Of a stretch of DNA of 64,000 nt, positions 1 through 64,000 are shown piece by piece (within the stretch, counting starts at the first letter, position 1; each line of letters begins with the position of its first letter). The stretch is taken from assembly GCA_017627765.1 (NCBI GenBank), contig JAGAGD010000115.1, positions 18,586-82,585 of the forward strand, written 5' to 3'. Under the pieces are notes generated by a model that worked only from the letters and a program-made list of their open reading frames with translations, did no database searches and was not told where the DNA came from. The position numbers and the translations under genes were made by a program. The DNA comes from Prevotella sp. GTDB taxonomy: Bacteria; Bacteroidota; Bacteroidia; Bacteroidales; Bacteroidaceae.

Positions 1-1122
1 AATTAGTGATAATGAAGTCTTATCTGTTATATGTCTAGTAACATTTAATGTTCCAAAATAAGTCCTGAATAAATCTTTCTCTTTACCATCAAAATAGACC
101 TTGAAAGATTTTACATTTTCTAGTGTTCCAAAATTTGTTTCCCTATCTTCCGGTTCAAAATTATAATGGTTTTCTGATATGTTTCCTATTATATCAATTG
201 TCCATCGTTTATTTGGACGAAAACTCATATACGTTTGATAATCTAGAAAATTAGGATTATATTCTCCATTAGTTTGCAAACTACCAAGTAAATATCTATT
301 TGTTTTATATCGAATACCATTTATCCAAGAAATTTTCTTTGTGCCAAAACCTATATATCCATTTGCTCCGAGTAAACTAGCAGCAAATGAACCTTCAACA
401 ATGCTTTTGTGTCCATATTTTGGTTCAAGTCTTTTATATGTTATATCAAGTGCTGATGACATTTTGTCACCGTATTTTGCATCATATCCTCCTGTTGAGA
501 AATTTATTTGTTTTACTAAATCTGGATTTATAATTGACAAACCTTCTTGTTGTCCACTTCTCACCAAAAATGGTCGATAAACTTCTACGTCATTTATATA
601 AACACTATTTTCATCAAATGAACCTCCTCGTACATTATATTGAGAAGACAATTCACTATGTGTTGATACTCCTGCCTGTCCTTGAATAAGTTCTTCAACG
701 GCATTGCCTGTAACTGATGGCATTGCTTTCATAACTTGAGCATCAATAGTTTGTACTTGTCCTATTTGCTTTCTTGTACCTGTAACTTCAACCTCACCTA
801 ATTCTGAATCACTAAAAAGTTGGATTTGCAGGGTTTGTTTACCCCTTGGGTTTCTAAGTACACGAGTTTTAGTTTTATATCCAATCATCGAAAATCTCAC
901 GACTACACTATCTTCGGAAGTTAAGTCGATTGAGAATTCTCCTTTCAAGTTCGTCATTGTCATTTTTCCCTGCTTGACAACTGCAACATTGGCTAACTCT
1001 ATAGGATTATTTTCCGTATCACTTACTTTACCTTGCAAAGTAAATGTCTGTGCCATGATTTCTATATTACCTAATGCAGAAACAAAAGAAATCAAAATAA
1101 TTAAAAATATTTTCCTTTTCAT
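1..1122 (-). CDS. TonB-dependent outer membrane receptor, 3' end beyond window
   Basis: I translated this on the minus strand from the ATG at 1122; 374 codons stay open to the window edge. It starts with a signal peptide (MKRKIFLIILISF, ending near a Met-Ala-Gln site). About residues 26-110 form a carboxypeptidase-regulatory-like beta-sandwich typical of Bacteroidetes SusC/TonB receptors. A plug domain follows, with the motifs VRGGSFDEN and VYINDVEVY at about 165-180, and then the start of the barrel. The family takes up ligands across the outer membrane using TonB energy. The ligand cannot be told from this part, and there is no visible SusD partner in the window. It diverges from glycerate kinase with 67 bases between the two starts. 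Confidence 0.9.
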   Translation of the reverse strand, partial: MKRKIFLIILISFVSALGNIEIMAQTFTLQGKVSDTENNPIELANVAVVKQGKMTMTNLKGEFSIDLTSEDSVVVRFSMIGYKTKTRVLRNPRGKQTLQIQLFSDSELGEVEVTGTRKQIGQVQTIDAQVMKAMPSVTGNAVEELIQGQAGVSTHSELSSQYNVRGGSFDENSVYINDVEVYRPFLVRSGQQEGLSIINPDLVKQINFSTGGYDAKYGDKMSSALDITYKRLEPKYGHKSIVEGSFAASLLGANGYIGFGTKKISWINGIRYKTNRYLLGSLQTNGEYNPNFLDYQTYMSFRPNKRWTIDIIGNISENHYNFEPEDRETNFGTLENVKSFKVYFDGKEKDLFRTYFGTLNVTRHITDKTSLSLI

Positions 1123-1189
1123 TATACTATATAACGCTATTTCTCCGTTATTATTGTGTAATAATGTTATCAAATCATTGTTTTTCACT

Positions 1190-2299
1190 ATGAAAAAATA
1201 TCTTTTAGCAATAGACTCTTTCAAAGGGTGTATGACAACCTTTGAGATTGAAGAAATTGTCAGAGAAACTATACTGTCATTTGAACCAGAATCTAAAGTT
1301 GTTTGTATTCCGCTATCAGATGGTGGAGAGGGTATGTTGTCAATTATTCAAAAATTAGAGGGTTTTTCTATTGTAGAATGCAATTGTCATGATGCCTTAA
1401 TGAGGAGAATTAAAGCACAATATGGTGTTGGTAGAGATGGTACTGCCATTATAGAAAGCGCTTTAACATGTGGAATTAACTTGTTGTCTGATACAACTTT
1501 ATGCCCAGTTAAGGCAACAACATATGGAGTGGGAGAGATGTTAGCTGATGCAATTAAAAGAGGTTGCAATAATATACTTATAGGTTTAGGTGGAAGTGCC
1601 ACAAGTGATTGCGGAATAGGAATGTTGCAAGCCCTTATTGATATATTTGCAACGAACAAGACTATTTTTGAAGTAAAAGCTTTTTTTAAAACAAATTTTC
1701 CAAATTTGACGATCACAATTGCTTGTGACGTAAATAATGTTTTATTTGGTGATAATGGGGCGGCATATGTTTTTGGTCCTCAAAAAGGAGCTAAAAATGA
1801 TGATATCTTCATATTGGACAGAAAGGCAAAAACATTTTCTACAATAGCATCAAATATTATGGGGATAGATTGCTCGATGTGTCCAGGTGCAGGTGCTGCA
1901 GGTGGACTAGGATATGCATTTATGCAGTTTTTTAATGCAAATGTAGTTTCTGGAACAGACATAATTATGGAATTAACATCTTTAAAACAAAAAATCAAAG
2001 ATTCTGATATAGTCATAACAGGAGAAGGAAAAGCAGATAAACAAACTTTGCAAGGCAAAGCTCCATATGGTATACTTAATGCTGCTAAGTTATACAAAAA
2101 GCCAGTTGTTCTAGTTGCTGGCCTGATAAAAGATAAAAAATTACTAAGAGATGCTGGATTTGACTATTTACTTGAATTGAATTCTAACATACCTAGTAGT
2201 GATTCTAATAATGTTCAACAAAAATATTTAGATATTGATTACAATAGAAAAGTTATTAGTAATAAATTACCAATTTTCCTATCTAAACTAACTTTTTAA
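1190..2299 (+). CDS. glycerate kinase
   Basis: A 369-residue protein of the GlxK/GarK glycerate 2-kinase family, which phosphorylates D-glycerate with ATP. The N-terminus MKKYLLAIDSFKGCMTT is the family's usual start, followed by PLSDGGEGM, a glycine-rich GLGGSATSDCGIGM near residue 135, PGAGAAGGLG and the TGEGKADKQTLQGKAP stretch. Length matches the family (about 370-380). The reading frame stays open upstream to 974, but that extension would run into the divergent TonB receptor and is not homologous to anything in the family, so I place the start at 1190. It appears to be a single-gene unit. Confidence 0.9.
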   Translation: MKKYLLAIDSFKGCMTTFEIEEIVRETILSFEPESKVVCIPLSDGGEGMLSIIQKLEGFSIVECNCHDALMRRIKAQYGVGRDGTAIIESALTCGINLLSDTTLCPVKATTYGVGEMLADAIKRGCNNILIGLGGSATSDCGIGMLQALIDIFATNKTIFEVKAFFKTNFPNLTITIACDVNNVLFGDNGAAYVFGPQKGAKNDDIFILDRKAKTFSTIASNIMGIDCSMCPGAGAAGGLGYAFMQFFNANVVSGTDIIMELTSLKQKIKDSDIVITGEGKADKQTLQGKAPYGILNAAKLYKKPVVLVAGLIKDKKLLRDAGFDYLLELNSNIPSSDSNNVQQKYLDIDYNRKVISNKLPIFLSKLTF

Positions 2300-2679
2300 T
2301 TTATGATAAAATGCAATTTACACATGTATTTTTTTATTAATCGACATTATGATAAATAGAGTTGTGTGAAAAGTTAAGTAGACAAAAGAAGAGAATTTAT
2401 TAATTGCAAAAGAATTTAGACGTTTTACTATTCCGTATTTTAATAGGCACTTTAAAATAGACTAAAAGAAATAAAACTGGCCTGAATTTATAAATCATAA
2501 CCTTTTAAATATTGTTTGACACCAAATACATTCATTTATCACGAAAGCTCTATAAATTTGAACGAATCAGCCTTTTATTTTTGATGAAGATTCAAATTTA
2601 TTCAAGTGCTGTTGGCGTATATAGACCTTCATAAACAATTAAAAGCGGAACTTACCATGGTGATAAAGTCGATATATGC
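2300..2679. other. gene-free stretch
   Basis: About 380 bases of AT-rich DNA between the end of glycerate kinase and the tRNA terminator. I see no plausible gene, repeat or RNA fold here. It is not similar by eye to the interspersed repeats described later. Confidence 0.5.
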
Positions 2680-2710
2680 AAAAAAGAGAGTCCTTTTCAG
2701 AACTCTCCTT
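2680..2710 (-). terminator. rho-independent terminator of the SRP RNA / tRNA-Thr unit
   Basis: Read on the minus strand, an 8-bp stem (GAGAGTTC / GGACTCTC with G-U pairs) and a six-base loop are followed by a run of six T. It lies about 12 bases beyond the 3' end of tRNA-Thr. Confidence 0.75.
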
Positions 2711-2721
2711 TGCGTTTTTTG

Positions 2722-2795
2722 AGCCTCTTGTCGGATTCGAACCAACGACCCCGAGATTACAAATCACGTGCTCTGGCCAACTGAGCTAAAGAGGC
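2722..2795 (-). tRNA. tRNA-Thr (anticodon TGT)
   Basis: Minus strand. The acceptor stem GCCTCTT pairs with AAGAGGC. The D arm has AGCTCAGTTGG, the anticodon loop TTTGTAA gives anticodon TGT, and the T arm has GGTTCGAATCC. No CCA is encoded. It lies one base downstream of the SRP RNA and is probably co-transcribed with it. Confidence 0.95.
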
Positions 2796-2796
2796 A

Positions 2797-2896
2797 GGTG
2801 GGCAAGCTACCTATATCGCGCCGCTACAACCAACTACCTTTGCTACGTTCCCGTCCTGGAGGATTCGAAGGGAGCTGGCCGTATAGGACTTACCCA
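2797..2896 (-). ncRNA. ffs: signal recognition particle RNA (4.5S type)
   Basis: About 100 bases on the minus strand. The two ends pair (TGGGTAAG with CTTGCCCA, then CCTAT with ATAGG). The distal loop region carries GGACGGGAACGTAGCA, the Bacteroidetes form of the conserved SRP domain IV sequence that binds Ffh (GGxCGGAAG...AGCA in Escherichia coli). The RNA works with Ffh and the receptor FtsY, which is encoded near 50 kb in this window, to target membrane proteins. The exact ends are inferred from pairing. Confidence 0.85.
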
Positions 2897-2907
2897 TTTT
2901 CGAAGTG

Positions 2908-2915
2908 CAAAATTA
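2908..2915 (-). promoter_or_regulatory. -7 box of the SRP RNA / tRNA-Thr unit
   Basis: TAATTTTG on the minus strand matches the Bacteroidetes -7 consensus TAnnTTTG and lies 11 bases before the inferred SRP RNA 5' end. I do not see a -33 TTG at the usual gap. Confidence 0.55.
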
Positions 2916-3049
2916 CAATAAAAAATCTAATGATTGATAATATGTACACTTTTTTTAAAGAATTTAACACAAATATTCCGATATTTAATTTAATATGTCG
3001 TGATTTCAATGTAAAATATAAATATTTGCCTTTTTAACTATATGATATT

Positions 3050-3080
3050 TTGTATAATTAAATTAAAAGTATTACTTTTG
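3050..3080 (+). promoter_or_regulatory. promoter of the DUF4199-to-uvrA operon
   Basis: TTG at 3050-3052, a 20-base gap, then TACTTTTG at 3073-3080: both Bacteroidetes promoter elements at standard spacing. The first start codon is at 3112. Confidence 0.7.
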
Positions 3081-3111
3081 CTGATATTTTATTATATGAA
3101 TATTTTTGTCT

Positions 3112-3669
3112 ATGCTAGTAAATAGTGAAAATACGTTTTTTTCGAAATACAAACAATTAAAAGCTTATGCTCGAATAGAAGGAATAATCGTTGGAGTCCT
3201 AATGAGTATTTGTTTTATGTTTTTTATAGGTGGATTTAGAAATATTCTACTAAGTTCCATATCCCTTTTATTTTTATTTTCGATTTTTTTATACATAACT
3301 ATAAGAACTATCAGATTTCAAAACAAAATAGTTGAAGAACGTCTATCATTCAGGAGAGCATTCGCTTTTCCTTTCTATTCATTATTATATGGAAATATAA
3401 TATTCGTTGTATTTCTTTTAGTCTATTTTATATGGTTTGATAATGGTTATTTTATTGATCAATATCTCATAATGATTAATGATACTAGAAATTCCACAAT
3501 ATTTCAAGATTATGGTATTACAAATAATGATATAAAACAGATTTCAACACAATTAAGTGAGGTCAGCCCAATTGACATATCATTTCAGTTTTTCATTACA
3601 AATGTAATTATATCTGCATTTGTAAGTGTTATAGTAGCAATAATAACTAGGTTATATAATAGAATTTAA
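3112..3669 (+). CDS. DUF4199 family membrane protein
   Basis: A 185-residue integral membrane protein with four predicted helices, at about residues 20-42, 46-66, 88-110 and 158-180. The helix layout and the position directly before a polyprenol-type glycosyltransferase match the DUF4199 family of Bacteroidetes, whose function is unknown. I chose the ATG at 3112; an in-frame TTG six bases upstream is less likely. It is the first gene of a five-gene operon, 13 bases before the glycosyltransferase, so it may act in the same envelope glycan or lipid-linked sugar step. Confidence 0.75.
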   Translation: MLVNSENTFFSKYKQLKAYARIEGIIVGVLMSICFMFFIGGFRNILLSSISLLFLFSIFLYITIRTIRFQNKIVEERLSFRRAFAFPFYSLLYGNIIFVVFLLVYFIWFDNGYFIDQYLIMINDTRNSTIFQDYGITNNDIKQISTQLSEVSPIDISFQFFITNVIISAFVSVIVAIITRLYNRI

Positions 3670-3682
3670 ACATAAAAAAGTA

Positions 3683-4648
3683 ATGGATATTTCAGTTATA
3701 ATACCTCTTTTTAATGAGGAAGAGTCATTACCTGAACTTTTTGCTTGGATTAAGAAAGTTATGGATACAAATAACTTTACTTATGAAGTTATTTTTGTCA
3801 ATGATGGCTCAACAGATAATTCGTGGAATGTTATAGAAAAATTAAGTAGTGAAAATAAAGAAGTAAAAGGAATTAAGTTCCGTAGGAATTACGGCAAAAG
3901 CCCTGCCCTATTCTTTGGCTTTAAAGAGGCCGTTGGTGATGTCGTTATTACTATGGATGCAGATCTACAAGACTCACCAGATGAGATTCCAGAGTTGTAT
4001 AGAATGATTACTGAGGACAACTATGATTTAGTCTCTGGTTACAAACAAAAAAGATACGACCCACTATCGAAAACAATTCCGACAAAACTTTTTAATGCTA
4101 CAGCAAGGAAAATAAGTGGAATAAAAAATCTACATGATTTTAATTGTGGACTGAAAGCATATAAAAAAGATGTTGTAAAGAATATAGAGGTTTATGGTGA
4201 AATGCATCGTTATATTCCTTATCTTGCTAAAAATGCAGGATTTAACAAGATTGGAGAGAAAGTTGTTCATCATCAAGCGCGTAAGTATGGAAAATCAAAA
4301 TTTGGACTAAACCGTTTTATAAATGGCTATTTAGATTTGATTACATTATGGTTCTTAAGTACTTTCGGAAGGAAACCCATGCACGTTTTTGGATTTTTAG
4401 GAAGTATAATGTTTCTTCTGGGTTTCGTTGCTACTGTAATAATTGGTATTGATAAACTCATAGCATTATCTAATGGAGTTCCACAACGTCTTATTACAGA
4501 TAGTCCATATTTCTACATATCTTTAACGACAATGATGATTGGCACACAATTGTTTATTGCTGGTTTTTTAGGCGATTTGATAAGTAGATCTTCTCAAGGA
4601 AGAAATGATTACCAGATAGAAAAAACAATTAGAATTGGCTCAATCTAA
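3683..4648 (+). CDS. family 2 glycosyltransferase, dolichol/undecaprenol-phosphate type
   Basis: A 321-residue membrane-bound GT2 enzyme. The N-terminus MDISVIIPLFNEEESLPELF starts the GT-A fold. VNDGSTDNS lies at about 39-47 and the metal-binding DAD at 92-94 (MDADLQDSPDE). The basic HQARKYGKSKFG lies near 197-208. Two C-terminal helices (about 233-255 and 276-298) are typical of the GtrB/DPM1 group, which moves a sugar from a nucleotide donor to a polyprenyl phosphate at the inner membrane. The sugar is not readable from sequence. It ends one base before apbE. Confidence 0.88.
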   Translation: MDISVIIPLFNEEESLPELFAWIKKVMDTNNFTYEVIFVNDGSTDNSWNVIEKLSSENKEVKGIKFRRNYGKSPALFFGFKEAVGDVVITMDADLQDSPDEIPELYRMITEDNYDLVSGYKQKRYDPLSKTIPTKLFNATARKISGIKNLHDFNCGLKAYKKDVVKNIEVYGEMHRYIPYLAKNAGFNKIGEKVVHHQARKYGKSKFGLNRFINGYLDLITLWFLSTFGRKPMHVFGFLGSIMFLLGFVATVIIGIDKLIALSNGVPQRLITDSPYFYISLTTMMIGTQLFIAGFLGDLISRSSQGRNDYQIEKTIRIGSI

Positions 4649-4649
4649 A

Positions 4650-5672
4650 ATGTGTAAAAAGCAACAACACATCAGCTATTGGCAGATTATAGTTTTAATA
4701 CTGCTGATTATTGGCTCAATATATATAATATGTAGTCACAAGAATTCACCTTATCAGAAAGATGATGGTGTTATTTTTGGAACAACCTACCATATTATAT
4801 ATCAAAATGACAGAAAGCTAACAAATGAGATTGAAGCGATTTTTGCTGCAATAGACGAGTCTCTATCACCTTTTAATAAAAATTCTATAATAACAAAAGT
4901 TAATAATAATATTCCTGTCAATCTAAATGACTATTTTATAGATGTTTTCAATTTTTCTATGAGAATAGCTAAGCTAACTAATGGAGCTTTTGATCCGACT
5001 GTAGCCCCATTAGTGAATGCTTGGGGGTTCGGTTTTAAGGAAAACCAAGAGGTTTCTCCAAAAAGCATAGATAGCCTTAGGCATATTGTTGGTTATCAAA
5101 ACATCTCAATAAAAGCGAATAAAGTAGTTAAGCAAAATCCCAAAATAACCCTTGATTTTAGTGCTATTGCAAAAGGATATGCATGTGATGTAATTGCAAA
5201 TATGTTTAAAGAAAACAATATCTCCAATTTCATGATTGAAGTTGGAGGAGAAATCGTTGCTCATGGCGTTAATCCAAATAACGATAAATGGAACATTGGC
5301 ATAGCATCTCCAATTGACAACAATGAAAGCATTGACAATTCATATCAGGCTGTTATAAGCATAAGTGATAATGCGTTAGCAACAAGTGGAAACTATAGAA
5401 ATTTTTATTATAAAAACAGGAAGAAATTTGCACATACAATAGATCCTAAGACTGGTTATCCTGTTCAGCATAGTCTTTTGTCTGCAACGGTTATTGCACC
5501 GACTTGTGCCATAGCTGACGCTTACGCTACATCTTTTATGGTTATGGGTATGGATAAGGCTAAGCATATTTTGAATAAGCACAAAGAACTTAAAGCATAC
5601 TTCATTTATACCGATGAGAATGGAAATAATAAGACCTGGTTTTCTCAATCTTTAAAAGATGTAATAAATTAA
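4650..5672 (+). CDS. apbE: FAD:protein FMN transferase (ApbE)
   Basis: A 340-residue ApbE family protein that covalently attaches FMN to threonine in periplasmic targets such as Rnf/Nqr subunits. An N-terminal hydrophobic segment ends in IYIIC (possible but weak lipobox), so it should be exported. Family motifs are GAFDPTVAPLVNAWGFG, LDFSAIAKGYACD, EVGGE, ALATSGNYRNF, HTIDPKTGYPV and the metal-binding ADAYAT region. I start at ATG 4650, directly after the glycosyltransferase stop; the frame could extend to a TTG at 4635 inside that gene, which is unlikely. No flavinylation target is visible nearby. Confidence 0.9.
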   Translation: MCKKQQHISYWQIIVLILLIIGSIYIICSHKNSPYQKDDGVIFGTTYHIIYQNDRKLTNEIEAIFAAIDESLSPFNKNSIITKVNNNIPVNLNDYFIDVFNFSMRIAKLTNGAFDPTVAPLVNAWGFGFKENQEVSPKSIDSLRHIVGYQNISIKANKVVKQNPKITLDFSAIAKGYACDVIANMFKENNISNFMIEVGGEIVAHGVNPNNDKWNIGIASPIDNNESIDNSYQAVISISDNALATSGNYRNFYYKNRKKFAHTIDPKTGYPVQHSLLSATVIAPTCAIADAYATSFMVMGMDKAKHILNKHKELKAYFIYTDENGNNKTWFSQSLKDVIN

Positions 5673-5677
5673 AGACG

Positions 5678-6376
5678 ATGGACAATTCAAGTAATTATCA
5701 GCTACTAGTTGACAGAATGTTGTCCCTTCCCCTTTTTATGGGAATGACACAGGGCTCAATGAATGAAATAATGACCCAAACGAGATTAGATTTTCATAAA
5801 TATGTAGCTAATGAAAAAATTATTTGTGCAGAAGATCCATGCGACTCACTTCTGTTCTTAATAAAAGGAAATATTCTAATGTCCACTTGCTCTATAAATA
5901 AGACTTACATTTTTGAAGAAGAGCTGAAGTCACCAGCTGTTATAGAGCCTGAACGTTTGTTTGGTTTTTCCCAACGATATTTCAGTTCTTATTCCACTTT
6001 AACCGAATGTAGTATTGTTAAAATATTAAAAGAGGATGTTCTAAGTCTAGCTTCAAAATATGAAATATTCCATTTTAATCTTTTAAATATAATATCAACA
6101 CGTTCCCAAAGAGACAGAATTAGGATTTGGCAAAATTTACCAAATGGAATAGTTAAAAAAATAACCTCTTTCATATTAGACCATTGCATATATCCTGCAG
6201 GTAAGAAAAAAATGGTTATAACGATGCAGCAGTTATCGCAATATCTGTATGAGAGCAGGTTGAACACTTCTCAGACACTGCATGAGTTAGAAGAAAAGAA
6301 ACTAATAATAATGAAACGAGGAATTATTGAAATCCCAAAACTTGAGCAGCTTATTAGTTATAAAAATTCTCTATGA
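5678..6376 (+). CDS. Crp/Fnr family transcriptional regulator
   Basis: A 232-residue protein with a cyclic-nucleotide-binding-like beta-barrel (about 20-140) and a C-terminal winged helix-turn-helix (about 165-225, with MQQLSQYLYESRLNTSQTLHELEEKKLI). No N-terminal cysteine cluster of the FNR iron-sulfur type is present and I see no clear cAMP-binding arginine motif, so the ligand is unknown. It sits 5 bases after apbE and 11 before uvrA, so it is part of the operon and could control it, though no operator is identified. Confidence 0.82.
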   Translation: MDNSSNYQLLVDRMLSLPLFMGMTQGSMNEIMTQTRLDFHKYVANEKIICAEDPCDSLLFLIKGNILMSTCSINKTYIFEEELKSPAVIEPERLFGFSQRYFSSYSTLTECSIVKILKEDVLSLASKYEIFHFNLLNIISTRSQRDRIRIWQNLPNGIVKKITSFILDHCIYPAGKKKMVITMQQLSQYLYESRLNTSQTLHELEEKKLIIMKRGIIEIPKLEQLISYKNSL

Positions 6377-6387
6377 CTTTGTAAACC

Positions 6388-9201
6388 ATGACACATATTA
6401 ATATAAAAGGAGCAAAAGAAAATAACCTAAAGAACATAAGTCTTAAAATTCCACATAACAAGTTTGTTGTTATCACAGGAGTAAGTGGTTCTGGTAAAAC
6501 ATCGTTAGCTTTTGACACTCTATACGCTGAAGGTCAGCGTCGGTATGTTGAAAGTCTTTCTTCATACGCACGTTTATTTTTAGGGAGAATGAAGAAACCA
6601 AAATGCGATAGCATCACACAACTGCCACCAGCAATTGCTATAGAACAAAAAGTTGTAAGTCGGAATCCGCGTTCTACAGTAGGTACTTCTACCGAAATAT
6701 ATGATTATTTGCGATTGTTATTTGCACGTATCGGCAAAACATACTCTCCTATTTCAGGCAATATCGTAAAAAAGCATACGACAGAAGATGTTGTAAAGAG
6801 CATATTAAATTTGTCCAAAGATACGCTGTTATATATATTATCACCTATTAATATTTCTATTCAAAAGGACAATTTAGATAAATACTTAATATCAAAATTG
6901 CAAAATGGATATACAAGATTGTTTTGCAAAGATGAATTATTAAAAATTGAAGATTTCTTAAGTAAATTTGAAAAATCTAAAGTAAGTGAAGATGACATCA
7001 AAATCTTAATTGACAGGTTGCATGTTGATGATAATTCAGACACCCTGTCAAGGATGCGTGAGAGTATAGAAACTGCTTTTTACGAAGGCGACAATGAATG
7101 TATAGTTTATCTACCATCAACAAAAGAGTCATTATATTTCTCTTCTCGCTTTGAATGTGACGGAATTAAATTTGAAGAACCTACAGAAAATATGTTCTCA
7201 TTCAATTCACCACTTGGAGCGTGTCCTACCTGCGAAGGTTTTGGAAATATAATTGGAATTGACGAAAAACTTGTCATTCCCAACAGTTCATTAAGTGTTT
7301 TTGATGGTTGTGTACAATGTTGGCATGGTGAGAAAATGAAAATATGGCAAGATGAATTTTGTAGAAGAGCTGCAATAGATTCGTTTCCAATATTCACACC
7401 ATATCATGAACTTTCGCAGAAACATAAAGATTGGCTTTGGCATGGCCTTCCATCTGATTTACATCATGACATAGACGAGCAAGTAAATATTGATGCATTT
7501 TTCAAAATGGTTAAAGACAACCAGTACAAGATTCAATATCGTGTAATGATGAGTCGATATAGAGGTAAGACACTATGTCCACGCTGCAAAGGAACTAGAC
7601 TAAAAGAAGAGACTCGGAATGTTAAGATTGACGAGAAAACCATTCAGGATCTAATAGAAATGCCAATATCAGCTTTATACAAATGGTTTAAAAGCATAAA
7701 CTTAACAGAGGAAGATAAAAACGTAGGAAAAAGAGCTATAACAGAAATATTAAGCCGCTTAAGCTATCTTGAGAACGTAGGTCTTGGATATTTAACACTT
7801 AACAGGTTGTCTAACACGCTGAGTGGTGGTGAAAGTCAACGTATAAACTTAACGACTTCATTGGGAAGTTCTCTTGTTGGTTCATTGTACATATTAGATG
7901 AGCCAAGTATAGGATTACACTCAAGAGATACACACAAGCTTATATCCATTATTCAACAATTACGTGACATGGATAATACTGTTATTGTTGTTGAGCACGA
8001 TGAAGATATTATGCGAGCAGCAGATTATTTAATAGATATTGGTCCAGACGCAGGAAGATATGGTGGGAATGTTGTATTTCAAGGTGATACAAAAATGATT
8101 TCTGAAGCTACATCTGAGCAATATCCACTTAGCCATACAGTCAAATATCTCAGTAAGGTAGAGTCAATTCCTGTTCCGTCTTCAAGGCGAAAATGGAATC
8201 TTAACATAGAGATCAAAGGAGCAAGAATGAATAATTTAAAGGGAATTGACGTGAAATTTCCATTAAATGTATTGACTGTAGTTACTGGTGTGAGTGGTAG
8301 TGGAAAGTCTTCACTTGTTCGAGGTATTTTATATCCTGCTCTCAAAAGACATCTTAATGAAGTTTGTGATCCGCCTGGCGACTATATATCTTTGGATGGA
8401 GACTGGAATATGATAGAGCATGTTGAGATGGTTGACCAGAATCCTATTGGTAAGAGTTCTCGTTCAAATCCTGTTACTTATGTAAAGGCATTTGATTTGA
8501 TTAGACAACTATTTGCCGACCAGACTTTGTCTAAGCAAATGGGATATTCACCACAATATTTTTCTTTTAATACTGACGGAGGAAGGTGTGACGAATGTAA
8601 AGGAACCGGTGAGATATACGTTGAAATGCAGTTTATGCCAGATCTTGTTTTAGAATGTGATGTATGTCATGGTATGCGCTATAAGCGTGATATACTTGAT
8701 GTTAAATTTAAGGGTAAGAATATAAGTGATGTCCTTGACATGTCTGTTAACGAAGCATTTGATTTCTTTTTGGAGAACAATCAAGAGCAAATCGCAAATA
8801 AGCTTAAACCTCTTAAAGATGTTGGATTGGGGTATATCAAGTTAGGGCAAAGTTCTTCTTCTTTGTCTGGAGGTGAGAATCAAAGAGTTAAATTAGCATA
8901 TTATATCGGTCAGGAAAGGCAAGCCCCTACCCTTTTCATTTTTGATGAACCAACAACAGGATTACATTTCCATGATATTCAGAAACTGTTAGGTGCATTT
9001 AATTCATTAATCCAAAAAGGTCATAGCATAATAGTGATTGAACATAACTTGGAAGTAATAAAGTGTGCTGACTATATCATTGATCTTGGTCCTGATGCTG
9101 GAGTGAATGGTGGCGAGATTGTTGCTGAGGGTACGCCGGAGCAAGTAGCAAATAGTGGAAAGGGCTTTACTTCTTACTACCTAAAAGAGAAAATTAGTTA
9201 A
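6388..9201 (+). CDS. UvrA family excinuclease subunit A, paralogue with degenerate first zinc module
   Basis: A 937-residue UvrA family ATPase. It has Walker A GVSGSGKTSLAFDT near residue 31, UvrA motif RNPRSTVGTSTEIYDYLRLL, signature LSGGESQRINL near 478 with LDEPSIGLHSRD, a second Walker A GVSGSGKSSLV near 634, and a second signature LSGGENQRVKL with FDEPTTGLHFHD. The C-terminal zinc module is intact (CDECKGTG and CDVCHGM). The first zinc module is not: in place of a CxxC pair only C257 remains (CDGIKF), while C279 and C282 are kept. Bacteroidales commonly carry more than one UvrA; this looks like a secondary one, so I do not assign uvrA proper. It may act in DNA damage recognition. Confidence 0.85.
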   Translation: MTHINIKGAKENNLKNISLKIPHNKFVVITGVSGSGKTSLAFDTLYAEGQRRYVESLSSYARLFLGRMKKPKCDSITQLPPAIAIEQKVVSRNPRSTVGTSTEIYDYLRLLFARIGKTYSPISGNIVKKHTTEDVVKSILNLSKDTLLYILSPINISIQKDNLDKYLISKLQNGYTRLFCKDELLKIEDFLSKFEKSKVSEDDIKILIDRLHVDDNSDTLSRMRESIETAFYEGDNECIVYLPSTKESLYFSSRFECDGIKFEEPTENMFSFNSPLGACPTCEGFGNIIGIDEKLVIPNSSLSVFDGCVQCWHGEKMKIWQDEFCRRAAIDSFPIFTPYHELSQKHKDWLWHGLPSDLHHDIDEQVNIDAFFKMVKDNQYKIQYRVMMSRYRGKTLCPRCKGTRLKEETRNVKIDEKTIQDLIEMPISALYKWFKSINLTEEDKNVGKRAITEILSRLSYLENVGLGYLTLNRLSNTLSGGESQRINLTTSLGSSLVGSLYILDEPSIGLHSRDTHKLISIIQQLRDMDNTVIVVEHDEDIMRAADYLIDIGPDAGRYGGNVVFQGDTKMISEATSEQYPLSHTVKYLSKVESIPVPSSRRKWNLNIEIKGARMNNLKGIDVKFPLNVLTVVTGVSGSGKSSLVRGILYPALKRHLNEVCDPPGDYISLDGDWNMIEHVEMVDQNPIGKSSRSNPVTYVKAFDLIRQLFADQTLSKQMGYSPQYFSFNTDGGRCDECKGTGEIYVEMQFMPDLVLECDVCHGMRYKRDILDVKFKGKNISDVLDMSVNEAFDFFLENNQEQIANKLKPLKDVGLGYIKLGQSSSSLSGGENQRVKLAYYIGQERQAPTLFIFDEPTTGLHFHDIQKLLGAFNSLIQKGHSIIVIEHNLEVIKCADYIIDLGPDAGVNGGEIVAEGTPEQVANSGKGFTSYYLKEKIS

Positions 9202-9271
9202 ATTTCCATAATTCAAAAACTCATCATGCTAATTATAACTATTGAGCAATAATAAATTGAATTTAAATTAT

Positions 9272-9279
9272 TAATTTTG
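9272..9279 (+). promoter_or_regulatory. -7 box of tRNA-Thr(CGT)
   Basis: TAATTTTG ends 25 bases before the tRNA. No TTG is found at the usual gap upstream. Confidence 0.45.
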
Positions 9280-9304
9280 CATCGATTTAAAAAAAATCGT
9301 TGTT

Positions 9305-9377
<73 letters not shown>

Positions 9378-9410
9378 CATTATTTATAATGTTTGTACAA
9401 GACTGTTTTT

Positions 9411-10091
9411 TCATTTCTTCCTCATTTCTTCTACAAACAAAGTTTCCCCTGACACTCTAAACATAACATCGTAATTATCGTAGTCCATTCCATAAATCCT
9501 TTTATCGTCGTTGTGATAGTGTGGACGCGGATCTAAAGATAAAATTTCGGCTAAAGTATTAAGTTTTTCATTGTCAAATTCTTCTTTTATCCGATCTGAA
9601 AAAATAACATTCAATCGTTTTATTTTATTTAAATCAACAAAGCCACAACGAACATTTGTATGTGAGTCACAGTATTCAATATAAGGTTTAATGTCATATA
9701 TTGGAGTTTTGTCCAATAAGTCTCCGCCTTTCACATGGAGAATAGGTCCGTTATCGCTTTCCCATTCAACTTTCACCAATTTAACCGAAGACAACCCTAT
9801 AGGATTTGGTCTGTAGGGTGAACGACTAGCAAAAACTCCAACCTTTTTGTTCCCTCCTAACAATGGGGGGCGTACTACAGGACTAGTAGAAATACCTTTA
9901 TTCTCAGAAAAACACCAAATCAACCATAGATAGTCAAAGCCATCTATACCTCTTATATAGTCAGGATTCCTGAATGGTTTTTCGAAAACAATTCTACCAA
10001 CTAGATCTTTTACCAAACCGCTTTGTTTTGGAATTCCAAATTTAGATGTTAGTGGTGAACGATATATAGCTATCGGTTGCAATTTCATCAT
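9411..10091 (-). CDS. trmO: tRNA (N6-threonylcarbamoyladenosine(37)-N6)-methyltransferase TrmO
   Basis: A 226-residue TrmO/TsaA (YaeB) family protein, which methylates t6A37 in tRNA-Thr using S-adenosylmethionine. The conserved core includes the start PIAIYRSP, GIPKQSGLV, FDYLWLIW, the hallmark ASRSPYRPNPIGLSSVKL and DLLDKTPIYDIKPY. Two ATGs in tandem (10091 and 10088) could both start it. It faces a tRNA-Thr gene 33 bases away; t6A modification applies to threonine tRNAs, but the adjacency may be chance. Confidence 0.9.
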   Translation of the reverse strand: MMKLQPIAIYRSPLTSKFGIPKQSGLVKDLVGRIVFEKPFRNPDYIRGIDGFDYLWLIWCFSENKGISTSPVVRPPLLGGNKKVGVFASRSPYRPNPIGLSSVKLVKVEWESDNGPILHVKGGDLLDKTPIYDIKPYIEYCDSHTNVRCGFVDLNKIKRLNVIFSDRIKEEFDNEKLNTLAEILSLDPRPHYHNDDKRIYGMDYDNYDVMFRVSGETLFVEEMRKK

Positions 10092-10107
10092 TACTACAAT
10101 TTGAGCA

Positions 10108-10115
10108 CAAAGGTA
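10108..10115 (-). promoter_or_regulatory. -7 box of trmO
   Basis: TACCTTTG on the minus strand, 16 bases before the first possible ATG. No -33 TTG is seen at the standard gap. Confidence 0.45.
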
Positions 10116-10335
10116 TATATTTTTTTGTTTTAAGGACTAAGTTTCATTTTAATATTTGACAAATTAAAGCACTGGCTTCTTCAATAAAACTTATTCCCTC
10201 CTACCCATAAACAGATACATTGGAATCAACACTTGTTTTGTTTATATATGTATATAATGTGACTAAAGGAATCTTGTAAATGAATAATTGAATGAATATA
10301 AATAACTTGATTTTTAATTGAACTCTACATTACAG

Positions 10336-10808
10336 TTTTGCGTTTTGTCAAGATTTTTCAACAAGAAATGTATGAAATATTTTGACAAACCGATTTTACA
10401 ATCTAGAGAAAAATAATGGCTGATTTTTTGTGTTGGCACGGAGGAAATATAAAAAACTGTTTATTTGTTAATCAATCGACTTAAATTATGTGAACATACA
10501 TGAGGAATGATTTTGCAAAAGGTGTCCTTTAGCAATATCAAAGGTGGCATATCAGGGTGTAATATGTGGCATATCGCAGTGTCAAAGGTGCCCTTTCGTA
10601 GTGCGAAAGGGCACCTTTCATTTTTTTAGAAATTATGAGTTTCACTCAGAACGCTATAATGTCTTGATTACTATAGGTTTACTAAAAACAGCAAGAAACC
10701 GTCAAATACTCGCATATTTTGCAGATTCTTTTTTCGCAGTCGAAAATTTTTAAGTTATTCGAGCTGAAATTTAATCAATGGTAAATGGTTTTGTCAAAAT
10801 TTTTCATA
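10336..10808 (-). repeat. diverged copy of the interspersed intergenic repeat
   Basis: This region between trmO and the Nim-like gene carries pieces of the repeats at 28.6 and 52.0 kb, in the opposite orientation. The shared pieces are AATATGTGGCATAT near 10560, CAAAGGTGCCCTTTCG near 10583, and the end motif TTTTGTCAAAATTTTTCAT near 10790. The end motif also occurs near 10344 (inverted) and 10371 (direct). Similarity is patchy compared with the other two copies. An open frame of 69 codons inside it shows no sign of being a gene. The rest of the stretch from 10116 to 11116 is AT-rich and holds nothing else I recognise. Confidence 0.55.
10584..10618 (+). repeat. perfect 15-bp hairpin followed by T run
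   Basis: AAAGGTGCCCTTTCG, a five-base loop, then its exact complement, followed by CATTTTTTT. It looks like a strong terminator fold but lies about 500 bases from any gene end. It contains the palindrome-like core that all the intergenic repeats share. Confidence 0.7.
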
Positions 10809-11116
10809 ACATGTAAGTTCACACTAATTCCTCTTAAAGAATATTCCGACCATTAAACTTTAATTTTATCTTACAAAAATATGAATTCTGGAATTCTTTA
10901 CTTTTTTAGCAAAAATATGTACATATATATAGTGGAAGTCAAAAAAAATAACGATATTTGCATTATAAAGTAACAATTCATATATTTTTATTTAGAAATG
11001 TTATTTCATATCTAAGCTACAATAATAATAATTGATAGAGAAAAGTTATTGATAATAATATCATTTGGAGTTCTAATCCCAAGCAAAGCTAATAATGAAT
11101 ATTAATAAAAATTCTT

Positions 11117-11617
11117 ATGAAAATAAAATATGATAATAGTAATGTCCGTCGCCAAGATAGGTTGCTTGACGAATTGCGTGCGATTGAACTGTTAAGAACT
11201 GCAGAATATGGCGTCATGTCTATGGCAGATACATATGGAGAGCCATATGCAGTCCCTGTAAATTTTGTCTGGGACACAGAGTCTTCAATTTATATTCATT
11301 GCGCTCCAGAAGGCAAAAAACTTAGGATATTGGCAAAAAACAGCAAAGTGCAACTTTGTATTATTGGCAGAGTAAACCTCCTTCCACATAAGTTTACGAC
11401 AGAATATGAGAGCGTTATAATATCGGGAACAGCCAGGATTGGATTAAATGAAGATGAAAGAAAAAAAGCACTTGAACTGATTCTGAATAAACTGTCGCCA
11501 AATGACAAGGAAGTTGGTATGAAATATGCAAAGAAATCATTTCATCGCACGGAAATAATTCGCATTGATATTAATAGCTTTAGCGGCAAAGCTAAGGTTG
11601 TGAATGACAACCAATAA
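11117..11617 (+). CDS. pyridoxamine 5'-phosphate oxidase-like flavoprotein, Nim-related
   Basis: A 166-residue split-barrel flavin-binding protein. It carries the Nim/PPOX pattern: YGVMSMADTYGEPYAVPVNFVWD, IYIHCAPEGKKLRIL, NSKVQLCIIGR, FTTEYESVIISGTARI and a C-terminal SFSGKAKVV. The best-known relatives are the nitroimidazole reductases NimA-J of Bacteroides, but many chromosomal relatives give no resistance, so a resistance role is only a possibility. It stands alone after a roughly 1-kb upstream gap. No insertion sequence, which often activates nim genes, is present. Confidence 0.8.
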   Translation: MKIKYDNSNVRRQDRLLDELRAIELLRTAEYGVMSMADTYGEPYAVPVNFVWDTESSIYIHCAPEGKKLRILAKNSKVQLCIIGRVNLLPHKFTTEYESVIISGTARIGLNEDERKKALELILNKLSPNDKEVGMKYAKKSFHRTEIIRIDINSFSGKAKVVNDNQ

Positions 11618-11718
11618 GACTATCGATTCCTACTTTTTATTTATTGTTCGTCTTCACCACTTTTGCCGCAAGTATTTAATTCAAACATTTCGATATAGTG
11701 GACATTATACGACATAAA

Positions 11719-11779
11719 AAATCAACATGAAATAAACAAGAAACGCAAAATTTCGTTTGTTTGTCATCCATGTTGATTT
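11719..11779. terminator. long hairpin between convergent Nim-like gene and dnaB
   Basis: Outer stem AAATCAACATG / CATGTTGATTT, with a second inner pairing of AAACG with CGTTT. A-rich on the left and followed by TTTC on the right. Placed to serve both convergent genes. Confidence 0.55.
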
Positions 11780-11830
11780 CATAAATTGTCTATACTGTAC
11801 TAGTATTTGTTAAATCAATGTTGTAGCCAA

Positions 11831-13318
11831 TCAAAATGGAGAGTCTCCATTTGCTGGCGGAAGATCGGCATCGTTAATATTCATTCGTGAAGAAATAATT
11901 CCATCTTCAGGTAGAGGTGCCATATAGCTGTCTTCAGGGTTTGAGAAGCGGGTATATCTTCCTTTGAAGTTAAGCAGCACATCTCCTATATCACCTTTAC
12001 GATGCTTTGCAATGATAATCTGAGCCATTCCTCTAAGGTCATTATGATTTGCATCTTCATAGATATGATAATATTCGGGACGATGCACAAATAAAACCAT
12101 ATCTGCATCTTGTTCAATAGCTCCAGATTCACGCAGGTCACTTAGCAATGGGCGTTTGCCCTCTGCACCTTCACGAGATTCAACATTACGGCTAAGCTGT
12201 GAAAGAGCTAATATAGGTATATTCAGGTCTTTAGCAAGTCCTTTCAAAGAGCGACTGATTGTAGAAACTTCCTCTTGGCGGTTTCCATACCTTGTTCCAC
12301 TTGCATTCATCAGCTGCAAATAGTCAATCATTATAAGCTTTACACCTTTTTCTCTAACAAGTCTCTGCGCTTTTGTACGCAATTCAAAAATATTTAGGGC
12401 TGGTGTTTGGTCTATATAAAGAGGTTTTTTTTGCATTAATGATAACCTTGAGTCTAATCGCTTCCAATCAGCTTCATCAAGATTACCGCTCATTAACTTT
12501 GTTCCATCTATCTCACAGGTATTAGATATAAGGCGATTTACAAGCTGCACATCATTCATTTCAAGAGAGAAAAAAGCAGTAGGAATACCTTGATCAATTG
12601 CTACATTTTTAGCTATTGATAGTGCAAAGGATGTTTTTCCCATCGCAGGTCTACCTGCAATGATTACCAAATCACTTGGTTGCCATCCGCTTGTTATAGA
12701 ATCTAGTTTGTGGAAACCGCTTGGAACTCCAGTCAGTGCACCTTGGTTTTTAGAGTTCTTAGTAATAATACTAACTGCTTGATCTATGACGGAATCTATC
12801 TGTACGAAATCTTGTTTTATGTTTTTCTGAGTAAGCTCAAACAACATACGTTCTGCTTTCTCTATCAATTCATCTACATCAGTAGAATCGTCAAGTGCCT
12901 CACTACCTATAGTTCCTGCGTAACTTATCATTTGGCGCGCAATGTATTTTTGTGCCAATACATGTGCATGATATTCTATATGTGCAGAAGTTGCAACCAT
13001 TGAACTTAATTCAGCCACATAAACAGGACCTCCAATGCTTTCAAGCGCGCTGTCTTTCTTTAGTTGTTCTACAACAGTCATAATATCAACAGGTCGCTCC
13101 GCCATGTTAAGTGAGCGTATCGCTTGATAAATTTTCTGATGTCGTGGATCATAGAATGTTTCTGGATACAAAATGTCGCTAACTACGGCAAATGCATCTT
13201 TATCTATCATTAAAGCTCCCAAGACAACTTTCTCCATCTCTACCGCTTGTGGTTGCATGTGTCCATAGCTATCATTAACTGGTTGTGTTTTTCTGCTTTT
13301 ACCGCTTCTTTCAGGCAT
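11831..13318 (-). CDS. dnaB: replicative DNA helicase DnaB
   Basis: A 495-residue hexameric helicase that unwinds DNA ahead of the replication fork. The N-terminal domain with PQAVEMEKVVLGALMID precedes the RecA-like ATPase domain with Walker A GRPAMGKTSFALS near residue 222, SLEMNDVQLVNRL, IMIDYLQLM and the LSDLRESGAIEQDADMVLF segment with the conserved LSQLSR. Length is normal and no intein interrupts it. The C-terminal tail is a short disordered stretch. It is transcribed alone, divergent from ispE. Confidence 0.95.
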   Translation of the reverse strand: MPERSGKSRKTQPVNDSYGHMQPQAVEMEKVVLGALMIDKDAFAVVSDILYPETFYDPRHQKIYQAIRSLNMAERPVDIMTVVEQLKKDSALESIGGPVYVAELSSMVATSAHIEYHAHVLAQKYIARQMISYAGTIGSEALDDSTDVDELIEKAERMLFELTQKNIKQDFVQIDSVIDQAVSIITKNSKNQGALTGVPSGFHKLDSITSGWQPSDLVIIAGRPAMGKTSFALSIAKNVAIDQGIPTAFFSLEMNDVQLVNRLISNTCEIDGTKLMSGNLDEADWKRLDSRLSLMQKKPLYIDQTPALNIFELRTKAQRLVREKGVKLIMIDYLQLMNASGTRYGNRQEEVSTISRSLKGLAKDLNIPILALSQLSRNVESREGAEGKRPLLSDLRESGAIEQDADMVLFVHRPEYYHIYEDANHNDLRGMAQIIIAKHRKGDIGDVLLNFKGRYTRFSNPEDSYMAPLPEDGIISSRMNINDADLPPANGDSPF

Positions 13319-13417
13319 ATTTTATATGTTTTTATATTTAAATAAAAAATGGAATTTAATTAACGAGCAATAAACAAATATTCACTTTATTACTTTCACT
13401 CATGTACTTTTGTTTTG

Positions 13418-13425
13418 CAAAAATA
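13418..13425 (-). promoter_or_regulatory. -7 box of dnaB
   Basis: TATTTTTG on the minus strand, 99 bases before the dnaB start. The -33 element is not at standard spacing. Confidence 0.4.
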
Positions 13426-13521
13426 TGAAAAAGATTATACAAATATAGGGTTTATATATTAGTTTTAATATTTTTTTGACATTCAATCATGTAAAAGTAT
13501 TTTTGATCTGATTTTTATTTC

Positions 13522-13529
13522 TAACTTTG
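13522..13529 (+). promoter_or_regulatory. -7 box of ispE
   Basis: TAACTTTG ends 14 bases before the ispE ATG, giving a very short leader. A TTG lies only 16 bases upstream of it, shorter than the usual 19-20. Confidence 0.5.
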
Positions 13530-13543
13530 CAAACAAAAACACT

Positions 13544-14377
13544 ATGAAGATATATCCTTGTGCAAAAATAAACATTGGGCTTAATGTAGTGGAAAAACGT
13601 CCTGATGGTTACCATAATCTTGAAACTATCTTCTACCCTATCCCTCTAACTGACGAGCTGGAGATTGATATGAAAAATACAGAAGCACCTTCACATGCTG
13701 AATTAGAGCTTTATGGTAATCCCATAAAAGGTAACCCACAGGATAATTTAATAATTCGTGCATACAATATATTAGCAAAAGACTTTAAAATAGCACCTGT
13801 TAAAATAAGATTGAAGAAAAATATTCCTACTGAAGCAGGATTAGGTGGTGGTTCAAGTGATGCTGCTTCAACATTAATCTTACTAAATAAGCTCAACAAC
13901 CTGAATTTATCAGCAAATCAATTAATTGAATACGCTGCAAAATTAGGCGCAGATTGTTCTTTTTTTATTGAGTCGTTCCCATCTTATGCAACTGGTATTG
14001 GTGACAGGTTAGAACATATTAATATTACAAATGAACTAAAAGATAAATGGATTATACTTGTCAAGCCAGACATATCTATATCAACACGTGAAGCTTATTC
14101 GGGTGTTCAACCTAAAAAAGCAGATGTTTGTTGTAAAGATGCAATTATGCAACCAATAAGCACGTGGAATAAACTTCTAACAAATGATTTTGAAAAGTCT
14201 ATTTTTGAGAGATACCCAAGACTTTCTTTTATTAAGAATGAGTTGTATAAACAAGGCGCAATATTTTCTCAGATGTCAGGTAGCGGTAGCACAATTTATG
14301 GTATTTTTAATGAAAAACCATCAAAGAAGATAGAAAGCTTGTTTAATGATGATTTTGTTACAGTTTTACCATTATAA
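13544..14377 (+). CDS. ispE: 4-diphosphocytidyl-2-C-methyl-D-erythritol kinase
   Basis: A 277-residue GHMP kinase of the non-mevalonate isoprenoid pathway; it phosphorylates CDP-methylerythritol with ATP. Visible motifs are AKINIGLNV with the conserved lysine, KRPDGYHNLETIFYP, the ATP-binding PTEAGLGGGSSDAAST near residue 95, and the C-terminal MSGSGSTIYGIF. Length is slightly below the usual 280-300. It shows that the host makes isoprenoids by the MEP route. It stands alone. Confidence 0.95.
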   Translation: MKIYPCAKINIGLNVVEKRPDGYHNLETIFYPIPLTDELEIDMKNTEAPSHAELELYGNPIKGNPQDNLIIRAYNILAKDFKIAPVKIRLKKNIPTEAGLGGGSSDAASTLILLNKLNNLNLSANQLIEYAAKLGADCSFFIESFPSYATGIGDRLEHINITNELKDKWIILVKPDISISTREAYSGVQPKKADVCCKDAIMQPISTWNKLLTNDFEKSIFERYPRLSFIKNELYKQGAIFSQMSGSGSTIYGIFNEKPSKKIESLFNDDFVTVLPL

Positions 14378-14475
14378 CCAATCATAAACAAGTGAAAATA
14401 AGCAACTTTGATGCATATTAAGGTCCAATAGTGCAAAAAAAGTATAATAAATTTTCATATAAAACTAAAAACTTG

Positions 14476-14483
14476 TATATTTG
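14476..14483 (+). promoter_or_regulatory. -7 box of the HU gene
   Basis: TATATTTG, 56 bases upstream of the HU start. No clear -33 TTG. Confidence 0.45.
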
Positions 14484-14539
14484 CACTCCAAAATTAAGAA
14501 ATCAATCATTTATACACTTTTTAATTATATTTTAAAGAG

Positions 14540-14824
14540 ATGACAAAAGCAGATATAGTCAACGACATTTTTATTAAGACTGGTATTCCAAAGAAAGAAG
14601 TTCTTACAATTGTAGAGGCTTTCATGGATGAAATTAGAAATAGTCTTATAGACAAAAAAGAAAACGTTTATTTAAGAGGATTTGGTAGTTTTATAGTTAA
14701 GCACAGAGCTGAAAAAACTGCTAGAAATATTTCAAAGAATGTGACTATTAAGATCGAGGCTCATGATTTCCCAAGCTTTAAACCTTCAAAGAGCTTTGCA
14801 AATAAAATGAAAGAAAGATCTTAA
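14540..14824 (+). CDS. HU family DNA-binding protein
   Basis: A 94-residue HU/IHF homologue, the usual full length. It has the N-terminal helices TKADIVNDIFIKTGIPKKEVLTIVEAFMDEI, the VYLRGFGSFIVKHRAEKTARN beta arm region and the C-terminal PSFKPSKSFANKM. It binds and bends DNA in the nucleoid. One of four HU-superfamily genes in the window; this is the plain cytoplasmic type. Probably shares a transcript with the 29-residue basic protein gene 75 bases downstream. Confidence 0.92.
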   Translation: MTKADIVNDIFIKTGIPKKEVLTIVEAFMDEIRNSLIDKKENVYLRGFGSFIVKHRAEKTARNISKNVTIKIEAHDFPSFKPSKSFANKMKERS

Positions 14825-14899
14825 ATTGAAAGTATATCATATTGCTTTTATTCATTGATTAAAAACAAAAATCATAATAAACTCTAAAAAATATTTATC

Positions 14900-14989
14900 A
14901 TGCCAAACGGAAAGAAAAAGAAGGGCCACAAGATGGCAACTCACAAGCGTAAAAAAAGATTAAGAAAGAACAGACATAAGAGTAAGTAA
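14900..14989 (+). CDS. 29-residue basic AURKAIP1/COX24-like protein
   Basis: A short open frame from ATG 14900 to TAA 14987. The product begins MPNGKKKKGHKM and continues with ATHKRKKRLRKNRHKSK; almost half the residues are lysine or arginine. Bacteroidetes genomes carry conserved proteins of about 30 residues with this pattern, annotated as AURKAIP1/COX24 domain proteins. That domain is the C-terminal part of the mitochondrial small-subunit ribosomal protein mS38. The charge, size and position between HU and RNase G suggest a ribosome-associated role, which I infer from the family. Codons fit the neighbouring genes. Confidence 0.8.
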   Translation: MPNGKKKKGHKMATHKRKKRLRKNRHKSK

Positions 14990-15022
14990 ACTATAAAATT
15001 CTGAAACTCTGTTCGACTAAAG

Positions 15023-15064
15023 GTATGTCAACTAGTTATACTCAACTCTTTGGCATACTTTTTT
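15023..15064 (+). terminator. terminator or attenuator ahead of the RNase G gene
   Basis: GTATGTCAA, a 17-base loop, and TTTGGCATAC followed by six T. It ends 29 bases before the RNase G start, so it may end the HU transcript or reduce read-through into the RNase gene. Confidence 0.6.
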
Positions 15065-15092
15065 ATTTTAAGAAACTAAGTTATATAATAAG

Positions 15093-16667
15093 ATGACAAG
15101 CGAAGTTATTATTGATGCAGGTCAGAAAGACATTTCTATCGCTCTACTTGAAGACAAGAAACTTGTAGAGTATCAGAATGAGCCACGTTCTGCCTCATTT
15201 TCGGTTGGCAACATTTACATTGCAAAGGTAAAGAAGCTTATGCCTGGCCTCAATGCATGTTTTGTAGATGTTGGTTTCGAACGCGATGCTTTTCTCCATT
15301 ATCTTGACTTAGGAAATCAATTTAACTCTTATGCTAAGTATCTAAAGCAGGTACAAAGTGACAGAAAGAAGCTTTATCCAATTTCTAAAGCGACACATCT
15401 ACCAGACTTACAAAAAGAAGGTTCTATTAGTACAACTTTAAGCGTTGGCCAAGAGGTATTAGTTCAAATTGTTAAAGAACCAATATCAACAAAAGGTCCA
15501 CGTTTGACTTGTGAACTAAGTTTTGCTGGCAGATATTTAGTGCTAATACCATTTGATGATAAAGTTTCTGTTTCTTCAAAAATCAAAAGTGGCGAAGAAC
15601 GTGCTCGTCTGAAACAGCTTATTCACAGTATCAAACCTAAAAATTTTGGTGTAATTGTCAGAACTGTTGCTGAAGGAAAACGAGTTGCGGAACTTGATAG
15701 TGAACTAAAAATATTATTAAAGCGATGGGAGGAAGCTATTAATAAAGTTCAAAAGACACAGACAAGACCACAACTTGTTTTTGAAGAAACTAGTAGAGCT
15801 GTAGCTTTGTTACGTGATTTATTTAATCCGACATATGAAAACATATATGTCAATGACACTGATATTTGTAAAGAGGTTAGAGAATACGTACAGTTAATTG
15901 CTCCTGAAAAGGTTGATATTGTCAAACCGTACACAGGTAGTGTGCCTATCTTTGATAATTTTAATGTAACCAAACAGTTAAAATCGGGATTTGGCAAGAC
16001 TGTAAACTACAAGCATGGAGCATATTTAATTATTGAACATACTGAGGCTATGCATGTTGTCGATGTCAACAGCGGAAATCGTACACGCTCCGCAAATGGA
16101 CAAGAAGCAAATGCTTTGGATGTAAACTTAGGTGCTGCCGATGAACTAGCACGTCAACTAAGATTAAGAGATATGGGAGGAATTATAATAGTTGACTTCA
16201 TTGACATGAACCTAGCAGAAGACAGACAAATGCTCTATGAAAGAATGTGTAAGAATATGCAACAGGATAGAGCACGCCATAATATTCTTCCTCTTAGCAA
16301 ATTTGGTTTAATGCAGATTACTCGTCAACGTGTTCGTCCAGCAATGGATCTTAATGTTGAAGAAACCTGTCCAACTTGTTTCGGTAAGGGTAAAATTAAA
16401 TCAAGTATTCTTTTTACAGACCAATTAGAGAGTAAAATTGAAAATCTAGTCAAAAAAATTGGAGTTAAGAAATTCTATTTGCATGTTCATCCTTATGTTG
16501 CTGCGTATATTAACCAAGGATTTATTTCTTTGAAACGTCGCTGGCAAATGAAGTATGGATGTGGAGTACATATTGTTCCTTCACAAAAAATGGCTTTTTT
16601 GCAATATGAGTTTTATGATTCGAAAAAGCAATTCATTGATATGAAGGAAGAAATTGAAACTAAATAA
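15093..16667 (+). CDS. rng: ribonuclease G/E family
   Basis: A 524-residue endoribonuclease for rRNA maturation and mRNA decay. An S1-like RNA-binding domain lies near residues 35-130 (VGNIYIAKVKKLMPGLNACFVDVG). The catalytic domain carries VVDVNSGNRTRS and IIIVDFIDMN, each with a metal-binding aspartate, and the zinc-link CPTCFGKG near 426. There is no long C-terminal degradosome scaffold, so the size matches RNase G rather than the full Escherichia coli RNase E. It ends at the inverted repeat at 16671. Confidence 0.93.
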   Translation: MTSEVIIDAGQKDISIALLEDKKLVEYQNEPRSASFSVGNIYIAKVKKLMPGLNACFVDVGFERDAFLHYLDLGNQFNSYAKYLKQVQSDRKKLYPISKATHLPDLQKEGSISTTLSVGQEVLVQIVKEPISTKGPRLTCELSFAGRYLVLIPFDDKVSVSSKIKSGEERARLKQLIHSIKPKNFGVIVRTVAEGKRVAELDSELKILLKRWEEAINKVQKTQTRPQLVFEETSRAVALLRDLFNPTYENIYVNDTDICKEVREYVQLIAPEKVDIVKPYTGSVPIFDNFNVTKQLKSGFGKTVNYKHGAYLIIEHTEAMHVVDVNSGNRTRSANGQEANALDVNLGAADELARQLRLRDMGGIIIVDFIDMNLAEDRQMLYERMCKNMQQDRARHNILPLSKFGLMQITRQRVRPAMDLNVEETCPTCFGKGKIKSSILFTDQLESKIENLVKKIGVKKFYLHVHPYVAAYINQGFISLKRRWQMKYGCGVHIVPSQKMAFLQYEFYDSKKQFIDMKEEIETK

Positions 16668-16670
16668 AAT

Positions 16671-16704
16671 TAAGAGAGAGAGGTTTTATAATCTCTCTCT
16701 CTTA
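16671..16704. terminator. bidirectional terminator
   Basis: A perfect 12-bp stem, TAAGAGAGAGAG / CTCTCTCTCTTA, with a 10-base loop, flanked by AAAAT on the left and ATTTTA on the right. It sits between the convergent RNase G and zinc-ribbon lipoprotein genes. Confidence 0.85.
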
Positions 16705-16720
16705 ATTTTATAGACTAGAA

Positions 16721-17713
16721 TTATATGTTCATAGCACCACAATATGGGCATCTTCCTTTTTGCTTTATCCGCTGAGAACAATTCCCACATATATAATGGG
16801 TCCTATTATATGCAAAATATCTCCAAAGTGCAAAGGCAAAATATGCGATTAACAACAGATATCCAACATAATATAATGTAGTTATACTAAATATAATATA
16901 GTCAATTGCACAAATTCCTGTTAAACCACACAAATATAATATGCTCTCTCCAAAAGGTAAATGTCTAAATGTATCATCAATAGCAGCAATAGCGACAATA
17001 AGCATACTCCAAACTGACGCTAGGAATATTAACAATAATGGTGGTTGGGTAAAAGGGTTAAGAGTTGGATTGAAGTAAAAATTTCGCCATGATTCTGGAG
17101 AGAAATGCTGAATTGATGCATAAAAAGCCGCAGATGAAGCAACTATTAGTGTTAGTAACGTAGGATAGAATGAATTAATATCCTTAAAATGTACAATATA
17201 TGCATTTTTCTTAAATAGGATACGAAGCCCATAACTCACACTTATAATACATACAATAATCAAAAATATAAGCAAATGAGTGTTTGAGAATAATGATATA
17301 AACTGTGAAATAGGATCGTCTGGGTCAACCTTTGGCAGCAAATTACTCTCTTGAATCCATCCAAAATTCAATTGGTCTGATGCTAATTGAACCCAAACAG
17401 AGTCTGCATTGCCATTTGGAATAATACGAATGTCAGCCACAACCAAAAGAGCATCATGCTTTACGGAGAATGAGTCAATCGGCAATGAACTAAGAGTTTC
17501 TTCTGGTTGTTGTCGTATTAACACCAAACTGTCGGCTTTCACAACAAAGTTAAAATTCTGAGTATAGTGATGGGACTTAAGAAAAGAGATAGAATCCAAC
17601 TGATTTTCTGTATAATCAATTGGTTCATTAGCAATGTTTCTACTTTTATCATAGCATGAAGATAAAAGTACCACAATTATGAAAAATATCAATATTTTAT
17701 TTTTACTGAGCAT
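16721..17713 (-). CDS. lipoprotein with five membrane helices and C-terminal zinc ribbon
   Basis: A 330-residue protein without a firm family name. The N-terminus ends in LLSSC with the lipid-attachment cysteine at 20. A soluble region to about 140 looks like an SH3-type beta fold (VWVQLASDQLNFGWIQESNLLP). About five helices follow from 145 to 300, and the tail has C309, C312, C322 and C325 in a zinc-ribbon pattern (CGNC, CPYC). With a periplasmic N-terminus, five helices put the zinc ribbon in the cytoplasm. It overlaps the U32 peptidase gene by 11 bases, so the two are co-translated, but the functional link is unknown. Confidence 0.75.
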   Translation of the reverse strand: MLSKNKILIFFIIVVLLSSCYDKSRNIANEPIDYTENQLDSISFLKSHHYTQNFNFVVKADSLVLIRQQPEETLSSLPIDSFSVKHDALLVVADIRIIPNGNADSVWVQLASDQLNFGWIQESNLLPKVDPDDPISQFISLFSNTHLLIFLIIVCIISVSYGLRILFKKNAYIVHFKDINSFYPTLLTLIVASSAAFYASIQHFSPESWRNFYFNPTLNPFTQPPLLLIFLASVWSMLIVAIAAIDDTFRHLPFGESILYLCGLTGICAIDYIIFSITTLYYVGYLLLIAYFAFALWRYFAYNRTHYICGNCSQRIKQKGRCPYCGAMNI

Positions 17714-19634
17714 ATATATTCATCTGACATGATTTACAATCAAATTCTAATTTAAAAATTCTTCCATCTCCTAATCTTAGTGAAACAGGTTCCTTCCATA
17801 ATTTTTTATTAATTCCGCTTCCAACATTATCTTTGTTTTTATTACAAATACCTAATGAATATCTAATGCAATGGCGGCATTGCATTAGAATAGGTTTACG
17901 CATCTCACCTACCCTAGTCTTATTTTTCCTCCATATAACTTCAAATGCACTTCCAGCTTTTTCTAAACCTTCTTCATTATAGAACAAATGTGCTTGACTA
18001 TTTGCAATGTTACATAAATATTTGTAGTTCTTATATGGCTTTATAATACTTTCTGGTATAGAGTTGTTGTGTATATTGTTAAATCCGATTTTTCTCGTAT
18101 TTTTATTTGCTTCAGATATTACACTTTGAAGTTTTAAGACACATTCTCTACGGATTGAAGATAAAAAACTTGAACGAATGAATATATCATTGAGTTTAGA
18201 ATCAAAATCTATTTCGCTCACCTCAAAACAAGTGTCGCCTAACTTACTAAGTTGTTTTATTATATTATCTTTTTGAGGACTTTTTGCCGTCTCATTTTCT
18301 ATTTCCACAGAAACGTTTGCAGCAATATCTTTATATGGAATTGCCATTTTAACACATATTACTAATTTATTGCTGGCAGAATTTATATTTAATATTTGAA
18401 GACTTATTTTTATACCAATTTTACGACTTATCATCTTATTATCAGATAGTAGCTCTTCAAATGATTTATCATAATTACGGTACAATAAAATTCCAGGAAA
18501 TATATCAGTTGGCATTTTTTGTGGGAATAATCTATTTCCTTCGGCACGATTAACCCTAAAGCCTATAAGTTCATGTTTCTTATTAAAGTAACATAGTCCG
18601 TCTCCATTACTAAATGATGCAATGCCAGACACAACAATAGAGTTTCTATTAATTTCTTTAACTTTACCAACTAGTTCCCCAAATGCTTTTGCACTATATG
18701 GTTGAAATATATTAGGTTCTCGTTTATGTAAAAAATATTCTGTAAAGTCTCTATTAAAAGTCTTTTTTAAATTTGGAATAAATCCATAATTAGATCTACC
18801 CAAAGATGCACGTTCATATTTATCAGGATTTCGTTCTATTATTTCATTAAGTTTATTGCTATATGCAGCAACAACATTTTTGACATAATTCTCATCTTTT
18901 AACCTTCCCTCTATCTTTAGCGATGTTACGCCTGTATTTACAAGCTGTTCAACAGAGTCAATTCTGCACATATCCTTCATTGATAAAAGATGTTGATTTT
19001 CAACAATAACTTCATCATCAGCATTTATCAAGTCAAACTTCATCCTGCAAAATTGTGCACATTCACCTCTGTTTGCACTCCTATTAAAACAGAATTCTGA
19101 GGCATAACAAGCACCAGAGTAACTCACACAAAGTGCGCCATGAACAAATGCCTCTAATTCAATGTCAGGAACGCAATTATGTATTTCTTTAATTTCATTT
19201 AAAGATAACTCCCTTGCCAGAACAGCCCTACTGAATCCAATGTCCTTAAGCCATTTAACTTTCTCAGGTGTTCTATTATCAGTCTGGGTTGAAGCGTGAA
19301 CTTCTATTTTTCCTCTTGCATAAACTAATAATCCCATATCTTGGAGCAACACGGCGTCAACATCAACTTTTATCAGTTCATCTATCATTTTTCGTGCATC
19401 TTGCAATTCATCATCATAGATAATTGTGTTGACCGTTACATAAACTTTTGCACCATAATTATGTGCGAAATCACAAAGTTCACGAATATCTTTAATAGTA
19501 TTACCTGCAGCAACTCTTGCACCAAAGCGTCCCGCTCCTATATATATAGCATCAGCTCCAGCTTTTATTGCTGCAATACCTGTTAATTTGTTTTTCGCAG
19601 GGGCTAAAAGTTCTATTGCTCGCCTTTTACTCAT
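17703..19634 (-). CDS. peptidase U32 family protein
   Basis: A 643-residue U32 protein. The TIM-barrel half starts with ELLAPAKNKLTGIAAIKAGADAIYIG and carries the U32 signature near residues 160-195 (EAFVHGALCVSYSGACY, then cysteines within NRGECAQFC). A C-terminal extension ends in CRHC and CKSC pairs. Relatives include RlhA and TrhP, which hydroxylate RNA, as well as proteins called collagenases on weak grounds, so I would expect an RNA hydroxylation-type role before proteolysis. It is the first gene of a two-gene unit with the zinc-ribbon lipoprotein. Confidence 0.88.
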   Translation of the reverse strand: MSKRRAIELLAPAKNKLTGIAAIKAGADAIYIGAGRFGARVAAGNTIKDIRELCDFAHNYGAKVYVTVNTIIYDDELQDARKMIDELIKVDVDAVLLQDMGLLVYARGKIEVHASTQTDNRTPEKVKWLKDIGFSRAVLARELSLNEIKEIHNCVPDIELEAFVHGALCVSYSGACYASEFCFNRSANRGECAQFCRMKFDLINADDEVIVENQHLLSMKDMCRIDSVEQLVNTGVTSLKIEGRLKDENYVKNVVAAYSNKLNEIIERNPDKYERASLGRSNYGFIPNLKKTFNRDFTEYFLHKREPNIFQPYSAKAFGELVGKVKEINRNSIVVSGIASFSNGDGLCYFNKKHELIGFRVNRAEGNRLFPQKMPTDIFPGILLYRNYDKSFEELLSDNKMISRKIGIKISLQILNINSASNKLVICVKMAIPYKDIAANVSVEIENETAKSPQKDNIIKQLSKLGDTCFEVSEIDFDSKLNDIFIRSSFLSSIRRECVLKLQSVISEANKNTRKIGFNNIHNNSIPESIIKPYKNYKYLCNIANSQAHLFYNEEGLEKAGSAFEVIWRKNKTRVGEMRKPILMQCRHCIRYSLGICNKNKDNVGSGINKKLWKEPVSLRLGDGRIFKLEFDCKSCQMNIYAQ

Positions 19635-19675
19635 CTGTAAGTTTTAATATTAAAACAATTAATCTATAAACATTG

Positions 19676-19705
19676 CAAAATTACAATTATGCTTCTAAAA
19701 AACAA
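19676..19705 (-). promoter_or_regulatory. promoter of the U32 peptidase gene
   Basis: On the minus strand, TTG (19705-19703), a 19-base gap, then TAATTTTG (19683-19676). It lies 41 bases upstream of the start. Confidence 0.7.
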
Positions 19706-19740
19706 AATTAAAATAATAAATCTTAGTAAATACAAGCAAA

Positions 19741-19775
19741 AATAATGGCGCATTCATGATGAACACGCCATTATT
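19741..19775 (-). terminator. terminator of the M13 peptidase gene
   Basis: AATAATGGCG / CGCCATTATT, a 10-bp stem with a 15-base loop. On the minus strand it is followed by a T run. It lies 22 bases past the pepO stop. Confidence 0.8.
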
Positions 19776-19797
19776 TCATATAACAAGAATAAACTTA

Positions 19798-21831
19798 TTA
19801 CCAGAGTGATAATCTTTGCTCTTTTGGAATAAATAGCTTATCTGTTGGTTTTATATTGAACGCATCATACCACATGTCGATATGTGGAAGAGCACCATCA
19901 ACACGCCAACGACCTAGACTATGAGGGTCACTCTTAGTGCGATTACGAATTTCTGCTTCTGTAATGTTTCCTGCCCAAACACCAGCGTATGCTAAGAAGA
20001 ATCTTTGTTCTGGTGTAAAACCATCAATTACAGGAAGCGGATTGTTTTCTGTAGCCATCTTAAAAGCGTAATATGCGACCTGAAGACCACCATGATCAGC
20101 CAAGTTTTCTCCTAATGTCAGATTACCATTGGCTTTGAGATCTGGAAGAAGTTGTATCTGTGAGAAGAAGTCGGCATACTTACCTGTGCGTTTTACAAAA
20201 TTAACACCGTCACTCTTAGTCCACCAGTCTACCATATTTCCAGTCTTATCATAGTGGCGGCCTTGATCATCAAATCCATGGGTCATTTCATGTCCAATAA
20301 CTACACCTATAGCACCATAATTAAAGGCATCATCTGCTGTAGGGTCAAAGAAAGGAACTTGAAGAATACCAGCAGGGAAGCATATTTCGTTTGTTGTTGG
20401 GTTATAATATGCATTAACCGTTTGTGGGGTCATAAACCATTCGTCTGGATCAACTGGTTTGCCTGCAGTCTTTTCAATCTGATGCTTATTCCAGAAACGA
20501 CGACATTCCAAAACATTTTGATAATAAGATTTAGATGGGTCAATTTCAAGTTTACTTATATCATCCCATTTATTGGGATATCCAATTTTCACATAAAAAG
20601 CATTTAACTTTTCAAGGGCAGCTTTCTTGGTTTTCTTGCTCATCCAAGTTTGAGCTTCAATACGCTTTGCAAGAGACTTCTGCAGATTCTTTACAAGAGT
20701 TTCCATACGACTCTTAGATGATGCAGGGAAATAACGCTCTACATATATTTTTCCAAGAGCCTGCCCCATCTGAGCTTCTACTTGATTTGTTGCTCTCTTC
20801 CAACGTGGATAATCAACCTTGCGACCAGAAAGAGTTTTTCCGAAGAAATCAAAGTTTGCTTGACTGATATATTCACTTAAGTAACTGCTTGCGCTAAGTA
20901 TGATATCCCATTCAATATATGCACGGTAATCATCTGCATCAAGTTCAGATATTATCTTATCTGCACCAGCAACAAATGAAGGTTGTCCTACGATAAGTTC
21001 CTGAAAGTATTTTGTATCAATACCTTCTGCATTTAGGTGGCGAGTAATCTGAACATTTGGGTAGCGCTTTTCAAACTCTTTAAGAGTCATTTTATTATAG
21101 TTAGCTTCTACATCACGCAATTCTGTACGACTTTTTGATACCTTAGCCAATGCTGTTTCAATACGTAAAATGCCTTCCATCTTTGATTGTGCTTCAGCCT
21201 TAGTAAAGCCAAAGAACTGAAACATTCTTACAATATGCGCTTTATAAGCCTCACGAATGGCTGTTGTAGCTTCGTCATTATCAAGATAGTATTCTTTTTG
21301 TCCTAAAGTTAATCCACCTTGATATACATTCATGATATTCATTTTGGCATTTTTCTCATCTGCACCAAATCCCATTCCCATAAAGTTTGAGAGACCATAT
21401 TCTGCATATTTGAACTTCATGTTTTCAAGATCGGCAACAGTTTTTGCAGCTTCAGCTTCACGAATTAAAGGCATAACAGGTTGAACACCTTCCCTATTAA
21501 GTCTATCTGAATCCATTGCGAGCTTATAATAGTCACTGAGTTTCTGCTCTACAGTTCCTTTAGCATATTCACCTTTCTCCAACTCTGAAAGAATTGAGTG
21601 GATCCTCTTGTTATTGTCTTCTGCAAGACGGTCAAAACTTCCATAACGCGAATAAGCATCAGGCAGTGGATTTGCTTTCATCCAACCACCACAAGCGAAA
21701 TCGTAGAAGCTTTCACCTGGATTGACATTTTTGTCTAAATCGGCTGGATTTATGCCCGATTTCAATTGATTTTGAGCTAATGTTGCAACTGATAGAGATG
21801 CCATAGCCATAATTGTCAATAGTTTTTTCAT
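19798..21831 (-). CDS. pepO: M13 family metallopeptidase (PepO/neprilysin)
   Basis: A 677-residue exported zinc endopeptidase. A signal peptide ends near ATLAQ. The zinc motif HEMTH lies near residue 512 in VVIGHEMTHGFDDQG, the third ligand in GENLADHGG near 572, and the substrate-binding NAYYNPTTNEICFPAG before it. The C-terminus matches the family's usual end with a conserved tryptophan. Relatives cleave short peptides in the periplasm or on the surface. It follows the ABC-F gene by 40 bases and ends at a terminator, so the two likely share a transcript. Confidence 0.94.
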   Translation of the reverse strand: MKKLLTIMAMASLSVATLAQNQLKSGINPADLDKNVNPGESFYDFACGGWMKANPLPDAYSRYGSFDRLAEDNNKRIHSILSELEKGEYAKGTVEQKLSDYYKLAMDSDRLNREGVQPVMPLIREAEAAKTVADLENMKFKYAEYGLSNFMGMGFGADEKNAKMNIMNVYQGGLTLGQKEYYLDNDEATTAIREAYKAHIVRMFQFFGFTKAEAQSKMEGILRIETALAKVSKSRTELRDVEANYNKMTLKEFEKRYPNVQITRHLNAEGIDTKYFQELIVGQPSFVAGADKIISELDADDYRAYIEWDIILSASSYLSEYISQANFDFFGKTLSGRKVDYPRWKRATNQVEAQMGQALGKIYVERYFPASSKSRMETLVKNLQKSLAKRIEAQTWMSKKTKKAALEKLNAFYVKIGYPNKWDDISKLEIDPSKSYYQNVLECRRFWNKHQIEKTAGKPVDPDEWFMTPQTVNAYYNPTTNEICFPAGILQVPFFDPTADDAFNYGAIGVVIGHEMTHGFDDQGRHYDKTGNMVDWWTKSDGVNFVKRTGKYADFFSQIQLLPDLKANGNLTLGENLADHGGLQVAYYAFKMATENNPLPVIDGFTPEQRFFLAYAGVWAGNITEAEIRNRTKSDPHSLGRWRVDGALPHIDMWYDAFNIKPTDKLFIPKEQRLSLW

Positions 21832-21871
21832 TGTGATTAATGTTTTTAATGATTATATAATTTTGATAATT

Positions 21872-23824
21872 TCAATTTTTTATATTGTCGAGTTCTTCAT
21901 TTAGTTCCTCCCAATCACTTACAAGATTATTAATTTTATCTTTGATTGATGAATATTCATTAACGAGATCCAAGTTGGAAGCATTCTCTGGTTTAAAAAA
22001 TAAATTATCTATTTCAGAAATTCGATTTTCATTTTCTTCAATTGATATTTCTGTTTGTTTGATTAATTTCTCAAGTTTTGATATTTTCTTTTGTAATTCC
22101 TTATGTTCCAGATAATTCTGTTTTCCCAAATTGCTTTTTTGTTCATGTTGTAATTTATCATTTCCTTGATTATTTTTATTCTTCCCACTAATTTGTTGTG
22201 CCTGTTCATTTTGAAAATCAAATTGATGATGTCTAAGGAAGTCATAAATGCCACCAATATGTTCTTTTACTTTTCCACCACCAAATTCGTATACTTTAGA
22301 AACTAAGCCATCAAGGAACTCTCTATCATGGCTCACGACAATTACCGTCCCATCAAAAGCCTTTAAAGCCTCTTTAAGTACATCTTTTGAAACCATATCA
22401 AGATGATTAGTCGGTTCATCTAATATGAGTAAATTTACAGGTTCAAGTAATAAACGAATCATTGCTAAACGGCTACGCTCGCCACCACTTAAGACTCTGA
22501 CATATTTTTCGGAAGATTCGCCTCCAAACATAAAAGCGCCTAATATGTCATTTATTCTAGTACGAATTTCACCTTTTGCAACATTATCAATTGTGTCAAA
22601 GACTGTGATATTTCCATCAAGTAGTTGTGCTTGATTTTGAGCAAAATATCCGATTTGAACATTATGACCAACTTTAAGATATCCCTCGAATGGTATCTCT
22701 CCCATAATACATTTAACAAGAGTAGACTTTCCTTCCCCATTTTTGCCAACAAATGCAACTTTTTCACCACGTTTAATAGTAAGGTTAACATCTGAAAAAA
22801 CATTGTGCTGACCATAATTCTTTTTCAAGTCTTTGCAAATTAAAGGATAATCTCCACTCCTCAAACATGGTGGAAATTTCAAATGCATTGTAGAACGATC
22901 AATTTCGTCAACTTCAATTGGAACTATTTTCTCCAATTGTTTAATTCTACTTTGTACTTGTACAGCTTTTGTTGGTTTATATCTGAATTTATCTATAAAT
23001 TCTTTTATATCTGCAATTTCTTTTTGTTGATTCTCATATGCTCTTAGTTGTTGTTCTCTGCGTTCTTCTCGTAATTTAACATACTCATCATATTTCACTT
23101 TGTAGTCAACAATATTGCAGCAACTGATTTCAATTGTCCTGTTTGTTATATTATTGATGAAAGCCCTATCATGACTAACCAGTATCACGGTGCTGCTGCT
23201 TTGCATAATAAATTGCTCTAGCCATTGTATACTTTCAATGTCAAGATGATTCGTAGGTTCATCAAGAAGCAGAACGTCTGGGTGTTGAAGAAGTATTTTG
23301 GCAAGTTCAATACGCATCCTCCAACCTCCACTAAATTCTTTTGTGGGTCTATCAAAGTCAGTATTCTTAAAACCAAGTCCTATGAGAGTTCTTTCTATTT
23401 CAGCTTCAAAATTATCTCCACCCAATATCATGTATTGGTCATGCATCTGCGAATAGTTTTCAACAAGCTGAAGATAATCACTACTTTCATAATCTTCTCT
23501 CGTTTGCATTTCTTTTTCAAGAGCAACCAACTTTTTTTTAAGGGATATATGCGAAGCAAAAGCTTTGCGAGTATCTTGTCTGACCGTTGTGTCATCTTGA
23601 AGTTGCATAACCTGAGGAAGATAACCAACTGTGGTACCATTGGGCATTGATACACAACCAGATGTTGGCTGCATTATTCCACAAATCAATTTCAAAAGAG
23701 TTGATTTACCTGCACCATTTTTGCCAACAAGAGCAACTCTATCGCGGTCATTAACTACAAAATTGGCATTTGAAAATAGAGGTTTTGAACTGAATTCTAC
23801 TGTTAGTCCTTCTACAGAAATCAT
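21872..23824 (-). CDS. ABC-F family ATPase
   Basis: A 650-residue protein with two ABC domains and no membrane segment. The first has VALVGKNGAGKSTLLKL near residue 33 and EFSGGWRMRIELAKILLQ with LLLDEPTNHLDIES; the second has VAFVGKNGEGKSTLVK and VLSGGERSRLAMI with LILDEPTNHLDMVS. A charged linker joins them, and a C-terminal coiled coil (about 555-650) resembles Uup/YdiF-type proteins. ABC-F proteins act on the ribosome, in translation or antibiotic protection; the linker does not by itself show resistance here. Confidence 0.9.
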   Translation of the reverse strand: MISVEGLTVEFSSKPLFSNANFVVNDRDRVALVGKNGAGKSTLLKLICGIMQPTSGCVSMPNGTTVGYLPQVMQLQDDTTVRQDTRKAFASHISLKKKLVALEKEMQTREDYESSDYLQLVENYSQMHDQYMILGGDNFEAEIERTLIGLGFKNTDFDRPTKEFSGGWRMRIELAKILLQHPDVLLLDEPTNHLDIESIQWLEQFIMQSSSTVILVSHDRAFINNITNRTIEISCCNIVDYKVKYDEYVKLREERREQQLRAYENQQKEIADIKEFIDKFRYKPTKAVQVQSRIKQLEKIVPIEVDEIDRSTMHLKFPPCLRSGDYPLICKDLKKNYGQHNVFSDVNLTIKRGEKVAFVGKNGEGKSTLVKCIMGEIPFEGYLKVGHNVQIGYFAQNQAQLLDGNITVFDTIDNVAKGEIRTRINDILGAFMFGGESSEKYVRVLSGGERSRLAMIRLLLEPVNLLILDEPTNHLDMVSKDVLKEALKAFDGTVIVVSHDREFLDGLVSKVYEFGGGKVKEHIGGIYDFLRHHQFDFQNEQAQQISGKNKNNQGNDKLQHEQKSNLGKQNYLEHKELQKKISKLEKLIKQTEISIEENENRISEIDNLFFKPENASNLDLVNEYSSIKDKINNLVSDWEELNEELDNIKN

Positions 23825-23851
23825 CGATTGTTGTGATTATATATAGTTTTG

Positions 23852-23881
23852 CAAAGGTAATTATTTATAAATTAATTACAA
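23852..23881 (-). promoter_or_regulatory. promoter of the ABC-F / pepO unit
   Basis: On the minus strand, TTG (23881-23879), a 19-base gap, then TACCTTTG (23859-23852). It is 27 bases upstream of the start. Confidence 0.7.
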
Positions 23882-23931
23882 AGAAAAAGATTTAAGAAAA
23901 CAATTATTGAGCAAAAAATGCTCAATATTTT

Positions 23932-23961
23932 TTGTTTGTTCATCAAAAAAACGTACTTTCG
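23932..23961 (+). promoter_or_regulatory. promoter of tex
   Basis: TTG at 23932-23934, a 19-base gap, then TACTTTCG at 23954-23961, one base off the TAnnTTTG consensus. The tex start is 44 bases downstream. Confidence 0.55.
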
Positions 23962-24005
23962 CACCATTAATTATTATAAATGACAAACAATAGAACCGCA
24001 ACGTT

Positions 24006-26138
24006 ATGAATATTTTTACGCGACTCATTGCTAAAGCGCTTCAAATGCCAGAGCAAGGAATCGAAAATACTCTTTCTTTATTAGATCAAGGATGTACTAT
24101 CCCTTTCATCGCAAGATATAGGAAAGAGCGCACAGGAGGTCTTAATGATATTCAAATTGGCCAAATAAGCAGTAAGTATGAACAGTTTAAAGAACTGCAA
24201 AAGCGCAAAGAAACAATCATTAAAACTATAACTGAAATTGGTAAAATGACAGATGACTTGCGGCAGAGAATTGATGATTGTTGGGAATCAACGACACTTG
24301 AGGATTTATATCTTCCATATAAACCGAAACGTCGTTCTAAAGCGCAAGTTGCACGAGAGTATGGACTTGAGCCTTTGGCTACTATTATTATGCTTCAAAA
24401 AGAACAAAAACCATTTGAAGTTGCCAAGAAATTTATTAGTAAGGATGTTACCAGCATAGAAGAGGCAATAAAAGGAGCACAAGATATTATTGCTGAACAA
24501 ATTAGTGAAGATGAACGTTCACGAATACAACTGCGAAATACTTTCCGTAGAGAAGCATTAATGTTCTCAAAAGTTATAAAAAGTAAATCTGAGTTTGAAG
24601 GCGCAGCAAAATATTCTGATTATTTTGATTTTGTCGAACCACTTAAGCACTGCTCCTCTCATCGTCTTTTAGCAATGAGACGAGGTGAAAAAGAAGGCTT
24701 TTTAAGATTAAGCATTGATGTTGAATATGAAGATGAATGTATCGGCAGACTACAACGTCTATTTGTCAGAGGTACAACACCTTGTGGCAAATTGGTTAAT
24801 GAAGCAATTGAAGATTCATACAAGCGCTTGTTAAAACCATCAATAGAAAATGAGTTTTCTGCCCTAAGTAAACAAATTGCTGATGAAGAAGCAATAAAGG
24901 TTTTCACTGAGAATTTACGACAGTTACTGCTAGCAGCTCCACTCGGCCAGAAACGAGTTATGGGCATAGATCCTGGTTTCCGTACAGGTTGTAAAGTAGT
25001 TTGCCTTGATGAACAAGGAAACCTGTTGCACCACGAGGCTATATTTCCACATCCACCTGTAAATCATGTCATGCAGGCTAAAATCCATACAGAAGAAATG
25101 ATTAATAAGTTTGGTATTGAAGCTATTGCAATAGGCAATGGGACTGCAAGCCGTGAAACTTTGTTATTTGTAAAAGAACTTGACTTAAATGACAAAATAC
25201 AAGTATTTACGGTTAGCGAGGATGGTGCATCTATATATTCAGCATCAAAAACAGCACGCGAAGAGTTCCCTGATGAAGATGTTACTGTACGAGGCGCAGT
25301 TAGCATAGCTCGTAGACTAATGGACCCATTAGCTGAACTCGTAAAGATTGACCCTAAAAATATAGGTGTTGGCCAGTATCAGCATGATGTTGACCAAACA
25401 AAATTAAAAAATGCTCTTGATAGGACAGTAGAGAGTTGTGTCAATTTAGTCGGTGTAAATGTTAATACAGCATCTCAACATCTTCTTACTTACATTAGCG
25501 GATTAGGTCCCACTTTAGCAAAAAACATTATTGAGTACCGCAAAGAACATGGTGCTTTTTTGTCTAGGCCACAGTTAAAGAAAGTACCTCGTTTAGGTCC
25601 TGCGGCATATGAGCAGTGTGCAGGTTTCTTGCGTATTCCAAATGCAAAGAATCCTTTGGATAACAGTGCAGTACATCCTGAAAGTTACAAAATTGTTGAA
25701 CGAATGGCGCACGATCAACACTGTTCTGTTGCTGAACTTATAGGTAACAAACAAGTAATTGACCAAATAAACATTAAACGTTATGTTTCAGAAGAAGTTG
25801 GTTTACCAACATTAACTGATATTATAAAGGAGTTAGAAAAACCTGGATTAGACCCACGTGAACAACTTGAAGAATTTGAATTTGACCCAAATGTTAGTAC
25901 AGTTGACGACCTTGTTGAAGGAATGATACTACCAGGTATTATTACAAATATCACTAATTTTGGGGCATTTGTTGATATCGGTGTTCATCAGGATGGACTT
26001 ATTCACATTTCCCAACTTGCAGATAAATTTGTTAGAGATCCGAATGAGATAGTTAAGCTGCATCAACATGTAAAAGTGAGAGTTGTGGATATTGATAGTA
26101 AGCGCAATAGAATAGCACTGTCCTTGCGAGATTTATAA
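24006..26138 (+). CDS. tex: Tex family RNA-binding protein
   Basis: A 710-residue Tex protein. An N-terminal helical region with CTIPFIARYRKERTGGLND is followed by a YqgF/RuvC-like domain near 318 (RVMGIDPGFRTGCKV), helix-hairpin-helix motifs near 494 (YISGLGPTLAKNIIEYR), and an S1 domain from about 636 (VEGMILPGIITNITNFGAFVDIG). The family binds nucleic acid and affects transcription and tolerance of stress. Length is somewhat below the 770 residues of Gram-negative relatives but all domains are present. It stands alone between an ABC-F gene and a terminator. Confidence 0.94.
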   Translation: MNIFTRLIAKALQMPEQGIENTLSLLDQGCTIPFIARYRKERTGGLNDIQIGQISSKYEQFKELQKRKETIIKTITEIGKMTDDLRQRIDDCWESTTLEDLYLPYKPKRRSKAQVAREYGLEPLATIIMLQKEQKPFEVAKKFISKDVTSIEEAIKGAQDIIAEQISEDERSRIQLRNTFRREALMFSKVIKSKSEFEGAAKYSDYFDFVEPLKHCSSHRLLAMRRGEKEGFLRLSIDVEYEDECIGRLQRLFVRGTTPCGKLVNEAIEDSYKRLLKPSIENEFSALSKQIADEEAIKVFTENLRQLLLAAPLGQKRVMGIDPGFRTGCKVVCLDEQGNLLHHEAIFPHPPVNHVMQAKIHTEEMINKFGIEAIAIGNGTASRETLLFVKELDLNDKIQVFTVSEDGASIYSASKTAREEFPDEDVTVRGAVSIARRLMDPLAELVKIDPKNIGVGQYQHDVDQTKLKNALDRTVESCVNLVGVNVNTASQHLLTYISGLGPTLAKNIIEYRKEHGAFLSRPQLKKVPRLGPAAYEQCAGFLRIPNAKNPLDNSAVHPESYKIVERMAHDQHCSVAELIGNKQVIDQINIKRYVSEEVGLPTLTDIIKELEKPGLDPREQLEEFEFDPNVSTVDDLVEGMILPGIITNITNFGAFVDIGVHQDGLIHISQLADKFVRDPNEIVKLHQHVKVRVVDIDSKRNRIALSLRDL

Positions 26139-26156
26139 TTTCATTCATTTTTAAAC

Positions 26157-26199
26157 ATAACACAAAAAAGCGAGAGATATTCTCGCTTTTTTGTGTTAT
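26157..26199. terminator. bidirectional terminator
   Basis: A perfect 19-bp stem containing AAAAAAGCGAGA / TCTCGCTTTTTT with a five-base loop. The A and T tracts are inside the arms, so it works in both directions between tex and the BspA-like gene. Confidence 0.88.
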
Positions 26200-26219
26200 A
26201 ATAGAAATAAGTAAAAAAA

Positions 26220-28433
26220 CTATTTTATTATTACCTTTTTCCCATCTCTAATATAGATACCTGATGGGATTCTGTTGATATCATTTCCAACATACTGTCC
26301 ACCAATTGTAAACACATGACTTTCTTTCTTTGTATCAGTACCAAATTCCAATGTATCTATTCCTGTAAAATATGTCTCACTGTCAACGATTCGATAAAAA
26401 TCTTTCCATACGGGTGCATTTTTATATGCTTCTTCTGAACCGACAGGGACAACTAATCTACAAGTTCGCTTTATGTCTTGGAAAGGTGAAATATCATCAT
26501 CAAATGAAATTGGATTCTCAGACAAGCACAGAACATAATTAAGGCCTGTACAAGATTTGAAAGCATGTAAGCCAATAATCTCTAACGATTCAGGCAGAAC
26601 TATATGGTCTAATTTTGGGCAATATGCAAAAGCATAAGAAGCAATCCAGTCCGTGTTATTAGCCAATTGAACATTTACAAGATTTGAGCAGTATGCAAAA
26701 ATTCCATAAGGAAGGAAGTGACGACCATCTTCTATTTTTACTGATTTAAGCGCAGAGCACCCGACGAACGATTGCTCTCCTACTCGCGTCATGGATGCTG
26801 GTATCTCAATACTCTCAAGTTTCTCATTATATGCAAAAGCGCCTGTTCCTATACTCTCAACACTTCCATCAATGTTTATAGAATCAAGATTCTTACAATA
26901 TGAAAAACCATAATCATCTATTGTTTTCAATGTCTCTGGAAAAGGAAATGACACAAGTGATTCGCACTCATAGAAAGCTCCTTCACCGATACGGGTTATC
27001 TGTTGTGGAACATTGATTTCTGTTAGATTTTTGTTATATGCCAAAAGATGATCAGGTATTTCTGTAAGTATTTCTGGCAAATGTACCTTCTTCAGACTGA
27101 ATGTATTGTAGAATGGATTATTTAGTTGTAATATACCATTTGAAAATGATACATCTTCAAGGTTTTCACATTCAGCAAATGTATTAAGGCCAATACTTGT
27201 TACTGTTTCTGGTAGAACTATATTTTTAAGATTATCACAATCATAGAAAACTCTATCGTTTAAAGTTGTAATTCCATCATAAAGAACAATTTCTTCAATT
27301 CCACTTTCTCGGAAAAGTTCATCGTTTAAAACTTTTATGTTTTTACTCATTACAGCTCGTCTTAAGCCTTTACAACCAGTAAAAGCACATTGTCCGATGC
27401 CTGTTACAGCGTCAGGTATAATTATTTCAGAAAGTTTCTCACTGTGAGAGAATGCCATTGCTCCAATATGTGTCAATGTTGAAGGCAGGCTAATGCTTTC
27501 AAGCCCACGCATATTCATAAATGCAAATTGATCTATTTCGTCAAGTCCTTCAGGCAAATCAATACTTTTTAATTCATGACATTGTATAAATGCACTCTGA
27601 CCAATTGTTTTCAAAGATGATGGAAGACTAACTTCAACAAGGAAGGAATCCATTGCGAAAGCTGCTTGTGGTAGTTTTGTAACACCACTACCAATTGTTA
27701 TTTTTGTTAGGTTATCACATCTAGTAAGAAAACGTGTACCTAATTTAGTAACGTTATCAGGAACTATAAACTCTTTAAAACCAGTTCCCCAAAATGCATT
27801 CTCACCAATTTCTGTTAGACTTAGAGGAAAATTAATGTTGTTTAATCTCCAGTCACCCCTGAAAGCATTTTTTCCGATTGTTTTAACTCCTTCAGGTATG
27901 TCAATGCTAGAGAGATAGAAACAATTATAAAGTGCTCCTTCCTCTATACTTGTGATATTAGTAGGAAGTTTTATGTCTTTTAATCTCCAGCATGACCAAA
28001 ATGTATATGGTGCTAAAGAATTCGCTTTCGTATAATATTTCTTACCTTCATTGTTAGTATAGAAAGCACTACCGCCTATAACAATTTTTGCTCCAGATAA
28101 ATCTAGTTTTTCAAGTATACCGATACGAGTATCTTCATCTTCTTCATCACCTGCCTCTTTGAAAATATTACTTATATATTTTTTTGGCACAACTGTATAA
28201 CCAGGATCTGGAGAGCCATTGTCATCATTAAGATAACCTGCCATGCGACGAATTAAAAAAATATCATCGCCATTAATGTTTCCAGTTACAGTTAGTTGCG
28301 TAATTGAAAAAATGTCATAATCACTCAAGCACTCTGCTAATGTGCCTGCTTTCTTAACTTGAACGCTTACTCCTTGCGCAGATAATGACATAGCGGCAAA
28401 GAATAAGGTTAACATAATAGTAATTCTTTTCAT
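26220..28433 (-). CDS. BspA-like leucine-rich repeat surface protein
   Basis: A 737-residue exported protein. The signal peptide ends near AMSLSAQG. From about 130 to 650 it consists of some twenty BspA-type (LRR_5) repeats of 23 residues with the pattern tsIgxxAFxxCxxLxxIxLPxxl. The C-terminus (about 705-737) has VFTIGGQYVG and GIYIRDGKKVIIK, which resembles the sorting domain of type IX-secreted Prevotella proteins, so export to the surface is likely. Relatives bind host proteins or other bacteria; the target here is unknown. Transcribed alone from a clear promoter. Confidence 0.88.
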   Translation of the reverse strand: MKRITIMLTLFFAAMSLSAQGVSVQVKKAGTLAECLSDYDIFSITQLTVTGNINGDDIFLIRRMAGYLNDDNGSPDPGYTVVPKKYISNIFKEAGDEEDEDTRIGILEKLDLSGAKIVIGGSAFYTNNEGKKYYTKANSLAPYTFWSCWRLKDIKLPTNITSIEEGALYNCFYLSSIDIPEGVKTIGKNAFRGDWRLNNINFPLSLTEIGENAFWGTGFKEFIVPDNVTKLGTRFLTRCDNLTKITIGSGVTKLPQAAFAMDSFLVEVSLPSSLKTIGQSAFIQCHELKSIDLPEGLDEIDQFAFMNMRGLESISLPSTLTHIGAMAFSHSEKLSEIIIPDAVTGIGQCAFTGCKGLRRAVMSKNIKVLNDELFRESGIEEIVLYDGITTLNDRVFYDCDNLKNIVLPETVTSIGLNTFAECENLEDVSFSNGILQLNNPFYNTFSLKKVHLPEILTEIPDHLLAYNKNLTEINVPQQITRIGEGAFYECESLVSFPFPETLKTIDDYGFSYCKNLDSINIDGSVESIGTGAFAYNEKLESIEIPASMTRVGEQSFVGCSALKSVKIEDGRHFLPYGIFAYCSNLVNVQLANNTDWIASYAFAYCPKLDHIVLPESLEIIGLHAFKSCTGLNYVLCLSENPISFDDDISPFQDIKRTCRLVVPVGSEEAYKNAPVWKDFYRIVDSETYFTGIDTLEFGTDTKKESHVFTIGGQYVGNDINRIPSGIYIRDGKKVIIK

Positions 28434-28489
28434 TTTATTTTAATATTTATATCCCTTTTTCGGCAATTATATAACAAATTATTTTGCAG

Positions 28490-28520
28490 CAAAATTACAA
28501 AAAACAAATATTATAGACAA
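28490..28520 (-). promoter_or_regulatory. promoter of the BspA-like gene
   Basis: On the minus strand, TTG (28520-28518), a 20-base gap, then TAATTTTG (28497-28490), 56 bases upstream of the start. Confidence 0.7.
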
Positions 28521-28640
28521 TTTAAGATAAAGAAAACTTAATTAAATATGCGTTTTTTTGATAATTTAGTACCATAAAATCATGAAAAAGATTATTCAAA
28601 TAATTAATTATTATTCAGTCTATATTTTAATAGTAAGTAT

Positions 28641-29085
28641 ATGAAAAATTTTGACAAAACGCCCTTTTTCTTGTCGGGAAAAGTCTTTCAGAGTCGCTTG
28701 TTTTGTCTGCACCTTCATAGTTGTCCACCTGCTTGGTTTTAAGCGCTTAGAAAAGAAATTTTCTGCAAATACCTATCATTCAATGATTTGCAAAAGACGA
28801 AAAAACGATAGGTATCGTCTCGAAATGCGAAAGGTGCCCTTTCGCACTGTCATATGTGATGGTTGACCATGTCAAACGTATCGTTTCGCACTGTCATATG
28901 CCACATATTGCAAACGCTAACAAACCTTTCAATCGTGAACATCGGTTAAAATTATTCACATACTTTATGTTTATTGATTAACAACTTCATGGATTTTAGG
29001 TTTTTCAGCGAGCCAAACTAAAAAAACAATAAATAGTTCCAGTACCCTTTGCCGTTCCCGTTTTTTATTATGAAATATTTTGACA
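28641..29085 (+). repeat. interspersed intergenic repeat, copy B
   Basis: About 445 bases that recur at 51995-52440. The copy begins with ATGAAAAATTTTGACAAAA and ends with ATGAAATATTTTGACA, so both ends carry the same motif in the same direction. Inside are a near-palindrome GCGAAAGGTGCCCTTTCGC and an inverted pair ATACCTATC / GATAGGTAT. Over the last 260 bases I count about 16 differences from copy C. No coding frame is conserved. It occupies the divergent region between the BspA-like gene and feoAB. The remaining 28521-28640 and 29086-29318 are AT-rich and hold nothing I recognise. Confidence 0.85.
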
Positions 29086-29318
29086 TAATGATATTTTGGT
29101 TTTGAAATTTTGAGTGATGCTTTTGTATATTATTTTTATATTGCATCGAATTAGAAATTAAAGACAAATATGAAAAAAATATTTTATCTGTATAGCAATC
29201 ACATAGAAAAGAAATAAGAATACTTAAATCATGCGAGAATACTGCAGTACTCATAGTAATTATTAATAACAAATAGGTATTTTTTATAAAAATACGTTCA
29301 AGTGTGGTGTTTTATGTG

Positions 29319-29326
29319 TAATTTTG
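29319..29326 (+). promoter_or_regulatory. -7 box of feoAB
   Basis: TAATTTTG, 45 bases before the start. No -33 TTG at the standard gap. I do not see an obvious Fur-type inverted repeat overlapping it. Confidence 0.5.
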
Positions 29327-29371
29327 CAAAATAAATTATTTTGAAGGGTATTTAAGTAAGGATTAATTCCA

Positions 29372-31807
29372 ATGAGATTGTCAGAATTAAAAACAGGTGA
29401 ACAAGGCTTTATTGTAAAGGTACTTGGTCATGGAGGTTTCAGAAAGCGTATTGTTGAAATGGGATTTATAAAAGGGCAAACTGTTGAAGTTCTTTTAAAT
29501 GCACCTTTGCAAGATCCTGTTAAATATAGAATAATGGGTTATGAAGTGTCACTCCGCCATGAAGAGGCAGAACTTATTGAAGTTTTGACCAATGAAGAAT
29601 TGCGGAGTAATAACAATGACAAGAGCAATAACAATAGTGATTCTGACTCGAATTCAATAAAACAAGCACCTGGCATTAAGGCAAATGAGCCATATCAGAC
29701 AAATGGTAATTTACAACAATCTGACAAAAGATTTAAAACTATAAATATTGCATTAGTTGGAAATCCAAACTGTGGAAAGACTTCACTTTTCAATTTTGCA
29801 TCAGGAGCACATGAAAGAGTTGGAAATTACTCAGGTGTTACTGTAGATGCTAAAACTGGTTATGCTGACTTTTTGGGATATAGGTTTAACCTTGTTGACT
29901 TACCCGGAACTTATTCTCTGTCTGCATATAGTCCAGAGGAACTCTATGTACGTAAACAAATAATAGAGCAAACCCCTGACGTTATAATTAACGTTATTGA
30001 CGCGAGCAATCTTGAACGTAATCTGTATCTGACTACTCAACTAATAGATATGCATATGCGTATGGTTTGCGCACTAAATATGTTTGATGAGACAGAGAAA
30101 AGAGGAGATAATATTGATCACAAGAAACTTGGTGAACTGTTTGGTGTACCTATGGTTCCCACTGTATTTACAACGGGGCGAGGAGTGGAAAACTTGTTTC
30201 ACACAGTCATCAGAATGGTTGAGACAAACGAAGGTGATAATCCAGACTTCAGGCACATTCACATTAATCATGGCAACCAACTTGAAGAAAGTATTGGAAA
30301 AGTGCAAAATGAGATTTTAAAAGACTCTCAAATTCGTCATCGTTATTCGACTCGCTATCTTGCTATTAAGATGATGGAAATGGATAAAGATACAGAGTCA
30401 TTTATAAGAACACTTCCAAATGGAGAAAGTATCATAAAGACGCGTAATATCGAAGCACAAAGAATTAAAGAGGAAATGCTCGAAGACTCTGAAACTGCAA
30501 TGATGGATGCAAAATATGGTTTTATCCATGGTGCGCTACATGAAGCCGAATATGAAACGGGAAACGCAAAAGACACATATCAGATGACACACTATCTTGA
30601 CGCTGTCATAACTCACAAATATCTCGGTTTTCCAATTTTCATATTAATACTTTATGCAATGTTTCAAGTAACTTTCAGTCTTGGGCAATACCCGATGGAC
30701 TGGATTGAGGCTGGATTTAGTTGGCTTGGAGATTTCTTAAGCAATACACTGCCAGATGGACCTATACGTGATATGATTGTAGATGGTGCTATTGGCGGTG
30801 TTGGTGCTGTGATTGTCTTCCTACCACAAATTCTGATTTTATATGCTTTTATTTCATTCATGGAAGATTCAGGATATATGTCAAGAGCTGCTTTCATAAT
30901 GGATCGTTTAATGCATAGCATGGGACTTCACGGAAAATCATTCATTCCCTTAATAATGGGATTTGGATGTAATGTTCCTGCAGTTATGGCTACAAGAACC
31001 ATTGAAAGTCGACGGTCACGACTTATTACAATGTTGGTATTGCCTCTAATGAGTTGTTCTGCAAGACTTCCTATTTACATAATGATTATAGGAACATTTT
31101 TTGCTGTAGAATACAGGTCAACTATTATGATTAGTTTGTATGTTATCGGCATTCTTCTTGCTGTTGTCATAAGTAGATTATTTAGCAGATTTCTAATAAA
31201 AGGTGAGGATACACCTTTTGTCATGGAACTACCACCCTATCGTTTCCCAACGGGAAAAGCTATGATGCGTCATACTTGGGAAAAAGGAAAACAGTATTTG
31301 AAAAAGATGGGAGGTATAATTCTTGTTGCTAGTATTATTGTATGGGCACTCGGATATTTTCCTCATGATGATTCTTTGACAACACAGCAACAGCAGGAAC
31401 AAAGCTATATAGGGAGAATTGGAAAAACAATAGAGCCAGTTTTCCGTGCACAAGGATTTGACTGGAAACTGGATGTCGGACTTATTGCAGGTGTAGGAGC
31501 AAAAGAAATTGTTGCATCAACGATGGGTGTTCTTTATGCAGATGACAATAGTTTTGCAGAAGAGGATAGTTATAGTGACGACAGATCTAAATATGAGAAG
31601 CTAAGAAGAAAAATGGAAGCAGATGGAATCACTCCGCTCTCTGCATTCTGTTTTTTGCTATTTGTATTGATCTATTTTCCATGCATCGCCACGATTGCAG
31701 CCATAAAAAACGAGAGTGGTTCTTGGCGTTGGGCTCTATTTGCAGCATTTTACACCACGGCTCTTGCTTGGATTGTTAGTGCTATGGTGTATCAGGTGTT
31801 TAGTTGA
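29372..31807 (+). CDS. feoB: ferrous iron transporter, FeoA-FeoB fusion
   Basis: An 811-residue fusion. Residues 1-75 are FeoA, an SH3-like domain (GFRKRIVEMGFIKGQTVEV). A low-complexity linker rich in asparagine, serine and aspartate covers about 77-115. FeoB follows, with the G1 motif GNPNCGKTSLFN near 129 and G3 DLPGTYSLSAYSPEE near 174, then a membrane region from about 415 with two Gate-type segments (PLIMGFGCNVPAVMATR and GVGAKEIVASTMGVLY). It imports Fe(II) across the inner membrane. The fusion is usual in Bacteroidales. A Cys-rich small gene follows. Confidence 0.95.
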   Translation: MRLSELKTGEQGFIVKVLGHGGFRKRIVEMGFIKGQTVEVLLNAPLQDPVKYRIMGYEVSLRHEEAELIEVLTNEELRSNNNDKSNNNSDSDSNSIKQAPGIKANEPYQTNGNLQQSDKRFKTINIALVGNPNCGKTSLFNFASGAHERVGNYSGVTVDAKTGYADFLGYRFNLVDLPGTYSLSAYSPEELYVRKQIIEQTPDVIINVIDASNLERNLYLTTQLIDMHMRMVCALNMFDETEKRGDNIDHKKLGELFGVPMVPTVFTTGRGVENLFHTVIRMVETNEGDNPDFRHIHINHGNQLEESIGKVQNEILKDSQIRHRYSTRYLAIKMMEMDKDTESFIRTLPNGESIIKTRNIEAQRIKEEMLEDSETAMMDAKYGFIHGALHEAEYETGNAKDTYQMTHYLDAVITHKYLGFPIFILILYAMFQVTFSLGQYPMDWIEAGFSWLGDFLSNTLPDGPIRDMIVDGAIGGVGAVIVFLPQILILYAFISFMEDSGYMSRAAFIMDRLMHSMGLHGKSFIPLIMGFGCNVPAVMATRTIESRRSRLITMLVLPLMSCSARLPIYIMIIGTFFAVEYRSTIMISLYVIGILLAVVISRLFSRFLIKGEDTPFVMELPPYRFPTGKAMMRHTWEKGKQYLKKMGGIILVASIIVWALGYFPHDDSLTTQQQQEQSYIGRIGKTIEPVFRAQGFDWKLDVGLIAGVGAKEIVASTMGVLYADDNSFAEEDSYSDDRSKYEKLRRKMEADGITPLSAFCFLLFVLIYFPCIATIAAIKNESGSWRWALFAAFYTTALAWIVSAMVYQVFS

Positions 31808-31847
31808 TATTATAAAAATTACTTTTTAAACAATTTTTGAAGGAATA

Positions 31848-32072
31848 TTGATTATACAATACATCATAATAGGATTAATTTTAGTATTATGTATCTTATA
31901 CATTGTGCTAAAAATCTTTCATACGTTTGCAAAGAAAAAGTGCGGTTGTAACGAATGTGAATCTTGTCCATTTAAGGATAATACGTCAATAATTAATGAT
32001 TCTAATTGTTGCGAAAAAACAAAAGTAAATTGGAATGTGAAGCAAAAAATGAATAAACTAAAGAAAATATAA
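31848..32072 (+). CDS. FeoB-associated Cys-rich membrane protein
   Basis: A 74-residue protein with one N-terminal helix (about 3-23) and a cysteine cluster CGCNECESC at about 34-42, matching the FeoB-associated Cys-rich family found next to FeoB. No ATG lies before the helix; the only initiator is the TTG at 31848, preceded by AAGGA about 5 bases upstream. It may hold or hand over ferrous iron at the inner face of the membrane, in the way proposed for FeoC-like partners. Confidence 0.8.
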   Translation: MIIQYIIIGLILVLCILYIVLKIFHTFAKKKCGCNECESCPFKDNTSIINDSNCCEKTKVNWNVKQKMNKLKKI

Positions 32073-32101
32073 GAGAGTTTCGCAAAAAATCAACAAAAAA
32101 T

Positions 32102-32132
32102 TTGGACAAAACAAATAAAATGTGTACTTTTG
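32102..32132 (+). promoter_or_regulatory. promoter of tRNA-Cys
   Basis: TTG at 32102-32104, a 20-base gap, then TACTTTTG at 32125-32132. The tRNA begins 18 bases past the -7 box. Confidence 0.75.
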
Positions 32133-32150
32133 CATTCGCAATTCAGAACT

Positions 32151-32222
32151 GGTGCCTTGGATGAGTGGCTTAGTCAACGGTCTGCAAAACCGTCTACGGC
32201 GGTTCGAATCCGCCAGGCACCT
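32151..32222 (+). tRNA. tRNA-Cys (anticodon GCA)
   Basis: The acceptor GGTGCCT pairs with AGGCACC, the loop CTGCAAA gives anticodon GCA, and the T arm is CGGTTCGAATCCG. CCA is not encoded. It has its own promoter and a terminator 8 bases downstream. Confidence 0.95.
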
Positions 32223-32230
32223 CATAAAAA

Positions 32231-32261
32231 AAATGCTCTTCGAATGAAGAGCATTTTTTTA
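32231..32261. terminator. terminator of tRNA-Cys and of cutC
   Basis: AAATGCTCTTC / GAAGAGCATTT, an 11-bp stem with a four-base loop and T run. It lies between the plus-strand tRNA and the minus-strand cutC. Confidence 0.88.
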
Positions 32262-32271
32262 TTTTATTTCT

Positions 32272-33027
32272 TTATTTACATATGAGAGCGTTAATTGTTG
32301 CTTTAACACGACGCATCGTTGTATATGCAAGCGAAAACTCATCCGCTCCTTCTCTACTCATATATACATTAGGATTTGAAAATATCATATCTCTTTTGAC
32401 AATTTCGCGAGCTGAAAAATGAAACTCTGTGATTGATGTATCGTTATATAATTGTGAAATGTTATTCTCGTTAACACCACAGCCTGCCATTATTATAATG
32501 CCATTCGAAGCCACTTTGTTTAGTTCAGAAAGCAGCTTAACACCTTGTGGAGCTGTTGGTTGCTGACCCGAAGTAAGAATTCTATTAAACCCCAAATCAG
32601 AAAGCTGTACAAGGGCCTTCTTAGGATTTCTGCAACAATCAAATGCCCTATGAAAAGTAACTGAGATACCAGAAGCTTCTTTCAATAAGAACGTATTCTT
32701 TTCAACATCAATATTACCATCTTTTGTCAAACATCCAAAAACCACCCCATCGGCACCAAGTTTATAGGCAATCCTTATGTCAGTTGCCATTCGTTCCACT
32801 TCTAAATCATTATACAAGAAATCTCCGCCACGTGGTCTGATTATCACATGGAGACGTGTTTTTTTTAGAAATCTCCTTGCTTGAAGAATCTCTCCGTATG
32901 ATGGTGTAATACCACCCTCAGGTATTCCTGCACATAACTCAACTCTGTCAGCACCTCCCTCTTGAGCGGCCAAACAACTTTCAACGCTATTAGCACATAC
33001 CTCAAACTTAAAATTGGAACGTTCCAT
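32272..33027 (-). CDS. cutC: CutC family protein
   Basis: A 251-residue TIM-barrel protein of the CutC family, named for copper tolerance in Escherichia coli although its biochemical role is unsettled. Motifs are FEVCANSVESCLAAQEGGADRVELCAG, GGITPSYGEI, VIIRPRGGDFLYND, TFHRAFD and ILTSGQ. I start at ATG 33027 (MERSNFKFEV); the frame could begin at a GTG at 33039. The start lies inside the end of the ykvA-like gene by 20 bases, so translation is coupled. Confidence 0.9.
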   Translation of the reverse strand: MERSNFKFEVCANSVESCLAAQEGGADRVELCAGIPEGGITPSYGEILQARRFLKKTRLHVIIRPRGGDFLYNDLEVERMATDIRIAYKLGADGVVFGCLTKDGNIDVEKNTFLLKEASGISVTFHRAFDCCRNPKKALVQLSDLGFNRILTSGQQPTAPQGVKLLSELNKVASNGIIIMAGCGVNENNISQLYNDTSITEFHFSAREIVKRDMIFSNPNVYMSREGADEFSLAYTTMRRVKATINALICK

Positions 33028-33397
33028 CTTCAATTTCACTTATTTCATCTTCATCAAACCATTTGTCAAGTTTTTTTCTTGCTTTAACTTTGACATCTTC
33101 TGGTACATCTGTCCAGACCTTCTTTAATACATACAGCAATACAGCTAAATCGTCACCTAACCCTACAATTGGGAAGGCATCAGGAATTGCATCTAATGGA
33201 CTTATGAGATAACCTAAAGCACCGAGTATAATGGCCTTATCTTTTACTGAGACACTCTTACTCTGAAGCATATAATATAGTATAAGAGAAACATATACAA
33301 GTTTTGCACCAGCACGTTTTGCAATCTTTGATATTTTATCAACAAATTCAGATTTTGAAAATTTGTCTTTATAAGACATAAAATCAGGTAATTCCAT
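33008..33397 (-). CDS. YkvA/DUF1232 family membrane protein
   Basis: A 129-residue protein of the DUF1232 family. The hydrophobic signature ILGALGYLISPLDAIPDAFPIVGLGDDLAVL lies in the middle and is preceded by a basic N-terminal half. The function is unknown. It is the first gene of a two-gene unit with cutC, overlapping it by 20 bases. Confidence 0.85.
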   Translation of the reverse strand: MELPDFMSYKDKFSKSEFVDKISKIAKRAGAKLVYVSLILYYMLQSKSVSVKDKAIILGALGYLISPLDAIPDAFPIVGLGDDLAVLLYVLKKVWTDVPEDVKVKARKKLDKWFDEDEISEIEDGTFQF

Positions 33398-33488
33398 TAT
33401 TTTATCTCCTACTTTAATAGTTATAATTATATAATATGATTAACGAATAGGTATTAATATAAATACCCACCTATAACATCAATTTTTG

Positions 33489-33519
33489 CAAAAATACTAT
33501 TTTTTTTTGAAATAGGCAA
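33489..33519 (-). promoter_or_regulatory. promoter of the ykvA-like / cutC unit
   Basis: On the minus strand, TTG (33519-33517), a 20-base gap, then TATTTTTG (33496-33489). The start codon is 91 bases downstream. Confidence 0.65.
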
Positions 33520-33527
33520 AATAATTG

Positions 33528-33558
33528 TTGTCAGTTAATTGCTTTTTTTGTAACTTCG
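33528..33558 (+). promoter_or_regulatory. promoter of the small membrane protein gene at 33585
   Basis: TTG at 33528-33530, a 20-base gap, then TAACTTCG, one base off consensus. Back to back with the ykvA promoter, 8 bases between their -33 elements. Confidence 0.5.
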
Positions 33559-33584
33559 CACAATAAACTAAATTACATTACAAC

Positions 33585-33974
33585 ATGAGAACAGAAAATA
33601 AAGGAAAAGAACGAGTATATGCAATACGCAGAAAGATAGCTGAAAATAGAGGATTAAATGATTTTCCTAAACCAGAAGATTTTAGTATTACAGAAGATGA
33701 GGTTGATGATTTTCTATATGAAATGATGGGTGGTCCACAAAGTATAGAAGAACAGAAAAAAATATATACCAAGTATGGTATTTGTTTCATCTTGCCTATT
33801 GGAATTGTAGCTTTAATGAAACAATCAATGGCAAATTTCCTTATTGGTGTGGCATCAGGACTTATACTTTGTGCCATTTACTACTTAATCCATAAATTTA
33901 TAAGACAAAGAAAATTAAATAAACTTTTGCAAAGTGGTGTAAAAGAATATATTGATGCAGTTGAAAGATACTGA
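33585..33974 (+). CDS. uncharacterised protein with two membrane helices
   Basis: A 129-residue protein I do not recognise. The first 60 residues are charged and soluble (with EDEVDDFLYEMMGGPQSIEE), followed by two predicted helices at about 67-82 and 85-104 and a basic tail with RQRKLNKLL. Both termini should therefore be in the cytoplasm. It has its own promoter and a terminator 10 bases past its stop. Codon use is like its neighbours. Confidence 0.7.
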   Translation: MRTENKGKERVYAIRRKIAENRGLNDFPKPEDFSITEDEVDDFLYEMMGGPQSIEEQKKIYTKYGICFILPIGIVALMKQSMANFLIGVASGLILCAIYYLIHKFIRQRKLNKLLQSGVKEYIDAVERY

Positions 33975-33984
33975 TAAAAAAACA

Positions 33985-34036
33985 CCTACAGCAATTTGCC
34001 TAGAACTATATTCTATTCATTACAAATTGCTGTAGG
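33985..34036. terminator. terminator between convergent genes
   Basis: CCTACAGCAATTTG / CAAATTGCTGTAGG, a perfect 14-bp stem with a 24-base loop, followed by CATTTTTC; on the other side AAAAAAA gives a T run for the minus strand. Confidence 0.78.
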
Positions 34037-34051
34037 CATTTTTCTATACAT

Positions 34052-34411
34052 TTAATATAACCTGATATCATCCATATATTCTATTTTCGGTGTAGAATTA
34101 ATTTGCCCAATAACTGTGATAATATCAAATTGGAAATTATTATCTAAATACTTACTTTTAACATAATGATTTATGGCAATCATTAAATTTCTCCTTTTTG
34201 CAAATGGTATTGTATATACAGGAGAAGATAATTCGATGCTGCTGCGAGTTTTAACTTCAACAAAATGTATTATATCACCTTCTAAAGCTATAATGTCAAT
34301 ATCACGATGCCCACTTCTCCAGTCACGCTCAATTATATCAAATCCTTTTGACCTTAAGAATTTAACAGCAACGTCTTCACCCCATTTTCCTAATTCATTA
34401 TGTTGTGCCAT
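34052..34411 (-). CDS. YraN/UPF0102 family nuclease-like protein
   Basis: A 119-residue member of UPF0102 (YraN), with a restriction-endonuclease-like fold. It has LGKWGEDVAVKFLRSKGFDIIERDWR, the D-ExK site in HRDIDIIALEGDIIHFVEVKTRSS (the aspartate of DIDII, then the E and K of VEVK), and the conserved start MAQHNELGKWGE. The role is uncertain; Holliday-junction or DNA-repair links have been suggested. It stands alone. Confidence 0.9.
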   Translation of the reverse strand: MAQHNELGKWGEDVAVKFLRSKGFDIIERDWRSGHRDIDIIALEGDIIHFVEVKTRSSIELSSPVYTIPFAKRRNLMIAINHYVKSKYLDNNFQFDIITVIGQINSTPKIEYMDDIRLY

Positions 34412-34531
34412 AATAGTCTAATATAATTATATTTATATTTATATTTATTTATTAGAGGTAAACATTGTTTGCCCTTAAATAAAAATTGTTTATTGCAAAC
34501 TAGTTAAGACATAATATGTATATAACATAAA

Positions 34532-34562
34532 AAAGTTCTGGATTTTATACTCCAGAACTTTC
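34532..34562 (-). terminator. terminator of the methylmalonyl-CoA mutase operon
   Basis: AAAGTTCTGGA / TCCAGAACTTT with an 8-base loop. On the minus strand it ends in TTTTTT, 20 bases past the mutase stop. Confidence 0.85.
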
Positions 34563-34582
34563 TTTTAATTATGGAATTAATG

Positions 34583-36745
34583 TTATTTATCTAACAAAAT
34601 ATTCATCATTTCAACTGCTGCTTTAGCAACAGATGTACCTGGGCCAAATACTGCAGCAACGCCAGCCTTATATAAGAATTCGTAGTCTTGAGCTGGAATA
34701 ACTCCACCAGCAATAACCATAATATCTTCTCTACCAAGCTTCTTTAGTTCTTCAATTAACTGAGGAATAAGCGTCTTGTGACCAGCTGCGAGAGAAGAAG
34801 CTCCAACAATGTGAACGTCATTCTCAACTGCTTCACGTGCTGCTTCGGCTGGAGTCTGGAATAATGGTCCCATGTCGACATCAAAACCACAATCTGCATA
34901 ACCAGTTGCAACAACTTTTGCACCACGGTCGTGTCCATCTTGTCCCATTTTAGCAACAAATATACGTGGACGACGACCTTCTTTCTTTGCAAACTCTTCT
35001 GTTAACGCACAGGCTTTATCAAAGTCTGGATCGTTTTTACTTTCTGATGAATACACTCCCGAAATAGTTCTAATTACTGCTTTATAGCGACCAACAACCT
35101 CTTCGCATGCGTCACTAATTTCTCCTAAAGTACAACGCAAGCCTGCTGCTTTAACTGCAAGAGCAAGCAAGTTGTTTTTACTCTTCTTTCCTTCTGAGAA
35201 TTCTCTTACGCACTCTGTAATTTCAGCCAATGCAGCTTTACATGCAGCTTCATCTCGATTTGCGCGTAATTCCTTAAGACTTTCTTCTTGCTGTAAGCGT
35301 ACTGCTGTATTATCAACTTCAAGAATATCGATAGGGTCTTCATGCTCAAGGCGATACTTATTTGTACCAACAATAGTCTGAACACCAGAGTCAATACGTG
35401 CTTGTGTGCGCGCAGCAGCTTCTTCAATACGCATTTTTGGCAGACCAGTTTCAATAGCCTTAGCCATACCACCTAGTTTCTCTATTTCCTGAATGTGCTC
35501 CCATGCTTTATGTACAAGTTCATTTGTCAAAGTCTCAACATAGTAAGAACCTGCCCATGGGTCAATCTGCTTGCAGACTTTAGTCTCATTCTGAATATAT
35601 ATCTGAGTATTACGAGCAATACGAGCAGAGAAGTCTGTTGGCAATGCAATTGCTTCGTCGAGTGCGTTAGTATGAAGTGATTGGGTATGTCCAAGAACCG
35701 CAGCCATCGCTTCAATACAAGTACGACCAACATTGTTAAAAGGATCTTGTTCTGTTAATGACCATCCAGAAGTCTGGCTGTGTGTACGCAAAGCAAGTGA
35801 CTTAGGATTTTCTGCTCCAAAGCTCTTAACAATCTTAGCCCAAAGCAGACGGCCTGCACGCATTTTAGCAATTTCCATGAAGTGATTCATACCTATAGCC
35901 CAGAAGAACGACAAACGAGGCGCAAATTTATCTACAGGAATACCAGCATTAACACCAGTTCTCAGATAATCCATACCATCTGCGAGAGTATATGCCAACT
36001 CTATATCAGCTGTTGCTCCAGCTTCTTGCATATGGTATCCAGAAATTGAAATTGAGTTGAATTTTGGCATGAACTGTGAAGTGTATTCGAAGATGTCTGC
36101 AATAATCTTCATTGAGAATGCTGGTGGATAAATATATGTATTACGCACCATGAACTCTTTCAAAATATCATTCTGGATCGTTCCCGCCATTTCCTCAAGT
36201 TTAGCACCTTGTTCTAATCCTGCATTAATGTAGAAAGCAAGTATTGGAAGTACAGCTCCATTCATTGTCATTGAAACTGACATCTTGTTCAATGGGATAC
36301 CAGCAAACAAGACTTTCATATTCTCCAATGAGCAAATAGATACACCAGCTTTTCCAACATCACCAACAACACGAGCATTGTCTGGATCATATCCACGGTG
36401 GGTAGGAAGGTCAAATGCAACAGACAATCCTTTCTGGCCACTAGCAAGATTTCTACGATAGAAAGCATTAGACTCCTCTGCTGTCGAGAATCCTGCGTAC
36501 TGACGAATTGTCCATGGGCGGAATGGATACATCATTGAGTATGGACCACGAAGGAAAGGAGGAATACCAGCTGTAAAATCTAGATGTTCCATTCCCTCAA
36601 GGTCTTCTTTTGTATATACAGGACGAACCTCAATATGTTCTGGGGTCTTCCAATGAGCCTTAATGTTGTTAGCGTTTAGCCATTCAGAACCATTAACGGC
36701 TTTAATACCAGCATAAATATCTATGTCTTTAAAATTCTTTCTCAT
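34583..36745 (-). CDS. mutB: methylmalonyl-CoA mutase, large subunit
   Basis: A 720-residue B12-dependent mutase interconverting succinyl-CoA and methylmalonyl-CoA. The N-terminal TIM barrel carries [14 protein letters not shown] and [18 protein letters not shown] with substrate contacts. The C-terminal cobalamin domain has the DxHxxG motif in [15 protein letters not shown] near residue 600, and the later [12 protein letters not shown]. It works with the small subunit encoded 21 bases upstream. It is part of succinate-propionate metabolism. Confidence 0.96.
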
Positions 36746-36766
36746 GACTTATAATTTTTAACAACA

Positions 36767-38620
36767 TTAAATACCTAATTTATTATTATATTCTTTCAAA
36801 GTTTCAAGAACATTACACTTCACGTGAATAAAGTTCTCAATACCAGCAGCTTTCAAGTCTTCCATACAAGCTGGTGCACCAGCGACAACAAACATTGCGC
36901 GGTTATCAAGATACTTGAATGCGGGTACTGCGTATTCTGCATATTCATCATCACTTGAGCAGAGCACAACGATATCAGCATTAGCCTTTAATGCAGCATC
37001 AACACCTTCTTCAACTGTTTTAAATCCCAAATTATCAATTACTTTATAACCAGCACATGCGAGGAAATTGCAAGAGAATTGGGCGCGTGCCTGACGCATG
37101 GCAAGATTACCAATTGTCAACATAAATGCGACTGGAGTTTTTGACTCTTCTGTATGAATTCGTAAATCTTCAAAATCAGCAGCTAAACGAGTACTCTGAA
37201 TTGACTTAAACGTAGATTCACCATTTCCGTGAGCACATCCACATGCACAAGACAATGCACGTTTATTTTCAGATTTTTCAATAAAGTTAGGGAATTGATT
37301 TGTACCAAGAATAAACTCTTTACGCTTTGCAGCATCACCATGTCGCTTTACATTTGTTGAGTTAATATCATCTTGTACAGTTCCAGCCTTAACTGCAGCT
37401 AAGAAACCTCCTTCTTCTTCCACTTTTAAGAAAATCTTCCAACCTTCAACAGCTAAACTATCAGTAAGGTGTTCAATATAATAAGAACCTGCACCTGGAT
37501 CCACAACCTCACCAAAGTGGCATTCATCTTTCAGCAATAACTGTTGGTTGCGTGCAATTCTTTCAGAAAAGTCTGTTGGCAATTCGTATGTTGAATCAAA
37601 TGGAACTACTACCATTGAATGTACACCACCTAACGCAGCACTCATAGCTTCAGTCTGACTACGTAGCAGATTTACATAGCTATCAAATATCGTCTGATTA
37701 TATTTAGAAGTTGTAGCATTTACAATCATCTTGCATGCACAATCACACTTAGGATCATACTGCTTTACAATCTGAGCCCAGAGCATACGCGCTGCACGGA
37801 ATTTAGCTAACTCCATAAAATAATTCTCAGAAATACCCATATTGAACTTTATTTTCTTTGCAGCTAAATCAGCATCTATGCCAGCATCAGTAAGCTGTGC
37901 TAAATATTCATTACCCCAAGATAGAGCATAACCCAATTCCTGGACTATATATGCACCTGCATTATTTAGTGATTCAGAATTCACTGTAATACATCTGAAA
38001 TTAGGATAATCCTTGAAAATTTCGATAAGTTTTGGAGCTTCTGAAAGTAATGAGGTAACATCCTTGCCTTTCATTACAATTTTTTCCATCGGGTCAAAAT
38101 CAATTGAACCTACAACTTTTTCTTTATCATAACCTTTCTTCTCAAAGTATGATACTAAAACTTCTGCAAGTTCAAGTGTATGACGCTTGCAAGTGTTGAA
38201 ATTAACCTCAACAATATCGCAGCGTATACCTTCAAGTAATGTTTCAATAAATTCGTAGTTTACTTTGTCTCCTGGAACCTTAAAACATAAAGAATCAATT
38301 CCTTTGTTCAGAACATCTAAAGCTTTTTCATTTGCAGCTTTAGCTTCTTCAACGTTGATGTCTTGGCGTACATACCAAGCATTTGAGTCTTTTTTGTTGC
38401 CTCGAACAAATGGGAATTCTCCTGGCAATGAATCTGGTGTTTTAAGTTTCAAAACATCTTCACGACGGTAAAATGGCTGAACATTAAAGCCTTCATTAGT
38501 TCTCCACACGAGTCTTTTCTGAAAATCCGCACCTTTCAAGTCGACTTCTATTTTATCAAGCCATTCTTGAGTGGTTGGAGCTTTAAACTCGGTAAAGAGT
38601 TTTTCCTTTTTGTTTGACAT
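36767..38620 (-). CDS. mutA: methylmalonyl-CoA mutase, small subunit
   Basis: A 617-residue protein homologous to the large subunit but without the DxHxxG cobalamin-binding motif, as expected for the non-catalytic MutA partner. It has the barrel pieces GEFPFVRGN and WYVRQDI and a C-terminal B12-domain-like region (ADIVVLCSSDDEYAEY). A His-Gly and Cys-rich insert near 465 (ALSCACGCAHGNGES) is not a normal catalytic element. It is the first gene of the operon. Confidence 0.95.
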   Translation of the reverse strand: MSNKKEKLFTEFKAPTTQEWLDKIEVDLKGADFQKRLVWRTNEGFNVQPFYRREDVLKLKTPDSLPGEFPFVRGNKKDSNAWYVRQDINVEEAKAANEKALDVLNKGIDSLCFKVPGDKVNYEFIETLLEGIRCDIVEVNFNTCKRHTLELAEVLVSYFEKKGYDKEKVVGSIDFDPMEKIVMKGKDVTSLLSEAPKLIEIFKDYPNFRCITVNSESLNNAGAYIVQELGYALSWGNEYLAQLTDAGIDADLAAKKIKFNMGISENYFMELAKFRAARMLWAQIVKQYDPKCDCACKMIVNATTSKYNQTIFDSYVNLLRSQTEAMSAALGGVHSMVVVPFDSTYELPTDFSERIARNQQLLLKDECHFGEVVDPGAGSYYIEHLTDSLAVEGWKIFLKVEEEGGFLAAVKAGTVQDDINSTNVKRHGDAAKRKEFILGTNQFPNFIEKSENKRALSCACGCAHGNGESTFKSIQSTRLAADFEDLRIHTEESKTPVAFMLTIGNLAMRQARAQFSCNFLACAGYKVIDNLGFKTVEEGVDAALKANADIVVLCSSDDEYAEYAVPAFKYLDNRAMFVVAGAPACMEDLKAAGIENFIHVKCNVLETLKEYNNKLGI

Positions 38621-38671
38621 AGTGTAACGTTTATTATATAAGTTATAAAATTATATTCGTTTTTATCCGTG

Positions 38672-38679
38672 CAAAGGTA
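38672..38679 (-). promoter_or_regulatory. -7 box of the mutase operon
   Basis: TACCTTTG on the minus strand, 51 bases upstream of mutA. No -33 TTG at standard gap. I looked for a cobalamin riboswitch in this 220-base divergent region and did not find one. Confidence 0.5.
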
Positions 38680-38804
38680 AGTGTTTTTTCTGATATTGTA
38701 AAATAAAAAGCAATAAAAAAAAGCTCAATAGTGAAAAATTCAAAAAACACATATTTATCATTAAATAATAATGAAAAAAATGTGTCTAAAAGTAATAATT
38801 TTCA

Positions 38805-38812
38805 TACATTTG
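38805..38812 (+). promoter_or_regulatory. -7 box of the transporter-decarboxylase operon
   Basis: TACATTTG, 28 bases before the transporter start. No -33 TTG at standard gap. Confidence 0.5.
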
Positions 38813-38840
38813 CATCTAATTTCAAATTTGTTAGATAGTT

Positions 38841-40532
38841 ATGGGATGGTTTATTGAACTTTTCACATCGACGGAGTCTGTAGCACACATTGCATTACTT
38901 TATGCAATTGTTATTGCTTCTGGTGTTTATTTGGGTAAAATAAAGATTGGGGGGGTGTCAATCGGCGTAGCATCTGTACTCTTCACTGGTATTATTGCTG
39001 GTCATTTTGGTTTTACTGCCCCCTTTAATATACTTACCTTTATTCAAGATTTTGGATTAATCTTGTTTGTATTTATGATTGGCATGCAAGTTGGTCCAGG
39101 TTTTTTTGAAAGTTTTCGTAAGGGTGGAATTACTTTAAACCTATTATCTACAGTTGGTATACTACTAAATATCCTCGTAATGTTTATTTGCTATTGGGCA
39201 TTTTTTGACACTTCAAATCCAATAAACCTTCCTATGATGATTGGCACCATGTATGGAGCAGTAACAAATACTCCTGCTCTTGGTGCTGCAAATGAAGCAT
39301 TAACATCGGTTTTTTCTTCAGACAAAGTGCCAGAAATAGCTTCAGGATATGCCTGCGCCTACCCTCTTGGTGTGTTAGGAATAATAGGAGCAACTATTTT
39401 AATAAGATATATTTGCAGAATAAATTTTAATAAAGAAGAAAATGAGCTCGAAGAAGCTGAAAAAGAAGATCCAAATGCAAAACCACATGTTATGCATTTA
39501 AAAGTTTCTAATTCATATCTTGCTGGTCGGACTTTAGCTCAAATTCATAATTTTCTAAACCGCGACTTTGTTTGTACACGAATTTTACATGAAGGCAAAG
39601 TCAGTATTCCAAATGCAAACACAGTTTTCGAGCTTAATGATGAAATATTAGTTGTATGTCCTGAAGCAAACAGTGAACCTGTCAAGGCTTTTATTGGTCC
39701 AGAAATTGATGCAGAATGGAATGTTGAGCTTGAAAAACAGCCTCTAGTTTCTAAGCGTATTGTTGTCACAAAGCCATCTATGAATGGAAAGACATTGGCA
39801 AAAATGCGTTTTGCAAGTCTTTATGGAGTTAATGTAACGAGAATAACACGTCAAGGCATTGACATATTTGCTGGCAGAAATCACCATTTCCAAGTTGGTG
39901 ACAGACTCATGGTTGTTGGTCCTGAAGATAATGTTAATCGGGTGGCAGAAATGATGGGTAATTCTATTCGCAGACTCGAAGCGCCCAATATAGCAACAAT
40001 TTTTATAGGAATAATTGTAGGCATAATATTTGGTAGTCTTCCTATAGCAATTCCAGGAATGCCAATTCCACTTAAACTTGGATTAGCAGGAGGTCCATTA
40101 ATAATTGCAATACTTATTGGACGTTATGGTTACCGTGTACACTTAGTAACATACACAACAACAAGTGCAAATATGATGCTTCGAGAAATAGGTTTAGTCT
40201 TGTTTTTAGCAAGTGTTGGTATTAAAGCTGGAAATAGCTTTTTTGATACAATTATAGTAGGCGATGGACTGAAATATGTTTATACAGGTTTCCTTATTAC
40301 TATAATTCCTATATTAATAATAGGAGTTTATGCTCGTCTTAAATACCATTTCAATTATTTTATGATTATGGGCTTCATTGCCGGTACATATACAGATCCG
40401 CCAGCATTAGCATATGCTAACTCTGTTTGTTCAAGAAACACACCAGCCATTGGCTATTCAACTGTTTACCCATTAAGTATGTTCTTGAGGATACTAACGG
40501 CTCAATTGGTTGTTCTATTATTTTGTGGTTAG
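38841..40532 (+). CDS. AspT/YidE-type transporter with two TrkA-C domains
   Basis: A 563-residue membrane protein of the aspartate-alanine antiporter family. About five helices precede a cytoplasmic region (about 200-370) that holds two RCK/TrkA-C domains ([20 protein letters not shown] and [18 protein letters not shown]), and five or six helices follow. Sequences [16 protein letters not shown] and [15 protein letters not shown] are the paired family repeats. The substrate is not fixed by sequence; dicarboxylates or amino acids are plausible. It is divergent from mutA and heads the operon with the decarboxylase subunits. Confidence 0.88.
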
Positions 40533-40590
40533 TTCACCCTAATGAAATTTAAAGTTCTAAAAATAACACACACATATATACAATATTCTA

Positions 40591-41529
40591 ATGTCTAAAA
40601 AAATATTATTTGTTGGATTATTGTTTTGTTATATTTCATCAGTCTTTGCCCAAGGTGCTAAAAATATTAAGATTAATGAAGTATTAACAATCAATAAAAA
40701 TAGTATTCAAGATGAATACGGAAGACGGAATGCATGGATTGAGCTAGCAAATATAGCTTTTTCTTCTTATGATGTCCGTGGTATGTATATCACTACGGAC
40801 AAATCTGTTCTTAATAAAGACATATCTGTGCCAGAACGAATTCGAAAAATGTGCCAATTACCGAATGATGATTGCACAAAACTATCGGCAAGAAGACATG
40901 TACTTTTCTTTCTCAACAGTTCACCTACAGATGGTGCGCATCATTTATCAACAAAACTAGACGCCACGGCTCCAGTATGGATTGCCCTGTATGACGGTAA
41001 TGGAGTTGATCTTATAGACTCTGTTACTGTTCCAATTCTTAATGCCAATACGTCTTATGCTCGTGAGAATGATGGTAGATCAAAATGGGTAGTTAAAAAC
41101 ACTGATGCCGTAACTCCATCAACACAAAATTATGTTGCTGGAACAGAGTCAAAGATATCACAACTTAAAAATAATGACCCTAATGGTTTTGGTATCACAG
41201 TGCTTGCTATGGGTATTGTTTTTTCTTGTCTTCTTCTATTATATGTTGCTTTTACCATAATGGGATATATTATGAAACGAAGAAAACGCAAGAAAGAAGA
41301 ATGGCGGAAAACAAAACACAGTAGAAAATTTCACCTTAAGAGAAAAGAAGACGAAATTTCCATTGAAGATGTTGTTTCACTTAATAATGAAATTATTTCA
41401 GATGTGGCAGAAGAAGAATATCTTGCCGTAATTGCAATGGCATTAAAAGAATATGAAGATAATTCTCATGACTCAGAAAGCGGCATTATTACAATTAAAC
41501 ATAGTAATGTGCATTGGAGAAATGTTTAA
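40591..41529 (+). CDS. lamin-tail domain / OadG (sodium pump gamma subunit) fusion
   Basis: A 312-residue protein. A signal peptide ends after residue 20 (SSVFA), then an exported domain of about 22-185 (KNIKINEVLTINKNSIQDEYG, IELANIAF, GMYIT) that fits the lamin-tail (LTD) fold. One helix at 199-228 (GFGITVLAMGIVFSCLLLLYV) and a basic, charged cytoplasmic tail match OadG, the subunit that ties decarboxylase parts together. The fusion occurs in Bacteroidales sodium-pumping decarboxylases. Start 58 bases after the transporter. Confidence 0.85.
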   Translation: MSKKILFVGLLFCYISSVFAQGAKNIKINEVLTINKNSIQDEYGRRNAWIELANIAFSSYDVRGMYITTDKSVLNKDISVPERIRKMCQLPNDDCTKLSARRHVLFFLNSSPTDGAHHLSTKLDATAPVWIALYDGNGVDLIDSVTVPILNANTSYARENDGRSKWVVKNTDAVTPSTQNYVAGTESKISQLKNNDPNGFGITVLAMGIVFSCLLLLYVAFTIMGYIMKRRKRKKEEWRKTKHSRKFHLKRKEDEISIEDVVSLNNEIISDVAEEEYLAVIAMALKEYEDNSHDSESGIITIKHSNVHWRNV

Positions 41530-41552
41530 AATGATTTTTTATAATAAAACTA

Positions 41553-42020
41553 ATGAAAAATAATATGAACACATACGAATACACCGTTAACGGTAAAGAA
41601 TATAAAGTTGAGATTGAAGAGATTGAGGGAAATAAAGCAAAGGTTAATGTAAATGGAAGACCTTTTGAGGTTAATATGAAAAATACCTTAAAGTCAACAG
41701 CTCACAACAAACCAAATCGTGTAGAGATGCCTAAAGTTAACGCTACAAAAACAGAAACAGCTATACAACCTACAGCAAATATTGTAGAAAAACAAGAGAT
41801 CGGAGCTGGAGCAAAAGTAACATCTCCACTTCCTGGAACAGTTACTGAAATAATTGTAAAAGTAGGTGATACAGTAAAACAAGGAGATACTGTCCTTATA
41901 CTGGAAGCGATGAAAATGCAAAATAGCATAGAGGCAGATCAGTCAGGAACCATTACATCAATAATGGTAAAAGAAGGTGAAACCGTTATGGAAGGAGCAA
42001 TACTAGTCACAATAGCTTAA
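41553..42020 (+). CDS. biotin carrier subunit of a sodium-pumping decarboxylase
   Basis: A 155-residue protein. Residues 5-42 resemble a small OadA-linker-like start, a variable linker rich in alanine, threonine and lysine covers 45-88, and a biotinyl domain follows (90-155) with the biotin lysine K121 in EAMKM. It carries the carboxyl group to the membrane beta subunit. A start at ATG 41565 (MNTYEYT) is also possible. It lies 23 bases after the OadG gene and 9 before oadB. Confidence 0.92.
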   Translation: MKNNMNTYEYTVNGKEYKVEIEEIEGNKAKVNVNGRPFEVNMKNTLKSTAHNKPNRVEMPKVNATKTETAIQPTANIVEKQEIGAGAKVTSPLPGTVTEIIVKVGDTVKQGDTVLILEAMKMQNSIEADQSGTITSIMVKEGETVMEGAILVTIA

Positions 42021-42029
42021 AGTTGAATT

Positions 42030-43187
42030 ATGGGATTTATAGATTTTATTGTAAATAATTTTAATGAATTTCTGACCTATACAGGATTCTATAACGCAAC
42101 TTATGGCAACCTTATAATGATTGCTATTGGCATTGTTTTTATTTGGTTGGCTATAAGAAAAGACTTTGAACCACTACTCTTAGTACCCATTGGTCTTGGT
42201 ATTATTCTAGGCAACATTCCATTTCGCGCTGATGCTGGTTTAGAAATCGGTTTATATGAAGACAACTCAGTACTAAATATTTTCTATCAAGGCGTCAGGC
42301 AAGGCTGGTATCCTCCGCTCGTATTTTTGGGCATTGGAGCAATGACAGATTTTTCTGCGCTTATTGGCAATCCTAAATTAATATTGATTGGTGCGGCTGC
42401 CCAATTTGGAATTTTTGGAGCCTACATGGTTGCACTCGCATTAGGATTTGAGCCAAATCAAGCTGCAGGTATCGCGATTATTGGTGGAGCCGACGGCCCA
42501 ACAGCTATATTCCTATCTTCGAAACTATGCCCAAATCTCATGGGTGCAATTGCTGTATGTGCATATTCATATATGGCGTTAGTACCTGTAATTCAACCTC
42601 CATTGATGCGTTTGTTAACAACAAAGAAAGAAAGAGTAATACGAATGAAACCAGCACGTAAGGTTAGTCAGACTGAACGAATATTATTTCCTATTATAGG
42701 ATTATTGCTTACCACTTTCATTGTTCCATCAGGTCTTCCATTACTTGGTATGCTTTTCTTTGGAAACTTGTTAAAAGAAAGTGGAAAAACAACTCGATTG
42801 GCAAAGACTGCCGGTTCATCACTGAATGATGTTGTTGTTGTTTTATTAGGTTTAACCGTAGGTTGTTCTACTCAAGCAAGTGAGTTCTTAACCCTTAATA
42901 CAATAAAGATATTCTTTCTTGGGGCAATGGCATTTATTATTGCATCTACAAGTGGTATTTTATTTGTTAAATTTATGAACTTATTCTTATCGAAAGAAAA
43001 GAAAATAAATCCATTAATTGGAAATGCTGGAGTTTCTGCAGTTCCTATGAGTGCACGTATTTCAAATAATATTGGTTTGGAATATGATCGCCATAACTTC
43101 CTATTGATGCATGCAATGGGCCCAAATGTTGCAGGCGTGATTGGATCTGCTGTTGCAGCTGGTGCACTACTAGGCTTTTTAGTTTAG
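42030..43187 (+). CDS. sodium-translocating decarboxylase beta subunit
   Basis: A 385-residue integral membrane protein of the OadB/MmdB/GcdB family. It couples decarboxylation of carboxybiotin to export of sodium ions. Around ten helices are predicted. The conserved GIAIIGGADGPTAIFLSSKL holds the sodium-site aspartate, and GNLLKESGKTTRL and GPNVAGVIGSAVAAGALL are also family regions. The carboxyltransferase alpha subunit is absent from this operon, so whether the substrate is methylmalonyl-CoA or oxaloacetate is not settled here. The operon ends at the following terminator. Confidence 0.93.
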   Translation: MGFIDFIVNNFNEFLTYTGFYNATYGNLIMIAIGIVFIWLAIRKDFEPLLLVPIGLGIILGNIPFRADAGLEIGLYEDNSVLNIFYQGVRQGWYPPLVFLGIGAMTDFSALIGNPKLILIGAAAQFGIFGAYMVALALGFEPNQAAGIAIIGGADGPTAIFLSSKLCPNLMGAIAVCAYSYMALVPVIQPPLMRLLTTKKERVIRMKPARKVSQTERILFPIIGLLLTTFIVPSGLPLLGMLFFGNLLKESGKTTRLAKTAGSSLNDVVVVLLGLTVGCSTQASEFLTLNTIKIFFLGAMAFIIASTSGILFVKFMNLFLSKEKKINPLIGNAGVSAVPMSARISNNIGLEYDRHNFLLMHAMGPNVAGVIGSAVAAGALLGFLV

Positions 43188-43203
43188 CTTATGATTTATA
43201 TGA

Positions 43204-43245
43204 AAAAAGCACTAATACAACAATAGTATTGTATTAGTGCTTTTT
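43204..43245 (+). terminator. terminator of the decarboxylase operon
   Basis: AAAAAGCACTAATACAA / TTGTATTAGTGCTTTTT, a perfect 17-bp stem with an 8-base loop. It should also act for the converging minus-strand lipoprotein gene. Confidence 0.85.
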
Positions 43246-43303
43246 CTTTTTAATATTCATATTGAGTAATCTGAAAATTAATACAAATATTGTTTGGATA
43301 TAT

Positions 43304-44107
43304 TTAATCCAATTTTTTAAGGCTTACTTGCCAATTATAAGAAATATCTATACCAACCATATAGCAAACATTATCTTCAGGAAGGCATATTGAAGCATAA
43401 TAGTGGAAACCATTTATATCAATTTTTTCTAAAGATATATCACTTAAGATTCCACTTTTTTGATATTTAGCAGGCAAATATTTTAGAAATTCTTGTTTAT
43501 AGAAATTATGTGAGTATCTTTTAATATTACCTTCAAAAATGCCAATATATACAATATTGTCAAAATATAATCTTTCAACCCTAACTCCATTATCATTATA
43601 ACTTCCACAATATACTTTATATGATGACGGATTAACTTGAGTATAAGAATGATATCTCTTATTATTATAGCTTAAAATGGTATCAGTTTTAACCTTTTTG
43701 TTCTGATTTACTGATACAGCTTTTGTTGGTTGAAACAACGAAATATCATTTTCACTTTCTTCACCCAACCTTAACTTTATAACTTCTCCTGTTTGGTTTT
43801 TAAATACGAATAAATGAGGAGTTTGTTTTATAATGAGATACTTGCTACCCTCATCTTCTCCCATATAAAGTGTATCTCTACGTATTTCAAAACGAACCGG
43901 ACGTGAAAGTGAATCTGGGTAATATATTGTATCACCGAATGCACGAAATACAATTTCTTCAGAATCTTCATTAATCCAGATTCCTTGAAGCATCTGTTTG
44001 GCTTTCTTGTCTTCTCTCGGCTTTTCAATTTGTTCTTTTTTTGATTGGCAGCTAAATAGAGACAACAATAGAAATAAAAAGCAAAATCCTTTATTTAGAA
44101 ATAACAT
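43304..44107 (-). CDS. uncharacterised lipoprotein
   Basis: A 267-residue lipoprotein: the signal ends at LFSC with cysteine 20. The rest is largely beta-strand; LQGIWINEDSEEIVFRAFGDTIYYPDS at about 40-70 resembles the DUF4738 lipoproteins of Bacteroides and Prevotella, but I hold this only weakly. No catalytic motif is visible. It follows rfbC by 37 bases on the same strand and may share its transcript, though a link with sugar synthesis is not shown. Confidence 0.7.
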   Translation of the reverse strand: MLFLNKGFCFLFLLLSLFSCQSKKEQIEKPREDKKAKQMLQGIWINEDSEEIVFRAFGDTIYYPDSLSRPVRFEIRRDTLYMGEDEGSKYLIIKQTPHLFVFKNQTGEVIKLRLGEESENDISLFQPTKAVSVNQNKKVKTDTILSYNNKRYHSYTQVNPSSYKVYCGSYNDNGVRVERLYFDNIVYIGIFEGNIKRYSHNFYKQEFLKYLPAKYQKSGILSDISLEKIDINGFHYYASICLPEDNVCYMVGIDISYNWQVSLKKLD

Positions 44108-44144
44108 ACGTAGGTTCTACTATTATTAAATGGGAATTTTTTAT

Positions 44145-44693
44145 TTATTCGAAAACCTCAGCCTCAGACAAGTGACAAGCTTTATTATCTTTTTCACTTG
44201 TCTGAACTTCAAGATTCTCAATAGGCCAATTTATGCCTATTTCAACATCGTCCCATAGAATCGAAGCTTCACTTTGAGGAGCATAAACATTATCAACTTT
44301 GTATGCAAATATTGCTTCATCACTTAGAACTAGAAAGCCATGAGCAAAACCGCGTGGTATATATAATTGTTTTTTATTTTCCTCACTTAACTCAACCATA
44401 ATATATTTACCAAATGTTGGCGAATTCTTTCTAATATCAACAGCAACGTCAACGACAGTTCCTTTAATCACTCTTACTAGTTTAGCCTGGGAAAAATTAC
44501 CTTTTTGATAATGTAATCCTCTCAATACACCTCTGCTTGATTTCGATTCATTATCTTGAATAAAGTTAATCTTACCTATATTCTCATCAAATTCACTTTG
44601 CTTAAATGATTCAAAAAAATATCCTCGTGAATCATTAAAAACTTTTGGCGTAATAATGTATACGCCATCTATTTCTGTTTTCTCGTAATTCAT
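44145..44693 (-). CDS. rfbC: dTDP-4-dehydrorhamnose 3,5-epimerase
   Basis: A 182-residue cupin-fold epimerase in dTDP-L-rhamnose synthesis, used for surface polysaccharides. Motifs are DSRGYFFESFKQSEF, the active-site histidine in VLRGLHYQKG, KGTVVDVAVDIR, IPRGFAHGFLVLSD and YAPQSEASILWDD. Length is normal. The other rhamnose genes (rfbA, B, D) are not in the window. Confidence 0.94.
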   Translation of the reverse strand: MNYEKTEIDGVYIITPKVFNDSRGYFFESFKQSEFDENIGKINFIQDNESKSSRGVLRGLHYQKGNFSQAKLVRVIKGTVVDVAVDIRKNSPTFGKYIMVELSEENKKQLYIPRGFAHGFLVLSDEAIFAYKVDNVYAPQSEASILWDDVEIGINWPIENLEVQTSEKDNKACHLSEAEVFE

Positions 44694-44773
44694 TTATATT
44701 AATTACTTATAGCTAATTTATGTAATTACTTACAGATTCAATCTGCCAAGAATTGACCTATAATTTAATTATG

Positions 44774-44803
44774 CAAAAGTACACATATTATTCTAATTAT
44801 CAA
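44774..44803 (-). promoter_or_regulatory. promoter of the rfbC-lipoprotein unit
   Basis: On the minus strand, TTG (44803-44801), a 19-base gap, then TACTTTTG (44781-44774). It is 80 bases upstream of rfbC. Confidence 0.72.
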
Positions 44804-44820
44804 AAAAAATCTTATAACAT

Positions 44821-44851
44821 TTGCTCTCTTTATAAAAAAAACGTACTTTTG
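44821..44851 (+). promoter_or_regulatory. promoter directly abutting the HU-like/SPOR gene start
   Basis: TTG at 44821-44823, a 20-base gap, then TACTTTTG at 44844-44851. Only four bases separate the -7 box from the GTG start codon at 44856, so transcription should start at or next to the codon. It lies back to back with the rfbC promoter, 17 bases between -33 elements. Confidence 0.75.
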
Positions 44852-44855
44852 CAAA

Positions 44856-45908
44856 GTGATAGTTTTTGATAAACATATTGAAATTCTTCTTTTAGATAAT
44901 GATTGTGTCATAGTTCCACAATTAGGTGGATTTATGGCTCATCATGCTGACGCATGTTTTGATAATGAGGAAAATGTATTCTTACCTCCATATCGCAGTA
45001 TTGGATTTAATCCCCAATTAAAACTAAATGACAATCTCCTTGTTCAATCATATATTGAAAACTATGATCTTAGTTATCCTGAGTCACTTCGTAAAATAGA
45101 AGCAGAAGTCAATGAACTTAGACAAATATTAGTTCAAGAAGGTAGATATGAGCTCAAAGGCATCGGAATTCTTTATTATAACAATGAAGGAAAGTATACA
45201 TTTGAGCCATGCGAAGCAGGTATACTAACCCCAGAATTATATGGATTAGGTTCTAATGAGATAAAAAAACTGATCTCTAACAATTCCACTATTGGTACTC
45301 CTTCCAAAAATAAAAGAATCAATAAATTAGCCCATAGAACAAGGAATGTTAACTTTAAAAAGATAGGACGAAGCATAGCATCAAATGTTGCCGTAGCTGC
45401 TATAATATGTTTTGCTTTTTTGATATTTGCGAAACCTATTGAAAATTGTAGTAAAAACGAAACCAAGACAATAGAGTCTGTTTTCATGAAAGACATATTG
45501 ATTAATAGTTCAAAAGGAAATGCAAAAAAAGAAGTTGCAATTATAGATAGAAATAAAAAAACATCGAAAATAAAAGAATCCAAAGATTCTGATTTTTCAA
45601 TTAATCAGTCAGAAAACAAAAAAACAAATACCCAATTTAAGCAAGCTGAAAACAAACATGTTGAAATTGAAAAATCAAATTCATATTATACTTTAGTTTT
45701 AGCAAGCCGAGTAACAAAGAACAATGCTAAAATTTTTGTTAACGAACTCCACAATAAAGGAATTGGGGATGCTAGAGTTCTAGAAAAGAAAGTAGGAGCA
45801 CAGGTTATTTGCGGTAGATATACTACAGAAAATGAAGCCTACGCTAAACTTAACATAATGCATTCAAATGATTTTTTCAAAGAAGCTTGGGTAATGAAAG
45901 TTCAATAA
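44856..45908 (+). CDS. HU-like (CCDC81-type) DNA-binding, transmembrane, SPOR protein
   Basis: A 350-residue protein. Residues 1-135 hold two HU-superfamily domains of the bacterial CCDC81 type (HIEILLLDNDCVIVPQLGGF, then YELKGIGILYY). A basic stretch at 150-172 leads into one helix at about 174-192. A lysine- and asparagine-rich linker follows, and a SPOR domain ends the protein (about 276-350), which binds denuded glycan strands at division sites. The predicted topology is DNA-binding in the cytoplasm and SPOR in the periplasm. The GTG at 44856 is the first possible initiator, and the conserved N-terminus needs it. It lies 10 bases before the FHA gene. Confidence 0.85.
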   Translation: MIVFDKHIEILLLDNDCVIVPQLGGFMAHHADACFDNEENVFLPPYRSIGFNPQLKLNDNLLVQSYIENYDLSYPESLRKIEAEVNELRQILVQEGRYELKGIGILYYNNEGKYTFEPCEAGILTPELYGLGSNEIKKLISNNSTIGTPSKNKRINKLAHRTRNVNFKKIGRSIASNVAVAAIICFAFLIFAKPIENCSKNETKTIESVFMKDILINSSKGNAKKEVAIIDRNKKTSKIKESKDSDFSINQSENKKTNTQFKQAENKHVEIEKSNSYYTLVLASRVTKNNAKIFVNELHNKGIGDARVLEKKVGAQVICGRYTTENEAYAKLNIMHSNDFFKEAWVMKVQ

Positions 45909-45918
45909 ATGATAAAAT

Positions 45919-46446
45919 ATGAAGAGAGTTCGTTGTCCGAAGTGCGATCACTTTATAATTTTTGATGAAAAAAAATATCACGAAGGTCAATCTTTGATTT
46001 TCCAGTGCGAGGAATGTGGTAAACAATTTGGTATAAAAATAGGTGTTAGCAAGCTTAGAAGACCACAGAAAGAAGAAAACAAATTAGAAAATAATGGAGA
46101 TACTCCATTCGGTTCAATCTTAGTTATTGAGAACGTATTCCACTTCAAGCAGATATTGCCATTAAATTTGGGTGACAATTCTATCGGTAGATATATGAAA
46201 GGAAGTAAAACTACGGTACCTATAGAGACCGTTGACCCAAGTGTTGATATGCTTCATTGTTTTATTAATGTGTCAAAAGACAATAAAGGAAATCTTAAAT
46301 ATATTCTGAGAGACGGTCCTAGTTATACTGGTACTTTTGTAGACAATACCATATTAGGTCCACGCGAAAAAAGAGTTATCACAGATGGAACCCTTTTTAC
46401 TATAGGCGCTACAAGTATTATTCTTCAAGCGCCAAAAGACAAATGA
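45919..46446 (+). CDS. zinc-ribbon and FHA domain protein
   Basis: A 175-residue cytoplasmic protein. Residues 1-40 form a zinc ribbon (CPKC at 5-8 and CEEC near 30-33), a variable linker follows to about 62, and the rest is an FHA domain, with the GR of NSIGRYMKG, H in MLHCFI and YTGTFVDN. FHA domains bind phosphothreonine. The gene shares an operon with the HU-like/SPOR gene, which suggests phosphorylation-linked regulation of that protein. No protein kinase is encoded nearby. Confidence 0.85.
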   Translation: MKRVRCPKCDHFIIFDEKKYHEGQSLIFQCEECGKQFGIKIGVSKLRRPQKEENKLENNGDTPFGSILVIENVFHFKQILPLNLGDNSIGRYMKGSKTTVPIETVDPSVDMLHCFINVSKDNKGNLKYILRDGPSYTGTFVDNTILGPREKRVITDGTLFTIGATSIILQAPKDK

Positions 46447-46456
46447 AAAAAGCGTT

Positions 46457-46526
46457 TTGAAAATGCAAATATAAAACACCTTTGCATTTTCACTATATTA
46501 TGTAAGATGCAAAGGTATTTTATATT
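46457..46526. terminator. overlapping alternative hairpins between convergent genes
   Basis: AAAATGCAAA near 46460 can pair with TTTGCATTTT near 46483, but the same segment extended (ACCTTTGCAT) can also pair with ATGCAAAGGT near 46507. The second fold ends in ATTTTAT on the plus strand, and on the minus strand both pairings lead to T-rich sequence. Only one can form at a time. It probably ends both converging operons. Confidence 0.6.
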
Positions 46527-46535
46527 GTAAGGATT

Positions 46536-47873
46536 CTACTTCTTAAATTTCTTTTTTAATTTCAACTTTGGAATTTTGAGTTTATCACCCTGTTTTACTT
46601 CTGTTTTACCATCATTAATAGCAATCACATAACACTCCATGTCCGAACCCAAGTGAGCTCTTGAAATTGATTTCAGAGTTTGCCCTTTTGCGACTGTAAC
46701 TGTTTGTGACACACCTTCAATCCTATATGCTCCATAGCGAATTGCTACATATTTAGCTTCATATTCAGACTGTTTATCTACAATCTGTTCATCTGCATTT
46801 TTTGCCTGAACACTTTCCGTTTTTTTATTCTCGCTTATAGACTGTTGTTTATTAATATTATATTCTAAGGTTTTAGTTTCTTCGTTATGAGCAGAATTAT
46901 CATTTTGTTCTTCGTTATGTTTAGTCTTATTTATTATTTTCTCACGATTAAATGAATTTTCGTTAGTTGCAATACTATCAATGTCCTGTTCAATGTATAC
47001 TACTGCAGGAGAAGGTGGAATCAGATAATGTCCAAACAAATATCCACCAATAAAACCAATAACAAGAGCTAAGATAGTAAATATTAGTGTTTTTTTCTTG
47101 CCACTTGAACCATTTGATAATACTTCTGTGTCATAGTCGTATTCAGGAACAAAATTTGACATCGTATTATGCTCAACATTTGCTTCCTCTTCAGTATGAA
47201 TATCTTCAAGTATTTTTTCTTCTACATTTTCTTTTTTTAATTGTATATTTTTATCATCAACTTCAGATGAAATAAAATCTTCATTTATACTTTCATTCTC
47301 ATTCAAAAATGATTCGTCTTCTATAGAAATATCGTCGGCATTATTTTGCAAATGACCATCAATTACAACATTTATATCTCCTTCTGTAGGGAGAACTTCA
47401 TCCTGTTCATTATCGTTGACGTCAGATTTAATCTCAACATCATCAATATTCTCTTCATCAGTACTCTGAACTATCTCATGTATTATTTCATCAACATTTT
47501 CGATGACTTCGGTATCATCTTCTTCACTTTGTTTTTCTTCAATATCATCAAAAGAAACACCATCATTTAACACAACTGTATCAAACTGTGAGAACGGTTT
47601 GTTCACCAATTCTTTCATCAATGAATCAGGTGTAAATGTAATCTTATCATGTCCATAAATAATGTATCTTTCACCAGTATTCACATTTACACTTTCTCTA
47701 TCCTTGACTTTTACAACCTTGAATGTTCCCAATCCTTTTATTTTAACTGTATCACTTTTTTCAAGGTTTACCAGGATCGTTTTTACAAATGCATTAAGAA
47801 ATATCTCAATTTGAGAAATAGGCAAATTGTGTTTTATAGATAATCTACTTGCAATTTCTTGTAGCTTAATCAT
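46536..47873 (-). CDS. HU-domain, transmembrane, LysM protein
   Basis: A 445-residue protein. Residues 1-92 are an HU domain (MIKLQEIASRLSIKHNLP, VKIKGLGTFKVVKV, ITFTPDSLMKELV). A strongly acidic linker covers about 105-255. One helix (about 261-284, IFTILALVIGFIGGYLF) is followed by a flexible asparagine-, lysine- and glutamate-rich linker and a LysM-like domain at about 391-440 (TVTVAKGQTLKSISRAHLG), which should bind peptidoglycan, then a lysine-rich end. Topology and parts parallel the HU-like/SPOR protein that converges on it. It is last in the ftsY-rimO-HU operon, one base after HU. Confidence 0.85.
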   Translation of the reverse strand: MIKLQEIASRLSIKHNLPISQIEIFLNAFVKTILVNLEKSDTVKIKGLGTFKVVKVKDRESVNVNTGERYIIYGHDKITFTPDSLMKELVNKPFSQFDTVVLNDGVSFDDIEEKQSEEDDTEVIENVDEIIHEIVQSTDEENIDDVEIKSDVNDNEQDEVLPTEGDINVVIDGHLQNNADDISIEDESFLNENESINEDFISSEVDDKNIQLKKENVEEKILEDIHTEEEANVEHNTMSNFVPEYDYDTEVLSNGSSGKKKTLIFTILALVIGFIGGYLFGHYLIPPSPAVVYIEQDIDSIATNENSFNREKIINKTKHNEEQNDNSAHNEETKTLEYNINKQQSISENKKTESVQAKNADEQIVDKQSEYEAKYVAIRYGAYRIEGVSQTVTVAKGQTLKSISRAHLGSDMECYVIAINDGKTEVKQGDKLKIPKLKLKKKFKK

Positions 47874-47874
47874 T

Positions 47875-48162
47875 TTAATTGCCTCCTTTCTTCTTGAATT
47901 TATCCCTTAAAGAACTAACAGGTTTGAAATTCAGAACCAGTTTAGGTGGAACAAGCATACGCTGCTGTGTAGAAGGATTAACCACAATTCGTTCCATCCT
48001 CTTTTTTATTTCAAAAGTTCCGAAGTCATTAAACAAGACATTCTCACCTTCTTCAAATGCAATTCCCATCTCGTCAATTATACTATTGACAAGTTTCTTT
48101 GTATTCTCCAAAGAAGTATTAGTGTCTTTTGACAACTGCTGTAAAAACTCTTTATTGTTCAT
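47875..48162 (-). CDS. HU family DNA-binding protein
   Basis: A 95-residue HU homologue. It has MNNKEFLQQLSKDTNTSLENTKKLVNSIIDEM, VLFNDFGTFEIKKRMERIVVNPSTQQRMLVPPKLVLNFKP and a basic tail. I start at ATG 48162; the frame reaches a TTG at 48180 inside rimO. It sits 4 bases after rimO and 1 base before the HU/LysM gene, so a plain HU and its membrane-linked relative are made from one mRNA. Confidence 0.9.
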   Translation of the reverse strand: MNNKEFLQQLSKDTNTSLENTKKLVNSIIDEMGIAFEEGENVLFNDFGTFEIKKRMERIVVNPSTQQRMLVPPKLVLNFKPVSSLRDKFKKKGGN

Positions 48163-48166
48163 AATT

Positions 48167-49468
48167 TTATTTTTCTTCAACTACACCATATAAATCAAAT
48201 TCTTCGGCATCGGTTATTTTTATATTATAAAAACGGCCAACTCTAAGCGTTTTCTCGCCAACAGGAATTAATACCTCTGGATCAACCTCTGGTGAGCTAA
48301 ATTCAGTCCTTCCAATATAGTAATTGCCTTCCTTTCTGTCAATAACAACTTTGAAGATTTTTCCTATTTTTGAAGCTTCAATCTCTGCACTTATCTCTTG
48401 TTGAATAGCCATCAGTTTATCAAGACGACTTTGTTTTATGTTATCAGGAACATTATCATCATAATGGCGCTGGCTGAAAGTGTCTTCTTCTTCAGAATAT
48501 GCAAAGGCTCCCATTCTTTCAAAACGTGCCCAACGAGTAAATTCCAACAACTCTTCAAAGTCTGTATCAGTTTCATTTGGAAATCCTACCATAAGTGTAG
48601 TTCTTAAAGTTATTCCAGGAACCTCTTCTCTAATTCTGCGTATAAGCTCATAGGTCTCATTCTTTGAAAAATGCCTATGCATAGAATTTAATATGTTATC
48701 TGAAATATGCTGGAACGCAATGTCAAGATATTTACAGACATTGTCACGTTCTCTAATCACACGAAGTAAATCGTAAGGAAAATCTGTAGGATAAGCATAA
48801 TGAAGCCTTATCCATTTAACTCCTTTTATATCTGAAATTTTTTCAATTAATTCTGCAATATGGGATTTCCCGTCAAAATCAATGCCATAGTATGTCAATT
48901 CTTGAGCTATTATTTGGAATTCATAAACTCCATTGTCAACATATCGTCTAATTTCATCAAGAATATCATCCATTGAACGGCTTTTGTGACTTCCTGTAAT
49001 TATTGGAATTGCACAATAAGCACAATGACGATTACATCCTTCGCTGATTTTAATATATGCATAGTGATGAGGTGTCAACTTTGCTGGAGCAGATTTTACA
49101 GAACTCTTAGCTTTACCTAAATCTTCTACTACCTGCTTAAAGTCAAACTTGCCATAATATTTGTCTACCTGCGGAATTTCTTTCACCAAGTCATTCTTAT
49201 ATCTTTGTGATAAACATCCCATGACTAAGAGTTTTTTTAGTCGTCCTTCTTCCTTAGCCTGAACAAACTCTAAAATTGTATTTATGCTTTCTTCTTTGGC
49301 ATCTCCAATAAATCCACATGTGTTTATTATAGCTATATCCCCATTAGGACGCTTGGTGTCATGAGTGCAATGATACCCATTACCTTCAAGTTTACGAATA
49401 AGTCGCTCACTATCAACAAGATTTTTAGAACAACCTAAAGTAATAATATCAATCTGATTTTCCTTCAT
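48167..49468 (-). CDS. rimO: ribosomal protein S12 methylthiotransferase RimO
   Basis: A 433-residue radical SAM enzyme that adds a methylthio group to an aspartate of ribosomal protein S12. The UPF0004 domain has C13, C51 and C85 (LGCSKNLVDSER, INTCGFI, VMGCLSQ) for the auxiliary cluster. The radical SAM cluster is C145, C149 and C152 (GCNRHCAYCAIP), and a TRAM domain ends the protein. SKN-VDSE near the start separates it from MiaB. It lies 38 bases after ftsY. Confidence 0.96.
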   Translation of the reverse strand: MKENQIDIITLGCSKNLVDSERLIRKLEGNGYHCTHDTKRPNGDIAIINTCGFIGDAKEESINTILEFVQAKEEGRLKKLLVMGCLSQRYKNDLVKEIPQVDKYYGKFDFKQVVEDLGKAKSSVKSAPAKLTPHHYAYIKISEGCNRHCAYCAIPIITGSHKSRSMDDILDEIRRYVDNGVYEFQIIAQELTYYGIDFDGKSHIAELIEKISDIKGVKWIRLHYAYPTDFPYDLLRVIRERDNVCKYLDIAFQHISDNILNSMHRHFSKNETYELIRRIREEVPGITLRTTLMVGFPNETDTDFEELLEFTRWARFERMGAFAYSEEEDTFSQRHYDDNVPDNIKQSRLDKLMAIQQEISAEIEASKIGKIFKVVIDRKEGNYYIGRTEFSSPEVDPEVLIPVGEKTLRVGRFYNIKITDAEEFDLYGVVEEK

Positions 49469-49506
49469 TCGCTGAATGTTCCAGTCTTATATCGTAATTG
49501 AAAATA

Positions 49507-50463
49507 TTATTCTTCTTTGAATAATGAGTCTACAAACTGTGTCTTATTAAACAATTGCAAGTCTTCCATTCCTTCACCTAAACCTATATACTTTACAGGA
49601 ACTTTAAGCTGGTCACTAATTCCAATTACAACTCCGCCTTTTGCTGTACCATCTAATTTTGTTATTGCCAAACTTGTAATTTGTGTGACTGCAGCAAACT
49701 GCCGAGCTTGCTCGAAAGCGTTTTGTCCTGTACTTCCATCTAACACCAGCAGCACCTCATCTGGAGCTTGTGGAAGAACTTTTTTCATAACGTCTTTGAT
49801 TTTTTTAAGCTCATTCATTAGTCCAATTTTATTATGGAGTCGTCCTGCAGTATCAATTATAACAACATCGGCATTATTAGCTTTTGCCGAAGTAAGAGTA
49901 TCAAACGCAACAGATGCAGGGTCAGATCCCATTTGCTGTTTAATAACGGGAACTCCCACTCTATCTCCCCAAATACATAGCTGCTCAACAGCCGCTGCAC
50001 GGAATGTGTCTGCAGCTCCAAGATAAACCTTCTTGCCTGCCTCCTTAAATTGATATGCCAGTTTGCCTATCGTTGTAGTCTTACCGACTCCATTAACACC
50101 AACAACAAGAATAACGTATGGGCTATGGTCTGTGGGTAAATCCCAATCATCCATGTCGTTTGTATTATTCTCAGCGAGAAGAGCCGCTATCTCTTGTCTC
50201 AGTATGCTGTTTAATTCTGATGTTGAAACATATTTATCGCGAGCAACACGCTCTTCAATTCTCTCAATTATTTTCAACGTAGTGTCAACACCAACATCAG
50301 ATGTAATCAACACCTCTTCAAGGTCGTCGAGCACTTCGTCGTCAACCTTAGTTTTGCCTGCTATGGCTCTTGTAAGTTTATCGAAGACACTCTGTTTAGT
50401 TTTTTCTAGACCTTTATCAAGGGTTTCTTTTTTCTTTTTATTAAAAAAACCGAATAATTTCAT
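49507..50463 (-). CDS. ftsY: signal recognition particle receptor FtsY
   Basis: A 318-residue SRP GTPase, the NG domains with only a very short basic N-terminal segment (MKLFGFFNKKKKETLDK). Motifs are VGVNGVGKTTTIGKLA, DTAGRLHNKIGLMNEL and TKLDGTAKGG. It receives ribosome-nascent chain complexes from Ffh and the SRP RNA encoded at 2797-2896. The long acidic A domain of Escherichia coli is absent, as is usual in this phylum. It is first in an operon with rimO, HU and HU/LysM. Confidence 0.96.
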   Translation of the reverse strand: MKLFGFFNKKKKETLDKGLEKTKQSVFDKLTRAIAGKTKVDDEVLDDLEEVLITSDVGVDTTLKIIERIEERVARDKYVSTSELNSILRQEIAALLAENNTNDMDDWDLPTDHSPYVILVVGVNGVGKTTTIGKLAYQFKEAGKKVYLGAADTFRAAAVEQLCIWGDRVGVPVIKQQMGSDPASVAFDTLTSAKANNADVVIIDTAGRLHNKIGLMNELKKIKDVMKKVLPQAPDEVLLVLDGSTGQNAFEQARQFAAVTQITSLAITKLDGTAKGGVVIGISDQLKVPVKYIGLGEGMEDLQLFNKTQFVDSLFKEE

Positions 50464-50607
50464 ATTGTTTAACTGTGTTATAATCGTATTTAATTAATGC
50501 CCAATACATAACTTTCCATGCCTTTATAATTTTATAAAAACAAACAAGTTACAATAACTATTAACATGAAAACCTTATATTTAGCACTACATAATTTAAT
50601 TTTGGCA

Positions 50608-50615
50608 CAAAAGTA
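50608..50615 (-). promoter_or_regulatory. -7 box of the ftsY operon
   Basis: TACTTTTG on the minus strand, 144 bases before ftsY. No -33 TTG at standard gap, so this is tentative. Confidence 0.4.
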
Positions 50616-50669
50616 CAAAAAAAAATACATTCAGTTGCCTAAAAATTCAATTTTGTGCTTTTTGTTTCC

Positions 50670-50677
50670 TATTTTTG
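50670..50677 (+). promoter_or_regulatory. -7 box of the FAD oxidoreductase gene
   Basis: TATTTTTG, 32 bases before the start. The sequence at the expected -33 position is TTC rather than TTG. Confidence 0.45.
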
Positions 50678-50709
50678 CATGTTTTTAAAAGATAAAGAAT
50701 TAAACAAGA

Positions 50710-51897
50710 ATGAAAACAGCAATCGTTGGAGGCGGAGCAGCAGGTTTCTTCCTTGCAATAAATTTGAAAGAAATGTGTCCGAGTATGGATATCACAATTT
50801 TTGAGAAATCACAAAGGGTCCTACGAAAAGTAGAACTCTCTGGTGGAGGAAGATGTAACTGCACTAACAGTTTTGCAGAAATAAGCAGTCTTCAACAGGT
50901 ATATCCTAGGGGGCACAGGCTATTGAAACGCCTATTTATGACTTTCAACCATTTAGACACTTACAAATGGTTTGAACAACATGGAGTTGAACTGGTCACA
51001 CAGCCAGACCAATGTGTTTTCCCAAAAGACCAAGATTCACACGTCATCATAAACAGTTTTCTTCAAGAAGCACACAAAAGTGGTATACACATAAAGACAT
51101 TATATCCCATAGACTCACTAGATTCACTTTCAGAATTCGACTTCATTGCCATAACAACTGGAGGTTCGCCTCGTCGTTCTTCATTGCAATGGTTAGAAAA
51201 AGAGGGACATTGTATTGAAGAACCTGTTCCTTCGCTGTTTACACTTAAAATACTTGAGCAATCAATTCATACACTCATGGGGACTGTTGCAGAACAGGCA
51301 AGTCTGCATGTTGTCGGTACAAAATACAAATCATCAGGTCCTCTTCTAATAACCCATTGGGGATTTAGCGGTCCAGCAGCACTTAAACTCTCTAGTCATG
51401 CAGCCAGGTGGCTAAATCAAAACAAATACAACGCCCAAGTAAGCATAAACTGGCTAAGTATGCCTCTTGATCAAGTAATTGAAGATATCAATATTGCATT
51501 GTGCAAAAATCCTGACAAACTAATAATAAAATATTCTCCACTGAATCTCCCAACACGCCTATGGGCACATCTTGTCGGCAAGGCTGTCAACAATCCTAAT
51601 ACAAAACGTTGGCGTGAACTTGGCAGAAAAGAACTTAATCGACTTGCCAACCAACTAACAAATGACATTTATACAATTTCGGGCAAAGCAAGTAATAAAG
51701 CCGAATTTGTAACATGCGGAGGCATTGCACTCAATCAGGTTAATAGTCAGACACTCGAAAGCATTCACCGTCAAAATCTTTATTTTGCAGGTGAAATTCT
51801 AGATATTGATGGTGTCACTGGAGGCTTTAATCTTCAGGCTGCATGGACTACCGCCTACATTGTTGCAAAAGCAATAAACCAAAAGTGCAACATGTAA
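50710..51897 (+). CDS. YhiN/HI0933 family FAD-dependent oxidoreductase
   Basis: A 395-residue flavoprotein of the HI0933 family. The FAD-binding start is MKTAIVGGGAAGFFLAINL, followed by LSGGGRCNCTNS and ITTGGSPRRSS, with the C-terminal FVTCGGIALNQVNSQTLES and YFAGEILDIDGVTGGFNLQAAWTTAY of the second dinucleotide part. The physiological substrate is unknown. A single gene ending just before the intergenic repeat. Confidence 0.9.
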   Translation: MKTAIVGGGAAGFFLAINLKEMCPSMDITIFEKSQRVLRKVELSGGGRCNCTNSFAEISSLQQVYPRGHRLLKRLFMTFNHLDTYKWFEQHGVELVTQPDQCVFPKDQDSHVIINSFLQEAHKSGIHIKTLYPIDSLDSLSEFDFIAITTGGSPRRSSLQWLEKEGHCIEEPVPSLFTLKILEQSIHTLMGTVAEQASLHVVGTKYKSSGPLLITHWGFSGPAALKLSSHAARWLNQNKYNAQVSINWLSMPLDQVIEDINIALCKNPDKLIIKYSPLNLPTRLWAHLVGKAVNNPNTKRWRELGRKELNRLANQLTNDIYTISGKASNKAEFVTCGGIALNQVNSQTLESIHRQNLYFAGEILDIDGVTGGFNLQAAWTTAYIVAKAINQKCNM

Positions 51898-51994
51898 AGT
51901 TCGTAATGCATTAAGGTATAATTATCTTTTTGTCGTCGCTTTGTAGAATAATATTTTTTTTATAATAATGTTGACGTCTACAACTTTTTCATGT

Positions 51995-52440
51995 ATGAAA
52001 ATTTTTGACAAAATGCCTTATTTTTGCAGAAAAAACATCCCCTGTAATCTGTTAAAATTCTCCTTCCCTCATAGTTGTCCACTAACCTGATTTTGCACGC
52101 TTAGAAAAGAATTTTTCCGCAAACACCTATCATTCAACGATTTGCAAAAGGAGGAAAAACGACAGATATCGTCTCTTAATGCGAAAGGTGCCCTTTCGCA
52201 TTATCATATGTGATGGTTGACCATGTCAAACGTATCGTTTCGCACTGCCATATGCCACATATCGCAAACGCTAACAAACCTTTCAATCGTGAATGTCGGT
52301 TAAAATTATTCACAACCTTTAAGTATATTGATTAACAACTTCATGGATTTTAGGTTTTCAGCGTGCCAAACTAAAAAAACAATAAATAGTTCCAGTACCC
52401 TTTATCGTTCCCGTTTTTTATTATGAAATATCTTGACAAA
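51995..52440 (+). repeat. interspersed intergenic repeat, copy C
   Basis: About 445 bases matching copy B at 28641-29085. It starts with ATGAAAATTTTTGACAAAA, ends with ATGAAATATCTTGACAAA and has the same near-palindrome GCGAAAGGTGCCCTTTCGC near 52180. By eye about 16 positions differ from copy B over the last 260; the first 180 are more diverged. It lies between the ends of the convergent FAD oxidoreductase and glucosaminidase genes. No coding frame is conserved. Confidence 0.85.
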
Positions 52441-52503
52441 AAACACTTTTAATTTTCCTTTTAAATAAATAGGATTTTAACAAATTTTCTAAGAACAACT
52501 TTA

Positions 52504-53436
52504 CTAATAAACTCTCAGTCTATCTCCAACTTTAATAGTGTAGTTTTGGAGATTAATATTGTTCTTTTTACAAAGATTTTTTAAACGAACACCATATAAC
52601 TGAGCAATAGAATATAGACTTTCACCAGCTCTAACTGTATGTGGTTGTTTTTTATATTTTTTTTCGGCACGCTTCTGTTTTTTTTCTAAATACACTAGCT
52701 CCCCGATCTCTAGCTGGCTTTTACTACTACGCTCATTGTAGCGTGCTATGCGTCTGTAGTTCAGATTAAATTCGCGGGCAATAGAAGCAAAAGTATCTCC
52801 TTTGCGGGCACGGACATAATAGTTTTTATTATTGAAATATACACTATGATTAGACACACTCTTGTCAGTCTGGTCAACAGCAGCAAGATGCTCAGCAGCA
52901 AAATGGCTATACGATTTTGCATGATCATACTGGCTTAGGTTATAAAGTTCTATAATTCCAATAAGTTTTTGTGCATAAGTGGGACTTGTAGCATATCCAC
53001 ATGCTTTTAGACCATGCGCCCAAGCTCGATAGTCTGTTGGACTAAGAGTGAACAACCTGCTATACCGTGTCTGTCTTGCCAGAAACTGGCTATGATCTTC
53101 ATAGCTGTCGCGAACATTGTTGTATGCACGAAAACATTCTTGTGATAGATCGTCGTCATGATATGTCTTAGCACCAGTCCAGCCATGACATTTAATTCCA
53201 AAGTGATTATTACCTTTTTGTGCTAATTCACTCTTACCCGCTCCACTCTCAAGAAGTCCTTGTGCTAGAGTAATGCTAGCTGGCACTTTCCATTTCAGCA
53301 TCTGCTCAATGGCAAGGTCCTTATAACGATTAATATAGTCTTGGTATGCTGAGTTTGGTCCTTGTGCAAGTAATGAAAGATTGGCACAAAGACTAAATAC
53401 GAATACAACAATTACAATGCGGTCTAATCTGCTCAT
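52504..53436 (-). CDS. glucosaminidase with two LysM domains
   Basis: A 310-residue exported peptidoglycan hydrolase. A signal peptide ends near SLLAQG. The N-acetylglucosaminidase domain (about 30-175) has VPASITLAQGLLESGAGKSEL with the likely catalytic E63, NHFGIKCHGWTGAK and GYATSPTYAQKLIGII. Two LysM domains follow at about 208-250 (RARKGDTFASIAREF) and 266-309 (HTVRAGESLYSIAQLYG). It should cut glycan strands in cell wall growth or separation. The ATG directly follows a full promoter. Confidence 0.92.
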   Translation of the reverse strand: MSRLDRIVIVVFVFSLCANLSLLAQGPNSAYQDYINRYKDLAIEQMLKWKVPASITLAQGLLESGAGKSELAQKGNNHFGIKCHGWTGAKTYHDDDLSQECFRAYNNVRDSYEDHSQFLARQTRYSRLFTLSPTDYRAWAHGLKACGYATSPTYAQKLIGIIELYNLSQYDHAKSYSHFAAEHLAAVDQTDKSVSNHSVYFNNKNYYVRARKGDTFASIAREFNLNYRRIARYNERSSKSQLEIGELVYLEKKQKRAEKKYKKQPHTVRAGESLYSIAQLYGVRLKNLCKKNNINLQNYTIKVGDRLRVY

Positions 53437-53440
53437 TTTG

Positions 53441-53471
53441 CAAAAGTATTGATTTTATGTGAATCTTACAA
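53441..53471 (-). promoter_or_regulatory. promoter abutting the glucosaminidase start
   Basis: On the minus strand, TTG (53471-53469), a 20-base gap, then TACTTTTG (53448-53441). Four bases separate the box from the ATG at 53436, so transcription should start at or within one or two bases of the codon. Confidence 0.75.
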
Positions 53472-53490
53472 GATTTTAATATTTTTTGTT

Positions 53491-53498
53491 TACTTTTG
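53491..53498 (+). promoter_or_regulatory. -7 box of the folK-like operon
   Basis: TACTTTTG, 28 bases before the start. No -33 TTG at the standard gap. Confidence 0.45.
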
Positions 53499-53526
53499 CA
53501 GCAGAAAGACATAATGATATATATAT

Positions 53527-53907
53527 ATGAAAAGATTTATCCTGGCAATAGGAAGTAATTATAAACAAAGTGAAAATATCGAAAATGCAAAAAACTATTT
53601 ACATGGTATAATTGACGGTATTTGTTTCACAAAATTTGAGTACACTGCCCCAATTGGGATAGATGGAGACTGGTTTTTGAATGGTTTAGCATACGGTGAG
53701 ACAGACTTGTCGTATGACAATTTGCTTTATCACACAAAAGAGACAGAAAAGTATTGTGGGAATAGCAGAGACCTGCGGAAAAAAAATATCATAATGATGG
53801 ATATTGACATACTATTATATGATACAAAGAAATATCACGAAGACGACTGGAATCGTGAGTATATTAAAAACGAAATTAAAAGACTGAATACATTATTAAA
53901 ATATTAA
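53527..53907 (+). CDS. short HPPK (FolK)-like protein
   Basis: A 126-residue protein with an HPPK-like pattern: AIGSN at 7-11, FLNGLAYGETDLSYDNLLYHTKETEK at 50-75, and R81 plus the metal-binding aspartates D92 and D94 in MDIDILLY. HPPK makes 6-hydroxymethyl-dihydropterin diphosphate for folate. The usual length is about 160 and the C-terminal PHP...R part is missing, so it may be a reduced Bacteroidales form or a diverged protein. It lies 3 bases before the M64 peptidase gene. Confidence 0.65.
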   Translation: MKRFILAIGSNYKQSENIENAKNYLHGIIDGICFTKFEYTAPIGIDGDWFLNGLAYGETDLSYDNLLYHTKETEKYCGNSRDLRKKNIIMMDIDILLYDTKKYHEDDWNREYIKNEIKRLNTLLKY

Positions 53908-53910
53908 GAA

Positions 53911-55158
53911 ATGGATTTAATAAAACGCATTAAAATTCTGATTGCTATTACTTTATGTTCTTCAAGTATAAATGCGCAATCATTTGAGAATTATTTTACA
54001 GAAAAGACTTTGCGTCTTGATTATATTTTTGCCGGGAACCAGGAACAACAATATATAGCATTAGACAAACTAAATAGCATAGAGGGCTGGTATGGCAAAC
54101 ATAAGAGATTAGATGAAGTACCTGTAGAAGGTAATGGGCAAATAATTGTAAAGGTACATAATAACGCAAAAGTGATATATAGAAATTCATTCTCAACTCT
54201 ATTCCAGGAATGGATTACTTACGATGAGGCAAAAACAACAACACGTTCATTTGAGAATGTTTTCCTTGTACCTATGCCAAAGGATACCGTTGACATTACA
54301 GTGGAATTGTATAATAACCGAAGAGAAGTAATGACTACTTTAACACATACTGTAATACCAACAGATATATTAATACACCATATTGGCGACACCCCTACTC
54401 CATATGTAACCCTACAACAAGCAGCAGACACAAGTAAGTGTATTAACATTGCATATTTAGCAGAAGGTTATACTAAAGAGGAAATAGATCTTTTTCTTAA
54501 AGATGCAAAGATTGCCCAAGAAGCCCTATTTGCACATGAACCATTCAAAAGTTTGAAGGATAGGTTCAACATAATAGCAGTATGTGCAGAGTCAAAAGAC
54601 AGCGGTACAAGTGAGCCATCGAAAGGAATTTGGAAAAACACAGCCCTCGGTTCGCACTTTGACACATTTTACAGTGACAGATATCTTACAACTTTAAATC
54701 TGAAGGTAATGCATGATTTGCTAGCAGGAACTCCATACGAACACATTATAGTCCTTGTCAATACTGATAAGTATGGAGGTGGAGGCATATTAAATTCATA
54801 TAATCTGTCAATGACCCATCATAAGATGTTTCGCCCTGTTGTTGTTCATGAATTCGGACACAGTTTTGCAGGACTTGGCGATGAATATGCATATGAGCAG
54901 GAAGATTTAGCTATGTATCCACATGACATAGAACCATGGGAACCAAACCTTACAACTATGGTAAACTTTGAAAGCAAATGGAAAGACATGATTGATAAAA
55001 AGATAGAGGGAGTTGGTCTTTTTGAAGGAGCTGGTTATAGCTTGAAAGGTGTATTCAGACCCAGTAAAGATTGCAGAATGAGAACAAATGAAAATCCAAA
55101 CTTCTGCCCTGTGTGTGAACGAGCATTGGTTAATCTGATTAATTTTTATGCAGAATAA
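53911..55158 (+). CDS. M64 family metallopeptidase
   Basis: A 415-residue exported protein. The signal peptide ends near SSINAQS. A beta-rich N-terminal domain to about 165 precedes the catalytic domain, where H313, E314 and H317 form the zinc motif in HEFGHSFAGLGDEYAY. The family includes the IgA peptidase of Clostridium ramosum, but most Bacteroidales members have no known substrate, so I do not assign IgA activity. The stop overlaps the TPR gene by 11 bases. Confidence 0.9.
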   Translation: MDLIKRIKILIAITLCSSSINAQSFENYFTEKTLRLDYIFAGNQEQQYIALDKLNSIEGWYGKHKRLDEVPVEGNGQIIVKVHNNAKVIYRNSFSTLFQEWITYDEAKTTTRSFENVFLVPMPKDTVDITVELYNNRREVMTTLTHTVIPTDILIHHIGDTPTPYVTLQQAADTSKCINIAYLAEGYTKEEIDLFLKDAKIAQEALFAHEPFKSLKDRFNIIAVCAESKDSGTSEPSKGIWKNTALGSHFDTFYSDRYLTTLNLKVMHDLLAGTPYEHIIVLVNTDKYGGGGILNSYNLSMTHHKMFRPVVVHEFGHSFAGLGDEYAYEQEDLAMYPHDIEPWEPNLTTMVNFESKWKDMIDKKIEGVGLFEGAGYSLKGVFRPSKDCRMRTNENPNFCPVCERALVNLINFYAE

Positions 55159-55804
55159 AACATTCTACAAACACTTTCTAAGCATGCTTCTTGCATTGAC
55201 TCCATTATTCAGCCATGCCCAGCGACTCTCTGACAACGAGAAGCTTGGCATTGCAATTGAATATTTTCAAAGCAGCAAATACCATGAAGCATTATTAATA
55301 TTTGAGGATCTAAAGAAAAATCACAAATTAAATCCACGATATATAGCATATATGGGATTATGCTACTATTATGAATGGGATTTTGAAAATGCCTACAAGC
55401 ATCTAGAGGAATCACTGCCAAAACTAAATTTGTTTGCCCCACACGAGCGTTCTATATATTATTACACATGCGCAGAAAGTTATTTTGCTTTAGAACTATA
55501 CGAAAAAGCAATTCCCCACTATAATGAAGCTTTGTCATTATGCTATGATAATGAGAAGGGGGATATATATTTTAGATTAGGATATTGCTATATTCAGAAA
55601 GAAATGTGGAAAGAAGCGCAAGACTATCTAAAAGATGCACTCACATTTTACGCAAAGTATAGAAATGTATCTGATATTAAATCACGAATCAGACAAATAG
55701 AAAACATGATTCAAGGCTGTGAATCAATGCTTCCAGAAGAAGATAGAATAAAACAATTTGAACCAGATCAAGAGGCAAATAAAATAGTAGATACAAATAA
55801 ATAA
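55148..55804 (+). CDS. tetratricopeptide-repeat protein
   Basis: A 218-residue exported protein with a signal peptide ending near FSHAQ. Three to four TPR units run from about 28 to 180 (ALLIFEDLKKNHKLNPRYIAYMGLCYYYEW, AIPHYNEALSLCYDNEKGDIYFRLGYCYIQK). They mediate protein contacts. It overlaps the M64 peptidase gene, so they are co-translated and may interact. Confidence 0.82.
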   Translation: MQNKTFYKHFLSMLLALTPLFSHAQRLSDNEKLGIAIEYFQSSKYHEALLIFEDLKKNHKLNPRYIAYMGLCYYYEWDFENAYKHLEESLPKLNLFAPHERSIYYYTCAESYFALELYEKAIPHYNEALSLCYDNEKGDIYFRLGYCYIQKEMWKEAQDYLKDALTFYAKYRNVSDIKSRIRQIENMIQGCESMLPEEDRIKQFEPDQEANKIVDTNK

Positions 55805-55816
55805 AAAGCAAAAAAT

Positions 55817-55840
55817 ATGGATGTAACATCTTACATCCAT
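55817..55840 (-). terminator. terminator of the cdd operon
   Basis: ATGGATGTAA / TTACATCCAT, a 10-bp stem with a four-base loop. On the minus strand a T run follows. It also lies past the end of the TPR gene. Confidence 0.75.
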
Positions 55841-55865
55841 AACAAAATTTATATTCTATCAGGAT

Positions 55866-56348
55866 TCATCCTGCCATGTCATCGCCTACAAAAGAAAGCG
55901 GCAAAAGGTCTTTAACTGACTTTATAACATATACGCAATCTGTTCCATAAAGAAAAATCTTCATTGGTTTCTTGTATCGGTCTTCGATCTCTAAGATGAC
56001 CTGCCGACATGCACCACAAGGAGTAATTGGTTGCTTTAGCACACCATTTTTGTTGCGAGCTGCAATGGCAAGCTTCGTAATCGGTTGGTCAGGAAATTGA
56101 ACTTGAGCTGCAAATATTGCGGTTCTCTCTGCACATAGTCCAGAAGGAAACGCCGCATTCTCCTGGTTTGCTCCTAATATCACCTTGCCATTAGCCAACT
56201 CAACAGCAGCTCCTACTGCAAAATTTGAATAAATGGAATATGAACGCTCTGTCGCAGAGATGGCTTTCATAATCAAAGACTGCTCTTCTGGCAGAAGTTC
56301 TTCCATTTTGTTTTTTTGAATATCTATATCAATATGAACATTATTCAT
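55866..56348 (-). CDS. cdd: cytidine deaminase
   Basis: A 160-residue homotetrameric-type cytidine deaminase. Zinc ligands are C72, C111 and C114 with the catalytic E74 (CAERTAIFAA and CGACRQVILE). Length is somewhat above the usual 130-140 because of an N-terminal extension of about 15 residues. It salvages cytidine and deoxycytidine to uridine forms. It lies 3 bases after the beta-helix lipoprotein gene. Confidence 0.94.
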   Translation of the reverse strand: MNNVHIDIDIQKNKMEELLPEEQSLIMKAISATERSYSIYSNFAVGAAVELANGKVILGANQENAAFPSGLCAERTAIFAAQVQFPDQPITKLAIAARNKNGVLKQPITPCGACRQVILEIEDRYKKPMKIFLYGTDCVYVIKSVKDLLPLSFVGDDMAG

Positions 56349-56351
56349 AAT

Positions 56352-57839
56352 TCATCTCCTTTTTCTTATATTATTACTAGATTTATTTTCGTTTGTTGAC
56401 TGATACTCATAGCACCCTAAATCTGGTTCATCATCTCTTTTAATCCCTAAACGATCATAGGCAATAGATTTATCTTTATTTGCCTTGCCAATTGCCTTTG
56501 ATTTTTCAGTTAACTTAAAATCATACTGTAATAAACTAATATCAACTTTGTTAAAGTTTTTAGTTCCAGCAACAATTGTATCTGAAGGGTCTTCCCATAT
56601 AACATCTATTATATTTAAAGTGTCTTCCTCTATTTTCGGAGTACGCAACAAGCAATGATCAAACTTATAGGAATAAGTTACCATCGAATCGCGCACTGAA
56701 CCATTTATCACATCATCGCTATATCCTGTAACAATAGAATTAACACACTTAAAACCATATAAAGGAAGGTTAACGTCTTCATAATAATTTGTAAATCGAA
56801 GTGCACTTCCCCTGTTTGAATCGAAAGGATAGAACTGTGCAATTGTACAATGATTAATATATGCATCTCCGCCGAATATTCCAACACAGTCATTCAATGA
56901 ATTAGTTATTTGGCAGTTTTCAACATCAATTGCAGAATGAATACTCTTCAAACCATATCCTTGCGAGTTATGGACAATACTATTTAATAACGATAACTTC
57001 AAACGACTTACATCTGAAGAATCACAAACTATTGCGTCATAACAACTATGGATATCAGTAAAGTCTATCATGTTTTCATAAGATGATTCATAGAAATGAA
57101 TACCCTTCCATTGTCCGCTCACACCATCATAAGGCAAATAGTCGAACATTCTATCTATTCTGTCTCCTCTCAGAACAACATTGTTTTGGGCTGTTCCTTC
57201 ACACTTAAGTTTACCATACACATCAATACCAGCCTTGTCATGGAAATATAGTGTAGTACCACTACCAATTGTCAGAGTAGCACCTTTATTAACTGTTATT
57301 CCACCATAGATAATTGTAGGCTTCGAAGTATTAATCGTTGTATCACGTTCTATAACTATATTAGTCATAAAATCCGCATCCCAAGACCATGCATTTAGAT
57401 TGACCTTTTGCATGGCACCGCTCTCTAATTGAAATATTAAATTATCATCTACTTTTTGAGGCAAATCCTGATTATTTGTAGGAGATGTCAATTCAACAAA
57501 AACACGTATGCTATCGTTATTCCTTATTTCTACATCATTGGTTTGAAAACCTTGTGCCTGACCTAAGTATTGACCATCAACATTTACTCTAAATCCAGTT
57601 TGATTTCCTCTTTCAAGCCTTACATTGGAGCAACGTATGCCATTTCCCGACTTGTTATAGACCCAAAATGTACGGGTGGAAGTAGGAACACGTGAGAAAA
57701 CAGTATCCATACAAACGGTATCGGTAGAAAATGTCAATAAATTTGATGATGACAAGGTAAATGTATCATCATCGTTACATGCCGCAAGTAAAAAAACCAA
57801 ACAGCAAGAACACAAACAATTAAATATAAGCTTTATCAT
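56352..57839 (-). CDS. right-handed beta-helix lipoprotein
   Basis: A 495-residue lipoprotein: the signal ends at LLAAC just before NDDDTFTLSSSN. A beta-sandwich part (about 20-150) is followed by parallel beta-helix repeats (TIGSGTTLYFHDKAGIDVYGKLKCEG, IDFTDIHSCYDAIV, IVHNSQGYGLKS). Fits a conserved Bacteroidales group of surface or periplasmic beta-helix lipoproteins of unknown role. I start at ATG 57839; the frame extends to a TTG at 57854. Confidence 0.82.
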   Translation of the reverse strand: MIKLIFNCLCSCCLVFLLAACNDDDTFTLSSSNLLTFSTDTVCMDTVFSRVPTSTRTFWVYNKSGNGIRCSNVRLERGNQTGFRVNVDGQYLGQAQGFQTNDVEIRNNDSIRVFVELTSPTNNQDLPQKVDDNLIFQLESGAMQKVNLNAWSWDADFMTNIVIERDTTINTSKPTIIYGGITVNKGATLTIGSGTTLYFHDKAGIDVYGKLKCEGTAQNNVVLRGDRIDRMFDYLPYDGVSGQWKGIHFYESSYENMIDFTDIHSCYDAIVCDSSDVSRLKLSLLNSIVHNSQGYGLKSIHSAIDVENCQITNSLNDCVGIFGGDAYINHCTIAQFYPFDSNRGSALRFTNYYEDVNLPLYGFKCVNSIVTGYSDDVINGSVRDSMVTYSYKFDHCLLRTPKIEEDTLNIIDVIWEDPSDTIVAGTKNFNKVDISLLQYDFKLTEKSKAIGKANKDKSIAYDRLGIKRDDEPDLGCYEYQSTNENKSSNNIRKRR

Positions 57840-57908
57840 ATTATAAAAACGCAAAACTTATCTTTTTATTGTATAACTACTCTCTATCTAGACTTTAACA
57901 ACCGATAC

Positions 57909-58721
57909 TTACCTTACTGTTATATGAAAACAGCCTTGCTTAACTTCATACTTAACATAGCAACGTCCTTCTTTTCTCAGATCATTAAGCACTTCACTCA
58001 AGACATACTTTAAACTATCATTTCTAACTTGTCTACGAGGTTCTCCTTCTGGAGGACTGACAGTTTTATATCTATTATAGCATATGTCAAATGTAGTACC
58101 ATACAAATGACAAGAATTTTCAGTTGCATTTCTATTATAGTTGCGAAGTTTCCTCACATCAGATTTGCTTCTAGTTACACTCGTAACAATAGGTTTATGT
58201 AGATTTATTCCCTTAATTTGAAGACTGTCAAAGAAATTTCGGCCGATATCCTGTAATAATACAGCGGCTCGAGGTACAAGATAAGGAATACTGCGATGCA
58301 GTTTCTCAACATAAAAGTAAGGATTACTACCTACGTAAACCAGATCCATCTTCCTCTGTTCAGCTTCTACCCTATCCTCTACTGGATTAACTCCCCATCG
58401 TTTTGCAGCCAACATTTGAACATTGTTAGAATCAGGAAAAGCCTCTGAATATTTTCGGACACTATATATTCCATTTTTTATAAGATTACCTTCAGAATTA
58501 ATAAACTTTGTAGAAACTAATTTGTTGTTAGCCACAATGTAATCATCTTTATTAAGAAGCTCTTCTTTTATATCTGTAGAATCATTATTTTCACTAGAAG
58601 ACAACTCATTTTCGTCAGAATATGCTTTATTCGATACTGAAGGAAAAGCACATCTCACTAATGCTAATAACAAAATGAGTCCCCCAAAAACTTGTAAATA
58701 TCTTTTTTGTATTTTTTTCAT
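57909..58721 (-). CDS. DUF5715 family protein, M15 peptidase-like
   Basis: A 270-residue protein with an N-terminal membrane anchor or signal (about 8-25, with LVRC at 21-24 as a possible lipobox). The C-terminal half carries SVTRS at 181-185, H205 and D212 in CHLYGTTFDICYNR, and H266 in CFHITV, matching the zinc positions of the M15 (D-Ala-D-Ala carboxypeptidase) fold. A Glu three or two residues before the last His, normal in active M15 enzymes, is replaced by a Gln-Gly-Cys-Phe stretch. DUF5715 assignment is from memory of the pattern. Confidence 0.72.
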   Translation of the reverse strand: MKKIQKRYLQVFGGLILLLALVRCAFPSVSNKAYSDENELSSSENNDSTDIKEELLNKDDYIVANNKLVSTKFINSEGNLIKNGIYSVRKYSEAFPDSNNVQMLAAKRWGVNPVEDRVEAEQRKMDLVYVGSNPYFYVEKLHRSIPYLVPRAAVLLQDIGRNFFDSLQIKGINLHKPIVTSVTRSKSDVRKLRNYNRNATENSCHLYGTTFDICYNRYKTVSPPEGEPRRQVRNDSLKYVLSEVLNDLRKEGRCYVKYEVKQGCFHITVR

Positions 58722-58760
58722 TATTATGTACTATCTTTTATACAAATGCAATTAGCCATG

Positions 58761-58768
58761 CAAAAATA
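58761..58768 (-). promoter_or_regulatory. -7 box of the DUF5715 gene
   Basis: TATTTTTG on the minus strand, 39 bases before the start. A TTG lies 18 bases upstream, one short of the usual gap. Confidence 0.5.
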
Positions 58769-58961
58769 CAACAAAAAAAAGAAAGACAAAACTTTTTAAA
58801 GACAAAAGTATTCTTTTTATAAACAACTCACAATTATCATTCTATCAAAATGATATAGTCATTCTTCTTTAAGTTAAAAATATTATAGACATCTATTATA
58901 GACTTATTCGTTATTTATCATATATAAAATGTGCCATAATTAAGGAAAATAGCTTAAAGAT

Positions 58962-58992
58962 TTGCCAGTAAAAGGAAAAAGATGTAAATTTG
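58962..58992 (+). promoter_or_regulatory. promoter of the phoH-purC unit
   Basis: TTG at 58962-58964, a 20-base gap, then TAAATTTG at 58985-58992. This fixes transcription start near 58996, which rules out start codons further upstream. Confidence 0.72.
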
Positions 58993-59015
58993 CACGAAAA
59001 AAGAGGAGAATATTT

Positions 59016-59948
59016 TTGATTGAGAAACATATAATATTAGAAGATGTTGATGTACAAACGTTTTATGGTACGAGCAACAGTCATCTTACAATGCTCAAAT
59101 CACTATTTCCAAAACTAAGAATAGTTGCCCGAGGAAATGTAATGAGGATTCTTGGAAATGAAGACGAACTCTCAAAATTTGAGGCTGTTGTTGAGAAAAT
59201 ACGTAAACATGTTCTTTTTTACAACGCCATTAACGAAGAAGACATTCTTGACATATTCAATGGTAATGCCACAAGAGGTGAATCCGCCAAAGATATTGTA
59301 GTTTACAGTGTTACAGGAAAACCCATAAAGGCGCGCAGCAGAAACCAGCAACTTATGGTTGATGAGTTTGAACGCAATGACATGGTATTTGCTATCGGTC
59401 CAGCAGGAACAGGTAAAACCTATTTAGGTATAGCTCTTGCAGTAAAGGCATTGAAAGATAAAACTGCAAGACGTATAATCTTAAGCCGTCCAGCTGTTGA
59501 AGCTGGTGAGAAATTGGGGTTCCTACCTGGTGACATGAAAGATAAGATAGATCCATATCTGCAACCTCTATATGATGCACTAGAAGACATGATACCTGCT
59601 GCAAAGCTACAGGACATGATTGATAAACGTATAATTCAAATTGCCCCACTTGCTTTTATGCGAGGAAGAACTCTTAGTGATGCTGTGGTAATTCTTGATG
59701 AAGCACAAAACACAACATCTGCGCAATTAAGAATGTTCCTAACACGAATGGGCTGGAATACAAAAATGATAATAACAGGAGACTTGACCCAAATAGACCT
59801 GCCGAAAGGACAAGAAAGCGGACTATGTGAGGCTAATCGAATTCTACATAATATTGATGGAATTAGTTTTATTGAAATGAATAAAAATGACATCGTTCGC
59901 CATAGGCTTGTTACACGTATAGTTCAAGCATATGAGAAAAATGATTAG
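59016..59948 (+). CDS. phoH: PhoH family ATPase
   Basis: A 310-residue PhoH-like protein. An N-terminal KH-like part leads to Walker A GPAGTGKT at 128-135, the VILDEAQNTT segment near 225-234 and GDLTQIDLP. The family has RNA-linked ATPase or helicase-like roles that are not well defined. I choose the TTG at 59016 because GAGGAG lies 7 bases before it, because homologues start with IEKHIILEDVD-like sequence, and because the upstream TTG at 58962 is the -33 element. It is 39 bases before purC. Confidence 0.88.
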   Translation: MIEKHIILEDVDVQTFYGTSNSHLTMLKSLFPKLRIVARGNVMRILGNEDELSKFEAVVEKIRKHVLFYNAINEEDILDIFNGNATRGESAKDIVVYSVTGKPIKARSRNQQLMVDEFERNDMVFAIGPAGTGKTYLGIALAVKALKDKTARRIILSRPAVEAGEKLGFLPGDMKDKIDPYLQPLYDALEDMIPAAKLQDMIDKRIIQIAPLAFMRGRTLSDAVVILDEAQNTTSAQLRMFLTRMGWNTKMIITGDLTQIDLPKGQESGLCEANRILHNIDGISFIEMNKNDIVRHRLVTRIVQAYEKND

Positions 59949-59987
59949 AATTAAATAATTCAAAGAAAACAAAAAGAAATAAATAAC

Positions 59988-60938
59988 ATGAAAGCACTGA
60001 CAAAAACCGACTTCAAATTCGAAGGACAAAAGAGCGTTTATCACGGAAAAGTTAGAGATGTATATTTTATAGACGATTTGGTTGTAATGGTAGCAACAGA
60101 CCGAATTTCTGCTTTTGACGTAATACTTCCAAAAGGTATTCCTTACAAAGGACAGGTTCTAAACCAAATAGCAGCTAAGTTCCTTGATTCTACTAAAGAC
60201 ATCTGTCCAAATTGGAAACTAGCAACACCAGACGAAATGGTTACAGTAGGACTGAATTGTGAGGGGTTCCGTGTTGAAATGATAATACGCTCAATTCTTA
60301 CAGGTTCTGCATGGCGTGAATACAAGAAGGGATGTCGTAAATTATGTGGTGTAAAATTACCTGATGGTATGAAGGAGAATGAACGTTTCCCAGAACCAAT
60401 AATTACTCCGACCACAAAGGCAGATGAAGGTCATGACATGAATATTTCGAAAGAAGAAATTATCAAGCAGGGACTTGTAAGCCCTGAAGATTATGAAATA
60501 ATTGAGAACTATACACGTCGTCTATTCGCAAGAGGTCAGGAAATTGCAGCTAAGCAAGGCTTAATTCTCGTTGATACTAAATATGAATTCGGAAAACGAG
60601 ATGGCAAAATATATCTTATTGATGAAATACATACACCAGATAGCAGTCGTTACTTTTATGCAGACGGATATGAAGATAAACTGGCAAAAGGTGAACCACA
60701 GAGACAATTATCTAAAGAATTTGTACGCCAATGGCTTATTGATCACGATTTCATGAATGAACCTGGACAAAAAATGCCAGAAATAACAGATGAATATGCA
60801 GAAAGTGTAAGCGAAAGGTACATTGAGCTTTATGAGCACATTACTGGAGAAAAGTTTAATAAGGCTGCTGAAAGTGACGATATAGCAAAAAGAATTGAAA
60901 AAAACGTTACTAATTATCTTAAAGAACTGAAAAAGTAA
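59988..60938 (+). CDS. purC: SAICAR synthetase
   Basis: A 316-residue phosphoribosylaminoimidazole-succinocarboxamide synthase of purine synthesis. Visible are [66 protein letters not shown] and the C-terminal [21 protein letters not shown]. The length of about 310 is the long form common in Bacteroidetes. It follows phoH and precedes a hairpin. Confidence 0.95.
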
Positions 60939-60945
60939 AAATTAT

Positions 60946-60993
60946 GAGTTTTGAATAATCAATTAGAATAAACTAAATTATTATTCAAAACTC
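60946..60993 (+). terminator. hairpin after purC
   Basis: GAGTTTTGAATAAT / ATTATTCAAAACTC, a perfect 14-bp stem with a 20-base loop, followed by TTATTATTAT. Weak T tract, so it may be partial termination before menG. Confidence 0.6.
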
Positions 60994-61007
60994 TTATTAT
61001 TATAGTT

Positions 61008-61742
61008 ATGTATAGACAAGAAACCATAAAGCCATATGAAAAAGGCGGAGAAAAAAGTGTTCAAGTTGAAGAAATGTTTAACAATATTGCTTCTTCATAT
61101 GATACTCTAAACCATCGTCTTTCTTTGGATATTGACAAGTATTGGCGAAAAAAAGCCATAAAATCGCTAATCCAAGATAGCCCCAAACTAATACTTGATA
61201 TTGCAACGGGTACAGGTGACTTTGCTATACAGTCTGCAAAAATGCTCAATCCTGATAAAATCATTGGAATTGATATTTCTGAAGGAATGATGGGCATAGG
61301 AAAAAGAAAAGTTAAAGAAGAATCACTTGAAAATATTATATCATTCCAACGTGAAGATTGTTTGCAACTATCTTTTGAGGATAATAGTTTCGATGCCGTT
61401 ACTGCAGCATTCGGCATTAGGAATTTTTCCGAATTAGACAAAGGACTTTCGGAAATGTGCAGAGTATTGAAAAAGGGAGGAAAACTATGTATAATAGAGC
61501 TAACAACACCTATATCATTTCCAATGAAACAACTATTTAAGATATACTCTCACACTGTACTACCACTGTATGGCCGTTTGATTTCAAAAGATCAATCAGC
61601 ATACAGATACCTTACTGCAACAATTGAGGCTTTTCCACAAGGAGAAAAAATGGTAAGTATATTAAGCAAAGCTGGTTTTTCAGATGCATTTTTCAAACGA
61701 CTTACATTTGGTATTTGCACAATGTATATCGCAACAAAGTAA
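61008..61742 (+). CDS. menG: demethylmenaquinone methyltransferase
   Basis: A 244-residue UbiE/MenG methyltransferase for the last menaquinone step. It has [28 protein letters not shown], the SAM site [14 protein letters not shown] near residue 65, [28 protein letters not shown] and the late [12 protein letters not shown] end. Menaquinone rather than ubiquinone is expected in this phylum. It precedes aroE by 12 bases. Confidence 0.94.
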
Positions 61743-61754
61743 CATCAATTATTA

Positions 61755-62516
61755 ATGAAAGAATTTGGGCTCATAGGAACATCACTACGACATAGTTTTT
61801 CAAAAGACTATTTCAATCAGTTTTTTGAAGATAATAATATTGATGCTTGCTACAAAAACTATGAGCTTGATAGTATAGAAGAACTACCTAAACTAATTGA
61901 AAAAAACAACTTAATTTGCGGTTTAAATGTAACGATACCATTTAAACAAGTAATTAGCAGTTATTTAGATGTTATTAATCCTAAGGCAAAAGAAGTTGGT
62001 GCTGTAAATGTAATCGAGATAATAAGAGAAAACGGGCATACAAAATTGATTGGACATAACACAGATATTTTGGGTTTTAAATACTCTATATCTCCGATGC
62101 TGAAAAAATATCATACTGATGCATTAATATTAGGTACGGGCGGGGCTTCAAAAGCTGTTGATTATGTATTAAGAGAACTTAGTATTAATACTTTATTTGT
62201 CAGTAGATCAAAGAAAAGCAAGAATAAAATAATTACTTATGATGAGTTAAATGAAGATTTGTTTAAAAAGCATTTATTAATTATAAATTGTACTCCATGC
62301 GGAACATGGCCCAATATTGATACATACCCACCAATAAATTATCAATGGACTACATCTAAACACATTTTCTATGATTTAGTTTATAATCCACAACTGACAA
62401 GTTTTATGCAAAAGGCAAAAGAAAAAGGTGCAACTATAAAAAATGGACTTGAAATGCTGCACCTGCAAGCCGAATATGCTTGGAAAATATGGAATAGCAA
62501 CAAATCGGATATATAG
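61755..62516 (+). CDS. aroE: shikimate dehydrogenase
   Basis: A 253-residue AroE, reducing 3-dehydroshikimate with NADPH. Motifs are FGLIGTSLRHSFSKDYF, LNVTIPFKQ with the catalytic lysine, GAVNVIE, the nucleotide loop LILGTGGASKAV and NGLEMLHLQAEYAWKIW. Length is slightly below 270. It is co-transcribed with menG; chorismate and menaquinone routes share intermediates. Confidence 0.93.
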   Translation: MKEFGLIGTSLRHSFSKDYFNQFFEDNNIDACYKNYELDSIEELPKLIEKNNLICGLNVTIPFKQVISSYLDVINPKAKEVGAVNVIEIIRENGHTKLIGHNTDILGFKYSISPMLKKYHTDALILGTGGASKAVDYVLRELSINTLFVSRSKKSKNKIITYDELNEDLFKKHLLIINCTPCGTWPNIDTYPPINYQWTTSKHIFYDLVYNPQLTSFMQKAKEKGATIKNGLEMLHLQAEYAWKIWNSNKSDI

Positions 62517-62582
62517 TGATTTAACAATATATTTGACAATAATTATAATCAAATTCAAATTCAAAACAAAAAAATAAAGATT

Positions 62583-63749
62583 ATGAACAACGATCGATAT
62601 ATGATGCGCGGAGTTAGCGCAGCCAAAGAAGACGTTCACAATGCAATCAAAAACATTGACAAGGGACTCTATCCACAAGCATTTTGTAAAATTATACCAG
62701 ACATACTTGGCGGAGATCCTGAATATTGCAATATAATGCATGCAGATGGTGCAGGTACAAAGTCAAGTCTTGCATACATGTATTGGAAAGAAACTGGTGA
62801 TATTTCTGTATGGAAGGGTATTGCCCAAGATGCCATTGTAATGAATACAGATGATTTACTTTGTGTTGGTGCTGTTGATAATATATTGGTTAGTAGCACG
62901 ATAGGAAGGAACAAGATGTTGATCCCAGCTGAAGTAATCTCTGCAATTATAAATGGAACTGACGAATTACTTTCCGAAATGCGAGAAATGGGGATTGGAA
63001 TTTATCCAACAGGAGGCGAAACTGCAGATGTGGGTGATTTAGTGAGAACAATTATTGTGGATTCAACTGTAACATGTCGTATGAAGCGCTCAGATGTCAT
63101 TAACAATGCAAACATTAAGCCAGGAGATGTTATCGTCGGGCTTTCCTCTACAGGCAAGGCAACCTATGAAAAAAAATACAATGGAGGCATGGGAAGTAAT
63201 GGACTTACTAGTGCTAGACATGATGTATTTGGAAAATATCTTTCAGAAAAATACCCTGAGAGTTATGATCATGCTGTACCAAATGAATTAGTTTACAGTG
63301 GTAAATATAATCTCACTGACAATATTAGTGGTTCACCTATTGACGCTGGCCAGTTAGTTCTATCACCAACTCGCACATATGCACCAGTAATAAAGAAAAT
63401 ACTAGATCTTTACAGAAATGACATTCACGGTATGGTACATTGTACTGGAGGGGCCCAGACAAAGATTCTCCATTTTATCAGTGACAATTGCCATGTTATT
63501 AAAGATAATATGTTTGAAGTTCCACCATTATTCCGTGCAATACACGAATGCTCAAACACTAACTGGCATGAAATGTACCAAGTTTTCAATATGGGACATC
63601 GTATGGAAATATATATAGACCAAGCAATGGCAGATAAAATCATACAAATTTCAAAATCTTTCAATATTGACGCTCAAATTATTGGACATATTGAAGAAGG
63701 AAGGAAAAGCCTTACTATAAAATCAGAGTTTGGCATTTTTGAGTACTAG
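62583..63749 (+). CDS. purM: phosphoribosylformylglycinamidine cyclo-ligase
   Basis: A 388-residue AIR synthetase of purine synthesis, in the Bacteroidetes form. Visible are YMMRGVSAAKEDVHNAI, HADGAGTKSSLAYMYWK, AQDAIVMNTDDLLCVGA and PTGGETADVGDLVRTI, then GLSSTGKATYEKKYNGGMGSNGLTSARHD and HGMVHCTGGAQTKIL. It is 66 bases after aroE. PurC lies 1.6 kb upstream on the same strand. I see no purine riboswitch before it. Confidence 0.92.
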   Translation: MNNDRYMMRGVSAAKEDVHNAIKNIDKGLYPQAFCKIIPDILGGDPEYCNIMHADGAGTKSSLAYMYWKETGDISVWKGIAQDAIVMNTDDLLCVGAVDNILVSSTIGRNKMLIPAEVISAIINGTDELLSEMREMGIGIYPTGGETADVGDLVRTIIVDSTVTCRMKRSDVINNANIKPGDVIVGLSSTGKATYEKKYNGGMGSNGLTSARHDVFGKYLSEKYPESYDHAVPNELVYSGKYNLTDNISGSPIDAGQLVLSPTRTYAPVIKKILDLYRNDIHGMVHCTGGAQTKILHFISDNCHVIKDNMFEVPPLFRAIHECSNTNWHEMYQVFNMGHRMEIYIDQAMADKIIQISKSFNIDAQIIGHIEEGRKSLTIKSEFGIFEY

Positions 63750-63761
63750 CGTAAATAGCAA

Positions 63762-64000
63762 ATGAGTAAGCGAAAGATTATAAATTTTATTAGGGTTAAT
63801 CTTCATATATTTCACCTACTTATTTGGAGAACATACAATCCATGCTATTATAAATCAAAATGAAAGTTGGTATTCCACTTTTATTAAAAGACCGTTTAAT
63901 ACATTTCTAATGGCATTTTTTGCTTTTGCTTGCTTCAGAATTGATGTGTATGATATTATTTCTGAAACTTGCAAAGCAATAAAAATAGCAAAAAGAATTA
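63762..64000 (+). pseudogene. unrecognised membrane protein gene, apparently frameshifted early, right end beyond window
   Basis: Starts with ATG 63762, MSKRKIIN, then stops after 33 codons in that frame. If one T of the TTTT tract at 63785-63788 is removed, an open frame continues to the window edge: MSKRKIINLLGLIFIYFTY, with a membrane helix, then FGEHTIHAIINQNESWY and a second hydrophobic part (TFLMAFFAFACF) and more. The composition of that frame is protein-like throughout. I do not recognise the family. It could be an inactive gene, an assembly error at a homopolymer, or a non-ATG start. Confidence 0.5.

Follow-up and report, generated by a model that had tools for sequence, protein, structure and literature searches.

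Do the two convergent genes that join an HU-type fold to a wall-binding domain in a Prevotella sp. genome tie the chromosome to the cell wall, and do they work as a pair? The window analyzed here is a 64,000-nucleotide stretch of contig JAGAGD010000115.1, for which a sequence-only reading had proposed a nucleoid-to-peptidoglycan tether. The genes it named are all open at the places claimed, and the two in question, called HU-SPOR and HU-LysM here, do converge in the window.

The HU-SPOR gene (44856..45908, forward strand, as are its domains; GTG start; 350 amino acids [aa]) was recognized from its open frame and profile matches. PF18174 (HU-CCDC81_bac_1) matches aa 1 to 59 (44856..45032; E = 3.4e-27, 94.6 bits against a cut-off of 26) and PF18175 (HU-CCDC81_bac_2) matches aa 61 to 129 (45036..45242; E = 1.4e-26, 92.6 bits against a cut-off of 35), in the expected order and each above its curated cut-off. 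A lone hydrophobic peak at aa 174 to 192 (45375..45431) marks the single helix. The SPOR match (PF05036; aa 275 to 343, 45678..45884; E = 0.0077) scores 17.0 bits in the window protein, below the 21-bit cut-off, and is supported by relatives: 25 of 26 aligned same-family proteins, the window's included, match at E ≤ 0.1, with a best value of 1.2e-10. The two HU-like domains, one helix, and SPOR domain described earlier are thereby borne out, as is the view that CCDC81-type HU joined to SPOR is a known kind. The ordered tandem of domains 1 and 2 is shared with bacterial HU-CCDC81 proteins, and 7 of 10 scanned from other families have the SPOR end. The general HU model, PF00216, matches just 3 of the 26 (best E = 0.0096), and the remainder are assigned to the CCDC81 clade. 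The family is known and widespread and may serve cell division.

A single helix followed by SPOR is, at the level of predicted layout, the arrangement of Escherichia coli FtsN, a protein with one helix and a periplasmic SPOR domain, and the FtsN SPOR domain (1uta, E = 0.028) is the best solved-structure match of the HU-SPOR profile. The cytoplasmic tail of FtsN is short, whereas HU-SPOR bears two HU domains in its place. Positive-inside charge points to a cytoplasmic N terminus for 21 of the 26 HU-SPOR proteins. Three SPOR matches were found in the genome; the other two proteins have a lipoprotein-like start (164 aa) and a secreted-protein-like start (241 aa), and HU-SPOR looks to be the sole membrane-spanning member. 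Because neither of the others appears to span the membrane, HU-SPOR offers an FtsN substitute open to testing, in a type of cell division that has, we believe, received little study.

Under the tether proposal, both HU modules would bind chromosomal DNA, anchoring it to the septum through SPOR and to the lateral wall through LysM. Both N termini do belong to the HU superfamily by profile. Against it, each CCDC81 domain of the window protein has a net charge of −6 (over aa 1 to 60 and 61 to 130), and with profile-set limits neither domain is net positive in any of the 26 same-family proteins; with fixed limits instead, one domain 2 of the 26 reaches +1. Net charge is no more than a rough indicator of whether a domain binds DNA. 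Because these HU domains are short-armed and acidic, with no net positive one among the 26 proteins under profile-set limits, DNA binding by HU-SPOR in the window's family seems doubtful. Their acidity is not universal, since 11 of 28 domain-1 and 2 of 28 domain-2 sequences outside the family are net positive; members within the family are more acidic than those elsewhere. The basic juxtamembrane linker was also considered as a DNA contact and set aside, as its charge is +10 in the window but ranges from −8 to +10 across the 26 and is thus not conserved.

The bacterial HU-CCDC81 models PF18174 and PF18175 are, we assume, linked to work published by Burroughs and coworkers in 2017, who reportedly predicted a function in chromosome partition for these proteins. 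The title of that paper names chromosome partitioning (Burroughs et al. 2017, Cell Cycle 16:1093). Gene neighborhoods bear on this prediction, and we fetched 20 loci from among 39 other-family genomes with a PF18174 match. HU-SPOR lies in the order TPR-566aa-HU-SPOR-ExbB-ExbD-TonB-like-FolC in 6 of the 20, and in 7 an M23 peptidase gene is close by, so that ExbB/ExbD/TonB-like or M23-peptidase genes stand beside it in 13 of 20 in all. The DNA-handling protein DprA is a divergent neighbor in 8 of 20, which favors a tether; no Par or SMC protein was found among the ten neighbor proteins scanned, which counts against one.

In the window, HU-SPOR is followed 10 bp downstream by the gene for an FHA protein with two CxxC pairs (45919..46446, forward strand; PF00498, E = 2.3e-8). 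An operon with a zinc-ribbon/FHA protein had been proposed, and the operon holds well: the FHA gene adjoins HU-SPOR in 80 of the 80 best loci, on the same strand in 78. The zinc ribbon is less secure, with all model matches weak and below their cut-offs, but the four Cys of the CxxC pairs occur without exception in 20 of 20 sequences. No FHA gene was found beside HU-SPOR in 29 loci from other families (L036 to L064, extending about 1.5 kb past the match), and within that reach the partnership distinguishes the window's family from bacterial HU-CCDC81 proteins elsewhere. Six of 61 same-family genomes have the FHA gene and no HU-SPOR match, and in four of these six (two genera), inspection of the sequence before the FHA gene revealed no HU-SPOR; HU-SPOR is therefore either dispensable in such genomes or too divergent to detect.

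The FHA domain itself is unusual. The phosphothreonine-binding pocket, which we take to comprise Arg, Ser, and Asn, was located by alignment to 1uht and 3po8. The Arg is kept in 20 of 20 sequences, the Ser position is Asp in 20 of 20, and the Asn position is Thr in 17, Arg in 2, and Val in 1, leaving the pocket altered at two phosphothreonine contacts. A role as a canonical phosphothreonine reader is unsupported given these replacements. Hanks kinases were not found in 7 of 30 same-genus genomes, all 7 of which have HU-SPOR, and the idea that the protein reads a kinase signal is weakened because the pocket is altered and some genomes lack these kinases.

An imperfect inverted repeat (46468..46526, forward strand) separates the convergent genes; that it forms a shared terminator is a guess, and a terminator scan called none there. 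Beyond it lies the HU-LysM gene (46536..47873, reverse strand; 445 aa), recognized from its open frame and profiles. Its HU domain (PF00216, E = 2.3e-17) covers aa 5 to 91 (47601..47861), the linker at aa 93 to 262 has a net charge of −45, a lone hydrophobic peak falls at aa 263 to 281 (47031..47087), and the LysM-like end covers aa 376 to 445 (46539..46748), all on the reverse strand. The LysM model PF01476 gives no match up to E = 1 in the window protein, and the name is taken from aligned relatives, 13 of 30 of which give a LysM match at E ≤ 0.1, the strongest at 4.7e-7. The linker is acidic in 30 of 30 rows (−3 to −56; in fused rows the stretch includes a second HU). The order of HU, acidic linker, one helix, and a LysM-like end therefore stands. 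Positive-inside charge points to a cytoplasmic N terminus in 19 of 30 HU-LysM proteins, to the opposite in 9, and to neither in 2.

Upstream lie, on the reverse strand, a plain HU gene (47875..48162), rimO (48167..49468), and ftsY (49507..50463), the last two confirmed as NCBIfam equivalogs. The HU partner, which has an LVPPK motif, was recognized from its open frame and relatives; the open reading frame listing starts it at TTG 48180, and relatives agree with ATG 48162. The earlier gene order was correct and is conserved, with FtsY-RimO-HU-HU-LysM present in 20 of 20 loci fetched. In a class sample of 60 genomes, matches covering the HU part and beyond occurred only in the two same-family genomes listed (G000 and G002); elsewhere the matches were either to ordinary HU proteins or to just part of HU-LysM, its linker or its LysM end (e.g., G385, E = 3.3e-14, C-terminal part). 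HU-LysM appears to be a Prevotella-type relative of HU-SPOR with a similar plan. Among titles and abstracts searched, we recognized no description of HU-LysM or of the HU-SPOR/FHA operon.

For HU-LysM and its partner, a close known counterpart is the HU/IHF dimer. PF00216 matches 28 of 28 HU partners and the HU of 30 of 30 HU-LysM proteins, and both align nearly end to end with canonical HU. They differ from such dimers in that one of the two is extended by a helix and a LysM-like C terminus and in that the arm proline is retained mainly in the upstream partner. This proline (P63), presumably a DNA-contact feature of HU/IHF, is kept in at least 90% of 28 partner rows, and the partner's net charge is +1 to +9 (median +4, n = 28), against +4 to +18 for canonical HU open reading frames, some of which have N-terminal extensions. 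These features, together with an arm stretch retained in 26 of 30 HU-LysM rows, make a tether through HU/HU-LysM possible. HU-LysM itself carries another residue, mostly V or I, in place of the proline, its linker is acidic throughout, and the arm is lost or altered in 4 of the 30 aligned proteins and in the fusions L105 and L193 (missing or shortened in L105, L107, L109, L112, L113, and L193). The earlier interpretation is thus supported only in part, with HU-SPOR doubtful as a DNA binder; that both modules bind DNA we consider unlikely.

In a subclade, the upstream HU gene is fused in frame to HU-LysM, a further departure from HU/IHF dimers and a new observation. Two PF00216 stretches are evident in 5 of 6 candidate fusions, and the second HU is armless in 4 of 6. 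This bears on the alternative that HU/HU-LysM binds DNA at the wall while HU-SPOR does not and serves division, only ancestry and layout being common to the two. Charge and arm motif do differ between the systems, and most genomes with the two genes keep them at separate places; the persistence of an arm-less HU-LysM in a subclade, however, fits poorly with an essential DNA contact, and we rate such a division of labor as rather improbable.

The reading of the convergent SPOR/LysM pair as a unit was not supported. The genes are neighbors in 6 of 83 same-genus genomes having both (all convergent), in 3 of 39 same-family genomes (1 convergent, 2 tandem), and in 1 of 80 named loci; in at least 9 other genomes they lie about 12 to 90 kb apart on the same contig, and local rearrangement can therefore create the pair. 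A functional unit of paired anchors would gain from the tree (137 rows), on which adjacency needs 4 changes, 3 of them forced by well-supported branches, and involves two orientations. On the adjacency counts we reject it as a conserved unit, and that adjacency has a function of its own is very improbable. There are two separate conserved blocks, HU-SPOR with FHA and FtsY-RimO-HU-HU-LysM, and their side-by-side placement in the window is probably incidental.

The best reading, then, is that in both systems a pair of HU domains serves as the base of a scaffold fixed to the wall, where HU-SPOR would be an FtsN-like, protein-binding factor and HU/HU-LysM may still touch DNA. Each protein would span the inner membrane once, with its HU domains cytoplasmic and its wall-binding domain periplasmic. 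HU-SPOR would sit at the division site, its SPOR domain binding denuded septal glycan and its acidic, short-armed CCDC81 pair holding protein partners instead of DNA, with the operon-mate FHA protein and its altered pocket as the leading candidate. The single HU of HU-LysM would pair with the HU encoded directly upstream, and the LysM end would fix that complex to the wall. We hold this explanation tentatively, at slightly less than an even chance. In its favor are the charge difference (0 of 26 net positive for HU-CCDC81, against +1 to +9 for HU partners and +4 to +18 for canonical HU), the lack of a membrane-spanning look in the other two SPOR proteins, the 1uta match, the envelope-gene neighbors, the FHA adjacency, the HU fusions, the arm loss, and the genomes without Hanks kinases. 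Against it are the HU-LysM topology signal (just 19 of 30), the non-universal acidity, DprA in 8 of 20 loci, and the FHA genomes with no HU-SPOR match.

We also considered a two-way kinship in which the HU partner corresponds to CCDC81 domain 1 and the HU of HU-LysM to domain 2. Values from hhalign were 79.5% and 73% on the diagonal versus 33% and 13% off it (canonical HU, 22.6% and 15%), but an HMM test, at low bit scores throughout, did not bear the scheme out: the HU-partner profile scored highest against domain 1 in 50 of 54 but against domain 2 in 38 of 54 as well, where the HU-LysM profile came first in just 9 of 54. We therefore claim only that the CCDC81 domains seem to resemble the HU partner more closely than they do canonical HU, and even this is weakened by the shallow canonical HU alignment.

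A broader and rather doubtful proposition is that proteins anchored in the wall have repeatedly recruited an HU pair as their cytoplasmic scaffold, first, long ago, as CCDC81-SPOR in many Bacteroidia families and again as the Prevotella-type HU/HU-LysM. If true, CCDC81 started to lose its DNA binding while still part of envelope proteins in bacteria, ahead of its transfer to eukaryotes. The HU/HU-LysM series is a natural record of a DNA-packing fold possibly turning into a protein scaffold, with a bearing on the origin of eukaryotic CCDC81. We know of no wall-binding part in eukaryotic CCDC81. The eukaryotic protein is proposed to be a structural component within axonemal microtubules (PMC11961760).

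HU/HU-LysM occurs in several states: the two genes may be separate, they may be separate with decay of the second arm, or they may be fused into a single tandem lacking that arm, and one such fusion resembles eukaryotic CCDC81. The ordered CCDC81_euk_1 and CCDC81_euk_2 match is absent from the other five fusions, and CCDC81_euk_1 is matched by 10 of 28 HU partners at E ≤ 0.01. The one case is L193, which matches CCDC81_euk_1 (1.3e-5) and then CCDC81_euk_2 (9.6e-5), both just below cut-off.

The genes lie as the sequence-only reading had placed them, all open: HU-SPOR (44856..45908, forward strand), an FHA gene 10 bp behind it (45919..46446), and on the opposite strand HU-LysM (46536..47873), an HU partner (47875..48162), RimO, and FtsY. 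That reading was correct as observation but partly wrong in proposing that the convergent SPOR/LysM pair flanking the FHA gene might tether the nucleoid to peptidoglycan. HU-SPOR belongs to a known family, HU-CCDC81-SPOR, and HU-LysM is a related system for which a literature search yielded no description. In this Prevotella-type genome, whose named relatives include Prevotella, Segatella, Xylanibacter, and Hallella, both CCDC81-type HU domains of HU-SPOR (PF18174 and PF18175) score far above the Pfam cut-off. The SPOR domain and the LysM end are weak in the window proteins themselves but are supported by relatives (25 of 26 and 13 of 30 aligned members, respectively, at E ≤ 0.1). An inverted repeat (23 nt, 91% complementary; 46468-46526) takes up part of the gap between the convergent genes.

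The SPOR/LysM pair does not hold up as a unit. Both proteins are matched in 83 of 100 genus genomes (hand count). Six of them, namely that of the window plus G266, G276, G293, G327, and G343, carry the genes as convergent neighbors; in at least nine others the two genes lie about 12 to 90 kb apart. Four genus genomes (G262, G314, G346, and G353) have weak LysM matches without a listed position, and the stretches around HU-SPOR in G262, G314, and G353 contain no HU-LysM. At family level, 39 of 61 genomes match both proteins (hand count). Three of these have them adjacent, convergently in the window's own genome and as tandem genes in two genomes of genus g15; genes split between contigs were scored as apart. 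Among the best 80 named loci (575 relatives were found), read with flanks of at most 10 kb, HU-LysM adjoins in one locus (L193) and lies ~9 kb off in another (L150), the contig ending less than 3 kb past FHA in five. On a FastTree phylogeny of 137 HU-SPOR+FHA rows (long branches flagged; two duplicate loci and one locus lacking FHA left out; 132 rows of known state, 10 adjacent), adjacency needs four changes, three of them forced by well-supported branches. Adjacency therefore recurs, yet local rearrangement suffices to account for it, and it looks incidental.

What is conserved is each side separately. The block FtsY-RimO-HU-HU-LysM is intact in all 20 family loci fetched, drawn from 45 other family genomes with an HU-LysM match. 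FHA adjoins HU-SPOR in 28 of 29 family loci and in all of the best 80 named loci, 78 of which have it downstream on the same strand at a median gap of 9 bp; in two (L157 and L187) it is inverted. This association, though strong, has exceptions. In six family genomes the FHA gene is present and HU-SPOR has no match: in four, from two genera, the stretch read before FHA holds no HU-SPOR (L266 to L269), while in G018 the contig ends before FHA and G039 was left out of the fetched set. The FHA profile matches 8 of 148 class-sample genomes, five in the family, two weakly, and one, strongly, in another family of the same order, whose 3.5-kb locus has no HU-SPOR. On the other side of HU-SPOR, a divergent dTDP-4-dehydrorhamnose 3,5-epimerase gene lies within 1 kb in 53 of the 80 named loci (window 43304-44693), often followed by relatives of a 267-aa protein (window 43304-44107) that has no NCBIfam match.

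DNA binding by HU-SPOR, as opposed to the presence of its HU domains, is doubtful on sequence grounds. Net charge is a crude measure of DNA binding, but neither domain is net positive in any of the 26 family proteins (medians, −3.5 for domain 1 and −8 for domain 2; with fixed domain limits instead, one domain 2 reaches +1), compared with +4 to +18 for the canonical HU ORFs listed. For 28 proteins from other families, median charges are 0 and −3; 11 of the first domains and 2 of the second are positive. By our reading of the alignment, domain 2 also leaves little space for an arm.

The inferred role as an FtsN-like scaffold has moderate support. Pfam finds three SPOR matches in the window's genome (~88% complete), HU-SPOR itself being under the cut-off, and of these three HU-SPOR alone has the FtsN layout, because the other two start like a lipoprotein (164 aa) or with a signal-like segment (241 aa). 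PF18174 matches 40 of 198 phylum genomes, 39 of them from other families, and we took wider stretches from 20 of these 39. Six loci carry, on a single strand, TPR, a 566-aa protein, HU-SPOR, ExbB/TolQ, ExbD/TolR, a TonB-like protein (a name given by eye, Pfam finding no match), and a protein of Mur-ligase type (by eye, FolC); the first three are common to nine. Seven of the 20 combine HU-SPOR with a divergent DprA, a thioesterase, and, on the opposite strand, an M23-peptidase gene; in an eighth, DprA is the only one of these neighbors. Neighbors' Pfam names come from one exemplar locus per arrangement (L092 and L085), other loci being assigned by BLAST cluster. With the exception of DprA, these neighbors belong mostly to the envelope; a link between HU-SPOR and division is inferred. 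SPOR was matched in 7 of 10 outside HU-CCDC81 proteins scanned (no match in L101, L102, and L104); in the single-strand loci (L092, L096, L098, L099, L100, and L102), L102 alone has no Pfam match to it.

For the FHA protein, phosphothreonine reading is unlikely as the core job, because the predicted pocket is altered and genomes with no Hanks kinase found keep HU-SPOR. FHA is matched in all 20 aligned members (6 also match a YscD-type FHA-like model). Aligned to solved FHA domains, all 20 keep the pocket Arg and replace Ser with Asp, and Asn has become Thr (17), Arg (2), or Val (1). No Hanks kinases were found in seven of 30 genus genomes, among them that of the window, and all seven have HU-SPOR. 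In G306 (L112 and L232), a genus genome carrying an HU-HU-LysM fusion, there are 33 Hanks-type kinase matches, a count that 7% contamination may inflate.

A DNA tether is possible mainly for HU and HU-LysM. The main evidence that these two would act as a pair is that they are fused into one gene in a subclade, with RimO the next gene upstream; two HU stretches are found in L105, L108, L110, L112, and L193 and one in L113. The HU partner has an invariant L-x-P-P motif and an arm proline in at least 90% of 28 rows. The second HU arm is absent in the L105, L112, L113, and L193 fusions, whereas L108 and L110 retain a form of it, and the HU arm is lost or altered in unfused HU-LysM of L109 and L107. 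A one-to-one correspondence of HU partner and HU-LysM with the CCDC81 domains was not borne out by the HMM test, where the partner profile ranked first in 50 of 54 cases for domain 1 and also in 38 of 54 for domain 2. The partner profile does resemble CCDC81 domain 1 (hhalign), sharing a PP-5-F-x-P pattern, and the L193 fusion matches two eukaryotic CCDC81 models in order, slightly below the cut-off.
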